Source: an uncultured Clostridia bacterium (GTDB lineage: Bacteria; Bacillota; Clostridia; Christensenellales; Borkfalkiaceae). Taken from it: a DNA stretch of 64,000 nt. Of this stretch, positions 1 through 64,000 are shown piece by piece. Where the stretch lies: positions 20,960 to 84,959 of the forward strand of contig CAMWME010000005.1 in assembly GCA_947175325.1 (NCBI GenBank), written 5' to 3'. Position 1 is the stretch's first letter; each line of letters starts with the position of its first letter. The notes beneath the pieces are model-generated. The model did not search any database. It worked only from the letters and a program-made list of their open reading frames with translations, and was not told where the DNA came from. The position numbers and the translations under genes are program-made.

Positions 1-1076
1 ACGCGCTCCTTCTTGCCCTTGGTTGAGTTGTAAACGTAAGAACCGGAATCGAGAACGCCCGAATATGCTCTGAAATAAGCAAGACGGCCAACGAAGGGGT
101 CGGTTGCGATTTTGAACGCAAGACCCGCGAAAGGCGCGTTATCGGAAGTTTCTCTCTCTTCCTCTGCGCCCGTGTCGGGGTTAACGCCCTTGACGTGAGC
201 TACGTCTACGGGGGAAGGAAGGAAGTCGATTACGGCGTCCAAAAGCATCTGAACGCCCTTGTTCTTGTACGAAGAACCGCACAAAACGGGGGTGCATTTC
301 ATAGCGATGGTTGCCTTGCGAAGTCCTTTGCGGATTTCGTCGGGGGTGAGTTCCATGGTTTCAAGGAACTTTTCCATAAGCTCGTCGTCGCCTTCTGCAG
401 CCGCTTCCATAACGGCCATATGAGCTTCTTCCGCCGCGTCCTTTAAGTCTGCGGGGATTTCGTCCCTATGATACTGCTTGCCGTCGTCGCTGTCGTAGAT
501 TTCCGCATTCATTTCGATAAGGTCAACGATGCCGCGGAAGGTATCTTCCTTACCGATGGGAAGCTCGATGGGAACGGGGTTAGCTTGAAGCCTCTCCCTC
601 ATCATATCTACTGCGCGCTGGAAGTTTGCGCCGTTGATGTCCATTTTGTTGACGTATGCGATACGGGGTACTTGGTACTTGTCCGCTTGACGCCAAACGG
701 TTTCGGACTGAGGCTCAACGCCGCCCTTTGCACAGAAGGTTGCAACTGCGCCGTCGAGAACGCGAAGGGAGCGTTCAACTTCAACGGTGAAGTCAACGTG
801 TCCCGGGGTGTCGATAATGTTTATACGGCACTCGTCCTTCTTGGTTGCACCGGTCCTCGTCCAGTGGCAGGTGGTTGCAGCGGAGGTAATAGTGATACCT
901 CTTTCTTGCTCTTGAACCATCCAGTCCATAGTTGCAGTACCGTCGTGCGTTTCACCAATCTTGTGGTTGATGCCCGTATAATACAAAATACGTTCGGTAG
1001 TAGTGGTTTTACCCGCATCAATGTGCGCCATTATACCGATGTTTCTGGTATGCAATAAGTCGTAATCTCTTGCCAT
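1..1076 (-). CDS. fusA: Elongation factor G, N-terminal part (gene runs off the left edge)
   Basis: Reverse strand from ATG at 1076 reads [35 protein letters not shown], the EF-G G1 region; it directly follows rpsL-rpsG. Confidence 0.97.
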
Positions 1077-1089
1077 AATTTACCTCTGA

Positions 1090-1560
1090 TTAGAAACGGA
1101 AGTGAGCAAACGCCTTGTTTGCTTCTGCCATTCTGTGCGTGTCTTCCTTCTTCTTGACCGCGCCGCCGGCGTTGTTGTAAGCGTCGATAAGCTCTGCTGC
1201 GAGCTTAGCGCTCATTTCACGCTCGCTACGCTTTCTGGTTGCGATAACGAGCCAGCGGATTGCAAGGGTTTGCCTTCTTTCGGGTCTGATTTCGATGGGA
1301 ACTTGGTAGTTTGCACCACCCACACGCCTTGCCTTAACTTCCAAAACGGGCATGATGTTGTTCATAGCCTGCTCGAAAATTTCCATTGCGTCTTTGCCGA
1401 GTTTTTCACTCATGATATTGAAAGCGTCGTAAACGATGTTTTGTGCCGTTCCGCGCTTGCCGTCGTACATAATCTGGTTAACGAGCTTCGTTACAACCTT
1501 GGAATTGTACACGGGATCGGGTAATACGTCCCTCTTGGGAACGCCGCCTCTTCTGGGCAT
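1090..1560 (-). CDS. rpsG: 30S ribosomal protein S7
   Basis: [40 protein letters not shown] is characteristic of S7. Confidence 0.98.
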
Positions 1561-1784
1561 AATTTTATCCTCCTTTTTGATTTTTAAGGGTTTTTACCTT
1601 AAATAAGCTAATGCTTGCCGCTATGCGGTAGCAAACCTTCTCTGCGGATTTCGTCCGCAAATACTGCCTACTTTTATAACGGTAAGGGTGAAATGTCCGT
1701 AAACAAGTAGGGATTTTTAATCTGTTCTGTGTGTATAAACCACAGAGATGCGGTGCAATGCTAGGCGCGGTGATTTTTTACGAC

Positions 1785-1811
1785 GGGGAGTTTACTTGAA
1801 GTAAATGACCC
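1785..1811 (+). repeat. Structured dispersed element, copy A (core GGG-GAG-TTTACT-TGA-AGTAAA-TGA-CCC)
   Basis: Same module as at 44932-44970 and 53600-53630; wider similarity spans about 1741-1855. Confidence 0.6.
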
Positions 1812-1863
1812 TAGAAAAAATTGCCGCAACAACGCAGTGTGCCGTAGATTTGGGGTTTAACGA

Positions 1864-2238
1864 TTATTTCTTGGGGCGTTTAGCGCCGTAACGCGAACGC
1901 GCTTGCATTCTCTTGGAAACGCCAGCCGTATCGAGCGCACCACGAATGATGTGATAACGAACGCCGGGTAAATCCTTTACACGGCCGCCGCGAATGAGGA
2001 CGGACGAGTGCTCTTGCAAGTTGTGACCTTCACCGGGAATGTAAACGGTACCTTCCTGTTTGTTGGTAAGGCGAACCCTTGCAATCTTTCTTATAGCGGA
2101 GTTAGGCTTCTTAGGGGTCGTGGTAGTAACCGAAAGGCATACGCCGCGCTTTTGAGGACAGTTGTCCAAAATGGGCGATTTCGATTTGTAGACCTGCTTT
2201 TCTCTGCCGTTTCTTATAAGCTGGTTGATTGTAGGCAT
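1864..2238 (-). CDS. rpsL: 30S ribosomal protein S12
   Basis: [51 protein letters not shown]. Confidence 0.99.
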
Positions 2239-2333
2239 CTTTTTACCTCCTTGTTAGTTTGAATATTTCACCTTATCCGCGTACCCTTAAAAGCGGAGAA
2301 AGGAAAAAGCAATTATAATATATAATAATGAAA

Positions 2334-2382
2334 AGCTTCCGCAACGCTCAGCATAGTCGTCCATACTAAGCGTGCGAAAGCA
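2334..2382 (-). terminator. Long imperfect hairpin followed by a T-rich run in the recG direction
   Basis: gcttccgcaacgctcagcatag...ctaagcgtgcgaaagc; reverse strand continues ttttcatt. Confidence 0.5.
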
Positions 2383-2440
2383 ATTTTAACAAATATTTAC
2401 TTAATTGTCAAATAATTTTTATAAGATTTTTTAAGCGGCG

Positions 2441-4447
2441 TCAGTTAAGCGTTACGTCGGATAGCGCTTTGTACTTTTCGGCGGCTATGCGGGTAAGCTC
2501 GCGCGTGTCGAGTATGCCCGAAAAAGCTTCGTCCGAAAGTTTTTTTGCCGTAAAAACGGTTTCTACGGGGAAACGGAGATTTTTTATCTCGGATAACATT
2601 CTGCCGCTTTGGCGCGTGCCCATAAAGTCGCCGCCGCCGCGCATCTTTAAATCGGCTTCGGCAATTTCGAAACCGTCCGCGCAGTTCTTTATGACGGACA
2701 AGCGCTCACGCGCTTCCTCGGTATCGGTGCCCATAAGTAGGAAGCAATAGCTTTTTTTGTCGCCTCTGCCGACGCGCCCGCGGAGCTGGTGAAGCTGTGA
2801 AAGGCCGAAGCGTTCGGCGTTATAAATAATCATGGTGGTTGCGTCGGGCACGTCCACGCCGACCTCTATGACGGTGGTTGAAACGAGGCAGTCGTACTCC
2901 TTAGCCTTAAACGCGGACATTATCGCGTTCTTTTCCTTATCCTTCATTTTGCCGTGTAAAAGAGCGAAGCGAACCGACGGCATTTTTGCGCGCAGGTCGT
3001 CGTAAAGCTCGGTTACGGACATAACCGTGCCCTCGTCGTCGCCCTCGATTTTGGGGCAGACGAAATAGGTCTGATTGCCCAGCGCCGCTTGCTCGGCAAC
3101 GTAACGGAGCATATCGCCATATTTGCGCTCGGGAATAATCGAGGTGGAAATTTCTTGGCGGGAACGGGGCTTGTCCTTTATTGTGGTTACGTCGAGGTCG
3201 CCGTAGAAAATTAAAGAAAGCGTGCGGGGAATGGGCGTTGCCGACATAACGAGCACGTCGCACCCCTCGCCTTTTTCAACGAGTGAAGAACGTTGTGCAA
3301 CTCCGAAGCGGTGCTGTTCGTCGCAGACGGCGAAGGCAAGGTTTTTGAAAACTACGTCGTCTTGAATGACGGCGTGGGTGCCGCAGACGATATGTATTTC
3401 ACCGCTTGCAAGTCCTTTCTTTATCGCCTTCTTCTCGGCGGCGGGAGTTGAGCCCGTTAAAGTTTCGACCTTGTAGTCGGGAAAATACCTTTTCAAAAGC
3501 TCCGCATTTTGGCGGGCAAGCACCTCTGTAGGGGCGAGCATTGCGGCTTGAAAACCCGATTTGACCCCCATATATATGCCGGATAACGCCACTGCGGTCT
3601 TGCCGCTGCCGACGTCGCCTTGCAAAAGCATATTCATTTTGTGGGGGGAATGAACCGCCTCGAAAACCTTTGCTACCGCCTCTTTCTGCCCCGATGTAAA
3701 TTCAAAGGGGAAACGGGAAATAAAGCTACGTAAATCGTCTTCCTTGACGGTGTAGCGGCGCATTCTTGCCTCTTCCCGCCCGCCTTTTATAACTTTGAAC
3801 GCAGAAATTAAAAGAAAGTATTCTTCCAAGGCGATACGCGCCGAGCCGGATTTTATATCCTCCGAGGTTTCGGGGCAATGGACTTTATAGTAGGCTTCGG
3901 ACAGCGGCATTAAGTTGTACTTTTTGAGCAAAGGTGCCGGTATATGGCTTAAATACGGCACTTTTTTTAGGGCTTGACGGATAGCCGTTCTTACCACGCC
4001 TTGCGTTAAACCGCCCGATAAAGAATAGACGGGAACGAGCCCTTGAAGGTTGGAAATTTTGTCCGTACGCTCAAACGACGGGTTAGTCATTTGGCAACCC
4101 ATACCGTACCTATTTTGAACTCTGCCGTAAAAGAGGTACTCCCCTACTTTCAGTTTCTGCGCGACGTAAGGCTGATTAAACCATATCGCTGTAAACATAT
4201 GTCCGCACTGCTGGCAGAGGGCTTTGACGAAGGGCCGCTTTGCGTAAGGATTGACTTCTACGTTTAAAACTTCGCACACGGTTAAAATAACGTCGTTGTG
4301 GTAGGCGTTTTTTAAAAGCGTGGCGTGGCGCAAGTCAAGATAGTCCCGCGGAAAATGGCGGACTAATTCTTCAAGCGTGTACACGCCCATTTTATTGAAG
4401 TCTTTTTCACGTTTATCCGAAACGTATTTAATAGAAGTGAGTTGCAT
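2441..4447 (-). CDS. recG: ATP-dependent DNA helicase RecG
   Basis: LLQGDVGSGKTAVA, DEQHRFGVAQR, QLRGRVGRG motifs; 668 aa. Confidence 0.98.
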   Translation of the reverse strand: MQLTSIKYVSDKREKDFNKMGVYTLEELVRHFPRDYLDLRHATLLKNAYHNDVILTVCEVLNVEVNPYAKRPFVKALCQQCGHMFTAIWFNQPYVAQKLKVGEYLFYGRVQNRYGMGCQMTNPSFERTDKISNLQGLVPVYSLSGGLTQGVVRTAIRQALKKVPYLSHIPAPLLKKYNLMPLSEAYYKVHCPETSEDIKSGSARIALEEYFLLISAFKVIKGGREEARMRRYTVKEDDLRSFISRFPFEFTSGQKEAVAKVFEAVHSPHKMNMLLQGDVGSGKTAVALSGIYMGVKSGFQAAMLAPTEVLARQNAELLKRYFPDYKVETLTGSTPAAEKKAIKKGLASGEIHIVCGTHAVIQDDVVFKNLAFAVCDEQHRFGVAQRSSLVEKGEGCDVLVMSATPIPRTLSLIFYGDLDVTTIKDKPRSRQEISTSIIPERKYGDMLRYVAEQAALGNQTYFVCPKIEGDDEGTVMSVTELYDDLRAKMPSVRFALLHGKMKDKEKNAIMSAFKAKEYDCLVSTTVIEVGVDVPDATTMIIYNAERFGLSQLHQLRGRVGRGDKKSYCFLLMGTDTEEARERLSVIKNCADGFEIAEADLKMRGGGDFMGTRQSGRMLSEIKNLRFPVETVFTAKKLSDEAFSGILDTRELTRIAAEKYKALSDVTLN

Positions 4448-4544
4448 AAGCGTTCCGCAAATTTTATTAAAGGGAAGACGGCCGTCTTCCCTTGAAAATT
4501 ATCGTTAATTGCAATATATATGGGGGTCTATCGTAAAAATGCGC

Positions 4545-6200
4545 TTACTCCAAAGACACCATATAATAGTACACGGGCTGCCCGCCGAAGTGGAAATCCA
4601 CGTCGCAGTCGGGGTATTGCTCGGCAAGCTTTGCCGCAAGCTCTTGCGCTTCCTCTTCCTTTACGCCTTCACCGTAGTATAAGGTTATCATACCGTGCTC
4701 GTCGTTCTTTAAGGATTTAACGAGCTTCAAGGTGGTGTCAACTACGTTGTCGCTTTTGGCAAGAATGCGCTTGTTGTCAAGGCCTATGATGTCGCCCTCT
4801 TTCAGCTTGAAGCCGTTCATGGTGGTTTCGCGCACGGCGTAGGTTACTTGTCCAGACGCAACGTTATCTATGGCGTGCGTCATATTGGTTTTGTTTTCGG
4901 GCACGGACGCTTCGGGGTTAAACGCAAGCGCCGCCGCAAAGCCTTGGGGCACGTTCTTCGTGGGAATAACGTGAATGGTGCGGTTGGTAACTAACCCCTT
5001 TGCTTGCTCCGCCGCAAGAATTACGTTGGAGTTGTTGGGGAACACGAATACGTTTGAAGCGTTAATCTTCTGCACCGCGTCCGCGATATCTTGTGCGGAA
5101 GGGTTCATAGTCTGTCCGCCCTCGATAACTCTGTCGCACATTAAGTCCTTGAAAATTTCTTCAAGACCCTTGCCCGCACAGATGGAAAGCATGCCCATCT
5201 CCTTCTTCTCGGATTCGAGCTTAGCTTTCAGCGCGCGGTTTTCTTCGAGCATGTTTTCGATTTTTATTCTGTCAAGTTCGCCAAGCTCGAGCGCGTAAGT
5301 GAGCGCAACGCCCGGCGTGTTGGTGTGAACGTGAACCTTAATAAGCTCTAAATCGCCGATACAAATGACGCTGTCGCCGATGTTCATTAACTTTTCTTTA
5401 AGTCTGTCAATGTCGGCAAGGGTGGTCATTTGGTTCAAGTTGATTACGAAGAACTCGGTACAATAGGCAAATTCAATGTCGCCTAAATCGAGATTTATTA
5501 TGTCGGAATTGTCGCCGAAAACGTCCTCGTCGGATTTTCCGCCGTCAACGAAGTCGCTGGGAATTTCGCTGAGCTCGGCGTCCTCACCCGAAAGCGCGGA
5601 CAAGAAACCGCGCATTATAGTCATAAGGCCCATGCCGCCGGAATCGACTACGCCGGCCTTCTTTAAGACGGGCATAAGCTCGGGAGTTTTTGCCAAAGCT
5701 TCGTCGCCGACTTCTATTAAAGCGGTTAAAAAGGGAATAAAGTCCTTATGCTTGCTTGCAAGCTTGGGGGCGCTTTCCGCCATTAACCTAATAACAGTTA
5801 AAATCGTACCTTCCTTGGGAATGGATACGGCGCCGTAAGCAACTTTTGAGCCCGCTTCCATAGCTTTTGCAAAGGTTTTGGTATCGAAAGCGTCCTTGGT
5901 ATCGCGTACGACGGAGCAGATGCCGCGGAAAATCTGGGAAGAAATAACGCCCGAATTGCCGCGCGCGCCGCGCAGTGCGCCCTTTGAAACCGTATCGCAA
6001 ATTTCTTGAAAACGGTTGGAAGTGCAAGCGTTCATTTCCTTAACTGCGGATTGAAGCGTGAGCGACATATTAGTACCCGTGTCACCGTCGGGAACGGGGA
6101 AGACGTTTCTTGCGTCTATTTCCGCCCTATTTATTTCAAGATTTCTGGCACCGAAAGCCACCATTTTACGGAATTCAGTGCTGTTTACCGTTTTTGCCAT
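4545..6200 (-). CDS. fakA: DAK2-domain protein, YloV/FakA-like fatty acid kinase subunit
   Basis: N-terminal INRAEIDARNVFPVPDGDTGTNMSLTL and RGARGNSGVISSQIFRG; 551 aa; paired with an Asp23 protein. Confidence 0.88.
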   Translation of the reverse strand: MAKTVNSTEFRKMVAFGARNLEINRAEIDARNVFPVPDGDTGTNMSLTLQSAVKEMNACTSNRFQEICDTVSKGALRGARGNSGVISSQIFRGICSVVRDTKDAFDTKTFAKAMEAGSKVAYGAVSIPKEGTILTVIRLMAESAPKLASKHKDFIPFLTALIEVGDEALAKTPELMPVLKKAGVVDSGGMGLMTIMRGFLSALSGEDAELSEIPSDFVDGGKSDEDVFGDNSDIINLDLGDIEFAYCTEFFVINLNQMTTLADIDRLKEKLMNIGDSVICIGDLELIKVHVHTNTPGVALTYALELGELDRIKIENMLEENRALKAKLESEKKEMGMLSICAGKGLEEIFKDLMCDRVIEGGQTMNPSAQDIADAVQKINASNVFVFPNNSNVILAAEQAKGLVTNRTIHVIPTKNVPQGFAAALAFNPEASVPENKTNMTHAIDNVASGQVTYAVRETTMNGFKLKEGDIIGLDNKRILAKSDNVVDTTLKLVKSLKNDEHGMITLYYGEGVKEEEAQELAAKLAEQYPDCDVDFHFGGQPVYYYMVSLE

Positions 6201-6274
6201 AAATTAATACACCATTAAAATTTTTCTTGATTTATAGTAACAGAAATCCACACAAACGGGGTTTGCGCGGATTT

Positions 6275-6625
6275 TTATAATTTGACACCTATGACGTTGA
6301 CGTTCACGGTGTCGACAATCATGCCCGTGAACTTTTCAACTTTGTATTTTACGCTCTCTTTTAAGGACTCTGCAACGGCGTTTATAGATACGCCGTACTT
6401 GATAATTACGTTGACGTCGATAAAAATTCTGTCGCCCGAGGTTACGACCTTGATGCCTCTGCCGTCGGGTTGCTTCTTTAAAAGCTCGGAAAGCGAGTCG
6501 GTAAGCTTGCGGGAGCTGGTATCCACGATGCCGTAGCATTCAAGCGCAGCGTTTTTAGCCACCTTGGCGATGGCTGAATCGGATATTGAAATTTTACCGA
6601 ATACGTTGCTTGTGTTTACAGACAT
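6275..6625 (-). CDS. Asp23/Gls24 family envelope stress response protein
   Basis: GKISISDSAIAKVAKNAALECYGIVD...; typically next to yloV. Confidence 0.9.
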   Translation of the reverse strand: MSVNTSNVFGKISISDSAIAKVAKNAALECYGIVDTSSRKLTDSLSELLKKQPDGRGIKVVTSGDRIFIDVNVIIKYGVSINAVAESLKESVKYKVEKFTGMIVDTVNVNVIGVKL

Positions 6626-6929
6626 TTCTATCTCCCGAAAGCGGCATTTTTGCGTAAGTAACGCTTTTGCCTTATACTATTTTAAAACATTTGGACGCAA
6701 TTTGCAAGTAATTATTGTAAATAATTGGTAACTTAATGGCTGACAAGGACCTTTTTTGAGAAAAGGTTTTAAAATTATTTTGCAAAATAAACAAAAAAAT
6801 AAAACTTACAACGCGTTTTTGATTGATTTTTTTTAAATTGCGTGATATATTTATTTAGCTGTTTTTGCAAAACGGCTTTATTTGTGAACTTTTTTACTAA
6901 AATATTATACCTATTCGGAGGTGTTTGAT

Positions 6930-7112
6930 ATGTCGAGAGTATGCACAGTCTGCGGAAAAGGTCAGACCACGGGCAACAACGTGAGCCACTCAAAAAGAAG
7001 AACGAGAAGAACGTTTAAAGCTAACGTTCAGAAAGTTTCGTACGTAAACAGCGGTAAGGTTGTTACGGGTTACGTTTGCACGAGATGCCTTAAAACCGTT
7101 GAAAGAGCGTAA
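6930..7112 (+). CDS. rpmB: 50S ribosomal protein L28
   Basis: [32 protein letters not shown]...; SD GGAGGTG upstream of ATG 6930. Confidence 0.97.
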
Positions 7113-7148
7113 ATAGTACGCTACTTTTACCGTACCTTATTTGAATAA

Positions 7149-7188
7149 AACAAAAGCAGTTGCGAAGCAAACGCAACTGCTTTTTTCG
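7149..7188 (+). terminator. Intrinsic terminator after rpmB
   Basis: aaaagcagttgc-gaagcaaac-gcaactgctttttt. Confidence 0.85.
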
Positions 7189-7203
7189 TGCAATTTATTT
7201 TGA

Positions 7204-8145
7204 TTAGCCGCACACCTCTTTAAATACCCGCAAAAAGTTTTTGTAAGCAAACTTTTCAACCGTAGAGTTAGGGATACCGCTATCAATAAGATAATTTAAA
7301 AGCGCGGGAACGCGGGTGCAGTCTGGAATTTCGGGATTGACGGGTATACCGTCGAAATCCGAACCGATGGCGATAACGTCCTCACCGCCAACGCTTATTA
7401 GGTGGCGGACATTTTTCAAGGTGCAGTCAAATGCCGGCGTGCCGAGAAAATCCTTACAAAAATTTACGCCTATTACGCCGCCGCAGTCGGCGATTTTTTT
7501 TATGAGTTCGTCCGAAAGGTTTCGGCAAACGTTCAGCACGCTTTGCGCGTTGGAATGGCTTGCGACGATAGGGATTTTTCTGCCGTTTAAAATATCGCGC
7601 GCGCCGCCGTCCGAAAGGTGAGAAATATCAATTATTATTTCGTTATTATCAAGACGCTCGACAGCCTCTTTGCCGAGGGCGGTTAGCCCTTCGTCGACTC
7701 GCTTTTCAAACTGAGGCAAGCCGTTTTCGAAAACGAGGTTGGGGCTTGCAAGAAGGTTCTTGTTGTTCCAGACGAGGGAAGCCATTTTTACGCCCTCTTT
7801 TTTAAGGCGGTCTATCTTATCAAGGTCGGAGCCGATAAATCCGAGGTTTTCAACGGTTAGGATTATACCGACTTTACCCTCTCTTTCACACTGCAAAATA
7901 TCGCTATAATTTGCGATTGGTGCCGCAATATGCCTTAGTTTCGGCATATTTTGCTTGTAGTAGGCTAAATATTTTTCAAAGTCAAAAGCGGCGCTTTCGC
8001 CCTCAGTAAAAATAGCGAAACACTGCGCCGCGCAAGTTACCTTTTTAAGTTTGGTAAGATTAGTTTGTCCTTCGTATCCGACAAGGTCAGAGCTGCGGTC
8101 AGCGCAAGCCGTGAGCGTGTCGGTGTGCATATCCGTATAAATCAT
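7204..8145 (-). CDS. Membrane dipeptidase (renal dipeptidase, M19 family)
   Basis: DMHTDTL; IDISHLSDGGARDIL; IVASHSNAQSV; IGSDFDGI. Confidence 0.95.
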   Translation of the reverse strand: MIYTDMHTDTLTACADRSSDLVGYEGQTNLTKLKKVTCAAQCFAIFTEGESAAFDFEKYLAYYKQNMPKLRHIAAPIANYSDILQCEREGKVGIILTVENLGFIGSDLDKIDRLKKEGVKMASLVWNNKNLLASPNLVFENGLPQFEKRVDEGLTALGKEAVERLDNNEIIIDISHLSDGGARDILNGRKIPIVASHSNAQSVLNVCRNLSDELIKKIADCGGVIGVNFCKDFLGTPAFDCTLKNVRHLISVGGEDVIAIGSDFDGIPVNPEIPDCTRVPALLNYLIDSGIPNSTVEKFAYKNFLRVFKEVCG

Positions 8146-8269
8146 TTTCTGAAAAACAGCCTTAAAATTTTTCTTATCGCCTTGGGCGGTTTAATGCATA
8201 TTACGGTCATACTTCACCCCTTAAATTCAGTTGTTTTATTATATGCTTAAGGGACGAAAAAGTGTGAAC

Positions 8270-8935
8270 TCAGCGTTTTAAATTAGCTATTGCTTTTGCG
8301 GTGTCCTCGGCATTAAATATTGCAGAACCGGCAACCAAAACGTTTGCGCCCGCTTCAATAATTGCCCGCGCGTTTTCTTCGGTAACGCCGCCGTCAATTT
8401 CGATATCCATATCGGGGCGGCCTATTTTAATAGCGTATTCACGAGCTTTTTTGACCTTTTCAAGCACTTCGGGGATGAACTTTTGTCCGCCGTAGCCGGG
8501 GTAGACCGACATTAACAGCACCATATCGCAAAGCGGGAACACGGGGAAAAGGTTTTCGACGGGGACGTCGGGGTTGACGACCGCGCCGCATTTTACGCCG
8601 CAAGACTTAATAAGGCGCAAAGTTTCTTCCAAATAGGTATCCGAAACCTTTTTGCAAGCTTGGTAGTGCACCGTGATTATATCGGCACCCGCTTCTGCAA
8701 AGAATTTTATCTGCGTTTGGGGATGCTCAATCATAAGGTGCGCGTCTAAGGGTAGCTTTGTGAGGGGGCGGATATTTTTTATCATTTGCGCGCCGAAGGT
8801 TATCGGCTCGACAAAGCTGCCGTCCATAACGTCGCAGTGGATTAAATCTGCACCGCATTTTTCTAATTTTTTTACGGTTTCACCTATAACGGAGAAATCC
8901 GCCGAAAGTATCGAAGGGGCGATTTTGATTTTCAT
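8270..8935 (-). CDS. rpe: Ribulose-phosphate 3-epimerase
   Basis: IAPSILSADFSVIGE, HCDVMDGSFV, MSVYPGYGGQKFIPEVLEK. Confidence 0.98.
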   Translation of the reverse strand: MKIKIAPSILSADFSVIGETVKKLEKCGADLIHCDVMDGSFVEPITFGAQMIKNIRPLTKLPLDAHLMIEHPQTQIKFFAEAGADIITVHYQACKKVSDTYLEETLRLIKSCGVKCGAVVNPDVPVENLFPVFPLCDMVLLMSVYPGYGGQKFIPEVLEKVKKAREYAIKIGRPDMDIEIDGGVTEENARAIIEAGANVLVAGSAIFNAEDTAKAIANLKR

Positions 8936-8944
8936 AATTTGCTC

Positions 8945-9982
8945 CTATTCGTTTTTTAAGTAGCTTGCGCGAAGCTGTCCGCATGCGCCGCCGATATCCA
9001 CGCCGATTTGACGGCGAAGGGTTGCGGAAAGCCCGCCCTTTTCCAAAAGACCCAAAAACCTATACGCCTCTTTCTCGGTGATGGTTTTTAAATCCCTCTC
9101 CTTTACCTCGTTAAGACGGATAAGGTTGACGTGGCAAGGCTTGCCTTTTAAAAGCTTTATAAGCCCTTCGGCGTGCTCCTCGTCGCAGTTTTCACCGCTT
9201 ATTAAAGAGTACTCGAAAATGTATCTTCTGCCCGTCTTTTCAAAGTAGTATTCGCAAGCTTTAAGTATCTCTGAAATGGTGTATTTTTTCGCTATCGGCA
9301 TAGTCCTTGCACGCCCCTCGTCAGTGGTTTGGTGTAGGGATATGGTCAAGTTAACGGGGATTTGCTCGTCAGCGAGCGCGTAAATTTTGGGTACGAGCCC
9401 GCAAGTTGAAAGGGATATATTTCTTGCCGAAATATTGATGCCGCAAGGCGCGGAAACGTTCTTTAAAAAGGCTATGACGTTGTCGTAATTATCGAGCGGT
9501 TCACCGCTGCCCATAAGCACGATATTCGTTACGGCGCGCTTAGACAAATTGCCGCCGTGAAGGGCGTTGACGGCAAGGACTTGCGAAAGAATTTCACCCG
9601 AGGTTAAATTGCGAACGAGCCCGCCGAGAGTACTTGCACAGAACTTACAGCCCATGCGGCAGCCGACTTGAGTAGAAACGCACTGCGTGTTGCCGTATTT
9701 ATACTTCATAAGCACGCCCTCAATAACGTTACCGTCGGCAAGGGCGAAAAGGTACTTTTCGGTACCGTCGGAGGAGGTGAGGGTTTGGATTATTCTTATA
9801 GCCTCGTCCTCGTACTCCGCAAAAAGCTTTTCACGCAAGGGCGCGGGGATATTGATTTGGGAAATTTTTTTGCCTTGCATAAGCCCCGTGTAAAGCTGTT
9901 TTGCACGGAAAGGCTTTTCGCCGAAAGAGGATATTAAGTTTTCAAGTTCCGTAAAACTTAAATCTTGAAGGATTTTTTTCAT
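8945..9982 (-). CDS. rlmN: 23S rRNA (adenine2503-C2)-methyltransferase RlmN
   Basis: Radical SAM CRMGCKFCAST; NIVLMGSGEPLDNYDNV; RRQIGVDIGGACGQL. Confidence 0.98.
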   Translation of the reverse strand: MKKILQDLSFTELENLISSFGEKPFRAKQLYTGLMQGKKISQINIPAPLREKLFAEYEDEAIRIIQTLTSSDGTEKYLFALADGNVIEGVLMKYKYGNTQCVSTQVGCRMGCKFCASTLGGLVRNLTSGEILSQVLAVNALHGGNLSKRAVTNIVLMGSGEPLDNYDNVIAFLKNVSAPCGINISARNISLSTCGLVPKIYALADEQIPVNLTISLHQTTDEGRARTMPIAKKYTISEILKACEYYFEKTGRRYIFEYSLISGENCDEEHAEGLIKLLKGKPCHVNLIRLNEVKERDLKTITEKEAYRFLGLLEKGGLSATLRRQIGVDIGGACGQLRASYLKNE

Positions 9983-11202
9983 ATTTTTTTGATAAACGAA
10001 GTCAGATAAAAACCGGCGCCCAAAGAGATATGCGGAAGGAATTGCAAGCCGTACTTGGTTTCCTTATGTTCGAGGGGTGAAAGCGGCTTATTTAAGGCAT
10101 ATTCGGGGTGCAATTGCAAAAAATTGCAAACTATGCTGTCGTTTTCTTCGGGCAAAACCGAACAGGTCGAGTAGAATAAAAGTCCGCCGTCTTTAACGTA
10201 GCGGGAGCAATTTTCCAAAATTGCAAGCTGGGTTTTGGTTAAACTTTCAATATCGCTTTCTTTGCGGAAAAGCTTGATATCGGGGTTTTCGTTTATAACG
10301 CCCGTACCCGAACAAGGAACGTCGCAAAGCACGGCATCGAACTCGTTTTCAAATTCGGGGTTAAAGACTGTGCTGTCGGTTTGAATCGCCGTGAGATTGG
10401 TTACACCCATTCTTTGAGCGTAGGCGTTAATAAGCTCTACTCGGTGAGGGTGAAGCTCGGTTGAAGTAACCGTTTTGCACTTTTTTGCAAGTAACACTGA
10501 CTTGCCGCCCGGTGCGGCGCAAGCGTCCAAAAGGCTTCCGCAAACGGGAATCGCCGTGCAAATTGCGATAGAACCTACGGATTGGAAGGTGTAATCGCCC
10601 GCAAAGAAGCCGTCGCCGCGCACGAAGTTATTGAAAATATACGCATCCTTAAACGGGGTTTCCGTATGGGGATTTTGCAAATAGGCTTCTGCGTTCCGTT
10701 CAAACCGAACGCAAAGCCCTAAGCTGGGCGCATTGAGAATTTGCGAAGCTTCTGCCTTATAACTGCGCCTAAGCTTTTTGACGAGCCACAAGGGGGCACT
10801 GCATTCTACCGCCATTCTCTCGTCAGTTTTTTCGGGCAAGGGCGGTATCTTGTAGGTTCTTAAAAACGCGTTAACGAAACCGGACGCGCCCTCTTTGCCG
10901 AGTTTTTTAGTAAGCTCTACCGCGTAGTCCACGACCATATAGTCGTGCTTTGACATAAATTCAAGCATATACAGCGCGATTTTTAAAATAATTTTTACCG
11001 CGCTTTTTGGCTGCTTTTTTGCGTTTGCCCCCAATATATGCTCCAAATAACCGTCTTTTTCAAGCACGCCGTAACAAATTTTTACGGTGCGGGATTTATT
11101 CAAAGGCTCCACGGGAGTTTCGGCAATGGACTGCTTTAAAAACTTACCTTCCTTATAAACTTTGGTAAGTATTAAGTACGGGTCGCATAAAGGGTTAGTC
11201 AA
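9979..11202 (-). CDS. rsmB: 16S rRNA (cytosine967-C5)-methyltransferase RsmB
   Basis: LDACAAPGGKSVLLA; DVPCSGTGVINENPDIK; FYSTCSVLPEEN. Confidence 0.95.
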   Translation of the reverse strand: MTNPLCDPYLILTKVYKEGKFLKQSIAETPVEPLNKSRTVKICYGVLEKDGYLEHILGANAKKQPKSAVKIILKIALYMLEFMSKHDYMVVDYAVELTKKLGKEGASGFVNAFLRTYKIPPLPEKTDERMAVECSAPLWLVKKLRRSYKAEASQILNAPSLGLCVRFERNAEAYLQNPHTETPFKDAYIFNNFVRGDGFFAGDYTFQSVGSIAICTAIPVCGSLLDACAAPGGKSVLLAKKCKTVTSTELHPHRVELINAYAQRMGVTNLTAIQTDSTVFNPEFENEFDAVLCDVPCSGTGVINENPDIKLFRKESDIESLTKTQLAILENCSRYVKDGGLLFYSTCSVLPEENDSIVCNFLQLHPEYALNKPLSPLEHKETKYGLQFLPHISLGAGFYLTSFIKKI

Positions 11203-12112
11203 GGAAGTCCCCTACCTTTATCTTTCTACCGTTGATGAAATCAACCGCTTTCATGCGCTTCCCGCCCGCGGGCTGTAATTCGGTAATTAAAATTGCGCCG
11301 CCGTTGCACTGAACGGCAACGCCGTGCTTGTCCGCCGAGATAACCTCGCCGATTTTGCCGCCGTTGAGGGCGCAAATCTCTGCGTTGTATATATTTAAAA
11401 TCGAGCCGTTAAAATTGCAAAAAGCAACGGGGTCGGGACTGAAAGCCTTGATTAAACGGCATATATGTTGGGGGGAATTAGAAAAATCGAGTTTTCCGTC
11501 CTCCTTTTTAACCTTCTTGCAAAGCGTGGCTTTTGACTCGTCTTGCATTAAAAGTTGGTTCTTACCTTCCTCTAAAAGAGTTACCGCCTCCACTGCCGCT
11601 TCTGCGCCGAGAACGGACAATTTTTCAGTCAGTTCGCCGCAAGTGAGGTTGCCGACTTCACACCTTTTTACGAGGAGCATATCGCCAGTATCGAGGGAAA
11701 GCTCGGTCTTTATAACGGTTATGCCGGTATGGGTTTCTCCGCCTAAAATTGCCGACTGAATAGGTGAAGCGCCGCGGTACTTGGGCAAAAGCGAGGCGTG
11801 AATATTCCACACCCCGCCCTTAAAGCAGTTTAAAACTTCCTCGGTCAGCAGTTGACCGTAGGCGCAAGTTATCATGATATCGGCACCCAAAGCGCGAAGG
11901 GTATCGCAGTTTTCGCGTATCTTTTTAAATTCGTATACGGGAATACCGTGCGAGAGTGCGAAAGTCTTCACGGGCGTGGGGGTTAAAATTTGTTTTCTGC
12001 CGACGGGTTTATCTGGTTGGGTGATAACTGCCACAACCTCCTTCCCGCTGTTTAAAAGTTTTTCAAGCGCGGGAACGGAGAACTGAGGCGAACCCGCAAA
12101 GACGATTTTCAT
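11195..12112 (-). CDS. fmt: Methionyl-tRNA formyltransferase
   Basis: FAGSPQFSVPALEKL; NIHASLLPKYRGASPIQSAIL. Confidence 0.98.
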   Translation of the reverse strand: MKIVFAGSPQFSVPALEKLLNSGKEVVAVITQPDKPVGRKQILTPTPVKTFALSHGIPVYEFKKIRENCDTLRALGADIMITCAYGQLLTEEVLNCFKGGVWNIHASLLPKYRGASPIQSAILGGETHTGITVIKTELSLDTGDMLLVKRCEVGNLTCGELTEKLSVLGAEAAVEAVTLLEEGKNQLLMQDESKATLCKKVKKEDGKLDFSNSPQHICRLIKAFSPDPVAFCNFNGSILNIYNAEICALNGGKIGEVISADKHGVAVQCNGGAILITELQPAGGKRMKAVDFINGRKIKVGDFLD

Positions 12113-12113
12113 A

Positions 12114-12578
12114 TTAATCCTCCGGAGGCAAGTCGTACAACTCGTCCGCTACGTCGGTGTAAAGCTTACCGTCGAGGTGGTCGAGCTCGTGGCAGACGGC
12201 GCGGGCGAAGAAGCCCTCAGCCGTAAGCTTGTGCTTTTTGCCGTATCTGTCGCGGTACTCCGCCTTTACCTTGTTGGGACGGCGCACCGTGCCTTGCTTG
12301 CCCTTGACGGACAAGCAGCCTTCGGGTCCGACTTGTTCACCCTTGGTTGAAACGATGACGGGGTTGATAAGTTCGAAAAAGCCTTCCTCCACGTCGATAA
12401 CGACTACCCTTATGGGTAGTCCGATTTGAGGTGCGGCAAGTCCCGCGCCGTTTTCTGCGCGGACGGTTTCCTTCATATCGGCCAAAAGCTGCCAAAGCTC
12501 GGAATTGAAGGTTCTAATCGGTTTGCAGTTTTCTCTTAAAACGGGGTCACCCGTTTGAACGACGAATTTTATAGCCAT
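12114..12578 (-). CDS. def: Peptide deformylase
   Basis: GAGLAAPQIG, EGCLSV, AVCHELDHLDG. Confidence 0.98.
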   Translation of the reverse strand: MAIKFVVQTGDPVLRENCKPIRTFNSELWQLLADMKETVRAENGAGLAAPQIGLPIRVVVIDVEEGFFELINPVIVSTKGEQVGPEGCLSVKGKQGTVRRPNKVKAEYRDRYGKKHKLTAEGFFARAVCHELDHLDGKLYTDVADELYDLPPED

Positions 12579-12587
12579 TTTATACTC

Positions 12588-14759
12588 CTATGAGAGGTTC
12601 GTGGGATTCTCTTCAACGTACACGAGGACGGAGGGCGTGGTGTGCGCGACCGAAATTTCGTAAATCTTTTGTAAAAGTGAAGTATTTTTGAGCCGCATTA
12701 GCACTTGATAGCGGTGCTTGCCTTGAATTTTTTTGACTGGTGAGTGCATTTTGTTGAGGAAAATGAACTGATTAGGGTCGCTTTTTCTCAATTCTTCTAT
12801 TTCAAAGTACACTTCTTTGAGGGTTTCAAGCGACTTCTTCTCGTCCTCGCCCGTTACCATAACGCGGCAAATGAGGGAATAAGGCGGGAAGAAAGTTGCT
12901 TTTCTTATCTGAATTTCGTTGTTGAAAAAGCCGAGATAGTCGTAATTTACGGCATAGCGCAAAATATAATTTTCGGGGCAATAGGTTTGAAGAACGACTT
13001 TGCCCTTCATATCCGCCCTACCGCTTCTGCCCGAAACTTGGGTAATTAGCTGGAAAGTGCGCTCCCCGCTGCGGTAATCCGAGAACTGCAAGCTCATATC
13101 TGCGTCCAAAATGCCGACGAGAGTTACGGCGGGGAAGTCGTGCCCCTTTGCTATCATCTGTGTGCCGACGAGGATATCCGCCTCTTTTTTGGCAAACTTG
13201 CTAAGTATTTTATAGTGCCCGTCCTTGCCGGAGACGGTGTCGTTATCCATTCTGAGTATTCGGGCGTCGGGGAAAAGGGAAGAAAGCTCCGAAACGACGC
13301 GCTGGGTGCCCGTACCGCTGTAACGGATATGTACGCCGCCGCACTCGGGACAAGCGGGCAACATTCTGTATTTTGCGCCGCAATAGTGGCACTTTAAACA
13401 ATCTTCCTCGCTGTGGTAAGTTAAGGTAACGTCGCAGTTTTCGCACTTGGCGACGTATCCGCAGTCGCGGCAAATGACCTTTTGGGAGTAGCCGCGGCGA
13501 TTAAGAAATATAATCGCTTGGTTGCCGCACTTCAAGGTTGCGTCAAGCTCTTCCCTAAGTGCCAAGGAAAAGGGCGAAGGGTTGCCGCGCTTAACTTCCT
13601 TTCGCATGTCCGAAATTATTATTTCGGGCATCGGTCTTTTGTTGATGCGCTCGGGCAGAGTAATTAAATTGTATTCGCCCTCGGTTGCCGAAAGATAGCT
13701 TTCGACCGACGGCGTGGCACTGCCCAAAATGAGTTTGCAGTTATTGTATTCCGCGCGGAACTTCGCCACCTCAACGGTGGAGTAGCGCGGGGCTGTTTCC
13801 GATAGGTAAGACGAATCGTGCTCCTCGTCGATTATAATTGCGCCCAAGTTTTCAAGGGGAGCGAAAACCGCGCTTCTTGCGCCGATAGCTATCTTTGCCT
13901 CGCCCGAACGGAGCCGCCACCACTCGTCGAATTTCTCGCCCGCGGAAAGACCGCTGTGCAGAATTGCCGCCTCGCCCTTAAAGCGTGCGCGGAGCTGGGA
14001 AAGCATTTGCGGGGTTAGGGAAATTTCGGGAACGAGGAATATCGCCGTTTTGCCCTTTTTAATTTCGTTTGCGATAATTTGAAGGTAAATCTCGGTTTTG
14101 CCGCTGCCCGTAACGCCGTGGATAAGATGCACTCTTTTTTCGGAATTTTCTATGCTTTTTATAGCATTGCCCTGCATATATGTTAGAGTTTTGGGCATAT
14201 CTAACGCAACGGCACCCGAAAACGGGTTGCGCTTTATTTGGCGTTTTTCAAGGGTTATCGCGCCCTTTTCTACGAGGGAATTGACCGCACCGCGACCGAA
14301 TTCGTTGCAAAGCTGGGTGTAATCGTACTCTTCTTTGCCGTCTAAAAAGGCTAAAACCTCTTGCTGTTTTTTTGCGGATTTTGAGATTGGTGCCGTAATA
14401 TGTGCAAGTTTCGCGTATTTTTTATAAATTTCACGCACCTTGCCGTGGCGCATTTCCGAAGGCAGAAAAAGCCGAAGCGCCGCAGCCTTGGGAACTTTAT
14501 AGCGCGAAGAAATGCGCTCCATCAGCGAAAAGCATTCGGGTTGAAGCGCGGGAGGTTCGTCGAATATCTCTACTATCGGTTTGACCTTTTCGGGCGGGTA
14601 TGCGGATTTATCGCTTACGCTTAAAACGAAGCCGTCGATTATCCTTCCACCGAAGGGTACTTTTACACGACAGCCCGCCACCGTTTCGGGCGGGCAAGAG
14701 TATTCGAATATTCTGTCCACTTGGCTGTGGGCTATGTCAACGATGACTTGTGCGTACAC
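12588..14759 (-). CDS. priA: Primosomal protein N' (replication restart helicase PriA)
   Basis: LIHGVTGSGKTEIYL; IDEEHDSSY; zinc-binding CRDCGYVAKCENCDVTLTYH. Confidence 0.98.
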   Translation of the reverse strand: MYAQVIVDIAHSQVDRIFEYSCPPETVAGCRVKVPFGGRIIDGFVLSVSDKSAYPPEKVKPIVEIFDEPPALQPECFSLMERISSRYKVPKAAALRLFLPSEMRHGKVREIYKKYAKLAHITAPISKSAKKQQEVLAFLDGKEEYDYTQLCNEFGRGAVNSLVEKGAITLEKRQIKRNPFSGAVALDMPKTLTYMQGNAIKSIENSEKRVHLIHGVTGSGKTEIYLQIIANEIKKGKTAIFLVPEISLTPQMLSQLRARFKGEAAILHSGLSAGEKFDEWWRLRSGEAKIAIGARSAVFAPLENLGAIIIDEEHDSSYLSETAPRYSTVEVAKFRAEYNNCKLILGSATPSVESYLSATEGEYNLITLPERINKRPMPEIIISDMRKEVKRGNPSPFSLALREELDATLKCGNQAIIFLNRRGYSQKVICRDCGYVAKCENCDVTLTYHSEEDCLKCHYCGAKYRMLPACPECGGVHIRYSGTGTQRVVSELSSLFPDARILRMDNDTVSGKDGHYKILSKFAKKEADILVGTQMIAKGHDFPAVTLVGILDADMSLQFSDYRSGERTFQLITQVSGRSGRADMKGKVVLQTYCPENYILRYAVNYDYLGFFNNEIQIRKATFFPPYSLICRVMVTGEDEKKSLETLKEVYFEIEELRKSDPNQFIFLNKMHSPVKKIQGKHRYQVLMRLKNTSLLQKIYEISVAHTTPSVLVYVEENPTNLS

Positions 14760-14768
14760 TTAAAGAAG

Positions 14769-14987
14769 TTAGTCCTTTACGCACTTGATTTTGCCGCTTG
14801 CGATTTCTCTTGACGCGACGGCAAGCTCTTTTACGATTTCTTTGCTGTTCGCGTTTTGGCCCGCGGTCTGTTCGATAATTTGTCTTGCGCGCTTTGACGC
14901 AACTACGCAAAGGCAATACCTTGATACGGGCTGTCCGTCCGTGCCGAGTTGTTCGATAAGTAAGTCAACGGGGGGATAATTTATCAT
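14769..14987 (-). CDS. rpoZ: DNA-directed RNA polymerase subunit omega
   Basis: MINYPPVDLLIEQLGTDGQPVSRYCLCVVASKRARQI; adjacent to gmk. Confidence 0.9.
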   Translation of the reverse strand: MINYPPVDLLIEQLGTDGQPVSRYCLCVVASKRARQIIEQTAGQNANSKEIVKELAVASREIASGKIKCVKD

Positions 14988-15559
14988 ATATTTGCTCCTT
15001 TTAAAGTTTTGAATAAATTTTCTAATCGCTCGACACAACTGTCGAGGTCGTCGTTTACGAAAGTATAATCGTACAAATCCTTTTTGGAAAGCTCGTACTC
15101 CATTCTCGAGATGCGCCTTTCTATTTCGTGCGGGCTTTCGGTGCCCCTACCAATGAGGCGGCTTCTTAAAGCGTCCACGTCGGGCGGCAAAATCATTATA
15201 AGGAGTGCATCGGGATAGGATTTTTTTACTTGCAACGCGCCGTTCACCTCGATTTCAAGGATAACGTCGTGCGTTTCAAGCTGCTTTTCTACGAATGCGC
15301 GGGGCGTGCCGTAGTAATTTTCAAAGTGGTTGGAATATTCCAAAAAGCCGTTTTCTTCAATGGTTTTTAAAAATTGTTCCTTGCTTATGAAGAAATAAGA
15401 CTTGCCGTCCACCTCTCCTTCACGCATGTTGCGGGTGGTGCAAGAAATGCTTAACGCGTAGTCGCCCGACGTGAGCAGCTTTCTTACGATAGTACCTTTG
15501 CCGACACCCGAAGGGCCCGAAATTATAATAAGCAGATTTTTCATAGGGTTATTCAACAT
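14984..15559 (-). CDS. gmk: Guanylate kinase
   Basis: LLIIISGPSGVGKGTIVRKLL; YALSISCTTRNMREGEVDGKSYFF. Confidence 0.98.
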   Translation of the reverse strand: MLNNPMKNLLIIISGPSGVGKGTIVRKLLTSGDYALSISCTTRNMREGEVDGKSYFFISKEQFLKTIEENGFLEYSNHFENYYGTPRAFVEKQLETHDVILEIEVNGALQVKKSYPDALLIMILPPDVDALRSRLIGRGTESPHEIERRISRMEYELSKKDLYDYTFVNDDLDSCVERLENLFKTLKGANI

Positions 15560-16424
15560 TTTGAACTTGCTCCCTTACTTTTTCGATTTCGTTTTTGAGC
15601 GCAAGCCCTAACCTTGTTATTTCCAAATCGTTGGATTTTGAACAAATCGTGTTGGTTTCGCGGTTGAATTCTTGAACTAAGAAGTCGAGCTTTCTTCCGA
15701 CCAGCTTTTCACGGCAAATTTCGCGGAACTGAGAGATATGGGAGTACAAGCGGGTTAATTCTTCGTCGATATTGCTTTTGTCGGCGAAAAGCGCGGCTTC
15801 GGTTAAAAGCCTACCCTCGTCCACTTCGACCCCTTCCAAAATCTTTTTCATCTTGACTTCGAGCTTTTGCCTATAGTTTTGTGCGACGACGGGTGCGCGC
15901 GTTTCGACTTCGCCGACCAGTTTTTCTATGGTTTTCATTCTCGAAAGCATATCTTCTTCGAGTTTTTTGCCCTCAATCTCACGCATAGCGTTGAGTTTTC
16001 CGAGAGCAGCGTTAAGCGCGGTTTTTAACGCAGTTAAAATTTCCTCGTCCGCGGCGGCTACGTCCTCGGTTTTTACGACGTCGGGATAGCGGAGAACGCC
16101 GCTTACGCTGATATCGTCTTGAATTTCGGGGAACAGCGCTTTTATGCGGGTTGCCGCAGCGACGTAGGATTTTGCAGTTTCTTCGTCAAGGTAAAGGGTT
16201 TTCTCACGCTCGCGCTTGTCGGATAAAGAAACGAAAACGTCGGCGTGACCGCGTGTGAGTTTTTCGCGCAAGACGGTGCGAACGGTTTCTTCGTGTGCGA
16301 CCAAAATTCTAGGTGCTTTTATGACCGCGTCAAGATAGCGGTTGTTTACCGTTTTTACTTCGACGGTAAGCTCTATACCGCCGTTTTTGTATTCGCCTCT
16401 GCCGTAGCCGGTCATACTGTACAT
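15549..16424 (-). CDS. yicC: YicC family endoribonuclease-like protein
   Basis: MYSMTGYGRGEYKNGGIELTVEVKTVNNRYLD; C-terminal KLDFLVQEFNRETNTICSKSND. Confidence 0.93.
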   Translation of the reverse strand: MYSMTGYGRGEYKNGGIELTVEVKTVNNRYLDAVIKAPRILVAHEETVRTVLREKLTRGHADVFVSLSDKREREKTLYLDEETAKSYVAAATRIKALFPEIQDDISVSGVLRYPDVVKTEDVAAADEEILTALKTALNAALGKLNAMREIEGKKLEEDMLSRMKTIEKLVGEVETRAPVVAQNYRQKLEVKMKKILEGVEVDEGRLLTEAALFADKSNIDEELTRLYSHISQFREICREKLVGRKLDFLVQEFNRETNTICSKSNDLEITRLGLALKNEIEKVREQVQNVE

Positions 16425-16487
16425 AAAATAAACCCTCCTCACAAAAACTTCATTCTATTCTGCGAATAAAGTTTTTCGTGATTTTTA

Positions 16488-16618
16488 GGGGCTTCTCGCC
16501 CCTCGTGCCGCAATCTCTTGGGGCACACACATATATAATTGTGGCACTTCACCCGCGCTGAGGTGGCGTAGCCACAAATTGGGTGCGCGGGCGCAAAAGC
16601 GTGGTTTTGCTTGCGCCG
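16488..16618 (-). repeat. Cluster of three or four nested hairpins upstream of yicC
   Basis: ggggcttctcgcccc; gtgcc..gggcac; acccgcgc..gtggcgtagccac..gcgcgggc; ggcgcaa..ttgcgcc. Confidence 0.55.
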
Positions 16619-16689
16619 TTTATTATTTTAGAAATAAATTATAATAATAATTTAATTATAACAAGCTTTTTTACAAATTACAAGCAAAA

Positions 16690-16728
16690 GCGGCGATTTG
16701 AAAAATTTTTCAAATCGCCGCTTATTCA
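16690..16728. terminator. Bidirectional hairpin with flanking A/T runs
   Basis: aagcggcgatttgaaaaatttttcaaatcgccgctt. Confidence 0.7.
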
Positions 16729-16729
16729 A

Positions 16730-17362
16730 TTAAAAAAGTTCTTTTTTTAAGTCGATTGCGTCCTTTGCGGTTATTTTCCTTATAGGCTTGCAAGGAACGC
16801 CGTAAGCAAGGTAGTTATCGGGGATTTCGCTTGTAACGACCGAGCCCGCGCCTATGACGCAGCCCGAGCCTATTTTTGCGCCCGCAAGAATTTTTACGTC
16901 ACCCGCTATCCAACAGTTATCACCTATGGTGATAGGTGCGCCGTACTCCTTGTCAGTGCCGTAACCGTCGGGGTGAACGTAAGGGTTTCTGTCCTCGTAC
17001 CTAAGCGGATGAAGGGGCGTTAAGATTGAAACGTTAGGTCCGACGAAAACGTTATCGCCTATCGTTACGGGGCAAGTATCCAAAACGGTTAGGTTAAAGT
17101 TCGCGTAGAAGTTTTTGCCAACCTTGGTAAACACGCCGTAATCGAATTGCGCGGGACCTTGAATATAAGCCCCCTCGCCTTTATCGGGAAGAAGCCGAGA
17201 AAGAATTTTCTCCCGTTTTTTGGATTTGGTTTCGGGAGTCGAATTGTACTTCATACAAAGCGCGTGTGCCCTTGCCCTAAGTGCCCTCAATTCAGTTCCG
17301 TTCGGGTCGTAGATTTTACCCGCAAGCATCTTTTCTTTTTCAGTCATAATTTTATTATACAA
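16730..17362 (-). CDS. Sugar O-acetyltransferase (Maa/LacA/NodL family, left-handed beta helix)
   Basis: MTEKEKMLAGKIYDPNGTEL; IGDNCWIAGDVKILAGAKIGSGCVIGAGSVVT. Confidence 0.95.
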   Translation of the reverse strand: MYNKIMTEKEKMLAGKIYDPNGTELRALRARAHALCMKYNSTPETKSKKREKILSRLLPDKGEGAYIQGPAQFDYGVFTKVGKNFYANFNLTVLDTCPVTIGDNVFVGPNVSILTPLHPLRYEDRNPYVHPDGYGTDKEYGAPITIGDNCWIAGDVKILAGAKIGSGCVIGAGSVVTSEIPDNYLAYGVPCKPIRKITAKDAIDLKKELF

Positions 17363-17384
17363 CTAATTTGGGAACTGTCAAGAG

Positions 17385-18056
17385 TTAATAGTCGTTTTTA
17401 GAATCTGCGGTTATGCCTTTAACCCGCGTGGTAACGAGGTGATAATTGTTCCTCGGGCTTACCTCAAACAGCGTGATATTTTGCGTAGAAGTTGCGATTG
17501 CCCCCGATATATCCGCGAAATAAGCCGTTTTGCCCGCCGCCATAATGACGGGTATTCCGTACAGATAAGAGTAGGCGCGGATAAGTAGCGGCGGGACGCT
17601 GTCACGCAGTTCTTCGAGTATGGCGACGATTACGTTGCACCCGCACATTGACAGACTTTTGAAGGTGTCGGGGAAGAGCAAATCGTTCTCGACGCACAGC
17701 CCGACCTTGCACCCGTTGACGCGGTAAAAGCCCAAGGACGAGCCACTTTTATAATCCTCGCAGTCCAAGACGTGGAGCATATCCGAAATACCCAAAAGCT
17801 TGCCCCTATCCGACACGGCGGCAGACTTTCTGACGAGCCCGCGGCTTACCGTTTTGCAGCCGCACACCAGCCCGCACTCGCCCTCTTTTGACAGCCTTGC
17901 GACCTTATCGAACTTGTCGGTTTCACCTTTAAGCTCGCTTTCATAGTCCACTTCGCCAAGTCCGCCGAACCCGAAAATTGCCACGTCGCAGTCGGGAAGG
18001 GTCTCCCTTTCCTCAACCGAGCCGTCGTTTACAACGCAAAATACCATAATGTACAT
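17385..18056 (-). CDS. Nitrilase/carbon-nitrogen hydrolase-like protein, apparently lacking canonical catalytic residues
   Basis: Weak nitrilase-like layout: GKLLGISDMLHVLD ... GCKVGLCVENDLLFPDTFKSLSMCGCNVIVAI. Confidence 0.55.
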   Translation of the reverse strand: MYIMVFCVVNDGSVEERETLPDCDVAIFGFGGLGEVDYESELKGETDKFDKVARLSKEGECGLVCGCKTVSRGLVRKSAAVSDRGKLLGISDMLHVLDCEDYKSGSSLGFYRVNGCKVGLCVENDLLFPDTFKSLSMCGCNVIVAILEELRDSVPPLLIRAYSYLYGIPVIMAAGKTAYFADISGAIATSTQNITLFEVSPRNNYHLVTTRVKGITADSKNDY

Positions 18057-18158
18057 TTTATTACGGCGGGCGGAAATATGTTAAAACGGGTTTTATTTAT
18101 AAAAACGCGCGCATATCTTATTTTAAAAAGCGCGATTTGCGGCCATTGAGGTGAAAGG

Positions 18159-19610
18159 GTGAAAAAATTTATTTCGGTTTTACTTAGCGTATGCGTAATT
18201 GCATTTTGCGTAACGCTTACCGCTTGCAAAAAGCAAGACGACAATAAGACTTGCTACGATATTTTCTGCATCTACGAAGAGGAAACGGGCACGCTTACGG
18301 GCACGATGAACGTTGATTATTACAACGACACCGATACCGAGATAAGCGACTTGAAGTTCAACCTTTACGGCAATGCGTTTAGAGAGGGCGCGGCGTATTC
18401 GCCCGTTTCGGATACCTATAAAAACCGTGCGTACTACGCGGGCGAAAGCTACGGCAATATGACGGTTGAAAACGTTGAGAACTGCGCGGGCTGGAATATC
18501 GCCGGAGAGGACGAAAATATACTGGTTGTAAACCTATTGACCCCCATATATCCCGAAGATAACGTGGTTTTGACGGTTTATTACACCCTTACTTTTGCCA
18601 AGGTAAATCACCGTACGGGGATATGCGCGGACACTGTAAATTTAGGCAATTTTTACCCCGTTATTTGCGGGCGGAATACCGAAGGCTTCGTTGAGTGTAA
18701 CTACTATTATTGCGGCGACCCGTTCTATTCCGAATGCGCGAATTACACCGTAACCGTTGACGTGCCCGAAAAATACGCCGTGGCGAGCAGCGGCAAGCAA
18801 ACGAGCGAAACTTGCGTAGACGGCAGAAAAAAGTGCAGCTACACTTTGAACAATGCGCGTGATTTCGCGCTCGTGCTTTCGGATAAGTTCGAGGTTGTGT
18901 CCGAAACGGTTGACGGGGTTGAGGTGAGCTATTATTACGTCAACGACACCACGCCCGAAAACTCTTTGGCGGCGGCAACCGAAAGCTTGAAGTACTTTTC
19001 CGAAACCTTCGGCAAGTACGCCTACCCCACCCTTGCCGTGGTGCAGACGGGGTTCTGCTACGGCGGTATGGAGTACCCCGCCCTTACGATGATTGCCGAG
19101 GGGCTGGATTCCGACAACAACATTTACACTATCGTGCACGAGAACGCGCATCAATGGTGGTACGCGATGGTTGGCAGCGACCAGATGAACGACGCTTGGC
19201 AAGACGAGGGTTTGGCGGAGTACTCTACACTTGCCTTCTTCGAAAGCCACCCCACCTACGGGTTTACGCGTAAGGGAATGATTAATTCCGCGACGAGCTA
19301 TTACAGGGCGTTCTTCACCGTGTTCAGTCAGTTGAACGACGTCGCCGACACGCGTATGCACAGACACCTCAGCGAATACACGAGCGAGTTAGAATACAAC
19401 AACGTAACCTATAACAAGGGTATGATTTTGTTCGAGATGCTTAGGACTACTTTGGGGGACGAGAGCTTTTTCGGCGGATTAAAGAAGTATTTTAACGAAA
19501 ACTGCGGCAAAATTGCCACGGCGGACGATTTGATAGGCTGCTTTATAAAGAGCGGCTGCGACGTTGAGGGGCTGTTTAACTCCTTCTTAGAGGGTAAAAT
19601 TTTGATTTAA
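18159..19610 (+). CDS. Lipoprotein M1-family (gluzincin) metallopeptidase
   Basis: Lipobox LTAC; GGMEYPALTMI; HENAHQWWYAMVGSDQMNDAWQDEGLAEY (HExxH-18-E); GTG start. Confidence 0.93.
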   Translation: MKKFISVLLSVCVIAFCVTLTACKKQDDNKTCYDIFCIYEEETGTLTGTMNVDYYNDTDTEISDLKFNLYGNAFREGAAYSPVSDTYKNRAYYAGESYGNMTVENVENCAGWNIAGEDENILVVNLLTPIYPEDNVVLTVYYTLTFAKVNHRTGICADTVNLGNFYPVICGRNTEGFVECNYYYCGDPFYSECANYTVTVDVPEKYAVASSGKQTSETCVDGRKKCSYTLNNARDFALVLSDKFEVVSETVDGVEVSYYYVNDTTPENSLAAATESLKYFSETFGKYAYPTLAVVQTGFCYGGMEYPALTMIAEGLDSDNNIYTIVHENAHQWWYAMVGSDQMNDAWQDEGLAEYSTLAFFESHPTYGFTRKGMINSATSYYRAFFTVFSQLNDVADTRMHRHLSEYTSELEYNNVTYNKGMILFEMLRTTLGDESFFGGLKKYFNENCGKIATADDLIGCFIKSGCDVEGLFNSFLEGKILI

Positions 19611-19626
19611 CGGATTTGGGGACATA

Positions 19627-19668
19627 AGGAACGCGCCCGCAAGCATTGGCTTACGGGCGCGTTATTTA
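19627..19668 (+). terminator. Intrinsic terminator after the M1 peptidase gene
   Basis: aacgcgcccg-caagcattggctta-cgggcgcgttatttatt. Confidence 0.8.
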
Positions 19669-19869
19669 TTAGTCTTTGATATATTCGATAATATCCTCTA
19701 CTTTGCAATCTAAAATTTTGCAAAGGTCGTCTATCTTTGTGGTACTTATGCCGTCCCCTTTGCGAAGTCGGTGAATAAAACTACCGCTCATATTATACTT
19801 GTTAATAAGCGTGTAAGTAGATTCCCCTTTTTCTTTTAAAGTTTTCCAAAACGGTGCGTAAGAAATCAT
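19669..19869 (-). CDS. Small XRE/Cro-type HTH regulator (66 aa)
   Basis: STYTLINKYNMSGSFIHRLRKGDGISTTKIDDLCKILDCKVEDIIEYI, a minimal HTH_3 domain. Confidence 0.92.
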   Translation of the reverse strand: MISYAPFWKTLKEKGESTYTLINKYNMSGSFIHRLRKGDGISTTKIDDLCKILDCKVEDIIEYIKD

Positions 19870-19875
19870 ATGCTA

Positions 19876-19926
19876 ATTATAAAATGTAGTCATATTATTG
19901 ACAATAATCTGTTTTTAGACTATACT
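19876..19926. promoter_or_regulatory. Overlapping divergent promoters on a single palindrome
   Basis: ATTATTG-A-CAATAAT (19894-19908). Plus: TTGACA 19898-19903, 17 bp, TATACT 19921-19926. Minus: TTGTCA 19899-19904, 17 bp, TATAAT 19876-19881. Confidence 0.85.
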
Positions 19927-19957
19927 TTCTGTTATTAACTACTAAGGAGAAAAACAA

Positions 19958-20155
19958 ATGGACAAGACACCCGAAGAAAGGGAAGAAATTATCAAAGCTA
20001 TAATGGAAGGCAAGGTTAAGAAGGACGAATTTTTAGCCGATATATTTATCGCGTTAAAAGATTGTATTGTGGGTAAGCACGAGCAAGTTGGTAACAAAAT
20101 AATAATAAAGCTTTATAACGGGCAGAAATTTGAGCTTGTACTGAATGAAGTTTAA
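19958..20155 (+). CDS. Hypothetical small protein (65 aa) divergent from the XRE regulator
   Basis: SD AAGGAG then MDKTPEEREEIIKAIMEGKVKKDEFLADIFIALKDC... Confidence 0.75.
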   Translation: MDKTPEEREEIIKAIMEGKVKKDEFLADIFIALKDCIVGKHEQVGNKIIIKLYNGQKFELVLNEV

Positions 20156-20229
20156 ACAAATTTTAAACTTTAACTTGCAATTTGCAATATAATAGGATAT
20201 AATAGTTATACTTATTTTAGGAGTGCGAA

Positions 20230-20265
20230 ATGGACGTTCCGGATAGTTGTAACTTAATATTATAG
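20230..20265 (+). CDS. Putative 11-aa leader peptide upstream of corA (MDVPDSCNLIL)
   Basis: SD TAGGAG 7 nt before ATG; downstream of TTGCAA-17-TATAAT; stop just before a potential antiterminator arm. Confidence 0.5.
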   Translation: MDVPDSCNLIL

Positions 20266-20298
20266 TGAATTAATTCCGTACAGAAGCGTAGATTCGTA

Positions 20299-20328
20299 GT
20301 GCACGGAATTGTTCCGTGCATTTTTTTT
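20299..20328 (+). terminator. Intrinsic terminator/attenuator upstream of corA
   Basis: TGCACGGAA-TTG-TTCCGTGCA followed by T8; AATTCCGT at 20272-20279 can pair with ACGGAATT at 20303-20310. Confidence 0.8.
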
Positions 20329-20351
20329 GACGAATTTACAAGGAGGGACTT

Positions 20352-21356
20352 ATGGTAAAGTATTTTTTCTCTGCCGCTGACGGAAAGTTGGAAAGGTCCG
20401 AAAAGTTTATAAAGAATTGCTGGGTTGACATGGTTGACCCCACCGACGACGAGTGCGAGGACGTTGCCGCAATCACGGGCGTGCCCGAAGATATGATTAA
20501 AGCCGCATTGGACGAACAAGAGCGCGCGCGTTCGGAATTTGACGAGGGCTGCAGCATGTTCGTCGTTGACTGCCCCATTATGGAGGAGGGCGCGAACGGC
20601 GACAGCTACACCACCCTACCCCTTTCAATAATTTATAATTCCGAGTGTATAATAACCGTTAGCCTTAAAGGCAACACCGTTTTGAAGGAGTTTATTACGG
20701 GCAGAGAGCGCGTTTTTTGCGACAAGCCCGTACATTTCGCCCTTACCTTTATGCTGAATAACGCGAAAAGGTTTTTGTACTGCCTTAAACAGATAGACAG
20801 AAAAAACCACCGCATTCAGAACGAGGTGGGCAAAAATATGAAAAACACCGAAATTATTCAGCTTTTGGATTTGCAGAACTCGCTGGTTTACTTTTCCACC
20901 TCTTTGACGGCGAACGAGAGGGTACACGCGAAGCTTTCAAAGGTTGAGGGTGTGAAGGGACACGAGGATTACGAGGACCTTTACGAAGACGTCAGCATAG
21001 AAAATAAACAAGCTATTGAAACTTGTAATATATACAAGAATATTTTAAGCGTTACGATGGACGCGTACGGCTCGGTTATTTCCAACAACTCAAACGACTC
21101 GATGCGTAAGCTTACGATTATAACGGTACTTCTTGCAGTGCCCACGATGATTGCGGGGTTCTGGGGAATGAATATGCCCGTACCCGGCGAAACCGGCGTA
21201 AGCTTTTTGCAGACGGGTTGGTTCTGGCTGGTGGTGTTCGGGACGGTAATACTTACTGCGGCGATTGCGCTTATTATCGTCAAGGGCAACCCGTTTAAGC
21301 GGGCAAACAAGCCGAAAAAACGGAAAAGACGGGATAAAAAAGATAAAGACGAATAA
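20352..21356 (+). CDS. corA: CorA family divalent cation transporter
   Basis: C-terminal TMs with FWGMNMPVPG (GMN motif); 334 aa. Confidence 0.95.
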   Translation: MVKYFFSAADGKLERSEKFIKNCWVDMVDPTDDECEDVAAITGVPEDMIKAALDEQERARSEFDEGCSMFVVDCPIMEEGANGDSYTTLPLSIIYNSECIITVSLKGNTVLKEFITGRERVFCDKPVHFALTFMLNNAKRFLYCLKQIDRKNHRIQNEVGKNMKNTEIIQLLDLQNSLVYFSTSLTANERVHAKLSKVEGVKGHEDYEDLYEDVSIENKQAIETCNIYKNILSVTMDAYGSVISNNSNDSMRKLTIITVLLAVPTMIAGFWGMNMPVPGETGVSFLQTGWFWLVVFGTVILTAAIALIIVKGNPFKRANKPKKRKRRDKKDKDE

Positions 21357-21362
21357 TCAGAT

Positions 21363-21397
21363 GCGGAGCGGGTTTAATCCCCCTCCGCTTTTTTGTT
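21363..21397 (+). terminator. Intrinsic terminator after corA
   Basis: gcggagcgggtttaatccccctccgcttttttg. Confidence 0.7.
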
Positions 21398-21470
21398 GCA
21401 AAAAAATTTAATTACAAGGTTTATTTTTGTAATTTGAGGCAATAACAAACGTAACGAGGAGGGTTTAGCG

Positions 21471-21890
21471 ATGCGACTTGCAAGACTGCTTTTTTTGACG
21501 ATATCAGCTGTATTCGTACTTATGGCAGTGGCTTTTATGCCGCAAGACTTATGCTTTGAAAGCGGCGGCACCTATACCTTCTACTGCGGAACGAGCTCGG
21601 CAGACTGCAAAATCGTAACCGTAAAAAATTTTGCAAAGGCGCAAAAGCTTTGCCTTAAAAACGTTTGCGGGGAAAGCACGGATTACGAGGACTTCGATTT
21701 GGAAAGCTTTTTAAAGAGCGTTGACGGAAAAGTCGTGTTCGAAGAAAAATTTTCGGACGGGGTCAACTACTACTGCACGGCAGATTTGCCATATTCCGTA
21801 AAACTTAACAACCAGAAGATAAATCTGCATATAGCCGTTAAGGGCAATGCGGCAAGAGTGGCTTCACCGATAATTTTCGGCGGATACTGA
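21471..21890 (+). CDS. Hypothetical exported protein, YwmB-like position before a SpoIIQ-like gene
   Basis: N-terminal signal/TM; immediately upstream of an M23 protein resembling SpoIIQ. Confidence 0.5.
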   Translation: MRLARLLFLTISAVFVLMAVAFMPQDLCFESGGTYTFYCGTSSADCKIVTVKNFAKAQKLCLKNVCGESTDYEDFDLESFLKSVDGKVVFEEKFSDGVNYYCTADLPYSVKLNNQKINLHIAVKGNAARVASPIIFGGY

Positions 21891-21938
21891 ATAAAAGGCT
21901 TAAATGCTGTCAAGAAAATATAAAAAGGAGTTAAAAAA

Positions 21939-22574
21939 ATGAAAAACAAGCAAAAAACCCAACCTACGAAGAAAAGAATATTTACGTACTACCTCATTTT
22001 GGCGGCTTGCCTTTTGGTGATTGCCGCTATAACCGTCGGTATCGTGTTCGGCGTTAAACCCACGACCACTGGCAACCCCACCATTGACAATAGTCAGACC
22101 GAGGACCCCAAGCCCCCCGTTAAGGACCCCGAAGAGCCCACCGTGGACACTTCTTCCAAGTATGAATTTATCACGCCCGTGAAGAACGTGGTAGTTTCTC
22201 AAGCGCAAGTATTCTGGCACAACAAGACCTTGAACATCTTCCGCTTGCATCAAGGTATGGACTTCCAGTGCAATGCGGGAACGGAAGTTCTTGCAGCCGT
22301 TGACGGCACCGTTAAAAGCGTTTACACGAACGACAGACTTTACGGCGCCATGATAGAAATCGAGCACGCTAACGGTATTACCACCGTTTACAAGTTCGTT
22401 GAGCCCAACGAGACCTTGAGGGCGGGTGCAACGGTAAACCGCGGCGACGTTATTGCCAAGGTTGCGGCGGCAACGGGTGCCGAGAACGCGGACGGCGACC
22501 ACTTGCACTTCGAGGTTTACAAAAACAACAGAATGCAGAATCCCGACACGTATCTTAAACTGTTATCCAAATAA
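21939..22574 (+). CDS. Membrane-anchored M23 (LytM) peptidase, SpoIIQ-like
   Basis: One N-terminal TM; HQGMDFQC (HxxxD) and DHLHFEVY (HxH). Confidence 0.85.
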   Translation: MKNKQKTQPTKKRIFTYYLILAACLLVIAAITVGIVFGVKPTTTGNPTIDNSQTEDPKPPVKDPEEPTVDTSSKYEFITPVKNVVVSQAQVFWHNKTLNIFRLHQGMDFQCNAGTEVLAAVDGTVKSVYTNDRLYGAMIEIEHANGITTVYKFVEPNETLRAGATVNRGDVIAKVAAATGAENADGDHLHFEVYKNNRMQNPDTYLKLLSK

Positions 22575-22587
22575 TTTTACCCCCATT

Positions 22588-22628
22588 GTAAAGCGCCCGC
22601 CGAGATACTTTTCGGCGGGCGCTTTTAT
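22588..22628 (+). terminator. Intrinsic terminator
   Basis: aaagcgcccgccgagatacttttcggcgggcgctttt. Confidence 0.85.
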
Positions 22629-22630
22629 AA

Positions 22631-22780
22631 TTGTTAAATAATAAAGAAAAATGTTAATTATGATAAAATATTACATTTAACATTTTTAAATATGTTAAGT
22701 TAACATAAATTATCTAAATTAACATAATATAGTGTTACAAAGTAACAAAATTTAAATTTTAAAATTTTTCGTAAATGTTA
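22631..22780. promoter_or_regulatory. Cluster of ATGTTAA/TTAACAT half-sites upstream of a small-ORF promoter
   Basis: Exact sites at 22651, 22677, 22692, 22700 (palindrome ATGTTAAGTTAACAT), 22719; variants at 22631 and 22775; GTTACAAAGTAAC 22734-22746. Confidence 0.65.
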
Positions 22781-22809
22781 TTGACTAACAAAAAAACCGG
22801 TGCTATACT
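22781..22809 (+). promoter_or_regulatory. Sigma-A-type promoter of the 30-codon small ORF
   Basis: TTGACT (22781-22786), 17 bp, TATACT (22804-22809). Confidence 0.8.
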
Positions 22810-22841
22810 TCGGGTGCAAAATGAGTTCGGGAGGTAAAAAA

Positions 22842-22934
22842 ATGATTTACGATTCATTAAACGAGCTTGACGAAAGAGTTGAAAACTACGGTGTTTCGCT
22901 TTTAAGTTACGTTGCATTGAACTGTGCAAGATAA
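22842..22934 (+). CDS. Small ORF, 30 aa: MIYDSLNELDERVENYGVSLLSYVALNCAR
   Basis: SD GGGAGG 7 nt upstream of ATG; strong promoter; below the ORF-track length cut-off. Confidence 0.6.
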   Translation: MIYDSLNELDERVENYGVSLLSYVALNCAR

Positions 22935-23025
22935 GCGTTCAGCTTAACCGAGTAGCTTAATTACGAAAGCTCTTAACTTTCAAAAACACAAAAGTTATAG
23001 ATTTACTAAACTTTAAAATAATATA

Positions 23026-23060
23026 AGGCCGCGGCAATTTTATTGCCGCGGCCGTTTTGT
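23026..23060. terminator. Bidirectional intrinsic terminator
   Basis: ggccgcggcaattttattgccgcggccgttttgtt. Confidence 0.8.
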
Positions 23061-24406
23061 TAAATTTGCGATAGAATTTCGGGCGTTAACCCCGAGTAGT
23101 TGATTACGGCGCACCCCTCTACCCCCGCCATCGGCGCAAGAAGGTAATCCGAAAGGCACTTGATTTTTATTCCTCGGGCAGCGGCAACCGACTTAATTTG
23201 CCCGTCTGACTGCGCGTCGGGGAATTTGGCTATTACGTGAAGTCCGCTGCCCGTGTCAAGCACCTCACACCTTTCGGGCAAAGATGCAAGCTTTTTCAAA
23301 AGCGCGCCGTGGACCGTTCGGTAGTAGTTTTTTAATCGGTTTAGGTGCCGCTCGAAGTAGCCGCCGTCAAGCATTTTAGCGAGCGCCTTTTGCTCGAACA
23401 GCGGCACGAAGCTTGCCGACGAGGAAAAGATTTGTAAAAACCTATCGTACAGCGCGGGCGGAAGGACCATGTAGCCCATTCTCATTGACGGCGCAAGGCT
23501 TTTGGAGAAGGTGTTCATATAGATTACTTTTTCGGGGCACAGCCCGCACATACACTGCAAGGGCTTACCCGTTAGGCGGAACTCGCTGTCGTACTCGTCC
23601 TCAATGACGTAGCCGCCGCTTCGCTTTGCCCACTCGATAAGGCGCGAGCGGGCGGAAACGGGCATTACCGCGCCCGTGGGGAACTGGTGGGACGGCGAAA
23701 CGTGAGCAACGTGCGCTTCGCTTTTTTCAAGAACGGAAACGTCGATACCCGTATCTGTGACGCCTACGGGAAGGCAGCGTGCGCCGTTCAAAGCGTAGGT
23801 AGAAGAAATTTTACCGTAGCCCGGGTTTTCAACGGCGTAAAGCTTATCCCGCCCGAGAAGCTGAACTATAACGCCGTACAGATGCTCTGCGCCCGCGCCT
23901 ACGACGATATAGCGCGGGTCCACGTCTATCCCGCGCGAGCGGTAAAGATACGCCGCCACGGCGCTTTTAAGCCCCTTGTCGCCGTCGCACGGAACGCGCT
24001 CCAAAAGATGCTCGCCGCAGTCTGACAAAACCGAGCGTATAAGCCGCGCCCATACCGAAAACGGGAACATATTCGGGGGGGTATTGCCGTGGACGAGGTC
24101 AATTTTGAAGTTTTCTTCTTGCTCGATTTCTGTATAATTTGAGGCGGCTTTGCGTTCTTCTTTAAGCCCCTCCGCCACCTTTTCGGCGTAGAAGCCGCTG
24201 CGCTCCTTCGAGCGGATATAGCCCTCGGCAAGCAGCTGGTCGTAGGCAAGTTGAACGGTTACGACGCTTACGCCAAGCTCAGCGGCGAATGCGCGCTTGG
24301 AAGGGAGCCTCTCCCCCGCCTTTATTTTACCGCGCAAAATATCGTCGCGCACGCAAGAATATAACGTGTAGTATTTGTTTTTACCTTTTAAGTCGTAGTT
24401 GTACAT
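23060..24406 (-). CDS. MocR-type (GntR HTH plus class I aminotransferase) transcriptional regulator, PdxR-like
   Basis: N-terminal GERLPSKRAFAAELGVSVVTVQLAYDQLLAEGYI; C-terminal fold I domain with PLP lysine in MNTFSKSLAPSMRMGYMVLP. Confidence 0.94.
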   Translation of the reverse strand: MYNYDLKGKNKYYTLYSCVRDDILRGKIKAGERLPSKRAFAAELGVSVVTVQLAYDQLLAEGYIRSKERSGFYAEKVAEGLKEERKAASNYTEIEQEENFKIDLVHGNTPPNMFPFSVWARLIRSVLSDCGEHLLERVPCDGDKGLKSAVAAYLYRSRGIDVDPRYIVVGAGAEHLYGVIVQLLGRDKLYAVENPGYGKISSTYALNGARCLPVGVTDTGIDVSVLEKSEAHVAHVSPSHQFPTGAVMPVSARSRLIEWAKRSGGYVIEDEYDSEFRLTGKPLQCMCGLCPEKVIYMNTFSKSLAPSMRMGYMVLPPALYDRFLQIFSSSASFVPLFEQKALAKMLDGGYFERHLNRLKNYYRTVHGALLKKLASLPERCEVLDTGSGLHVIAKFPDAQSDGQIKSVAAARGIKIKCLSDYLLAPMAGVEGCAVINYSGLTPEILSQI

Positions 24407-24478
24407 ATCTGGTATTATAAAATTATATTAAATTGATTATTCTAATAACACCAAACGGTTGATATAATAGGTAACGCT

Positions 24479-25153
24479 ATGGTTAAAAACAAAAAGAAAA
24501 AAGTTTTATTTACCACTAAGTGGCTGACTTATACTGCGCTAATGACCGCGCTTGTGGTTGCAACGGGGTACATACCGGGGATACCCGTGCTTACGGGCAA
24601 AATCTATTGGTGCGACTTTGCCATATACACAGCCGCGTATATTTTGGACCCGTTGGCGGCGACGATAGTCGGCGGTATAGGAACGACGTTTTTCGATTTG
24701 TTCGGAATAAACGGCACGGCGTACAACGCAATACCATCGCTTATAATTCACGGTATGCAAGGGCTGTTTGCTTCTTTGATTTTTATGGTATTGAAGAAGT
24801 ATTTCAATAAGGCGGACAGCAACAAGCGTGAGGGTGTAATTGCCGTTATTTCAAGCATATTGCCGGCCCTTTGGGTAATTTTAGGCTATTTTATAAAGCG
24901 TATAACGTGGGAAACTCTTGCACCCGAAGTTGCCGTTTTGAAGATGCCCGCAAACGTTTTACAAGAAATTATCGGCATCACCGTTGCGATTATAATATGT
25001 TACGTATGCAGATTTAAACGACAGCTTAAACGCGCCCACCTTTTGCCCGATTTTAAGGGTGAGATTTTAGATAAGGGTGAAAAGGTTGAAGCCGTGAATA
25101 CGGAAAGCAATAACTTGACAACCCAAGATACTGACGAGAATACAGAGAATTAG
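24479..25153 (+). CDS. ECF transporter substrate-binding (S) component, possible B6-vitamer transporter
   Basis: TKWLTYTALMTALVVATGYIPG...; divergent from the MocR regulator. Confidence 0.75.
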   Translation: MVKNKKKKVLFTTKWLTYTALMTALVVATGYIPGIPVLTGKIYWCDFAIYTAAYILDPLAATIVGGIGTTFFDLFGINGTAYNAIPSLIIHGMQGLFASLIFMVLKKYFNKADSNKREGVIAVISSILPALWVILGYFIKRITWETLAPEVAVLKMPANVLQEIIGITVAIIICYVCRFKRQLKRAHLLPDFKGEILDKGEKVEAVNTESNNLTTQDTDENTEN

Positions 25154-25160
25154 TTTTATT

Positions 25161-25197
25161 TTAAAAGCCCCGCGGCGGTTGCCGCGGGGCTCTTTTA
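25161..25197. terminator. Bidirectional intrinsic terminator
   Basis: aaaagccccgcggcggttgccgcggggctctttt. Confidence 0.85.
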
Positions 25198-26307
25198 TTA
25201 GTCGTTGCTGCGTTTACTACCCTTTAAAGAGTTGGAAGAAATGTTTTCAAGTATCCCCGTATGGAGAAGTTTTTTGGTCTTTTTCAGTTTATAATCATCC
25301 ACCGCTTGCTCGATAACGGCGTTTAATACGGCGAAAAAGTCCTTAAAACCGCTTGAAAGCAGATAATACGACAGCGAGCCCGGAACGGTGTTCACCTCGC
25401 TTAAATAGACCTCGCCGCCACTGATTATGTAATCGAATCGGACGATGCCGCGCATATTTAAATCGGAATAAACCTTGCGGGTAGTATCCTTTATTAGTTT
25501 AGCAGTTTCTGCGGGAATGTCGGCGGGAAGAACGCTTTTGCCTCCGCCTTGGTACTTATCCTCAAAGCTTAGGATATCGCCGCCCGAGATGGCCTCCTCA
25601 CACTCAGAAGTTACGACTTCGCCGCCGTGAAAGTATGCGGCGCAATTTATTTCGCGGCGGTTTTCAAGATACTTTTCAACTATTACCGCGCTATCGTAAA
25701 TTAAAGCAGTTTGCACGGCGGATTGCAACTGTTTGAGGTCGTTTACCTTTTCTATGCCTATGCTCGAACCGAGGGTTACGGGCTTAACGATAAGCGGAAA
25801 CTGCGGCATATTATGGGGACAATCGACTTCTTCAAGGGTTTTTATATATATGTATTCCGCCGTTTTTACGCCCAAAGCCGACAAAATGAGCTTGGTTAAA
25901 TACTTATCCATAAACAGCGAGGATTCGAAAATACCGGCGCTTGCAAGGGGTATATCCGCAATTTCAAAAAGCCCGCTGACGGCGCCCCCCTCACCCGTGC
26001 CGCCGTGGCAACAGTTGAGTGCGGCGTCCGCTTTTATGAACTTTTTCATTCTGCCCTTTTTATTGAAAAGGTACACCCCGCCGTTTGCAACTACTGCTTT
26101 GGGGAAGGTGCGGAAAGTATCGGTTTTAAAGTTATTTACGTCGGCAAGCTGCGGCGAGCAATAGGTTGAACCGTCTTGCGCGATATACACGGGAATTACC
26201 GTGTGCCCGCCGTTTTTTAAAATATTTGCCGCCATAGTGCCCGTGATGACGGACACCTCGTTCTCGTTAGATACGCCGCCGAACACGACGATTATATTTT
26301 TTGACAT
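25198..26307 (-). CDS. ddl: D-alanine--D-alanine ligase
   Basis: VFGGVSNENEVSVITG; LPLIVKPVTLGSSIGIEKV; RFDYIISGGEVYLSEVNTVPG. Confidence 0.95.
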   Translation of the reverse strand: MSKNIIVVFGGVSNENEVSVITGTMAANILKNGGHTVIPVYIAQDGSTYCSPQLADVNNFKTDTFRTFPKAVVANGGVYLFNKKGRMKKFIKADAALNCCHGGTGEGGAVSGLFEIADIPLASAGIFESSLFMDKYLTKLILSALGVKTAEYIYIKTLEEVDCPHNMPQFPLIVKPVTLGSSIGIEKVNDLKQLQSAVQTALIYDSAVIVEKYLENRREINCAAYFHGGEVVTSECEEAISGGDILSFEDKYQGGGKSVLPADIPAETAKLIKDTTRKVYSDLNMRGIVRFDYIISGGEVYLSEVNTVPGSLSYYLLSSGFKDFFAVLNAVIEQAVDDYKLKKTKKLLHTGILENISSNSLKGSKRSND

Positions 26308-26369
26308 AAAAAATCACCTCCGCTAGTTTCTTTAGCTTTGGTGTTTTTTTAAGCCTATTTTATTCGTTT

Positions 26370-27962
26370 TTAATATATATCGGGTAAATCGTTGAGGAAA
26401 AGCACCGTATCGCCGTCTTGAAGAATGGTTTTAAGTTCCTCTTGTGCGGCGTTAAGCGTAGGAACGACTTTAAGCGTAGAAGCCTCGCCGCCATTTGCAA
26501 GATAACCGTTTTTTACGGGTGTGATTAACGTTTCGCCGACGAGGATAACGAAGTCAAGCCCGACGAGCTGCTCGCCCAAGCGGGTGTTTTCTTCTTCCTC
26601 TAAGACGCCGAGTTCGACGAGTCCGGGCGTTACTACGATTTTTCTGCCCCCGAAACTTCTTAAAACTTCCAAAGCCGCCGCCGCGCCCTTGACGTTGGAA
26701 TTGTAACCGTCGTCAAGAATGTTTACGCCGCCCGACTTTATAAGCTGAAGTCTGTGCTCGATAAAGTCGACCCCGTCGATAGCCGCAACTATTTCCTCTG
26801 CGGTCATACCTAAATTATATGCAACTTGCGCGGAAATTGCTACGTTTTCAACCGAGTGCTTACCTAAAAGGCGCGTATGCGCTTTATATGCTTTGCCGCC
26901 CAAATTGATAGTAAAAGTACTGCCTTCCGCGTTACAAACTATATCTGAAACGCACTCTAAACAGCAATTGTCCCCCGAATATGCCTCAAATAACGAGGAA
27001 CAGTCGGGTGAAATGAAGTATTTAGCGCCGCCCGCCAAAATTTCACTTTTGGCTTTGATTACGTTTTCGATACTGCCGAAGCTTTCAAGGTGCTGGGGGC
27101 AAATTCCGGTGATTACCGCAATATCCGGCGGGCAGAATTCACAAAGCTCTGCAATGTCGCCGACGTGGCGCGCGCCCATTTCCGCAATAAAAATATCGTA
27201 ATCTTTTAAATCGTTGTTGTTGATTGAAAGGGCAAGCCCCATAGGAGTGTTGTGGGAACGGGGCGTTGAAAGCACGCGGTATTTCTTAGAAAGGATATCC
27301 GTGAGAATTATTTTGCAGCTGGTTTTGCCGTAGCTGCCCGTTATGCCTATTACTTTAATATCGGAATTAGCAAGCTTTGCTTTTGCCTTTTTGACGAAGG
27401 TCTTGTTGTGGGGCACCTCGTAAATCTTATCAATTAAATTCGCAATTAGCGCTATCGGGAACATTAAAAGCGGGAACACCGACAGCGGGCAATACCTAAG
27501 CGTAGTGAAAACGTGGTTGCCCCAAACGCTGTCCCCAAAGTTTAAAAGACAGATTGCAAGGTAGGAAATAATCGCATTTACAAGCACCAAAACGACGAAA
27601 AGGCGTTTTAAGCGTGGCGTGAAGGTCAAAGGCGTTCGAAGCGCAACCCTATTATCCGCCCAAATAAACACGGAAAAGAAGATTATATACGACGCAAAGC
27701 CGATTACCGCCGACCATTCACCCGCAAAAGAAAAGCTGAGGGAAATGACGGCGCACGAAAGGGCGCATAAAAGCGTTAACAGCACGTGTCTGCCGAAAAC
27801 GAGGTTGCCCTTTTTGTGCGACCATTTTATAAGGCGCGTGCCGCTGTAGCCCGACGACTGCAATATTCCGAGCAGTCTGTAAAAACAGCCGCTGAAAAGA
27901 AGTGAAAACACGACGGCGCACAGCACGCATTCAATTGTCTTTGGAACCGAAATGAAAAACAT
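26370..27962 (-). CDS. murF: MurF-like Mur ligase with an N-terminal multi-TM region
   Basis: IGITGSYGKTSCKIILTDIL; AEMGARHVGDIAELCEFCPPDIAVITGICPQHLESFGS; about 200 aa hydrophobic N-terminus. Confidence 0.85.
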   Translation of the reverse strand: MFFISVPKTIECVLCAVVFSLLFSGCFYRLLGILQSSGYSGTRLIKWSHKKGNLVFGRHVLLTLLCALSCAVISLSFSFAGEWSAVIGFASYIIFFSVFIWADNRVALRTPLTFTPRLKRLFVVLVLVNAIISYLAICLLNFGDSVWGNHVFTTLRYCPLSVFPLLMFPIALIANLIDKIYEVPHNKTFVKKAKAKLANSDIKVIGITGSYGKTSCKIILTDILSKKYRVLSTPRSHNTPMGLALSINNNDLKDYDIFIAEMGARHVGDIAELCEFCPPDIAVITGICPQHLESFGSIENVIKAKSEILAGGAKYFISPDCSSLFEAYSGDNCCLECVSDIVCNAEGSTFTINLGGKAYKAHTRLLGKHSVENVAISAQVAYNLGMTAEEIVAAIDGVDFIEHRLQLIKSGGVNILDDGYNSNVKGAAAALEVLRSFGGRKIVVTPGLVELGVLEEEENTRLGEQLVGLDFVILVGETLITPVKNGYLANGGEASTLKVVPTLNAAQEELKTILQDGDTVLFLNDLPDIY

Positions 27963-28642
27963 TATCTCTCCGTTAAAAATTCGAACAGCTTAAAATTGAA
28001 TTCTTGGGGACGTTCTGAAAAACAGAAATGCCCGCCCTCCATTATATCGAGCGTACTATTGGGAATAAGCGAATTGAAGGTTGCTCCTTCTTCTGTCGGG
28101 GGCGTGACCGTATCGTCCTTGCCGTATATTAATAAGGTAGGAACGGATATCTTTGAGGCGCAGCCCTTTAAATCTTCGTTGACGATTTTTTTAAAGCTTT
28201 GCTTCATCAACGGCGAAAGTGATTTATACTCTTCACTTCCGAAGTGCTTTTCCGCGAACCTCGGAAACAGCTTTTTTACCCGCCGATAACGCGTTATTTG
28301 GCGCATATATTGGGGTGTACGGGGTTTTACGAGCCCAGCGCCGCCCGTTATGACTAGCTTTTTTATCCGCGTATTTTCAACTGAAAAAAGCTTTAGGGCA
28401 ACCCTTGCGCCGAACGAATGGGCTAAAACGTACGGGCACTTTAAACCCGCTTGGTCCATAAATTTTAAAAGCCAGTCCGCGTATTCTTTTACGCCCCACG
28501 CCTCTTCACAAGGCTCGCTTGCGCCGAAGCACGGGAAGTCCACCGCAGTTACGCAGAAGTAGTTTTTTAAGAAATTTATCTGATAGTAAAAGCTTTCCTT
28601 TTTAGAACCGTAGCCGTGCAGAAGAAGTATATCTTCCCCCAC
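27962..28642 (-). CDS. Alpha/beta hydrolase
   Basis: LLLHGYGSKKESFYYQ; YVLAHSFGARVALKL; GKDDTVTP; GGHFCF. Confidence 0.93.
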   Translation of the reverse strand: MGEDILLLHGYGSKKESFYYQINFLKNYFCVTAVDFPCFGASEPCEEAWGVKEYADWLLKFMDQAGLKCPYVLAHSFGARVALKLFSVENTRIKKLVITGGAGLVKPRTPQYMRQITRYRRVKKLFPRFAEKHFGSEEYKSLSPLMKQSFKKIVNEDLKGCASKISVPTLLIYGKDDTVTPPTEEGATFNSLIPNSTLDIMEGGHFCFSERPQEFNFKLFEFLTER

Positions 28643-28685
28643 GCCGCATCTTGAAAAGGATACGAATTTACCGTCTATAAAAATG

Positions 28686-29120
28686 TTAAAGCTCCTTTAC
28701 CATGACGAGGCAGTCCTCTCCGTCGGAGTAGTAGCGCGTTCTTGCGTACGCGCCTTTAAAGCCGCTTTTGAGGTACAGCTCCATGGCGATTGAATTGGAT
28801 ACGCGCACTTCCAAAAAAACTTTTTCCGCGCCGAGAGAGGCCGCCGTTTTTGTAAGCTCGGAAATTATCGCCGTTCCCACACCGCTGTGGCGGTAGGGTT
28901 CGGTTACGGCAACGTTGGCAATATCTGCAGTGCCCGCGGCAACCGTTATGCCGCCGTAGCCGATAATTTCTCCCCCGTCCTCTGCAAGCACGCCGTGAAA
29001 GCTTTCGCTTTCGAAGCTTGAAGCAAGCATCTTAAAGCTCCACGGTTCTAAGGGGAAGCACTCCGTCTCAATTTGGGATATGCGGAGTATATCCTTATAT
29101 TCCCACTTTCTTATTTTCAC
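28686..29120 (-). CDS. rimI: Ribosomal protein S18-alanine N-acetyltransferase
   Basis: VTEPYRHSGVGTAIISELTKTAASLGAEKVFLEVRVSNSIAMELYLKSGF; adjacent to tsaB. Confidence 0.92.
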   Translation of the reverse strand: MKIRKWEYKDILRISQIETECFPLEPWSFKMLASSFESESFHGVLAEDGGEIIGYGGITVAAGTADIANVAVTEPYRHSGVGTAIISELTKTAASLGAEKVFLEVRVSNSIAMELYLKSGFKGAYARTRYYSDGEDCLVMVKEL

Positions 29121-29712
29121 AAAGCGCCTCCTCCGCTTGACTTTTGCGAACGTAAAGCGCGTGCATATCGTTTGAAAGTTCGCCGCACTTTAAAGCCGCA
29201 TTCATCAAGCAGTTTTTTACTTCGAGTTTGTTGTAGTTTTTAAACGGCAAGTCTTCGAAACCGAACAAAGGCGCGGGCAAAGCCGCAACCTCTTCTTCGG
29301 AAAGATACGAAGGCTTGAAGCAAACTTTTCCTTCCTCGTATCCGCAGACGTAATAGTGCGCGTGCGCCGCGTCGATTACGACGAACGACTTTTTACTGTT
29401 GACATTATATGCAATAAGGTCGAACGCGGTGAGGGGCTTTAAGGGCTTATTTGCAGCGAGTGCAAAGCCCTTTGCCGTGGCAATGCCTATCCTTATACCC
29501 GTAAACGAGCCCGGCCCCGTTACCGCAGCGAAAAAGTCGCACTCTTGCGGGGTGAGGGCAATTTCATTTAAAGCCTTATCTATTTCGTCCATTAAAACGA
29601 CGGAATGCTGCATGGCGCAGTCGGGCAAGTGCCGTAAAACGGACTTATCCCCCTTTTGCGCGTAGACGGTTAAATGGCGTGAAGAAGTGTCAATTGCAAG
29701 AAAATCAGTCAT
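29095..29712 (-). CDS. tsaB: tRNA t6A biosynthesis protein TsaB
   Basis: FLAIDTSSRHLTV; AVTGPGSFTGIRIGIATAKGFA. Confidence 0.96.
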   Translation of the reverse strand: MTDFLAIDTSSRHLTVYAQKGDKSVLRHLPDCAMQHSVVLMDEIDKALNEIALTPQECDFFAAVTGPGSFTGIRIGIATAKGFALAANKPLKPLTAFDLIAYNVNSKKSFVVIDAAHAHYYVCGYEEGKVCFKPSYLSEEEVAALPAPLFGFEDLPFKNYNKLEVKNCLMNAALKCGELSNDMHALYVRKSQAEEALCENKKVGI

Positions 29713-30106
29713 AAATTATCTTTCTTTTACCCTCCTCAAGCTTTTCTATTGTTACGGTTTTATAAGCTTCGGGCAGAACCTCTTTGATATTTTCCGCCCA
29801 CTCGATAACGCAAATACCGCCCGCGTAGAAATAATCGGTAAGCCCAAGCCCTTCCGCTTGCGCGCCGCTTTGTAAACGGTAGCAGTCGAAATGATACAGC
29901 TTGCCCGAATAGTCGTTCATATATGCGTAAGTGGGGCTGAGGATTTCTTCTTCTATCCCAAGCCCCTTGGCAACACCCTTACAAAAGACGGTTTTGCCCG
30001 CGCCCATTTCACCGTTTAAAACGACTACCGCGCCATTTTTTATTGTTTTTGCGTAATTTTCCCCGAAACTAATCGTTTCTTCGGGGCTGTTTGAAATAAA
30101 AACCAT
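29705..30106 (-). CDS. tsaE: tRNA t6A biosynthesis ATPase TsaE
   Basis: VVLNGEMGAGKTVFCKGVAKGLG; SPTYAYMNDYSG; HFDCYRL. Confidence 0.97.
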   Translation of the reverse strand: MVFISNSPEETISFGENYAKTIKNGAVVVLNGEMGAGKTVFCKGVAKGLGIEEEILSPTYAYMNDYSGKLYHFDCYRLQSGAQAEGLGLTDYFYAGGICVIEWAENIKEVLPEAYKTVTIEKLEEGKRKIIYD

Positions 30107-30273
30107 AATTTTTACAGCAATATAATACCATAAAAAAAATTATTGTAAAAGGATTTACGGGAAAAATTTTTCAGTTAATTTTTGCAACCGGATTTAAACT
30201 AATTGTTGCTTTTTGCAAACAATTATATTACAATGTTTAAGTAATAGTTACTCACGATAATTAGAGGTGGATT

Positions 30274-31416
30274 ATGAAAAAGTTCATTAAATACGTGCTT
30301 ATCACGTTATCCGCTATATCAATTTTGGCGGCTTGTTTTGCCTTCTTAGGCTGCAACGACAACCAAGAAGAGCAAGGAAAGCAAGAAGAAGAAACATTCG
30401 TTGATTATACGTTGAACAGCTTAGTCTGTTGGGTCAGCGGACAAGACGTAATATACGTAGATGCTAACAATATGACCTCTACCGATCACTTCAATTACGA
30501 CGCAATAATTCAGTCGTATGGTACTAAGGTAAGTATATCGGAAAAGGAAATCGAGTTTGTGAACGGCACCGTTTTATCTTATTACGGAAAAACGGGTTAT
30601 CTGCTTGATGACGAAAGAGTTGTCTTCTTTGAACCCGCGTTGGAGCAGACCTTCAACTACGCAAGGCTTTCAAACGGAGTATTCCTTTTCGGTATTCAAA
30701 TTGAAGTTTCGGGAATGACGGTAACCTATTATTTTGAATACTATTCCCCTAACGCAATCACTCCTACCTATCAAGTAAAGTTTGACAGTCAAGGCGGAAG
30801 CATCGTTGCCCCCATAACCATCTTAAAGGGCTATGCGGCAACAAAGCCCACCAACCCCACAAAGACGGGTTACACTTTCGTCGGATGGTATATAGATGAG
30901 AAATGTACCGTTGCATGGAATTTTTCAACTAAAATTTATATGGATACCGTTTTGTATGCAAAATGGAGTGCTAACTATAACGACGTTAAGTTTAATTCAA
31001 ACGGCGGAACAAACGTCAATACGTGGTGGATAAAAACGGGTGATACGGTTCCGAAGCCTTCCGACCCCACAAAGACGGGCTATACCTTTGCGGGGTGGTA
31101 TGCGGATAGTTTTTTAAAGACCCCTTACGACTTTTCTACGGAAGTAAACAGTGATATGACTTTATACGCAAAGTGGACGCCTAAAACTTATACTATCACT
31201 TTCGACGCGAACGGCGGTACTTGCAGCGTTCAGACAAAGACTGTAACCTTCGACACGAGAATAAGTCTTCCCACGCCCACTGCGCCGGAAGGCAAGAAAT
31301 TTGATGGCTGGTTCTATGCAGACGACAATGGCTACGGGCATTGGTTTGAGTCCGGCAGCATGTATTACGATGTTCCGTATTCTATAACTCTACACGCGGT
31401 GTGGACTAACATTTAA
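30274..31416 (+). CDS. Lipoprotein with three C-terminal InlB-type beta-grasp repeats
   Basis: Lipobox FLGC; repeats of the type VKFDSQGG..PTNPTKTGYTFVGWYID......LYAKW. Confidence 0.9.
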   Translation: MKKFIKYVLITLSAISILAACFAFLGCNDNQEEQGKQEEETFVDYTLNSLVCWVSGQDVIYVDANNMTSTDHFNYDAIIQSYGTKVSISEKEIEFVNGTVLSYYGKTGYLLDDERVVFFEPALEQTFNYARLSNGVFLFGIQIEVSGMTVTYYFEYYSPNAITPTYQVKFDSQGGSIVAPITILKGYAATKPTNPTKTGYTFVGWYIDEKCTVAWNFSTKIYMDTVLYAKWSANYNDVKFNSNGGTNVNTWWIKTGDTVPKPSDPTKTGYTFAGWYADSFLKTPYDFSTEVNSDMTLYAKWTPKTYTITFDANGGTCSVQTKTVTFDTRISLPTPTAPEGKKFDGWFYADDNGYGHWFESGSMYYDVPYSITLHAVWTNI

Positions 31417-31497
31417 TAATTAATTACATCGTCATAGCCGTTACTTGCAAACGCTTGTCGTACCGCAAGTAATGTTTTGGAACTTACTAAATATTAC

Positions 31498-31526
31498 TTG
31501 ACACGCACGAACGGCGTAGCTATAAT
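31498..31526 (+). promoter_or_regulatory. Consensus sigma-A promoter of the FMN riboswitch-ribU transcript
   Basis: TTGACA (31498-31503), 17 bp, TATAAT (31521-31526). Confidence 0.9.
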
Positions 31527-31544
31527 TAAATTACAATTTAAAGT

Positions 31545-31658
31545 TGTTCTTTGGGGCGGGGTGCAATTCCCCACCGGCAGTATAGTCTGCGAAGAGCGTT
31601 CGCTCCCGAACGGGTGAAATTCCCGTACCGACGGTAAAGTCCGGATGATAAAAGAACT
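31545..31658 (+). ncRNA. FMN riboswitch (RFN element)
   Basis: GGGGCGGGGTGCAATTCCCCACCGGCAGTATAGTCTGCGAAGAG...GAACGGGTGAAATTCCCGTACCGACGGTAAAGTCCGGATGATAAAAGAA. Confidence 0.98.
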
Positions 31659-31680
31659 GTAAAGCGGTTTTCGTTTTATT

Positions 31681-31709
31681 GCGCCCCGAATTTTCGGGGC
31701 GTATTTTTA
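31681..31709 (+). terminator. Riboswitch expression-platform terminator
   Basis: cgccccgaattttcggggcgtattttt. Confidence 0.88.
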
Positions 31710-31751
31710 TGCAAAGAACGGCTTGAAAATAATTTTTTGAGAGGTTTACGT

Positions 31752-32435
31752 ATGGAAGAAAACGAAGAAATGCATCAAGTAACCAAGCCGAAAAACAAAA
31801 TCGGCGAAGCGTTCAAAAACTATTTTACTGCAACCAGAATGGCGTATCTTGCGGTATTTACCGCGCTTGCCTACGTTTTGTATATGCCGTTTTTAGAGTT
31901 CCCTATTATCCCCGCCGTACCGTTTTTGAAAGTGGATTTTTCAAACTCATTCGTGATGATTTCGGGGTTTGCTCTTGGGCCCGTTGCGGGTGTCGTCGTG
32001 GGCGTGTTGAAAGAGATTTTACACGCGCTGACTTTCTCACAAACGGTTGGCGTCGGCGAGCTTGCAAATATTACGATTATGCTGCCCTACGTGCTTATTC
32101 CCTCAATAGTCTACAAAAAGCGCAAGGGAATTAAGGCAGTAATAATTTCACTCGTTATAGGTTGCGTGTGCCAAGTTGTTTGGTCGATACCTACTAACTA
32201 TCTTTTAACATTCCCCTTCTTTTTAATTGCTTACGCGGGTGCGCCCGACTGGGCAACGGGAATGGACTTCTATTTAAGCGTTTGGTATTGGGCGGTGCTT
32301 TTCAACTTCGTTAAAACGGTATTAATTACGATAGCCGTGCTCATTTTGTACAAGCCTTTATCCAAGCTTATTAAAATAACCAACGCCAAATTCAACGCTT
32401 TAAAATCAAAGAAAAAGCAAGAAAAAAATCAATAG
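31752..32435 (+). CDS. ribU: ECF transporter riboflavin-specific S component
   Basis: TRMAYLAVFTALAYVLYMPFLEFPIIPAVPFLKVDFSNSFVMISGFALGPVAGVVVGVLKE; under an FMN riboswitch. Confidence 0.93.
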   Translation: MEENEEMHQVTKPKNKIGEAFKNYFTATRMAYLAVFTALAYVLYMPFLEFPIIPAVPFLKVDFSNSFVMISGFALGPVAGVVVGVLKEILHALTFSQTVGVGELANITIMLPYVLIPSIVYKKRKGIKAVIISLVIGCVCQVVWSIPTNYLLTFPFFLIAYAGAPDWATGMDFYLSVWYWAVLFNFVKTVLITIAVLILYKPLSKLIKITNAKFNALKSKKKQEKNQ

Positions 32436-32469
32436 ACCCCCACATATGCTTGAAATAACGCTATTTTTA

Positions 32470-32510
32470 TAAAAGCGGCGGCGCATTTTATGCGCCGCCG
32501 CTTTTAACTT
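32470..32510. terminator. Bidirectional intrinsic terminator
   Basis: aaaagcggcggcgcattttatgcgccgccgctttt. Confidence 0.85.
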
Positions 32511-32512
32511 TT

Positions 32513-32824
32513 TTAAAGATTTTTTGAAAGAAACTCGTCCATTTCGGACTTAGAAGTATACCCCAAACTGCTATCGGCAAGCTCTCCGTTTTTAAACACC
32601 CCGACGAGGGGAATCGAAGTTACGCCGTAGCGGGCGGCAAGCTCAAAATTGTTATCAATATCAACCTTTACGAACACGGCTTTATCGGAATACTTCTCAG
32701 CCGCTCCCTCCATTACGGGTGCAAGCATTTTGCAAGGTCCGCACCACGTTGCGTAAAAATCGCAAACCACGGGTTTCTCGCCTTTTAACAGTTCGTCAAA
32801 GCGAGCAACGTCAATACTTTCCAT
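32513..32824 (-). CDS. trxA: Thioredoxin
   Basis: VVCDFYATWCGPCKMLAPVME; GVTSIPLVGVFKNGE. Confidence 0.97.
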   Translation of the reverse strand: MESIDVARFDELLKGEKPVVCDFYATWCGPCKMLAPVMEGAAEKYSDKAVFVKVDIDNNFELAARYGVTSIPLVGVFKNGELADSSLGYTSKSEMDEFLSKNL

Positions 32825-34083
32825 TATTTATCCTCCTTGCATAAGTATGAGTAAAGTTCAGCGATTTTAACCGCGGAAGTCGTTCCGTCAGACATTTTTT
32901 TGACGTTTAAAACGCTGCTTTCAAGCTCGCTTTCGCCTATTACGGCAACGAACTTTGCGCCCGTTTTATCGGCGTATTTTAACTGCGCCTTTACGCTTCT
33001 TTGCATATGGTCGACTTCGGCGCACACGCCGTTGCCCCTTAAACCCGCCGCAATTTTAAAGGCTTGCGCCCTTGATTTTTCGTCCATTCCCGCCAAATAA
33101 ATAAGCGGAACGCTATCTTCGGGGAAGGGTACGCCCGTGTTTTCCATTAAAAGAAGAAGTCGCTCTATTCCCGCAGCAAAGCCTATCGCGGGAAGGGGAT
33201 TGCCGCCAAGCTCCGACAAAAGTCCGTCGTATCTACCGCCGCCGCACACCGTGCCTTGCGAGCCTATTTCAGTAGAAACGAACTCGAAAACGGTGCGTGA
33301 ATAATAGTCTAGACCCCTTACTATGTTGGAGTTAACGGTATACTCGAGCCCTTCGGCGTCCAAAAGCGAGCGTACGCCGTCAAAGTGTTTTTTGCAGTCG
33401 TCGCAAAGATAATCGGTGATTTTGGGTGCGCCTTTTGCAATGTTTTTGCACTTTTCTTCCTTGCAGTCAAGCATTCTCAAAGGGTTTTTATCAAACCTTG
33501 AACGGCAGTTTGCACACATTTCTTCAAGGTGCGGTGCAAAGTAATTTTTAAGCGCTTTATTATATTCGTTGCGGCATATGCGGCACCCAATCGAATTTAT
33601 TTCGAGTTTTACGCCCTTAATTTTCAGCTTGTCCAAAAAGGACGAAGCGGCAAAAATAACCTCCGCATCGGTTTCGGGAGAGGACGAGCCGAACACCTCG
33701 ATACCGAACTGGTGGAACTCCCTAAGCCTTCCCGCTTGCGGGTTTTCATAACGGAACGCGGGCGTGATATAAAAAGTTTTGACGGGCATAGGTGAGCTTG
33801 CAAGACCGTTCTCAATGAACATTCTTGCAACGCCCGCAGTACCTTCGGGCTTTAAGGTCATTGACCTTCCGCCTTTATCCTCGAAGGTGTACATCTCTTT
33901 GTTTACGACGTCCGTTGTTTCACCCACGCCGCGCTTGAAAAGCTCGGTATGCTCGAAGGTCGGGGTGCGTACTTCTTTAAGGTTAAAGACGCGCGCAACC
34001 TCCCGCGCGGTTTCCTCTACGTATTGCCATTTATAAGATTGGTTGGGCAGAACGTCCTTCGTGCCCCTAGGTACGTTAATCAT
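32824..34083 (-). CDS. hisS: Histidyl-tRNA synthetase
   Basis: PRGTKDVLPNQSYKWQYVE; VRTPTFEHTELFKRGVGETTDVVNKEMYTFEDKGGR; VRGLDYYSRTVFEF. Confidence 0.98.
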   Translation of the reverse strand: MINVPRGTKDVLPNQSYKWQYVEETAREVARVFNLKEVRTPTFEHTELFKRGVGETTDVVNKEMYTFEDKGGRSMTLKPEGTAGVARMFIENGLASSPMPVKTFYITPAFRYENPQAGRLREFHQFGIEVFGSSSPETDAEVIFAASSFLDKLKIKGVKLEINSIGCRICRNEYNKALKNYFAPHLEEMCANCRSRFDKNPLRMLDCKEEKCKNIAKGAPKITDYLCDDCKKHFDGVRSLLDAEGLEYTVNSNIVRGLDYYSRTVFEFVSTEIGSQGTVCGGGRYDGLLSELGGNPLPAIGFAAGIERLLLLMENTGVPFPEDSVPLIYLAGMDEKSRAQAFKIAAGLRGNGVCAEVDHMQRSVKAQLKYADKTGAKFVAVIGESELESSVLNVKKMSDGTTSAVKIAELYSYLCKEDK

Positions 34084-34099
34084 AATTAAACCTTCATCT

Positions 34100-35374
34100 T
34101 TAATTATTTACAGTTATGCCGAAGTATTTATCCAACGCGGCAATTGCGTCCTCGTGGTCCCATTCGGCAGCCTTCTTCCACAGCTCTTTTGCCTTCTGCT
34201 TGTCGCTTTCAACGCCCTTGCCGAAAAAGTAGCACACGCCAAGCTTATACCAAGAAATTGAATCGCCGCCCAAGTTTTTCTCGGAGGTTTCTTCAATAAG
34301 CATTTCAAAAGCCTTTTTTTCGTCCTTTTCTACGCCTATACCTTCAAGATAGCAATCAATAAGCTCTTGTCTTGACAAGATATTGTCTGCCTTTTTAAAG
34401 TATTCTACGGCCCTCTTTTCGTCTTTTGATACGCTTTCGCCGTTCAAATAGCACAGCCCTAAGCCGTACAGCCCCATACTGTCACCGAGCTCGGCGTGCT
34501 TTGAAAACAGCTCGAAAGCCTTATTTACGTCTTTTTCGAAGACTTCGCCGTGCATAAGCCTAAAAGCTACGGCAACTTCGGCTTGGGTATAACCCGCCGC
34601 TATCGCCTTATCGAACCAGCTTTTTATCTCGGCGGGGTCGGCGTCCATTCTCTCGTACTCTAATGCGATAGCGTAAAAAGCCTTTGCCTCGTCCATTTCG
34701 GCGGCTTTTTTGTACCAAGCAATCGCGTTCTCTCTGTCACCGTCCATTGAATAATGCTGCGCGACTTGCAAAATATCGTCCAAATCGCCCGATGCCTCAG
34801 CCGCTTTTGCAAGCCACTTTAACGCGTTCTCTTCGTCCTCATACCCAAGCGCGTACACAAGCGAAACTGATTTCATAAAATCAACGTTGCCCTTTTCGGC
34901 AAGCGGAAGATAATATTTTAAAGCCTTTTCGGGGTCCTCTTCAATGACCGGCGTGCCGGTGTCGCGACCGTAATTATATATATCGCCAAGCTTTTGCATA
35001 GCTTCTTCGTGTTCTTGCGCGGCAGCTTTTTCAAACCATTCTATCGCTAAGTCGTTTTGCTCGTAATCGTAATCGCAACCGACCTCGTACTGCGCTTGTG
35101 CATAGCCGAGCTCGGCTGATTTTTTAACGAGTTCTTCCGAAAGAATAATATCTCTGTCAACGCCGTCGCCTTCTTTGTACTTTAATGCAAGCTCGTAAAC
35201 GCCCTCGCCGTCAAGCCCGACGCAAAGCTGATTTGCGTATTCTTCCTTTTTTTCTCGGTAACTGCGGGAATCGCTTCCGCCCCTTTTTCTACGGCAGATA
35301 AAGAATAACGCGATAATTACGCCCACCGCGCACGCACAAAAACCGCAAGTAAATATTATCTCAAAAGTATCCAT
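34100..35374 (-). CDS. Membrane-anchored Sel1/TPR-like repeat protein
   Basis: N-terminal TM then repeats such as YGLGLCYLNGESVSKDEKRAVEYFKKA and YKLGVCYFFGKGVESDKQKAKELWKKAA. Confidence 0.93.
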   Translation of the reverse strand: MDTFEIIFTCGFCACAVGVIIALFFICRRKRGGSDSRSYREKKEEYANQLCVGLDGEGVYELALKYKEGDGVDRDIILSEELVKKSAELGYAQAQYEVGCDYDYEQNDLAIEWFEKAAAQEHEEAMQKLGDIYNYGRDTGTPVIEEDPEKALKYYLPLAEKGNVDFMKSVSLVYALGYEDEENALKWLAKAAEASGDLDDILQVAQHYSMDGDRENAIAWYKKAAEMDEAKAFYAIALEYERMDADPAEIKSWFDKAIAAGYTQAEVAVAFRLMHGEVFEKDVNKAFELFSKHAELGDSMGLYGLGLCYLNGESVSKDEKRAVEYFKKADNILSRQELIDCYLEGIGVEKDEKKAFEMLIEETSEKNLGGDSISWYKLGVCYFFGKGVESDKQKAKELWKKAAEWDHEDAIAALDKYFGITVNN

Positions 35375-35419
35375 TTTTACGATAGACCCCCATATATGCC
35401 TTAAATAACGGTATTTTCG

Positions 35420-36730
35420 TTATAAAACGTACTTCTTTAAATCACGGTTTTTAATTATATTTTCAAGGTGCTCTTCAACGTACTTTTCGTTGACTTCAAC
35501 GGGGATTACGGGGTAATCGTTGCCGCCCGCGTTGTAAGAAATATCTTCTAAAAGATACTCCATAACGGTGTGAAGGCGTCTCGCGCCGATGTCCTCGGAA
35601 GTGTTGTTGATATCCTCCGAAACCTCGGCGATTTTTTCAATTGCATCCTTAGTAAAGTGCAAGTCGATATTGTCAACCGCAAGCAACGCCGAATACTGAG
35701 TGGTAATAGCGTTCTGGGGCTGAGTGAGAATATTGACGAAGTCTTCCTTTGTAAGGCTTTTAAGCTCGACTTGAATGGGGAATCTTCCTTGAAGCTCGGG
35801 GATTAAATCCTCCACCTTTGAAACGTGGAAAGCACCCGCCGCGATAAACAAAATATAGTCGGTTTTTACGGGCCCGTATTTAGTCATTACGGTGCAGCCC
35901 TCGACGATGGGAAGAATGTCGCGCTGAACGCCCTCGCGCGAAACGTCCGCGCCGTGGTTGCCCTTGCCCGCAATTTTGTCAATTTCGTCGATAAAGATAA
36001 TTCCGTCGTTCTCCGCACGGCGCAAAGCCTCTGCATTGACGGCGTCGTTGTCGATAAGCTTATCCGCTTCTTCGGCGATGATAAGGTTCTTCGCCTCTTT
36101 TACGGTAATCTTGCGCTTCTTTTTCTTGTTCATTCCTATGCCGCTGAAAATGGAGCCCAAGTCAATTGCCGCGCCGCTGCCGGGGGATAATTCCAACGGC
36201 TTGGGTATATCGTCAACTTCTATCTCGATTACGGCGTTGTCGTGCTTGCCGGCATGAATTTCTTCAACCAGCTTGTCCTCGAATACGGCTTTTGCCGTTT
36301 CACCGCGCTCATCCTTCTTGACTTCCGCAAGAACTTTTGCGATGCGCCTTTCGGCAACTGCAGTCGCCTTATAGCTTACTTCCGCCGTCTTTTCCTCTTT
36401 TACGAGGCGGATAGCGCACTCTGCAAGGTCGCGCACCATACTCTCGACGTCGCGCCCTACGTAGCCCACTTCGGTGTACTTGGTCGCCTCAACCTTAATA
36501 AAAGGCGCTTTTACGAGCTTTGCAAGTCTTCTTGCAATTTCGGTTTTGCCGACGCCCGTGGGGCCCTTCATTATAATGTTTTTGGGCGTAATCTCGTCTT
36601 GTAATGCGGGCGAAAGCTGACTGCGGCGGTAACGGTTACGAAGCGCTATTGCAACCGCCTTCTTCGCCTCGTCTTGCCCGATAATGTATTTGTTCAGTTC
36701 GTGTACTATCTGTTTAGGTGTCAAATCCAC
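35420..36730 (-). CDS. hslU: ATP-dependent protease ATPase subunit HslU (GTG start preferred over the 36799 ORF start)
   Basis: LTPKQIVHELNKYIIGQDEAKKAVAIALRNRYRR; GPTGVGKTEIARRLA; SD AAGGGGG upstream of GTG 36730. Confidence 0.95.
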   Translation of the reverse strand: MDLTPKQIVHELNKYIIGQDEAKKAVAIALRNRYRRSQLSPALQDEITPKNIIMKGPTGVGKTEIARRLAKLVKAPFIKVEATKYTEVGYVGRDVESMVRDLAECAIRLVKEEKTAEVSYKATAVAERRIAKVLAEVKKDERGETAKAVFEDKLVEEIHAGKHDNAVIEIEVDDIPKPLELSPGSGAAIDLGSIFSGIGMNKKKKRKITVKEAKNLIIAEEADKLIDNDAVNAEALRRAENDGIIFIDEIDKIAGKGNHGADVSREGVQRDILPIVEGCTVMTKYGPVKTDYILFIAAGAFHVSKVEDLIPELQGRFPIQVELKSLTKEDFVNILTQPQNAITTQYSALLAVDNIDLHFTKDAIEKIAEVSEDINNTSEDIGARRLHTVMEYLLEDISYNAGGNDYPVIPVEVNEKYVEEHLENIIKNRDLKKYVL

Positions 36731-36743
36731 TGCCGTTACCCCC

Positions 36744-37280
36744 TTATATGCACTCACATTTGATGTTATCATTGGTGAATACGCAGATTTCGCTTGCAAT
36801 TTTTAACGATTTTTTGGCGATGTCCGCGGCGGTGAAGTCGGTATTCTGATACAGTGCGCGCGCCGCCGCCAAAGCGTAGTTGCCGCCGCTGCCTATTGCC
36901 GCAATGCCGTCGTCCGGTTCGATTACTTCGCCGGTGCCCGAAACTATTAAAAGCGTGTCCTTATCGGCAACTATCATTAAAGCCTCTAACTTTCTTACGG
37001 CTTTATCCGAACGCCAAAGCTCGGCAAGCTCCACGGCCGAGCGCATAAGGTTGCCCGAGAATTTGTTGAGCATACCTTCGAACTTTTCACTCAAAGAAAA
37101 CGCGTCCGAAACCGAACCAGCAAAGCCCAAGATAACTTTGCCGCCGTAAATTCTTCTAACCTTCTGTGCGGAATTTTTGAAAATTACGCTTTCGCCCATG
37201 GTAACTTGTCCGTCGCCCGCGATAGCCGTTTCGCCGTTTCTTTTTACGGCGCAAATAGTAGTTGCGTGAAATTCTGTCAT
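36744..37280 (-). CDS. hslV: ATP-dependent protease subunit HslV
   Basis: [46 protein letters not shown]. Confidence 0.97.
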
Positions 37281-37348
37281 TTTAAAATCCTCTTTAAAAA
37301 CGTCTTATACTTTAATGTAAACTTTTTTGCGCCCGTTGAAACTAAATA

Positions 37349-38080
37349 TCAGAAACGTATTCTGTAACCAGTGAAATTCCATGTGAGCATTTTTGAATAT
37401 TTTAAAGCTTCTTTGGTAAATTCTTTTTTGTCTTTTACTAATAATTTGAAGTATTGGTCGTATTTAATGTTCGTGTCTTTATATCGTAAATAATTGTAAA
37501 TAGCGCAGTTCAACTTATACACCGCATGCTTTGAAGAGCCGGATATGAAATTTTTCCACGACTCATTTTGTTTGCATATTTCCATGACTGAGGTGATGTT
37601 GTAATCTATTTCCGGCACTTCACCATCTTGTGCAAACACCCACAAATCCATATTAACAGTTGAAGCAAGCTCAATAAAATTAAATGCAAGATGAGCTTTT
37701 TCAAAAGGTATAACACATTCGCCGAATACACCGTCGGTTTTAACTACGAAGCCCGCGTCGGTTATTATTCCCTTTTCCTTTAATATTTGTTCTGCATCTT
37801 CGAATGGCATTTCGCAAAATTCTTCTTCAAGCTGTGCCGCGCGTTCTTCAATAAACCGTTTGTGTAACTTGTTATCCACTAAAAAGAAAATCGCAAACCC
37901 TATGAAAAACAGCGCAAACGTGCTTATCATTACAGCGTATGTGATTACTTCTTCACCGTAAATACAGCCTATCGTTACCATAAGCGGAACGCCCAAAGCA
38001 AACCATAAAGCAAAAAACAAAACGAGTGCAAGATTTAATTTGTATAAGTACTTCGGCTGTTTTTTATTTAAACTTATCAT
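37349..38080 (-). CDS. Hypothetical protein with two N-terminal TM helices
   Basis: 243 aa, two hydrophobic N-terminal segments, no family recognised. Confidence 0.7.
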   Translation of the reverse strand: MISLNKKQPKYLYKLNLALVLFFALWFALGVPLMVTIGCIYGEEVITYAVMISTFALFFIGFAIFFLVDNKLHKRFIEERAAQLEEEFCEMPFEDAEQILKEKGIITDAGFVVKTDGVFGECVIPFEKAHLAFNFIELASTVNMDLWVFAQDGEVPEIDYNITSVMEICKQNESWKNFISGSSKHAVYKLNCAIYNYLRYKDTNIKYDQYFKLLVKDKKEFTKEALKYSKMLTWNFTGYRIRF

Positions 38081-39369
38081 AAGTTTTCCTTGTAGGCTTT
38101 TATGCTGTCGAGGGCGCGCTGGGCAAGATAGGCATACCTTTGCTTTTTGTCTTTTATCAATTTTTCGGCGGGTTTAAGTATGCCGAAATTTGCGTTCATC
38201 GGCTGAAAATTTTCGGTAGACCCCCATATATGTGCCGATAACGCGCCTAAAACGGTGGTATTATCGGGAATTTTCGGGGTGCGGCCTTGCAGTTTTTCAT
38301 ACGTATGAACGGCGGCAAGAAGCCCGCTTGCGGCTGATTCAACGTAGCCTTCAACGCCCGTAATTTGCCCCGCAAAGAAAACTTGAGGGTTGGATTTTAG
38401 TGAAAAATCCGCATTTAAACAAGTGGGCGAATTTATAAAAGTATTGCGGTGCATAACCCCGTAACGCATAAACTCCGCGTTTTTCAGTGCGGGAATAAGC
38501 GAAAATACCCGCTTCTGTTCGCCCCACTTTAAATTGGTTTGGCAACCTACGAGGTTGTAAGCCGTGCCGTCCGCATTCTCTTTGCGAAGCTGTAAAACGG
38601 CGTAAAAGCGGTTTCCGTCCTTATCTTTAAGCCCTACGGGCTTAAAATTTGCATACCGCAAACTTTCAAATCCGCGTGAAGCCATAACTTCTAGCGGCAT
38701 ACAGCCCTCGAAAATTTCTTTTCTTTCAAAGTCGTGCAATACGGCCTTTTCTGCCGCAAGAAGCTCGGTTACGAAAGTTTCGTATTCCTCTTTTGAAAGC
38801 GGGCAGTTGACGTAATCGTCCCCGCCCTTGCCGTATCTGTCGCCGAAAAAGGCTCTATCAAAATCAATACTTTCCCTTGAAACTATGGGGGCGGAAGCGT
38901 CGAAAAAGTGCAATTGCCCCCCACATATGCTTGAAATACCGCAAGAAAGCTTGTCCGTGGTCAAGGGCCCCGTGGCGACTATGCACCACGAAGACGGCAC
39001 TTCTTCCACCTCTTTACAGACGATAGAAATATTCTTATTTTGCTTGATTTTTTCCGTTACGAAAGAGGCGAAGCCTCCCCTATCGACGGCAAGCGCGCCG
39101 CCCGCGGGAACGGAGGTTGCTTCCGCCGCCTCCATAGTAAGCGAACCCAAGACGCGCATCTCTTCCTTTAAAAGTCCGCACGCGTTGGAATACGGGTCCT
39201 TGCCTTTTAAAGAGTTTGAACATACGAGTTCGCAAAAGTTTTTATCCGAATGGGCGGGAGTAAACGACTTGGGCTTTATGTCGTAGAGTACGACTTCAAC
39301 CCCGCGCTCTGCAAGAAAATTTGCCGCCTCACAGCCCGCAAGCCCCGCGCCTATTACCTCAACCTTCAT
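38077..39369 (-). CDS. trmFO: tRNA uracil-54 methyltransferase TrmFO
   Basis: VIGAGLAGCEAANFLAERGVEV; ELVCSNSLKG; FQPMNANFGIL. Confidence 0.97.
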   Translation of the reverse strand: MKVEVIGAGLAGCEAANFLAERGVEVVLYDIKPKSFTPAHSDKNFCELVCSNSLKGKDPYSNACGLLKEEMRVLGSLTMEAAEATSVPAGGALAVDRGGFASFVTEKIKQNKNISIVCKEVEEVPSSWCIVATGPLTTDKLSCGISSICGGQLHFFDASAPIVSRESIDFDRAFFGDRYGKGGDDYVNCPLSKEEYETFVTELLAAEKAVLHDFERKEIFEGCMPLEVMASRGFESLRYANFKPVGLKDKDGNRFYAVLQLRKENADGTAYNLVGCQTNLKWGEQKRVFSLIPALKNAEFMRYGVMHRNTFINSPTCLNADFSLKSNPQVFFAGQITGVEGYVESAASGLLAAVHTYEKLQGRTPKIPDNTTVLGALSAHIWGSTENFQPMNANFGILKPAEKLIKDKKQRYAYLAQRALDSIKAYKENL

Positions 39370-41680
39370 TTTCGGGTATATCGGCAGTGTAGGCGCAGTC
39401 CTTATCGGAGCACCTTATTTTGCCGCCCTTCTTTATAAGGAACTTGCCGCACTTGGGGCACTTGTCGCCCGTGGGGACGTCCCAGCTTAAAAATTTGCAC
39501 TCGGGGTAGCCCGTGCAGCCGAAGTAGATTTTACCCGACTTTGAGGACATGCGGCGCATAGGCTTGCCGCACTCGGGGCACTTACCTTCGGATTTGTCCC
39601 CTTCCTTTATCTGCTCCTTGGAAACGAACGGGCGCTTTGAAGCGCACTTGGGGCATTCCAAATACTTGCCGTACTTACCGTGCTTTAAAAGCATATTCGT
39701 GCCGCACTCGGTACACTTTTCGTCCGTAGGCTCGGCGTCTATGGGCAAAATGGAAGAACATTCGGGATAGTTGGGGCAAGCAAGGAATTTGCCGAACTTA
39801 CCGCTTTTTACGACCATGTTCGCGCCGCACTTGGGGCAACGCATGGGGGAAATTTCAACGTCGCTTTCGCTGACGATGTTGGAGCAGTTGGGGTAGTTTG
39901 AACAAGCAAGATACTTGCCGTACTTGCCTATTCTTCTTATCATCACGCTGCCGCACTTTTCGCAGATTTCTTCCGTCTCTTCGTCGCCGTCGGTTGACGC
40001 AGTTTTAAGCTGTTCGGCAAAACCGGGGTAGAAGTCCGCAATTATTTTGTGCCAGTCGCAACCGCCGTCCTCGATTTTATCGAGTTCGTCCTCCATATGC
40101 GCTGTGAAGCCGACGTCCATAATATCCGTGAAATACTTCAAAAGCATATCCGTGATGGAATACGCCACCTCGGTGGGCACCATATACTTGCCGTCTTTTT
40201 CGACGTACTTTCTCTTGTTCAAAACGGAGATTATCGAAGCGTAAGTCGAAGGTCTGCCGATACCCTTTTCTTCCATCGCCTTAACGAGCGACGCATCGGT
40301 ATAGCGGTAAGGGGGCTTAGTGAACTTCTGCTCTTTGACGAACTCGTTCAAGTCCAGAACGTCGCCCTCGTTTAACGGGGGAAGAAGCTTTGAGGTTTCT
40401 TCCTCGTCCTCCTTTTCCTTTTGCGCGTCTTGGTAAGCCGCGGTATAGCCAGTGAAAAGAAGCGCCTTGCCGCTTGCCTTGAAGGTGTAGCCCGCGCACT
40501 CGGTTTCTATCTGCATAGAGTTGTACTGCGCCTCTGCCATCTGCGAAGCGATAAATCTGTCGTACACGAGCTTGTAGATATTGTAGTGTTTTTTATCCAA
40601 GCTGTTCTTCACGCTTGCGGGGGTAACGGCAAGATTGATGGGGCGGATAGCCTCGTGTGCGTCTTGCGCGCCTTTTTTGGTCGCGTAGAAGTTGGGCTTT
40701 TCGGGAACGAATTCTTCGCCGTAAGCGGTTTTAATAAACGCAATGGCGTTGTCCTGCGCCTCCTTGGAAACGCGGACGGAGTCCGTTCTGATATAGGTGA
40801 TAAGCGCGATATGGTCGCCGCCTACGTCCATACCTTCGTAAAGGTGCTGGGCGATGAGCATCGTTTCGGGGGAAGTCATACCGAACTTGTTCGACGCGTC
40901 TTGTTGAAGCGATGACGTTGTGAAAGGCGCGGGCGCGTGTTGCTTGGTTATGCCCTTTTTAACTTTGGTAACTTGGAACTTACCCGCCTTAACTTGCTTT
41001 TCGATTTCTTCGGCAACCTCTGCGGGAACGCTTTCGCCGTTTTTCTTTAACTGATAAACGGCTTTAAAGGGCGCGTAAGCTTTGCCAGTATCTTGAAGGT
41101 ACGCGTTCAACTGCCAGTAGCCTTCGGGCTTAAACGCTTGAATTTCGCGCTCTCTGTCCACGATTAAACGAAGGGCAACCGATTGCACTCTGCCCGCAGA
41201 AAGTCCGTTTTGAATGCGCTTGTTTAAAAGGGGCGAAAGCTTATAGCCCACGAGCCTATCCAAAACTCTGCGCGCTTGCTGCGCGTCAACGAGGTTGATA
41301 TTTATCTTGCGCGGGTTTTTAAGCGCGTTCTGCACCGCCGTAGGAGAAATTTCGTTAAACTCGATACGGTTAGCCGCGTTTTCGTCCAAGCCTAAAACGG
41401 TCTGCAAGTGCCAGCTTATCGCCTCGCCTTCACGGTCGGGGTCGGTTGCAAGGTAGACTTTGCCGCTCTTTTTAGCCTCTTGCGCGAGTCTTCTTATAAT
41501 CTCTTTTTTAGTGGGCGTGATTTCGTACTTGGGTTCGAAATTCTCGGTTATTTTTACGCCCAAAGTCTTTTCGGGTAAATCCCTTACGTGTCCGCCCGAA
41601 GCGTCAACGCGGTACTTGCCCTTTAAATATTTTGAAATGGTTTTCGCCTTCGAGGGCGACTCAACTATGATTAAATCCAT
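39359..41680 (-). CDS. topA: DNA topoisomerase I
   Basis: LIIVESPSKAKTISKYL; VYLATDPDREGEAISWHL; IGRPSTYASII; C-terminal zinc ribbons. Confidence 0.98.
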   Translation of the reverse strand: MDLIIVESPSKAKTISKYLKGKYRVDASGGHVRDLPEKTLGVKITENFEPKYEITPTKKEIIRRLAQEAKKSGKVYLATDPDREGEAISWHLQTVLGLDENAANRIEFNEISPTAVQNALKNPRKININLVDAQQARRVLDRLVGYKLSPLLNKRIQNGLSAGRVQSVALRLIVDREREIQAFKPEGYWQLNAYLQDTGKAYAPFKAVYQLKKNGESVPAEVAEEIEKQVKAGKFQVTKVKKGITKQHAPAPFTTSSLQQDASNKFGMTSPETMLIAQHLYEGMDVGGDHIALITYIRTDSVRVSKEAQDNAIAFIKTAYGEEFVPEKPNFYATKKGAQDAHEAIRPINLAVTPASVKNSLDKKHYNIYKLVYDRFIASQMAEAQYNSMQIETECAGYTFKASGKALLFTGYTAAYQDAQKEKEDEEETSKLLPPLNEGDVLDLNEFVKEQKFTKPPYRYTDASLVKAMEEKGIGRPSTYASIISVLNKRKYVEKDGKYMVPTEVAYSITDMLLKYFTDIMDVGFTAHMEDELDKIEDGGCDWHKIIADFYPGFAEQLKTASTDGDEETEEICEKCGSVMIRRIGKYGKYLACSNYPNCSNIVSESDVEISPMRCPKCGANMVVKSGKFGKFLACPNYPECSSILPIDAEPTDEKCTECGTNMLLKHGKYGKYLECPKCASKRPFVSKEQIKEGDKSEGKCPECGKPMRRMSSKSGKIYFGCTGYPECKFLSWDVPTGDKCPKCGKFLIKKGGKIRCSDKDCAYTADIPENEG

Positions 41681-41715
41681 AGAAAAAACTCCTTTATGCG
41701 GAATTGTGTACTTAA

Positions 41716-42786
41716 TTAAATTGCTGAAAAGCGGTTGCCGCCGAGCCTTACGATTAAACCCTTAATTTCTAATTTTGAAATCGTGGGGATTAATTTGAAA
41801 GGTTGGGTGCCTAACTTTTCGGCAAGTTGGGGGATAAACGCTTCACCCGCCTCGCGGATAGCATCGAGCAAGATTTTCTCTTCCTCGGACAGCTCCGCCG
41901 TAGGCTGCGGTTTAAAGTCTAACCCAAAATAATCGAATATGTCAAGTGGATTTTCCACGAGGGTTGCGCCGTTTTTCAGTAGCTGATTGCACCCTTCGCC
42001 CGAGGCAACGCCCACGGTGTAAGGATATGCAAACAACTCTCTGCCGTATTCCGTTGCGTGGTGCGCGGTTATAAGCGCGCCGCTCTTTTTGCCCGCCGAA
42101 ACGACGAGAGTTCCCTTTGAAAGTCCCGCAATAATTCTGTTGCGGGCGGGGAAAAGAAACTTCTGCGGGGCAGTTGCGGGCGGGTACTCGGTAATAACAA
42201 GCCCAACAGATGCAACTCTCTCAATGAGCGGTTTGTTTTCCGCGGGATAGAAATAGTTAAACCCGTAAGCCAAAACCGAAATTACTTTGCCGCTTTCAAA
42301 CGCGCCCTCCAACGCCGCCGCGTCCGCGCCGTCTGCTATACCCGACACCACGGTGAAGTGGCGCGTAAGCTCTTTTGCGGTGTTTTTGCATAGCTTTAAA
42401 ATCTGCGGCAAGGTACGCCGTGAACCTACGACCGAGAAGCACTCCGTATTCAAAAGGCTTAAATTGCCCTTGCAATACAGCACCACGGGAGGCGTATCAA
42501 TACGTTTAAGACTTTGCGGATAGTCCTTTGAAAAATAGGTTACGCACCTTATGCCCGCCTCGTCGAGTTCGGCTAAAATTTTGTCGCGGTAGGCGCCGTC
42601 GTAAAAATTCGCCTTTACTTTATTATATACGCCGACCGTAAGACTTTTAATCAAGCTTTCTTCACGTTTCACAAAATCGGGTTTGAAAGAATCCAAATCC
42701 GAAAGCAAAAGCCTTTTTTGCGCGTCGGTCAGTTCTTCGAAGGAACAAAGCGTTATTAAATTTATTTCTTCATCGGTGTAGTTCAA
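41716..42786 (-). CDS. dprA: DNA processing protein DprA
   Basis: FSVVGSRRTLPQ; VSGIADGADAAALEGA; FPARNRIIAGLSKGTLVVSAGKKSGALITAHHATEYGRELFAYP. Confidence 0.97.
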   Translation of the reverse strand: MNYTDEEINLITLCSFEELTDAQKRLLLSDLDSFKPDFVKREESLIKSLTVGVYNKVKANFYDGAYRDKILAELDEAGIRCVTYFSKDYPQSLKRIDTPPVVLYCKGNLSLLNTECFSVVGSRRTLPQILKLCKNTAKELTRHFTVVSGIADGADAAALEGAFESGKVISVLAYGFNYFYPAENKPLIERVASVGLVITEYPPATAPQKFLFPARNRIIAGLSKGTLVVSAGKKSGALITAHHATEYGRELFAYPYTVGVASGEGCNQLLKNGATLVENPLDIFDYFGLDFKPQPTAELSEEEKILLDAIREAGEAFIPQLAEKLGTQPFKLIPTISKLEIKGLIVRLGGNRFSAI

Positions 42787-44306
42787 CTGTTCGCCTCGTA
42801 GCTCCTATAAGACGCCGCCTCCAGAATGTGTTCGGGCTTAATCTCTTCCGAAAAATCGAGGTCGGCAATAGTCCTTGCAACCTTAATAATTCTCGAACGC
42901 GCACGCGCGGATAAGTGAAGCGTTTCGAACGCGGTACGCAAAACCTCTTCGCACTCGGGGGAAAGCTTGCAATATTTTTTAATTTGCTTTTCGCCCATAT
43001 TCGCGTTGACTAAATTCGGCTCGCCCTCGAACCGCACCCGCTGTACGGCACGCGCCGTTTCAACCCTTTTCTTTACTTCCACGCTGCTTTCCTCGTTGCT
43101 TTCGCCCGATAAATCCTCGTACTTGACGCCGTCCACTTCGACTTGCAAATCAATTCTGTCTAAAAGCGGGCCCGAAATTTTACTTCTGTATTTATGGACT
43201 TGTGCGGGCGTACACCGACAAGGCAGCGTTGCCGAGCCGTAGTTGCCGCAAGGGCAAGGGTTCATACTTGCACAAAGCATAAAGTCCGCGGGGAAGGTAA
43301 CCGCACCGCCCGCGCGCGCAACCGTTATAACCTTGTCCTCAAGGGGTTGACGGAGGGATTCGAGAGTTCTTCTCGTGTACTCGGGCAGCTCGTCCAAAAA
43401 CAGTACGCCCTTGTGCGCCATAGAAATTTCTCCGGGGTGAACCTTGGTGTTCCCGCCGCCACACAAAGCGACCACGGTTGAGGTGTGGTGGGGCGTTCTG
43501 AACGGGCGCAAGGAAACTATTCCTTCCTCGGTAAGGCTGCCCGCCACGGAATGTATTTTGGTAACCTCCAAAGCCTCCTCAAAGGTCATATCGGGCATAA
43601 TCGTGGGGATACACCGCGCGAGCATAGTTTTGCCCGTTCCGGGAGGCCCCGCAAGCAGAATATTGTGACCGCCCGCCACGGCGATTTCCAAGGCGCGCTT
43701 GGCTATCTTTTGACCGCGGACGAGGGATAAATCGTAATTGTATTTTTGCGCGCTTACAGCCGCTTTAAAGCTGCGCTGAGCTAACGGGCTGGAAGTTTGC
43801 TCGCCCGTGAGAAGGTCAACCACTTCCTTTAAACTGTTCAAGGCGAATACGGTTAAGCCTTCAATATAGCTTGCCTCGTTGGCGTTTGCCGCGGGCACGA
43901 TAAAGCGTGTATAGCCCTTGGCTTTGGCAGAGATTAAAATAGGTAAAATGCCCGTAACGGGGCGAAGCGCGCCGTCCAGCGCAAGCTCGCCCAAGAATAC
44001 GATGCCGTCCGTCTTTGCCATGAGCTGGTTGCCCGCAATTAAAATACTTATTGCAAGCGGCAAGTCGTACTGCGAACCTTCCTTCTTTATGTCCGCGGGG
44101 GCAAGGTTTATAGTGATTTTGTTCACGGGGAATAAAAGGCCGGTGTTCTTTATTGCCGAACGCACGCGCTCTTTACTCTCCTTTACCGCCGCGTCGGGAA
44201 GCCCTACCAAGTCGTATGATACCATACCCTTATTGATGTCGGTTTCCACCTCGACGGGAACGCCGTCAAGCCCGCAAAGCGCAAAACTCGTTATTTTGGA
44301 TAACAT
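42783..44306 (-). CDS. comM: YifB/ComM family Mg-chelatase-like AAA ATPase
   Basis: NILLAGPPGTGKTMLARCIPTIMP; RPFRTPHHTSTVVALCGGG; CPCGNYG. Confidence 0.97.
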   Translation of the reverse strand: MLSKITSFALCGLDGVPVEVETDINKGMVSYDLVGLPDAAVKESKERVRSAIKNTGLLFPVNKITINLAPADIKKEGSQYDLPLAISILIAGNQLMAKTDGIVFLGELALDGALRPVTGILPILISAKAKGYTRFIVPAANANEASYIEGLTVFALNSLKEVVDLLTGEQTSSPLAQRSFKAAVSAQKYNYDLSLVRGQKIAKRALEIAVAGGHNILLAGPPGTGKTMLARCIPTIMPDMTFEEALEVTKIHSVAGSLTEEGIVSLRPFRTPHHTSTVVALCGGGNTKVHPGEISMAHKGVLFLDELPEYTRRTLESLRQPLEDKVITVARAGGAVTFPADFMLCASMNPCPCGNYGSATLPCRCTPAQVHKYRSKISGPLLDRIDLQVEVDGVKYEDLSGESNEESSVEVKKRVETARAVQRVRFEGEPNLVNANMGEKQIKKYCKLSPECEEVLRTAFETLHLSARARSRIIKVARTIADLDFSEEIKPEHILEAASYRSYEANS

Positions 44307-44329
44307 AGGCTAATCCTTCTTAGGTAAAT

Positions 44330-44363
44330 TAAAAGCTCCCGCGCATAGCGGGAGCTTTTTTTA
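44330..44363 (-). terminator. Terminator-like hairpin below rplS
   Basis: aaaagctcccgcgcatagcgggagctttttt. Confidence 0.75.
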
Positions 44364-44364
44364 A

Positions 44365-44709
44365 TTACTTGATTTCTGCTATCTTTGCAGCCTTGCCTGT
44401 AAGTCCGCGCAAGTAATAAAGCTTTGCACGCCTTACCTTACCGCGTTTAACCACGGTTATCGAGGCAATCTTGGGGGAATGCAAGGGGAACGTTCTTTCA
44501 ACGCCTACGCCGAAAGAAAGTCTTCTTACCGTGAAGCTCTCCCTTATTCCGCCGTGTTTTTTAGCGATAACTACGCCTTCAAAGTTCTGAATTCTTTCTT
44601 TCGTTCCTTCAATAACCTTGAAGCCGACCTTAACCGTATCACCTACGTTGAATACGGGCACTTCCTTTTTCATACCCTCGTTTTCAATGGCTTCAACTAA
44701 ACCTTTCAT
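44365..44709 (-). CDS. rplS: 50S ribosomal protein L19
   Basis: [35 protein letters not shown]...[13 protein letters not shown]-type sequence. Confidence 0.97.
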
Positions 44710-44891
44710 AAAAAACCTCCGTAATATTAAGACATTCTTGCTTACGCTTTAAGCAGAGGACTGTCCGAAGTCGAAATTAATATTAACAAATAAAATTTTA
44801 AAATGCAACTGTTTTTGGGGGGTGTGTCGCAATTTTCACAAAAGAATTAAGAGCATTTTCCTTATACATATAATATGTATAGAAAAGTAGC

Positions 44892-45015
44892 CTAAAAATG
44901 CAGAGATGCGAGCAGAACGCGGCGCGCGAGGAAAACCCGAAAGAGCTTACTTAGGCGTAAGTGACTGAGGGTTGCCACAGCGCAACAAAGTTATGCGAAG
45001 TATATATGCATTTTA
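44892..45015 (+). repeat. Structured dispersed element, copy B
   Basis: Terminal arms ctaaaaatgca / tgcattttag pair; core GAG-CTTAC-TTAGGC-GTAAG-TGA; GTTGC..GCAAC hairpin. Confidence 0.65.
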
Positions 45016-45639
45016 GATGATTTTGCTGTATCCGTAGGAATTAATAACGGCGTCTACCTTCATTCCTTTTTTGCAAAGCGGGCAGTCCACGGGGGAGTTT
45101 GAAGAATAATCGGGGATATCTTCAAGCCCGAAAAGCTTGTATACAGGCACGGGGCACGCAAAGCTTCCTCCGAACACGCTGACCACCGCAACGGGAATAC
45201 CGCCGTAATAGCTCAACCCCTCTATAATGCTGTTTGCGTCCTTACCCGTCGTTGCGGAAGCCGTTAAAAGCACGACGCGCTTGCCCTTGAAGTAAGAGAT
45301 AAAGTTATCGCGAAGCAGCAGTTTATCACCCGAAATTTCGGGGGAAATAACCGCAATGTTCTGTCCCTTGTTTATGTAAGTATTAGAAAGGTAGTGCGCC
45401 ATAAACGCACCCACCATCTTCATTCTGTCAAGCGTGATAATCGTGTCAACGGGCGTTGCACCCAACGCATCGCAGAAAAGCTTTGCCGTCGCCTTGGACG
45501 CATCAAGCTCCGACTTGACCTTAGTCATATCAACGCAGTAGTTGACGTGCGAGTGCCTCGTTGCAAAGTGCCCGGGGATAACCCTTATCGACACGTCCCG
45601 CGTTGCCTTTGAAAAAATATCGTAAGCTCTCTTTTCCAT
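45013..45639 (-). CDS. PyrE-like phosphoribosyltransferase-fold protein
   Basis: Type I PRTase-like GKRVVLLTASATTGKDANSIIEGLSYYGG; C-terminal DCPLCKKG. Confidence 0.7.
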   Translation of the reverse strand: MEKRAYDIFSKATRDVSIRVIPGHFATRHSHVNYCVDMTKVKSELDASKATAKLFCDALGATPVDTIITLDRMKMVGAFMAHYLSNTYINKGQNIAVISPEISGDKLLLRDNFISYFKGKRVVLLTASATTGKDANSIIEGLSYYGGIPVAVVSVFGGSFACPVPVYKLFGLEDIPDYSSNSPVDCPLCKKGMKVDAVINSYGYSKII

Positions 45640-45657
45640 TTCGTTTCCCTCCTTATT

Positions 45658-46011
45658 CTACGCCGTGAAGGCGTTCTCTATATGGTTTAATTCACCCTTA
45701 TAAATTTCTATTATATCGAAACGCACTGTGCAATCAATATTTTTATTGTAAAAATAATAGTTTGCCCCCCGAATATATTTGAGTTTCCGCGTTTTTTGCA
45801 CCGCTTCGGACGGCGCGCCGTACGCGTCTGTGAGCCTCGTTTTTACCTCGATAAAAGCGATAACTTCGTCCTTTTTTGCAATGATATCCACCTCGCCGAA
45901 AGGGTTGCGCCAATTCGTTTCAAGGATAGTCCAACCGCTCTTTTTTAAGTATTGTTGAGCTTGCTGCTCGCCCTTTTTGCCTAAGGTTATATTTTCGTTT
46001 ACTTCTGCCAT
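45658..46011 (-). CDS. yraN: YraN family (UPF0102) nuclease-like protein
   Basis: GKKGEQQAQQYLKKSGWTILETNWRNPFGEVDIIAKKDEVIAFIEVKTR. Confidence 0.96.
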   Translation of the reverse strand: MAEVNENITLGKKGEQQAQQYLKKSGWTILETNWRNPFGEVDIIAKKDEVIAFIEVKTRLTDAYGAPSEAVQKTRKLKYIRGANYYFYNKNIDCTVRFDIIEIYKGELNHIENAFTA

Positions 46012-46598
46012 TTTTTAGTAAAAGATTTGCGGTGAATGGGGCACAGACCCGCGCTTAAAATCCCGTCTATATGTTTTTTCGTGCCGTAGCCTTTATTCTC
46101 TTTAAAGGCGTATTCGGGGTAAGCCTCGGCGTACTCGTCCATTAAATTATCACGGTACACCTTTGCAAGAATAGAAGCCGCGCCTATCGAATAGCTGTAA
46201 TAATCGCCCTTTATAATGCTCTGCTGCGGGATACTTATATCCAGCGTCATATTCCCGTCCGTAAGGACGAAATCGGGCTTAATTTTGAGGCTTTCGATAG
46301 CGTTTTTCATACAAAGCTTGGTGGCTTCCAAAATGTTGATTTCGTCGATAACTTCAGCTTCGATGCGGCATATCCCGTAGGTAATCGCCTTTTTTGCAAT
46401 TTCTTCGGCAAGATAAGCCCGCTTTTTAGGGCTTAATTTTTTGCTGTCGTCAACGCCTTCTATGATATCGTCAAGGGGCATAATTACCGCCGCGCACACG
46501 ACGGGGCCCGCCAAAGGTCCTCTGCCTACCTCGTCAACGCCGCAAACGTATTTGTAGCCTTGTGAATTAAATTCTCTTTCGTATTTAAGCTTGTCCAT
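45999..46598 (-). CDS. rnhB: Ribonuclease HII
   Basis: YVCGVDEVGRGPLAGPVVCAAVIM; DDSKKLSPKKR. Confidence 0.97.
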   Translation of the reverse strand: MDKLKYEREFNSQGYKYVCGVDEVGRGPLAGPVVCAAVIMPLDDIIEGVDDSKKLSPKKRAYLAEEIAKKAITYGICRIEAEVIDEINILEATKLCMKNAIESLKIKPDFVLTDGNMTLDISIPQQSIIKGDYYSYSIGAASILAKVYRDNLMDEYAEAYPEYAFKENKGYGTKKHIDGILSAGLCPIHRKSFTKKWQK

Positions 46599-47453
46599 TT
46601 AAAACTTTAAATCCTTTAAATCGTCGGGGGTATCGAGGGTTATTCTGCCAAGCTTACCCTTGCGGAAATCGTCGATAACGGCACGCTCCGCACGCTCGTA
46701 ATCATACTCCCCGCCGCGGAGCAAAAATTGGCGTCTTTCACACACTGATTCAAGCATATTAAGGGGTGTACCGCCCTCTATGCCGTATCTTTCGGCAAGC
46801 CTTTGGGGGTATTTTTCGGCAAGCTCTTCCAAAAGAGCAAGCGCGATATCGTCCATATCTAAGATATCGTCGTTGACGCTTCCCACGTATGCTAAGTGAA
46901 TTGCAAGGCGCTGGTTTTCAAACGCGGGCGGCATCGTGCCCGGGGTATCCAAAAGCTCGAACCCGTCGCACCTTATCCACTGCTTGCCGCGGGTTACGCC
47001 CGCCTTGTCGCCCGTTTCCGCACGCTTGCTTCCCGCGAGCAGATTAATTAAGGTTGACTTCCCGGTATTGGGCACGCCGGCAACCATAAAACGGAAAACC
47101 TTGTTGTAGCCTTTTTCAAGTGCGCGCTCGCGCTTTTCGGCAACTAATTTTTCGATTGCCCCCGTAATATCCCTCTTTGAACCCGCATTTACCGCATTTA
47201 TTTTAACGGCTTGCGCGCCCGAATTTTTAATAATTTTCAATAAATTATCAACCCGTTCGTCGGCTAAATCGCCCTTGTTTAAAACGTATAAAACGGGCTT
47301 ATTCTGCGCCATTTTTTTAAGCTTGGGGTTGAACGATGCCGCGGGGCACCTTGCGTCCAGAACGAAAATAATTCCGTCCACCAAGGAAAGGTGCGCTTCC
47401 ATCATACGCATCGCCTTCGTCATATGACCGGGAAACCACTGAATAGTTTTCAT
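46599..47453 (-). CDS. rbgA: Ribosome biogenesis GTPase RbgA/YlqF
   Basis: IQWFPGHMTKAMRMM; GVPNTGKSTLINLLAGSKRAETGDKAGVTRGKQWI; circularly permuted motifs. Confidence 0.97.
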   Translation of the reverse strand: MKTIQWFPGHMTKAMRMMEAHLSLVDGIIFVLDARCPAASFNPKLKKMAQNKPVLYVLNKGDLADERVDNLLKIIKNSGAQAVKINAVNAGSKRDITGAIEKLVAEKRERALEKGYNKVFRFMVAGVPNTGKSTLINLLAGSKRAETGDKAGVTRGKQWIRCDGFELLDTPGTMPPAFENQRLAIHLAYVGSVNDDILDMDDIALALLEELAEKYPQRLAERYGIEGGTPLNMLESVCERRQFLLRGGEYDYERAERAVIDDFRKGKLGRITLDTPDDLKDLKF

Positions 47454-48127
47454 TTCTTTTCACCGTCCATAAGGTCGGGCCGACGGCTTGCAGTAAGCTT
47501 TGCAGACTCCGCCTTCCTCCACTCGTCTATTTTTTTATGGTCGCCCGATAAAAGCACCTCGGGCACTTTAAGCCCCTTGAACTCGGCGGGGCGGGTGTAC
47601 TGCGGGTACTCAAGCCCGCCGCCCGAAAAGCTTTCGTCTACCAAAGAACCGTCCGAAATTACGCCGTCAACGTAGCGCGCCACGCAGTCGCAAACGACCA
47701 TTGCGGGCAGCTCGCCGCCCGTCAAAACGTAGTCGCCGATAGAGATTTCTTCGTCGATATACAAATCTATTACGCGCTGGTCAATTCCCTCGTAGTGCCC
47801 GCAGAGAAGAATTAAGTGCTCGTAATTCAAAAGCGAAAACACCTTTTCTTGCTTGAAGGTTTCACCCTTGGGCGAAAGGTAAATGCGCCTTGCCTCGTGG
47901 TCGGGGTCAACCGCCTCGATTGCAGAGGCTATGGGTTGAGGAAGCATGACCATACCCGCGCCCCCGCCGAAGGGATAATCGTCGCACTTTAAGTGCTTGT
48001 TTTCGGCAAAGTCGCGTATATTTATAACGTCGATATTCAGTTTTCCCGAATTAACTGCACGCCCGACGATGCTCTCTTTCAAGGGAGCAAACATATCGGG
48101 GAACAGCGTGAGAACGGTAATTTTCAA
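47450..48127 (-). CDS. trmD: tRNA (guanine37-N1)-methyltransferase TrmD
   Basis: DDYPFGGGAGMVM; LLCGHYEGIDQRV; EISIGDYVLTGGELPAMV. Confidence 0.98.
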   Translation of the reverse strand: MKITVLTLFPDMFAPLKESIVGRAVNSGKLNIDVINIRDFAENKHLKCDDYPFGGGAGMVMLPQPIASAIEAVDPDHEARRIYLSPKGETFKQEKVFSLLNYEHLILLCGHYEGIDQRVIDLYIDEEISIGDYVLTGGELPAMVVCDCVARYVDGVISDGSLVDESFSGGGLEYPQYTRPAEFKGLKVPEVLLSGDHKKIDEWRKAESAKLTASRRPDLMDGEKK

Positions 48128-48621
48128 ACCGAAACTTCCTTGAACCTTTTTTTGTTGACGGTAATTTTTTTGTTTGGAATATCCACTTCCTCTATAACGC
48201 CCTCCGCCGCGGCAAAGCTTAATTCGCCCTTGGGGGTTTGCAAGGTGTAAATATCCGTCCTTGCGGGGGTAACCGAAATAACTTCTCCTATATCCTCACC
48301 CGAAGAAGTAACGACGGCGCAGCCCGTAAGGTCGGCAATATAAAAGCGGTCGTCGGGCAAGGGCGGCATATCTTCACGCAAGGCGTCTATATCCTTACCG
48401 CGAAGAAGCTCGGCAGCGTTCCTATCAAAGACGCCCTTTAAAGCGATATAGCCCACCTCGCCTTGTGCGCGCACGGAAAGAACGCCGTATTCCACGCCGC
48501 CTATATATACGCGCTTTAAGCCCTTTAAGTCCTCCGCGCTGTCGCAAAGCGCTTTAACCTTTACCTCGCCGCGGATACCTTGCGGCTTTAAAATCGTTGC
48601 AACCGTAAGTGTGTTTTCCAT
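48124..48621 (-). CDS. rimM: Ribosome maturation factor RimM
   Basis: MENTLTVATILKPQGIRGEVKVKAL; between trmD and khpA. Confidence 0.93.
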   Translation of the reverse strand: MENTLTVATILKPQGIRGEVKVKALCDSAEDLKGLKRVYIGGVEYGVLSVRAQGEVGYIALKGVFDRNAAELLRGKDIDALREDMPPLPDDRFYIADLTGCAVVTSSGEDIGEVISVTPARTDIYTLQTPKGELSFAAAEGVIEEVDIPNKKITVNKKRFKEVSV

Positions 48622-48671
48622 AAATTTTCCCGTAATTTTATAGTGGCGCAAACAAATTGCGCCACTAAAAA

Positions 48672-48923
48672 TTAGTTTTGATTTTCTTTAATTTCTACCG
48701 CGTAACGCTTACAGCTGCGGGGCGTGGAAGATGCGACGAGCGTTCTTAAAGCCTTGGCAATTTTGCCTTGCTTGCCGATAACTTTGCCCATATCGCTTTC
48801 GTCCAAAAGAACGGTAACCTCGATTACGTTCTCTTTTTCTTCAACCTCGTACTTGATTTGGTCCTTCTTTTCCGCAAAGGTTTCAACCACGTACTTAATT
48901 AAATCTAAAATCTTCTCATTCAT
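48672..48923 (-). CDS. khpA: KH-domain RNA-binding protein KhpA
   Basis: LDESDMGKVIGKQGKIAKALRTLV. Confidence 0.95.
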   Translation of the reverse strand: MNEKILDLIKYVVETFAEKKDQIKYEVEEKENVIEVTVLLDESDMGKVIGKQGKIAKALRTLVASSTPRSCKRYAVEIKENQN

Positions 48924-48976
48924 AAATGAACTCCCTTAGGCGCGTTAAAATAGGGATTATTGCGCCCTTCTAAAAA

Positions 48977-49273
48977 TTAGTCTTTCTTCTTTTTATCATT
49001 AGTTTTAGGAGCCGAGAGTTTTTTGCTCTGCTCCATTGCGCCAACCTTTACGAGATAGCTTTTAACCGTTTCGGTAGGCTGTACGCCCTTTGCAAGCCAA
49101 GCCTTAGCCTTTTCAACGTCGATGTTGATTTCAGCGGGGGTCTTGAGGGGGTCAACGTAACCGATTTTGTCGATATATTCGCCCGAACGCGCCTTTCTCG
49201 AATCAATAACTACTACGCGGTAGAAGGGGCTCTTCTTGTCGCCCATTCTCGTAAGTCTCATTTTAACTGCCAT
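48977..49273 (-). CDS. rpsP: 30S ribosomal protein S16
   Basis: [40 protein letters not shown]. Confidence 0.98.
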
Positions 49274-49316
49274 TTTTGTTTTCTCCTGTTATATAAAAAT
49301 TTTAATTATTAATTAT

Positions 49317-50630
49317 TTAAAAAGGTAATCTTCGCTTACCGTTTCTGAACTGTTTCATCAACTGCTTCGTCTGCTCAAACTGCTTCAAAAGCTGGTTAAT
49401 CTCTTGCACGCTCGTGCCACTGCCAGCTGCAATTCTCTTCTTCCTCGAAGAGTTTATAATAGCCGGTTCAACCCTTTCCTTTTGGGTCATTGACTGGATA
49501 ATCGCCTTGGTGCGTTCTATTTTCTTCTCGTCAATGTCCTCGGCTTTAACCTTGCCGCCCATACCGGGCATCATCGCAAGCAACGCTTGGGCACCGCCCA
49601 TCTTCTTCATACTCTCGAACTGCACGAGGTAGTCCTCCAAGGTAAAGGTGTTTTCAAGCATCTTTTTCTGCATTGCCTTTGCTTGTTCTTCGGAAACTAC
49701 TTCTTGCGCCTTTTCGATAAGCGTTAAAACGTCGCCCATTCCAAGGATACGGGACGCCATTCTGTCGGGATAGAAAGGCTCTAAATCGGTCAACTTTTCG
49801 CCCACACCGATGAACTTAATGGGCTTGCCGGTTACTGCCTTTATCGAAAGGCACGCGCCGCCGCGGGTATCGCCGTCGAGCTTGGTCAAGATTACGCCCG
49901 TAACTTCAAGCCTTTCGTTAAACGTCTTTGCAACGTTTACGGCAACTTGTCCCATCATGCTGTCGACGGTGAGAAGTATCTCTGAGACGTCAACCGACTT
50001 TTTGATATTTTCGAGCTCTTGCATCAACGGCTCGTCGATTTCAAGTCTGCCCGCCGTATCTATAACTACCGTATCGTAGCCCATCGAGCGCGCGTATTCA
50101 ACCGCCTCTTTCGCGGTCTTAACGGGGTTCTGCGTGCCCTTTTCGAACACTTCCGCACCCGCTTTGCCGCCGACTACTTTAAGCTGGTTAATCGCCGCGG
50201 GGCGGTAAATATCGCACCCGACCAAAAGGGGCTTTTTGCCGCTCTTTTTTAAGTTTACGGCAAGCTTGCCGCACATAGTGGTTTTGCCTGCGCCTTGCAA
50301 GCCGCACATCATAATAACCGTGGGGGGCTTGGGGGATATATTCAGCTTTTGGTTGGTAGAACCCATCAACGCGATAAGTTCTTCGTTTACGATTTTAATA
50401 ACTTGCTGTGCGGGGTTAAGGCTTTTTAAAATTTCTTGCCCGACCGCCTTTTCGGAAACCTCACGGCAGAACTCTTTGGCGACTTGAATGTTGACGTCGG
50501 CCTCCAAAAGAGCGACGCGCACCTCGCGCATAGCCGTTTTAATTTCAAGCTCGGTAAGTCTGCCGCGCTTCGTAAGCTTGGAAAATATGTGGTTTAATCT
50601 TTCAGACAGTGATGAAAACGCGCCCATCAT
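49317..50630 (-). CDS. ffh: Signal recognition particle protein Ffh
   Basis: MCGLQGAGKTTMCGKLA; DTAGRLEIDEPLM; LTKLDGDTRGGACLS; C-terminal M domain. Confidence 0.98.
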   Translation of the reverse strand: MMGAFSSLSERLNHIFSKLTKRGRLTELEIKTAMREVRVALLEADVNIQVAKEFCREVSEKAVGQEILKSLNPAQQVIKIVNEELIALMGSTNQKLNISPKPPTVIMMCGLQGAGKTTMCGKLAVNLKKSGKKPLLVGCDIYRPAAINQLKVVGGKAGAEVFEKGTQNPVKTAKEAVEYARSMGYDTVVIDTAGRLEIDEPLMQELENIKKSVDVSEILLTVDSMMGQVAVNVAKTFNERLEVTGVILTKLDGDTRGGACLSIKAVTGKPIKFIGVGEKLTDLEPFYPDRMASRILGMGDVLTLIEKAQEVVSEEQAKAMQKKMLENTFTLEDYLVQFESMKKMGGAQALLAMMPGMGGKVKAEDIDEKKIERTKAIIQSMTQKERVEPAIINSSRKKRIAAGSGTSVQEINQLLKQFEQTKQLMKQFRNGKRRLPF

Positions 50631-50977
50631 ACCTCCTTATCGAGTATAGCCAACAGATTTGCAATATCTTGAGTATATTCGGGGTGAGCGTGCATAAAGC
50701 CTTCCGCCCACTTGCCTATATCGGTTGCCGCAAACGAAACCCGCAAGCTGATTTCACTCAGTTTTTTGACAAAGCCCAACTTTTCTTCGTATTCTTCAAG
50801 CTGTTTTTTACAAGTTTTCAAACACTCGGAAACGCCTTGCCTCGTTATTCCCTTCTCGTCTGCGATTTCCGAAAGGGTCAAATCGAGGTTGAAATACATA
50901 TCCGTTATCTCTTGCTGGGTGGGCGTTAAAAGCCCGCGGTATGCGTCCCACAGCGCTATAAAAGAAACTTTGTCCAT
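50627..50977 (-). CDS. ylxM: YlxM family DNA-binding/SRP-associated protein
   Basis: LLTPTQQEITDMYFNLDLTLSEIADEKGITRQGVSECLKTCKKQLEEYEEKL; overlaps ffh. Confidence 0.92.
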   Translation of the reverse strand: MDKVSFIALWDAYRGLLTPTQQEITDMYFNLDLTLSEIADEKGITRQGVSECLKTCKKQLEEYEEKLGFVKKLSEISLRVSFAATDIGKWAEGFMHAHPEYTQDIANLLAILDKEV

Positions 50978-51132
50978 AGTTTTTACCGTTTTATTTTACA
51001 ACGGCCGTTTAGCTTTGTCAAGTATTTTTACTTTACAATGCGACGCAATTTTAAGTAATTTTATAACGAATTTAACAATAAAATTTAGTTTTTAACAAAT
51101 AACTTGTCAAAAAATACGCAAAAGTCTTTAAA

Positions 51133-51161
51133 TTGACTTAAATTTTTCAATATGATAGAAT
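51133..51161 (+). promoter_or_regulatory. Sigma-A-type promoter
   Basis: TTGACT (51133-51138), 17 bp, TAGAAT (51156-51161). Confidence 0.7.
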
Positions 51162-51187
51162 TTAACACGTTAAGGGAGTTACGACCT

Positions 51188-51418
51188 ATGAGTAGAGAAA
51201 TTAACCATATTCTTTACGACACTGCGTCCTCCACCGTAGATAAAAAATTTACATACGGTAAACCCGGCGACCCGGACGGCTATGAAGAGACTTTGTATAT
51301 AACGAGCGACGGAAAGTACTTTATCTACACCAACGGCGGACCACTGTCAAAATATCCAACAGAAAACATCACGCCTATCGAGCGTGAAGACGTAAAGCAT
51401 TGGATGCTCTCCAGATAA
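51188..51418 (+). CDS. Hypothetical 76-aa protein
   Basis: Start at 51188 (MSREINHILYDTASS...); AAGGGAG-type SD upstream; own promoter and terminator. Confidence 0.7.
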   Translation: MSREINHILYDTASSTVDKKFTYGKPGDPDGYEETLYITSDGKYFIYTNGGPLSKYPTENITPIEREDVKHWMLSR

Positions 51419-51423
51419 ATCAA

Positions 51424-51462
51424 AACGAAAGCCGCGCGGCAATTACACCGCGCGGCTTTAAT
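51424..51462. terminator. Bidirectional terminator-like hairpin
   Basis: aaagccgcgcggcaattacaccgcgcggctttaattt. Confidence 0.75.
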
Positions 51463-52929
51463 TTATTTATTAACTTCCTCACCTACGCCAAGGTTTTCCG
51501 CCAAAGGCGTATCAGTAGTCTCACCACCGTCGGGTGCGGGAGCTTCTCCGCCGCCTTCACCCGATTCGGGCAACTGCTTGTTTTTGTCCTTGCCGTACAA
51601 AACCTTTAAAAGTATGGGCGTTAAGATAGACGAAACCAAAATCAAAAGTACCGTCATTATCATAAATTCTTGCGGCAGCGCACTTGCTCCAAGAGCTTCG
51701 TTCGTAACGGTTGCCGTAACGATAAGCGCAACCTCGCCGCGCGCCATCATTCCAACGCCCGCGATTGCACTTTCGCGCCAGTTATATTTAAATCCTTTGG
51801 CAACCGCGCCGCAACCGACGATTTTTCCTATCAGTCCCATCAGAACCGCAAGCACGGCAAATAACAGTACTTTCGGGTCAAGCCCCGCAAAAGATATGCT
51901 TGAAATTCCGATATTCGCAAAGAATACGGGTGCAAACATAGTGTAGGTGTTTACTTCTATCTTGCTGTTCGTATAAGCGCTTGCGCGGTGTACCGTTGAA
52001 AGCACAACGCCCGCGAGGAACGCGCCCGTTATATCCGCAACGCCGAAAATTTCTTCGGCAGCCCAGCTGTAAATAAAGCATACCGCAAGCGAGAAAACGG
52101 GGATACGGCGGGTCGTGGGCCATTTCTTGTCGAGCCATTTGAAAAGATAAGAAACGCCGAAGCCTAACCCGATAGCCACTACGAAGAACGCAACTATCAT
52201 AATAAGCGTTCCCCACCACTGCGCTTTGAAAGACGCAAAATCCGTAACCGGTACGGGGTCGCCCGCGCTTGCCTTTGCAATACCCGTAACAACGGACAAA
52301 AGCACTATGCCGATAACGTCGTCGATAATCGCCGCGGAAACGATAGTAGTGCCGAGCTTGGTATTGATTTTGCCGAGCTCCTTCAAAACCGAAACGGTTA
52401 TGGCAACGGAAGTCGCCGTAAGAATAGTACCTATGAAAATGCTGCGGTAAATATTTGCGGTTTCGTTAAAACCGAGCCCGATATTTCCGAAAGGCATTGA
52501 AATTGCGAAACCGAGTATAAGCGGAACTACGACGCCCGCGCACGCAATGAGTATTGCGGCAACACCCGTCTTTTTAAGGTCTTGAAGATTCGTTTCAAGC
52601 CCCGTAGAGAACATTAACAAAAGAACGCCGATTTTCGAGAATATTTCAAGCCCGTCTTTTCCTAACGAGAAAGTTTCTTCTCCGTTAGAGTTCAAGAGGA
52701 ACAGCGAAGTGTACTCCGCGCCGTTGCTCTTATCAACGCCTATAAGCGAGAATCCGCAAAGCTCGCCGAAGATTGCGGGACCAATCAAAATGCCGGCGAT
52801 AATGTAGCCGAGAACTTGAGGAAGCCCGATTTTTCTGAATATCAAACCGAAAACTTTTGTAAACAACAAGATTAAGGCAAGTATTACAACGAAGCCTAAA
52901 CCCGAGTCGATAGCAAATATACCTTTCAT
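51463..52929 (-). CDS. Cation:proton antiporter (CPA2/Kef-like)
   Basis: MKGIFAIDSGLGFVVILALILLFTKVFGLIFRKIGLPQVLGYIIAGILIGP; SD AGGAGA upstream of 52929. Confidence 0.92.
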   Translation of the reverse strand: MKGIFAIDSGLGFVVILALILLFTKVFGLIFRKIGLPQVLGYIIAGILIGPAIFGELCGFSLIGVDKSNGAEYTSLFLLNSNGEETFSLGKDGLEIFSKIGVLLLMFSTGLETNLQDLKKTGVAAILIACAGVVVPLILGFAISMPFGNIGLGFNETANIYRSIFIGTILTATSVAITVSVLKELGKINTKLGTTIVSAAIIDDVIGIVLLSVVTGIAKASAGDPVPVTDFASFKAQWWGTLIMIVAFFVVAIGLGFGVSYLFKWLDKKWPTTRRIPVFSLAVCFIYSWAAEEIFGVADITGAFLAGVVLSTVHRASAYTNSKIEVNTYTMFAPVFFANIGISSISFAGLDPKVLLFAVLAVLMGLIGKIVGCGAVAKGFKYNWRESAIAGVGMMARGEVALIVTATVTNEALGASALPQEFMIMTVLLILVSSILTPILLKVLYGKDKNKQLPESGEGGGEAPAPDGGETTDTPLAENLGVGEEVNK

Positions 52930-53014
52930 ATTTATCTCCTGTTTTTCCGTTCGATACATTATAGCATACAAAAATTGGAAATGCTAATTTTTTTAAATTT
53001 TTTTTAAAAAGGGG

Positions 53015-53042
53015 TTGACATTTTAAAAATCTATGGTACAAT
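53015..53042 (+). promoter_or_regulatory. Sigma-A promoter of the candidate ncRNA
   Basis: TTGACA (53015-53020), 16 bp, TACAAT (53037-53042). Confidence 0.8.
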
Positions 53043-53047
53043 GAAGT

Positions 53048-53433
53048 CAGAAAAAGAAAATAACTTACAAAAAATGTTAGGTACCAACATTAATACGAGG
53101 TAAGCTATATGAAGGATACGTAGCCGCGAAAGCGGGTCAAGGTTATTTTCGGCGGTATGCTCCGCCTCTATATGATAAGGAACTTTATTAAGGAATTTTA
53201 TTTTGGGAGGTAAGACCAATGGGTACTTGCACCGGAATAAAGAAAGAAAAAGGTAGGTAAACTCCAATGTACCACTTTACGGGTGAAATCTGATTCCTTA
53301 GGCGTGTACGTTTTGCAGACTGTCGTTCTGCGCGGTTTAAACCGGTAAGGCTTAATGCCCCGCTGTGGAAGCGATTTCAAAAAGCAAAATTTAATAAAAT
53401 CTCCCCGTGCCGACGCATTGGCACGGGGTTTAT
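53048..53433 (+). ncRNA. Candidate ~385 nt structured non-coding RNA, family not recognised
   Basis: Strong promoter and intrinsic terminator bracket sequence with no credible ORF; many hairpins incl. ccgc-gaaa-gcgg, ggcgg..ccgcc, and a long-range GAAATC..TTCC/GGAA..GATTTC helix. Confidence 0.55.
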
Positions 53434-53439
53434 TTTTTT
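53403..53439 (+). terminator. Intrinsic terminator of the candidate ncRNA
   Basis: ccccgtgcc-gacgcatt-ggcacgggg-tttattttttt. Confidence 0.88.
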
Positions 53440-53462
53440 CTCCCTCCACTCCTTTCAATTAA

Positions 53463-53491
53463 TTGACAGCGCACAGTATTTATAATATAAT
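53463..53491 (+). promoter_or_regulatory. Promoter of the TPP-like leader
   Basis: TTGACA (53463-53468), 17 bp, TATAAT (53486-53491). Confidence 0.8.
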
Positions 53492-53510
53492 TTTTTTACA
53501 ATAAATTAAA

Positions 53511-53732
53511 TACCGTCGGGGGTGCCCGTATATACGAACGCAGATTAAGCGGCAATAGCTCGTGCAGATACGAGTAGGTCGCGGAGCGCGCGGCTTTTGT
53601 AAGGGAGTTTACTATGGCGTAAATGACCGCAACAAAAACGCAAGCGCGACAAAGAGATGCGAAGTATATGCGCGAGCTGAGATTATACCCTTTGAATCGG
53701 CAACGTAATGGTTGAGCGATAGCGCAAAGAGA
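53511..53732 (+). ncRNA. Divergent TPP (THI-box) riboswitch with a ~128 nt structured insertion in P3
   Basis: GGGGGTGCC (53518) ... GCTGAGATTATACCCTTTGAA (53676) ... CAAC-GTAATG-GTTG; P3 ends CGTATATAC/GTATATGCG pair; upstream of a ThiT-like gene. Confidence 0.78.
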
Positions 53733-53797
53733 TTTTTCTTTCGTCCCCGTATTTTTGCGCGGGCGATTTTTATTTTCGGCGGTAGAAGGAGTTTTTT

Positions 53798-55027
53798 ATG
53801 TTTCTTGCACACCTTGCAAGCTCGTTCTTCGACCGCATAAAGCACGAAAACGGGCAGAAGTACTATCTGTACTCGGAAGTATGGACGGAATACGCGCAAA
53901 GCCTTTTGAACCAAGTATTCTTCTATACCGCGATTGCCCTCGTTGCAATACTTATTGCAGTGGGGCTACTCGTTCACCTCAAAAAGCCCGAGGCGTTTAA
54001 AGGCTTTAAAAACGCTTGCGTGGGCATTGCTTGCGGTTTTGCGATTACAGTAATCGTGAGTATGTTCGCCCTCGAATACGCGAAGATTGCCGAAAAGGGC
54101 TACGCGGAATATCCCGAAATTTTAGGGCTGGTGCTTATCCCCTTTACCGTCCTCGGCGGCGTTGCAGTGCTCGGAATTGCCGCGGCGTATATATCCTCAC
54201 TGTTCGATAAAAAGGCGTTTAAAATAACTTGCATGACCTCTGCATGCCTGTTCCTTGCGGCGTTTATTGCAACCTTCGTTTGCCTTGCCGTTTACTCGGC
54301 ACACGGCACTGCGGAGGACAACAACGGCGCGGTGATTACCCTTACCGAAAACGCAGTTTTATACGTTTGCTCGGCCGTAATTATTGCTGCAATAGTTTTG
54401 GTTGCGGTATTCGTCGGCAGAAACGAAAAGCGCGGGTTCGACAGTAAATCCATTTCCTACGCGGCGGTGTGCATTGCAATGAGCTTTGCGCTCTCCTACA
54501 TAAAGCCCATCGACTTGCCCCAAGGCGGTTCGGTTACGCCCGCGTCGCTTTTGCCACTTATGATTTACGCCTACATTTTCGGCGTAAGAAAGGGCGTTTT
54601 GGCGGGACTCGTTTACGGCACCTTGCAAGCCGTGCAAGACCCGTGGATTATCCACCCCGCGCAGTTCCTTTTGGACTATCCCCTCGCCTTCACCGCTATG
54701 GGCTTGGCGGGCACCTTCACGAAAATCAAGAAGCTTGACAAGCTCCCCCAAGTGCAGTTTGCCCTCGGCGCGGTTTGCGCTGCCACACTCCGTTTTGCGT
54801 GCCACACCCTTTCGGGCGTGTTCGCGTTCTCGGAATACTCCACGCTCGACAACGTATGGATTTACAGCCTCGGTTACAACTCGTTCGTGTTCGTCGACGC
54901 GCTCGTGTGCATAGTCGTGGGCGTGATAATCTTCTCGGTAAAGCCTTTCGTAAGACAGCTTAAAGCAATTCAAGCCAACGCGCTCGTTAAACCCAAACCC
55001 GTTGAAACGACACCCGAAGAAAACTGA
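53798..55027 (+). CDS. ThiT-like ECF S component with a ~215 aa membrane N-terminal extension
   Basis: C-terminal half MSFALSYIKPIDLPQGGSVTPASLLPLMIYAYIFGVRKGVLAGLVYGTLQAVQDPWIIHPAQFLLDYPLAFTAMGLAG is ThiT-like. Confidence 0.88.
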   Translation: MFLAHLASSFFDRIKHENGQKYYLYSEVWTEYAQSLLNQVFFYTAIALVAILIAVGLLVHLKKPEAFKGFKNACVGIACGFAITVIVSMFALEYAKIAEKGYAEYPEILGLVLIPFTVLGGVAVLGIAAAYISSLFDKKAFKITCMTSACLFLAAFIATFVCLAVYSAHGTAEDNNGAVITLTENAVLYVCSAVIIAAIVLVAVFVGRNEKRGFDSKSISYAAVCIAMSFALSYIKPIDLPQGGSVTPASLLPLMIYAYIFGVRKGVLAGLVYGTLQAVQDPWIIHPAQFLLDYPLAFTAMGLAGTFTKIKKLDKLPQVQFALGAVCAATLRFACHTLSGVFAFSEYSTLDNVWIYSLGYNSFVFVDALVCIVVGVIIFSVKPFVRQLKAIQANALVKPKPVETTPEEN

Positions 55028-55031
55028 AATT

Positions 55032-55066
55032 AAAAAGCCCGACGGCGTTGCCGTCGGGCTTTTTTA
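55032..55066. terminator. Bidirectional intrinsic terminator
   Basis: aaaaagcccgacggcgttgccgtcgggctttttt. Confidence 0.85.
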
Positions 55067-56203
55067 GCATCTAGCAAATTGTAATATATCCACCACTACC
55101 GCAAAGACGAGTATCAGCACGAAGCCGACTGCGTGAATAATCGCCTCTATCTTTCGCGGCACGGGTTTTCGGAAAACCCACTCTATCAAACAGAAAATAA
55201 CTTTACTGCCGTCAAGCGCGGGTATCGGCAATAGGTTGAACACCGCAAGGTTTACGCCTATATACGCCGCAATTTCAAAGAAGGACTGCACGCTTTGGGT
55301 CGCAATTTCGGAAGTAAGTTTTATGGTCGTAACGGGTCCGCCCATTGCGCTTAAACCTAAGTTGCCGGTAAGCAGTTCGCCCAAAATCTTGAAAATCGTT
55401 CCCGCGATTTTAAAGGAATATACGAACGAGCCGCCTATCGTTTGGAAGAACCCCAAGCGGTAATTGTCCGCAGATAGGTTCCAATAAGTGCCGTCGTCGC
55501 GCTGAACGGTGCCTATGCCGAGGGCGCGCCACAGCTTGCTCGTTTCGTTAGAATTTTGAAAGTCGCAGTTAGCGCGAAGCCGAACGGGTTGCGTTATTTC
55601 CTCACCGTCACGGTAAACGAGAATAGGAACGGTGTCCTCGTCCGTCTTTCCTTTAAGCGCGGACATCATATCGGTTACGAGGTAAATCCGTTTGCCGTTC
55701 ACTTCCAAAATCAAATCGCCCGCTTCAAGGCTGTGCCCCTCGTATTTTTGGTACTGCGCGGCGGTTTCCTCCGTGCCCCAGTCAATGCCGCCCACTTTAT
55801 AGACTTGCTGACCGAACGCAAACATAGACACGATTATTAAAAGCAGCGCCAAAAGATAATTCATCAACGGGCCGGCAAGCAGAACGATAATTCTTTTCCA
55901 CGGCGCCTTTGCGGTGAAGCTGTCCTTACTCTCTTCTCCGTTTACGCCGTCCTCGCCGTCGAACCCGCAAAACCCGCCAAGCGGCAAAAGACGGATAGAA
56001 AACTCCTCCTTTTCTTCGCTTGGCTTGTGTGCAAAAAGCTTTGGTCCGAAGCCTATCGCAAACTCGTTGATTTTAAATTTTAACGCTTTACCCGCGAGAT
56101 AATGCCCGAACTCGTGCACGGTTATCATTACGAGCAATATGAGTATTGCAAGCAACACCGAGCCTATCGTGGACAAGACCGAGGAAACTGAAAGTAAACC
56201 CAT
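55064..56203 (-). CDS. rseP: Site-2 protease RseP
   Basis: VMITVHEFGHYLAGKALKFKINEFAIGFGPKLF; NLLPIPALDGSKV. Confidence 0.96.
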   Translation of the reverse strand: MGLLSVSSVLSTIGSVLLAILILLVMITVHEFGHYLAGKALKFKINEFAIGFGPKLFAHKPSEEKEEFSIRLLPLGGFCGFDGEDGVNGEESKDSFTAKAPWKRIIVLLAGPLMNYLLALLLIIVSMFAFGQQVYKVGGIDWGTEETAAQYQKYEGHSLEAGDLILEVNGKRIYLVTDMMSALKGKTDEDTVPILVYRDGEEITQPVRLRANCDFQNSNETSKLWRALGIGTVQRDDGTYWNLSADNYRLGFFQTIGGSFVYSFKIAGTIFKILGELLTGNLGLSAMGGPVTTIKLTSEIATQSVQSFFEIAAYIGVNLAVFNLLPIPALDGSKVIFCLIEWVFRKPVPRKIEAIIHAVGFVLILVFAVVVDILQFARC

Positions 56204-56234
56204 TTATCCCTTTATCCGCGGCTTTCGGCGCGGA

Positions 56235-57338
56235 TTATTTTGAAATTTTAAATATGAATTTTTGCGCCTTCCAACGCGCGGTGCGGTCGACCTCTTCAAG
56301 CTGTTTATAGCTAACGAGCTCGTCGCGCACGGTCGTGGAAAGCACGTGCTCAATCGTAGCGTGAATATCGGTGAATTTAATTTTACCGTCCAAGAACGCT
56401 TTAACCGCAACCTCGTCCGCCGCGTTTAAAGCGCAAGGCAAGGTGCCCCCCTCTTTGCCGCAGTTAACCGCCAAATCAAACAGCGGGTACTGCTTTTTAG
56501 TCATAGGTATAAACTCGACGGAAAGCGCCTTTTTAAAGCTTAAAGGCTGCGCCGCGGTAGTCATATGCTTGGGGTAAGTAAGCGCCATCTGAACGGGTAT
56601 TTGCATATCGGGCGTACCCATCTGCGCCAAGAGCCCGCCGTCGGCAAACTCCACGAGGGAATGCACTACGCTGGTGGGCTGAATGACCGTCTCTATCTTG
56701 GAATAGGGCGCGTTGTAAAGCTCGTGCGCCTCGATAACCTCGTAGCCCTTGTTTAAAAGGGTTGCACAGTCGATAGTGATTTTTTTGCCCATCTGCCAAG
56801 TGGGGTGGTTTAAAGCTTGCTTGGGCGTTACCTTTTCAAGTTGTTCTAAGGTGTAGCCTCTGAAGGGTCCGCCGCTCGCCGTTAAAATAAGCTTTTTAAA
56901 CGACGCCTCCCTATCGAAGTTTAGGCACTGCCAAATTGCCGAATGCTCGCTGTCAACGGGGATGATTTCCGCACCGTGGGTTTTGGCAAGCCTTCTTACT
57001 AGCTCGCCGCCGCACACCAAGGTTTCCTTGTTTGCAAGCGCAAGTGTTTTGCCCGCCTTGATAGCCCTAATGCTGTATTCCAGCCCCGCAAATCCGCTTA
57101 CCGCGTTAAATACGATATCCGCGTCTGCGTATTCCGCAACCTTTAAAGCCTTTGCTTTGCTTTTGGAGGCCACTGCATAAAGCTCGGGGGAAAACTCCTT
57201 TACTTGCTGAGTGAACTCCTTGGACTCGCTGTAAGCGCACATAGCAACGATTTTAAAGCTGTTGGGGTGGCGGCGCACAGCGTTTAGAACTTGTACGCCT
57301 ATTGAGCCGGTCGAACCTAATAAAGCAATCTTTTTCAT
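56235..57338 (-). CDS. dxr: 1-deoxy-D-xylulose-5-phosphate reductoisomerase
   Basis: MKKIALLGSTGSIGVQVLNAV; LANKETLVCGG; PVDSEHSAIWQCL. Confidence 0.98.
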   Translation of the reverse strand: MKKIALLGSTGSIGVQVLNAVRRHPNSFKIVAMCAYSESKEFTQQVKEFSPELYAVASKSKAKALKVAEYADADIVFNAVSGFAGLEYSIRAIKAGKTLALANKETLVCGGELVRRLAKTHGAEIIPVDSEHSAIWQCLNFDREASFKKLILTASGGPFRGYTLEQLEKVTPKQALNHPTWQMGKKITIDCATLLNKGYEVIEAHELYNAPYSKIETVIQPTSVVHSLVEFADGGLLAQMGTPDMQIPVQMALTYPKHMTTAAQPLSFKKALSVEFIPMTKKQYPLFDLAVNCGKEGGTLPCALNAADEVAVKAFLDGKIKFTDIHATIEHVLSTTVRDELVSYKQLEEVDRTARWKAQKFIFKISK

Positions 57339-57451
57339 AATTATTATACCCGTAAATTTTTAATTAATGACAAAAACGAAACAATATAAAAATAATTTCG
57401 GCGCGGGGGAAAATTGCGTTTTTTGCCCGCGCACCGAATTTTATTTACTCT

Positions 57452-58468
57452 TTATATAATCACGCCGAAGCTGATGAAAACTACCACGCTGCAATACAGC
57501 ATACTGTCAAATCTGTCCAAAATGCCGCCGTGTCCGGGAAGAAGGTTGCCCATATCCTTGACGCCGCACTCCCTCTTTAACGCGCTTTCGAAAAGGTCGC
57601 CTATCTGCGCCATAAACGAGGTTACGAGTCCCACGAGCACGAACGAGAGTAGCGCGGGGAATGTTGCGCTTCTTACCGTCAAATCAACGCCGTTAAAGCC
57701 GGTGTAGATAATTTGTCCGTTGACCCCGCCGAGGCAGTACATAAGGTAGTAAACTGCAATCGCGCCGAGCACGCCGCCTATTATTCCGCCCACCGCGCCG
57801 ATAACCGTCTTGTTAGGGGAAAGCTGAGGCGCAAGCTTCAAGGGCACGAATTTTTTCAATGAGCTTCCTATGACGAACGCGCCGGTATCCGTCAACACGG
57901 GCACCATAAACACGAGCAGTATCGCCGCCATAGAGTTGTTGTCTAAATGGTTAATCGCCGAAAGAAGGGTTGAAAGCACGCCGCAGTACAGCATGCAGAA
58001 AATGCAGTAAATAGTACCTTTTACCGAGCTTTTTCTGTGGTCGAACACTGAGGTTGCGGCAAGGAACATTACGTAAACCGTAAACGCGCAAGCCATAGCA
58101 AGCAAGCCGCCGTTCATAGCCATTTCAACTACGGTGAAAAGGGGTACCGCCATAGCGCAGAAAGCAATGGTAATTGCGCGCTGAGGCGTAGAAATTTTAC
58201 AGTTAATGCCGCTCTCGGAACGGTCTATCGCACGCAAAAACTCGTATGCGCCGATAACCGAAACGGCGGTAAACACCATATCGAACCCGATAGAGCCCCA
58301 ACCGCCGGGCACGTTGCCTTGGGGCACGCACCATTTAAGCGCGCACATTGCTATCCAAACTACCACGTAGCAAACCGCGGTAATTACGCGCTTTTGAAGG
58401 GAAGTCAAGCCCTTCTTTTTATTTCCGTTTTCAACGGGCTCAACGCCCCGTACTTCTTGTTCTGCCAA
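57452..58468 (-). CDS. cdsA: Phosphatidate cytidylyltransferase
   Basis: LSPNKTVIGAVGGIIGGVLGA; GVKDMGNLLPGHGGILDRFDSM. Confidence 0.96.
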   Translation of the reverse strand: MAEQEVRGVEPVENGNKKKGLTSLQKRVITAVCYVVVWIAMCALKWCVPQGNVPGGWGSIGFDMVFTAVSVIGAYEFLRAIDRSESGINCKISTPQRAITIAFCAMAVPLFTVVEMAMNGGLLAMACAFTVYVMFLAATSVFDHRKSSVKGTIYCIFCMLYCGVLSTLLSAINHLDNNSMAAILLVFMVPVLTDTGAFVIGSSLKKFVPLKLAPQLSPNKTVIGAVGGIIGGVLGAIAVYYLMYCLGGVNGQIIYTGFNGVDLTVRSATFPALLSFVLVGLVTSFMAQIGDLFESALKRECGVKDMGNLLPGHGGILDRFDSMLYCSVVVFISFGVII

Positions 58469-58485
58469 AATAGATATTCCTTTTT

Positions 58486-59172
58486 TTAAATTTTTCCGAA
58501 GCGGCGTTCACGCTTTGCATACTCTGCAAGAGCCTTGTCAAGCTCCCCTTCGTCAAAGTCGGGGAATAGCGTATCCGTGAAATACAGCTCGGAATAAGCC
58601 GCTTGATACAATAGGAAGTTTGAAAGCCGCATCTCTCCGCCCGTCCTTATAATCAAGTCAGGCTCGGGCACGCCGTTCGTGTACAAAAAAGCTTCAAGCC
58701 CACTCGCGTCAAGCTTTTCGCCCTTTTCTATTGCCAAGTTACAAGCCCGCAATATTTCAGAACGCGCCCCGTAATTAATTGCAAAAATAAGCGTAAACGC
58801 GGGGTCTTTGGGCGAATTCTTTTCGCCGTCGGTTAAAAGCGCTTGCACGTCCTCGGGCAGCGCCGTGATATCGCCTATCACTTTAACGCCCGCGCCGCTT
58901 TTATACAGTTTTTGCACGTTCTTAGTAAAATATTTGCGGAAAAGTCCGAATAAGCCTTCCAGCTCTTCTTGCGGGCGCAGAAGGTTTTCCGTTGAAAGAG
59001 TATAAACCGTAAGATACTTAACCCCTCGGGCTTTGGCGTGCTCGGCAATTTTAATCATCGCGTTCATACCCGCGTTGTGCCCAAAAGAGCGGGGCATAAG
59101 CCGCTTTTTCGCCCATCTGCCGTTGCCGTCCATTATAAGCCCGATATGCAAGGGAATTTTATTTTCGTCCAT
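58486..59172 (-). CDS. uppS: Isoprenyl (undecaprenyl diphosphate) synthase
   Basis: HIGLIMDGNGRWAKKRLMPRSFGHNAGM; LIIRTGGEMRLSNFLLYQAAYSELYF. Confidence 0.97.
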   Translation of the reverse strand: MDENKIPLHIGLIMDGNGRWAKKRLMPRSFGHNAGMNAMIKIAEHAKARGVKYLTVYTLSTENLLRPQEELEGLFGLFRKYFTKNVQKLYKSGAGVKVIGDITALPEDVQALLTDGEKNSPKDPAFTLIFAINYGARSEILRACNLAIEKGEKLDASGLEAFLYTNGVPEPDLIIRTGGEMRLSNFLLYQAAYSELYFTDTLFPDFDEGELDKALAEYAKRERRFGKI

Positions 59173-59174
59173 TA

Positions 59175-59747
59175 TTAAACGGTCATTATCTCCTTTTCCT
59201 TAGCCGCAACTGCCGCGTCGATTTCGGCAACCGCGTCGGAAACCGCCTTTTCAACTTCCTTTTCGCAAGACGAGTATTCGTCCTCGGAAAGAACTTTATC
59301 AGTCTTTAATTTTTTAAGCTGTTCAAGTGCGTCGCGGCGGATATTGCGCTCGGCAACCTTCGCGTCCTCGCCCATTTTGCGAACTTGCTTGGAAAGCTCT
59401 TTTCTTCTCTCCTCGGTAAGCTGAGGGAACGCAAGGCGGATAACCTTGCCGTCGTTGGTGGGAGTTATCCCGATGTTCGACTGCTGCAACGCCTTTTCGA
59501 TACCCTTTAAAAGGGATACGTCCCAAGGCGCGATAACGAGGCATCTGCCCTCTTGCACGGATATATTCGAGGTCTGCGTTACGGGCGTAGGCGCGCCGTA
59601 ATAGTCAACCATAACCTTATCCAAGATATGGGGGTTAGCTCTGCCCGCGCGGACGGCAGCGTATTCTTCCTTTAAAACGCTTACGGTTTTGGTAAGCTTG
59701 TCGTCCAAAATTAAAAGTATTTCTTCAACTTGCTCGTTATCTATCAT
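59175..59747 (-). CDS. frr: Ribosome recycling factor
   Basis: VRAGRANPHILDKVMVDYYGAPTPVTQTSNISV. Confidence 0.98.
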   Translation of the reverse strand: MIDNEQVEEILLILDDKLTKTVSVLKEEYAAVRAGRANPHILDKVMVDYYGAPTPVTQTSNISVQEGRCLVIAPWDVSLLKGIEKALQQSNIGITPTNDGKVIRLAFPQLTEERRKELSKQVRKMGEDAKVAERNIRRDALEQLKKLKTDKVLSEDEYSSCEKEVEKAVSDAVAEIDAAVAAKEKEIMTV

Positions 59748-59749
59748 AA

Positions 59750-60334
59750 TTATTCCCCTTTATTTTCTGAATTTATATCGTTTGCTTCAACCGCTTTGGT
59801 TGCGGATTTTTTATCCATTAAATAAACCGTTAAAAGCACGGCTGCGATAACCGTAAAATATACGAGCTGCGGAATAAGCACCGCCATAACGCCCGAATAA
59901 ATTGCATATTTTTGACTTATCTGATAACTCGTAGTTATATAATGAGGAAACTTATCAGCGTAATATTCGTAGCTCTTATTATAGTCGCCTTGCCATACGT
60001 AACTTGCCGCAATTATAAAAGCAAGAAATGCCGCCACAACAACCAAACTTATTACAAGGCACGCCGTCTTTGCTTTTTGATTTTTAACTATAAACGAAGC
60101 TATGCCCGACGCAACCCCCGTAAACGCAACGATAGCCGCAACGACCAAAATTATTGCAAGCGGCTTTTGCAACGAAGTATAATACTGACTGGGTTTATCG
60201 TCGCTTCCGGAAAACGGTGTGTTGCTGAACATGTCGATTGAGTTGTACAAAAGCGAAACCGCACCCGCCAAAGCCGCGATAAGCGCGATTATTAAAACTA
60301 CTGCAAGTACCTTTTTCTTATCTAACTTTTCCAT
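59750..60334 (-). CDS. Hypothetical 194-aa polytopic membrane protein between frr and pyrH
   Basis: About four hydrophobic segments; no family recognised. Confidence 0.7.
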   Translation of the reverse strand: MEKLDKKKVLAVVLIIALIAALAGAVSLLYNSIDMFSNTPFSGSDDKPSQYYTSLQKPLAIILVVAAIVAFTGVASGIASFIVKNQKAKTACLVISLVVVAAFLAFIIAASYVWQGDYNKSYEYYADKFPHYITTSYQISQKYAIYSGVMAVLIPQLVYFTVIAAVLLTVYLMDKKSATKAVEANDINSENKGE

Positions 60335-60345
60335 ACTACACCGCC

Positions 60346-61056
60346 TTATTTATTGTCAATAAGCGTTCCTAATTTTTCGCCGCAGACTGCGCGGATAATC
60401 GAGTTCTTTTCGTCAAGCCCGAACGCAAGCACGGGAATATCGTTTTCCATACACATCGTGGCGGCGGTAGTATCCATCACCTTGATGCCGTTGTTTATAA
60501 TATCGATATAATTAATATGCTCGTATTTTTTCGCGTTGGGGTTAAGCTTGGGGTCGCTGTCGTATATTCCGTCGATATTCTTCGCCATAAGTAAAAGGTC
60601 GGCTTGAATTTCGCACGCCCTAAGCGCACCCGCGGTATCGGTTGAAAAGTACGGGCTGCCCGTGCCGCAAGCAATGATAACTACGCGCCCCTTTTCGAAA
60701 TGGTTTAAGGTCTTTCTTAAAATGAACGGCTCTGCAAGCGAGGTCATAATAAGCGCGGTTTGAACGCGGGTGGGTATCCCGTTTTGTTCAAGCGCGTCCA
60801 TCATTGCAAGCGAGTTCATAACCGTTGCCAGCATACCCATATGGTCTGCGGTGGTTCTGTCCATCTGCTTGCCTTGTCTGCCGCGCCAGAAGTTTCCGCC
60901 GCCGATAACCAAGGCAACTTGAACGCCCATATCGTGAACGGTTTTAATCTGTTCGACAACCTTTGAAATTACGCTTTCGTCCAGCCCGTGCCCTTGCGGA
61001 CCCGCCAAGGCCTCGCCCGAAAGCTTTATAAGCACCCTCTTATACTTAGGCGTCAT
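60346..61056 (-). CDS. pyrH: UMP kinase
   Basis: RVLIKLSGEALAGPQGHGLD; VIGGGNFWRGRQG; TDTAGALRACEI. Confidence 0.98.
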   Translation of the reverse strand: MTPKYKRVLIKLSGEALAGPQGHGLDESVISKVVEQIKTVHDMGVQVALVIGGGNFWRGRQGKQMDRTTADHMGMLATVMNSLAMMDALEQNGIPTRVQTALIMTSLAEPFILRKTLNHFEKGRVVIIACGTGSPYFSTDTAGALRACEIQADLLLMAKNIDGIYDSDPKLNPNAKKYEHINYIDIINNGIKVMDTTAATMCMENDIPVLAFGLDEKNSIIRAVCGEKLGTLIDNK

Positions 61057-61154
61057 TTTAACCCTCTTAAAGTTTATTTATATTTTCTTCGCAATATTAT
61101 AACAGATACGCACTAAAAAATCAACCGCATTTACAAATTATGGAAAAAATATAA

Positions 61155-61190
61155 AAATCGGCGCGGAGTACAAACTCCGCGCCGCTTATA
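61155..61190 (-). terminator. GC-rich hairpin between pyrH and tsf
   Basis: cggcgcggagtacaaactccgcgccg. Confidence 0.55.
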
Positions 61191-61197
61191 TGCGTTT

Positions 61198-62100
61198 TTA
61201 CTTTTTCATTGCTTCGATTTGCTTAGCTACTTCGTCTTGCAAGTTCTCGCTCTTCTTTGCGAGGCCCTCGCCCATTTCAAAGCGAGCGAAACGGGCAACC
61301 GTGAACTTGTTGCCGATAACTTGGGAAATCTTTTGACTATCGTCCTTTACGAAGGGTTGGTCAACGAGGCAGTTCTCGGAATAGAACTTGCCCATCTTGC
61401 CGTCGATAATCTTTTCAAGGATTTCCTTGGGCTTCTTCGCGTTCTTGGGGTCGTTCTGCATCTGAACGAGCATAATCTCTTTTTCTTTTGCAATAACTTC
61501 TGCGGGAACTTCGTCGGACTTTACGTAGCCGGGCTTAGCAGCCGCAATCTGTAAAGCTATATCGTGCAAAGTTTCTTCGCTGCCTTCTTTGAAGTCAACG
61601 GCGTCAACCATAACGCCGACCTTGCCGCCCATGTGGATATAGGTTTCAATCTTGCCCTTGGTTTCGTAAATTTCGAAACGGCGGATAGAAATCTTTTCAC
61701 CTATAACCGCGGTTGCGTTGGTGATATAATCTTTAACGGTTGCGCCTTCAAGCTTGCACGCGTTGAGCGCGTCAACGTCAGCGGGCTTGTTTTCAGCGAT
61801 AACCTTTGCAACGGCGTCAACTATGCCGTGGAATTTTTCGCCGCGGGATACGAAGTCGCTTTCGCAGTTGATTTCAACCAAAACGCCGATGCCGCACTTG
61901 TCGCAAACGTAAGCGCCTACGACGCCCTCTGCCGCAATTCTGCCTTCCTTTTTAACAGCCTTTGCAATGCCTCTTTCACGAAGAAGCTCAGCCGCTTTTT
62001 CCATATTGCCGTCTGCGTCGGTCAAAGCCTTTTTGCAGTCCAACATACCCGCGCCGCTCTTTTCGCGGAGCTCCATTACGTCCTTAGCCGTGAATGCCAT
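61198..62100 (-). CDS. tsf: Elongation factor Ts
   Basis: FTAKDVMELREKSGAGMLDCKKALTDADGNMEKAAELLRERG. Confidence 0.98.
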   Translation of the reverse strand: MAFTAKDVMELREKSGAGMLDCKKALTDADGNMEKAAELLRERGIAKAVKKEGRIAAEGVVGAYVCDKCGIGVLVEINCESDFVSRGEKFHGIVDAVAKVIAENKPADVDALNACKLEGATVKDYITNATAVIGEKISIRRFEIYETKGKIETYIHMGGKVGVMVDAVDFKEGSEETLHDIALQIAAAKPGYVKSDEVPAEVIAKEKEIMLVQMQNDPKNAKKPKEILEKIIDGKMGKFYSENCLVDQPFVKDDSQKISQVIGNKFTVARFARFEMGEGLAKKSENLQDEVAKQIEAMKK

Positions 62101-62113
62101 ATTATCGTCCTCC

Positions 62114-62944
62114 TTACTCTGCCTTAGCCTCTTCGGTCTTCTTCTTTCTTGCGGGCTTCTTTACTTCTTCAACGGGCTCGTCCTTTACGACTTCCGCCGC
62201 CGCAACAACCTCTTCGATAGAAGTGGGTTCACCCTCTTCCTCAACGGGAAGAACGGGCGTTTCGCCTTGGTTTGCCTCGATAACTGCGTTAGCGATAACG
62301 GAAGCAATAAGCTTAACCGCACGGATAGCGTCGTCGTTACCGGGGATAACGTAGTCGATAAGGTCGGGGTCGCAGTTCGTATCGGTGATAGCAACGATGG
62401 GAATATTGAGCTTGCGCGCTTCCGCAACTGCAATGTCCTCGATATGGGGGTCAACCACGAACATAACGCCGGGAAGCTTGTTCATATCGCGGATACCGCC
62501 GAGGTTAGCTTGAAGCTTTTCGTATTCTTCTTTAAGTTTGGCAACTTCCTTTTTGGGAAGAAGGTCGAACTCGCCGTTTTGTTCCATCTTTTCGATTTTA
62601 ACCATTCTCTCGATACGGGTGCGAATGGTCTTGAAGTTGGTCAGCGTACCGCCGAGCCAACGCGAGTTCACGTAGTACATACCGCAACGCTCAGCCTCTT
62701 CCTTAACGGCGTCCTGAGCTTGCTTTTTGGTGCCGACGAAAAGAATGGTTTTGCCTTGCTTTGCCTCTTCGCAAACGAACTTGTACGCCTCTTCAATCAA
62801 ATCGACGGTAAGCTGTAAGTCGATGATATGAATGTCGTTTCTTGCCGCATAAATGTACTTGGACATTTTGGGGTTCCATTTTCTCGTCTGGTGCCCGAAG
62901 TGTACGCCCGCTTCGAGCAGTTGTTTCATAGATATAACTGCCAT
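62114..62944 (-). CDS. rpsB: 30S ribosomal protein S2
   Basis: [41 protein letters not shown]. Confidence 0.98.
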
Positions 62945-63114
62945 AATTATTCCTCCGTTTAACCTCCTTAAAGGCGCGGCTTATCGGTACTTAAAGCGGC
63001 ATTAAAGATTTTACCGCCACGGGGTACCCGCCCTTTAAGTGTGAATTTACAGCTTTCACATTTTAACAAATAATATTTTATTTGTAAAGCGCTTTTTTGC
63101 AGTTTTTGAAAAAG

Positions 63115-63143
63115 TTGACAATGCGGGCGGATAAATTTATAAT
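63115..63143 (+). promoter_or_regulatory. Consensus sigma-A promoter 9 bp from the SDR start codon
   Basis: TTGACA (63115-63120), 17 bp, TATAAT (63138-63143); ATG at 63153. Confidence 0.85.
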
Positions 63144-63152
63144 TTAACCGTT

Positions 63153-63929
63153 ATGAAGTTTACCGATAAAGTTGTAATTATAACGGGCGCAACGAGCGGC
63201 ATAGGGCTTGCTACCGCTAAGCTGTTTTTGAAAAACGGCTGTAAGGTTTACGGCGTTGCAAGAAAGCCTTACGCGGGAAACGACTTCCCTTGCTACTCCG
63301 CCTCCGTTTGCGACTACGAAGAAATTAAAAGAATTTTCAAGGAAGTTTACGGGCGCGAGGGTCGCGTTGATATTTTAATAAACAACGCGGGCATGGGTAT
63401 TGCGGGGGCTATGGAAGAAGCTTCTGCCGAGCGTATAGAGCAAATCGTAGGCGTGAACTTGACCGCGCCTTGCGTTTTAAGCGGTGCGATTATACCCTAT
63501 ATGACGGCGGGCGGAAAGATTATAAATATTTCTTCCGTCGGCGGAATAATGCCCCTCCCCTATCAAGCAATGTATTCGGCAACCAAGGCGGGCACGGAGG
63601 TTTTCTCCCGCGCGCTTGCCAACGAGGTCAAGCCCTACAAAATAAAGGTTTGCGCCGTTCTGCCCGGGGATACGAAAACGGGCTTTACCGATGCAAGGGT
63701 TTGCGAGGGCGAAAACGAGCGGGCGAAAAAGTCGGTTGCAAAAATGGCGCACGACGAAACTCACGGCAAAAGCCCCGAAAGCGTTGCAAAGATTATTTTA
63801 AAAGTTGCCAAAAAGAAAAACCCGCCTTTGCGGGTTACGGTCGGCGGGTCGTATAAGCTTTTGGTATTTTTACAGCGCATACTGCCCGTAAAGTTAGTTA
63901 ATTTTATAATAGGAAAAATGTATACATAA
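63153..63929 (+). CDS. SDR family NAD(P)-dependent oxidoreductase
   Basis: VVIITGATSGIGLATAKLFLKNG; INNAGMGIAGAMEE; YSATKAG (YxxxK). Confidence 0.96.
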   Translation: MKFTDKVVIITGATSGIGLATAKLFLKNGCKVYGVARKPYAGNDFPCYSASVCDYEEIKRIFKEVYGREGRVDILINNAGMGIAGAMEEASAERIEQIVGVNLTAPCVLSGAIIPYMTAGGKIINISSVGGIMPLPYQAMYSATKAGTEVFSRALANEVKPYKIKVCAVLPGDTKTGFTDARVCEGENERAKKSVAKMAHDETHGKSPESVAKIILKVAKKKNPPLRVTVGGSYKLLVFLQRILPVKLVNFIIGKMYT

Positions 63930-63930
63930 A

Positions 63931-63970
63931 AGAAGCCGCGCCGCGTAATAGCCGCGCGGCTTTTTAGTTT
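63931..63970 (+). terminator. Terminator after the SDR gene
   Basis: gaagccgcgccgcgtaatagccgcgcggcttttt. Confidence 0.7.
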
Positions 63971-64000
63971 GATTTGAGTTTAGTTTTTGTTAAACAACCA

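Follow-up and report, generated by a model that had tools for sequence, protein, structure and literature searches.

What does the leader of a thiamine transporter gene sense when one half of its aptamer follows the TPP riboswitch and the other half is divergent? The question arises at positions 53511-53722 of the window (the whole 64,000-nt stretch of DNA analyzed here), 3' of which the source contig carries thiT (53798..55027, plus strand). The first-pass annotation had read this leader as a TPP-like riboswitch ahead of a ThiT-like gene, with a divergent pyrophosphate-sensor half and a copy of a repeat element inside its P3 arm, and all of the motifs that it named were recovered at the same coordinates. 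The features of the locus are as follows, with aptamer residues numbered as in E. coli thiM.

53463..53491, plus strand: sigma-70 promoter TTGACA-17-TATAAT (12/12 match, by consensus only)
53511..53518, plus strand: P1 5' strand UACCGUCG, which doubles as part of the switch strand; covaries across genera with 53777-53784
53519..53524, plus strand: P2 5' strand G16-G18, then G19, U20 and G21 of the pyrimidine pocket; the P2 closing pair varies
53527..53535, plus strand: P3 5' strand CGUAUAUAC, 9 bp with 53664-53672
53552..53683, plus strand: dispersed structured repeat in the P3 arm (R2, 125.6 bits; structure covaries in 25 copies)
53664..53672, plus strand: P3 3' strand GUAUAUGCG, pairs with 53527-53535
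53676..53682, plus strand: GC and the UGAGA T-loop (U39-A43), which form the core for pyrimidine sensing and do not vary among the 55 aligned sequences
53687..53690, plus strand: A47 and the P2 3' strand CCC (covariation)
53697..53699, plus strand: P4 5' strand UCG, covaries with the CGA strand
53700, plus strand: J4-5, a G (canonical GAU), shared by the 71 main-type RNAs, whose selecting pattern fixes this base
53701..53714, plus strand: P5 and L5, CAAC-GUAAUG-GUUG (P5 covariation)
53715..53716, plus strand: J5-4, AG (canonical CGU with C77 and G78); G/AG in 79/102 relatives
53717..53722, plus strand: P4 3' strand CGA, then U-A84-G; the A84 equivalent is invariant in A1
53742..53776, plus strand: terminator-like hairpin and U tract, whose 5' arm CGUCCCCG can alternatively pair with the 5' switch strand
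53777..53784, plus strand: P1 3' strand CGGCGGUA, directly 5' of the Shine-Dalgarno sequence (covariation)
53787..53791, plus strand: Shine-Dalgarno sequence AGGAG of thiT (by sequence)
53798..55027, plus strand: thiT, S-component of an ECF thiamine transporter (PF09515 and TIGR02357)

A TPP-like aptamer upstream of ThiT was confirmed both by the gene, whose product matched PF09515 (E 2.5e-38) and TIGR02357 (above the cut-off), and by the intact pyrimidine half, with GGGGGTGCC at 53518-53526 and GCTGAGATTATACCCTTTGAA at 53676-53696. In common with the TPP riboswitch (THI element, RF00059), the leader has P2 with G19 and A47, the UGAGA T-loop with G40, G42 and A43, P5 with the UNR-turn loop L5 (GUAAUG/AUAAUG with its UAAU, on a covarying P5), equivalents of A56 and A84, and a thiamine gene downstream. 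It is unlike that family in its recoded P4, in the residues U59-A80, G60, C77 and G78, from which G60 and perhaps G78 are kept, and in P1, which does not close right after the P4 strand but has its 3' strand farther downstream. UCGG and AGCGAUAGCG occupy the places of the usual CCUGAU and GCGUAGGGA.

The leader scored 12.9 bits against the Rfam TPP model, below the gathering threshold of 54.3 bits, and the search of its own genome with this model at E 0.001 gave no match, hence no second, canonical TPP riboswitch. Relatives of the variant with a short P3 aligned to the whole model at 24-48 bits, the consistently ill-fitting regions being confined to the pyrophosphate half and P1, and all variant relatives were either under the cut-off or missed; canonical TPP copies from the same genus scored 50-70 bits. 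Membership in another RNA family was rejected, as Rfam gave no strong match elsewhere. The HMP-PP riboswitch (thiS motif; PMC6478431) likewise has a thiamine-pathway ligand and an interlinked aptamer and terminator, but it differs in architecture, follows ON logic and governs thiazole synthesis rather than thiT; it had no Rfam match at the leader, and the downstream gene here is thiT, not a thiazole gene.

Comparative evidence places the leader in the TPP riboswitch lineage, as a member of a distinct variant class rather than one odd copy. Its 3' half, used as a 60-base DNA query at E<1e-8, matched about 75 of 94 genomes of the same genus. Among the 61 same-genus genomes used in later surveys, 50 matched this half, and in these the variant RNA heads thiT. 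An exact pattern search of a GTDB collection returned 100 stretches, several from Candidatus Coproplasma, and a set of 102 non-redundant relatives spanned several genera and families of one order. All of 10 diverse open reading frames downstream of variant leaders encode ThiT. A wide spread across Clostridia was ruled out by a class-wide survey of 392 genomes, where R1 matched only 6 at E<=1e-6, all in the same order.

The core of the main type, seen in 71 RNAs chosen by a pattern fixing UCG, G, AG and CGA, reads GCUGAGAU(U/C)AUACCCUUUGAA-UCG-G-CANN-NNAANN-NNUG-AG-CGA, and when loop lengths were left free, G/AG loops were still present in 79 of the 102 relatives. The first-pass annotation had held that covariation failing to support P2, P3 and P5 in homologues would speak against its assignment; pairing was supported for these helices and also for P4. 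Within an alignment of 55 sequences, 97.5% of the P2-P5 pairs were standard, and 101 cells with changes on both sides were counted, compared to 41.5 in shuffles; shifting the strands abolished this signal. Across the 102 relatives, P4 occurs as UCG/CGA, CCG/CGG, UCC/GGA, CCC/GGG and CCU/AGG, and the evidence here lies in this variety rather than in the pairing percentage, since membership in the set required that P4 and P5 could pair. P5 occurs as CAAC/GUUG, CAAG/CUUG and CAGG/CCUG. The closing pair of P2 is G-C, U-A or C-G in relatives, and P3 and the final P5 pair vary freely. The pyrimidine pocket is invariant across the 55 aligned RNAs, in which P3 and the flanks are variable; the UGAGA T-loop is also present in all 102 relatives, which were selected for it. 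Recurrence and covariation together rule out a lone decayed TPP copy. In one leader (L092 of G039), the P4-P5 hairpin is tandemly duplicated as ACGGCAAUGUAACGGUUGAGCGAGAG, approximately 20 nt after the aptamer core.

The divergence of the pyrophosphate-sensor half proved stronger than claimed in the first-pass annotation, being the property of a conserved RNA class. In TPP riboswitches, U59-A80, G60, C77 and G78 are highly conserved, and C77, G78 and two metal ions hold the pyrophosphate (PMC3764141; PMC7824784). Canonical copies of the order read CG(U/A)A(G/A)GG at this site (n=12, one pattern, fetched Rfam hits), in agreement with the Rfam TPP consensus. In the variant, U59-A80 is replaced by G-C and C77 by A, and the 3x3 loops are reduced to 1x2 or 2x2; other genera have GA/AA, G/AA, GG/CA, GA/CA, GU/AA or similar loops instead of GAU/CGU. 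The P4-P5 arm is two layers shorter, which by inference would bring L5 and its P3 contact nearer to the junction and leave less room for pyrophosphate. TPP binding has likely been lost in the variant. In the main type, the commonest form, equivalents of G60 and, by alignment, G78 may have been retained, and TPP could therefore still bind.

An expression platform absent from the first-pass annotation is newly predicted here: a long-range P1 combined with a terminator-like hairpin and the Shine-Dalgarno sequence. No helix adjoining P4 closes the aptamer; unlike in RF00059, P1 lies by the Shine-Dalgarno sequence and encloses the hairpin. Its strands pair as UACCGUCG/CGGCGGUA, AACCGUCG/CGGCGGUU, AAUCGUCG/CGGCGGUU, AUUCGCUA/UAGCGAAU, UUCGCCG/CGGCGAA and UCCGUCG/CGACGGA. 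A leader's own P1 5' strand formed 7.25 of 8 pairs, compared to 6.02 for the strands of other lineages set against the same 3' region. With P1 included, 94.2% of positions were paired, a percentage inflated by the choice of best windows as P1 partners and of P4/P5 partners partly by pairing, and 14 pairs had double changes versus 7.4 in shuffles. The outer P1 pair co-switches between U-A and A-U in all main-type leaders except one, as counted by hand among related and thus not independent genomes. The distance from core to Shine-Dalgarno sequence in the main type ranges from about 58 to 142 nt, and this variable spacing argues against a fixed sequence block.

How such a platform would act is suggested by the 5' strand GUCGGGGGUG, which has two alternative pairings, one with its partners in P2 and P1 and one with the terminator 5' arm. 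We infer from sequence an OFF switch with joint control of transcription and translation, a described category of bacterial riboswitch (PMC2258182). A ligand bearing the aminopyrimidine ring would bind the intact P2/J3-2 pocket, and the bound form would unite P2, the P4-P5 arm and the long-range P1, leaving the terminator free and placing a helix against the ribosome site, with thiT turned OFF. Without ligand, GUCGGGGGUG would pair with the terminator 5' arm and prevent termination, and the P1 3' strand would be released, with thiT turned ON. In 38 of 70 leaders, the duplex of 5' strand and terminator arm equaled or surpassed the best 10% of shuffles; it was no better than shuffles in the window's own leader (-11.0 vs -10.8 kcal/mol) and is missing from the L072-L094 type subgroup. 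The fold combining the aptamer with P1, P3 and the terminator had an energy of -95.9 kcal/mol, compared to -87.4 with the antiterminator enforced and -98.7 for the free minimum.

The distribution of thiamine genes bears on the ligand. Eight of the 61 same-genus genomes have a canonical TPP aptamer; thiC and thiG are present in these and no ThiT exceeds the cut-off, and the canonical aptamers inspected in the genus head a thiS-like gene. Of the 50 genomes with the variant, 49 encode a ThiT above the cut-off and one has it on a truncated contig; full-length ThiG was found in none of them, and two have a distant ThiC-like protein. The presence of thiT and absence of thiG in these genomes indicate that the variant belongs to importers. 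Thiamine pyrophosphokinase, searched for with two models, was undetected in 10 of the 50, including the present genome, and was detected in three control genomes. Its absence fits poorly with purely TPP-based control, although the cells presumably still need TPP.

We consider it fairly probable that this TPP-lineage variant class acts as an OFF switch for thiamine import, with a thiamine form other than TPP as its natural ligand. Because the J4-5/J5-4 pyrophosphate pocket is shortened and recoded, the ligand is probably not TPP, or not TPP only, and the rebuilt pocket together with the occurrence in importer genomes makes thiamine the first and most likely candidate. A more specific proposal, which we put forward tentatively, is that the leader belongs to a natural class of riboswitches for unphosphorylated thiamine, the first of its kind, in which a TPP aptamer with a rebuilt pocket is coupled through P1 to the ribosome-binding site of a transporter gene. 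If so, an order of gut Clostridia dependent on thiamine import would sense the unphosphorylated vitamin.

TPP itself is the main rival ligand. A remodeled P4/P5 loop might contact TPP differently and leave specificity unchanged, as would agree with the persistence of G60 and perhaps G78 equivalents in the main type, with the gene target (thiT is also a usual target of canonical TPP riboswitches, including those of the same order) and with the thiamine pyrophosphokinase encoded, and hence TPP made, in 40 of the 50 variant genomes. We find this rather unlikely, since every main-type member has lost or altered the equivalents of C77, U59-A80, A61, U62 and U79, the GA/AA, GG/CA and GU/AA loops of other genera lack G78, and the remaining 10 variant genomes have no kinase detectable by the two models.

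The insert in the P3 arm is a separate matter from the ligand. As the first-pass annotation had suspected, it is one copy of a repeat element, for which a covariance model matched 53552-53683 at 125.6 bits and found exactly three copies in the window, and the likeness noted to elements at 1741-1855 and 44892-45015 corresponds to the other two, 1732-1863 (51.9 bits, E 2.4e-12) and 44890-45019 (111.9 bits). In the model, built from 25 copies, 21 pairs have double changes, with 193 such cells versus 64 in shuffles. The present genome contains 14 copies and another related genome up to 69, and no Rfam family matched the repeat up to E 2. Sequence comparison shows the repeat, as it does the variant class, its structure and its link to thiT. 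Each repeat consists of a core of approximately 100 nt and a site-specific, self-complementary outer stem, with a mean of 8.8 pairs versus 4.9 with swapped flanks, and the repeat appears to lie within hairpins or to generate them. ERIC, REP and BOX elements are dispersed hairpin repeats. The present repeat resembles them in its length of about 100-130 nt and in being non-coding, structured and present in many copies, but is unlike them in the site-specific self-complementary outer stem, the covarying inner helices and the lack of an Rfam match.

The suggestion that the repeat has been domesticated as an aptamer feature was not supported, as about four-fifths of the same-genus relatives have an ordinary P3 arm of 15-35 nt. 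The insert is accommodated in the P3 arm with the P3 base still paired, and a role in sensing is possible, though unsupported. Insert-bearing relatives keep the P3 pairing, which is weakest in L034. Mapped onto the ThiT tree, presence of the insert calls for no fewer than 6 changes; a single origin is unsupported there, and this number is not a count of insertions because leaders and genes recombine. The leaders L007 and L008 are near-identical and precede distant ThiT proteins, and so the ThiT tree is not the history of the leader. ThiT occurs in relatives in a short or a long form, and differing forms follow near-identical leaders, which again suggests recombination between leader and gene; the window's own ThiT has a 220-aa N-terminal extension (residues 1-220, 53798-54457) without a Pfam match. 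Among variant genomes, the insert was found in 7 of 10 lacking the kinase and 5 of 40 bearing it (p 0.0007, uncorrected for relatedness).

The outer stem of the leader copy, AGCUCGUGC/GCGCGAGCU, shares bases with the 3' side of P3 and takes in the first T-loop base (U39). It and P3 are competitors for the strand that precedes the T-loop, so that the insert might tune the sensor, a reading compatible with a non-TPP thiamine ligand. Among leaders that carry the insert, the outer stem does show covariation (as in AGCCUGCGC/GCGCAGGCU and AGCUCGUAC/GUACGAGCU), but a self-complementary stem of this kind is found in almost all dispersed copies and so needs no riboswitch function. In addition, folds with P3 are favored in all 12 of 12 leaders with long inserts, in the partial deletions L009 and L018 the left portion of the outer stem is gone and the P3-closing helix alone remains, and most relatives have no insert; we thus regard tuning as improbable. 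That the leader is a degenerate former riboswitch, having lost sensing and acting as a constitutive attenuator or under protein control, is very improbable: low Rfam scores and the varied J4-5/J5-4 of other genera are compatible with it, but drift would be expected to erode a pocket that is invariant while P3 and the flanks vary, one loop type prevails, and P2, P4 and P5 covary.

Few riboswitch classes are as widespread as that for TPP, and its ligand-contact residues are called highly conserved in the literature. Altered pocket residues in an otherwise conserved aptamer also characterize the purine, FMN and ykkC variant riboswitch classes; a natural pocket or specificity variant of the TPP riboswitch was not described in the open literature searched (non-exhaustively). 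With a large, covarying class whose pocket has been rebuilt, one can test directly how an ancient sensor of a coenzyme could be retuned to a precursor or vitamer, and a single genus with a canonical sensor alongside biosynthesis versus a variant sensor alongside import offers a natural experiment. In many uncultured gut bacteria, this regulation of thiamine uptake escapes annotation, and the P3 insert illustrates the tolerance of an aptamer arm for a dispersed repeat. The window also contains an ordinary FMN riboswitch at 31543-31660 (106.9 bits).
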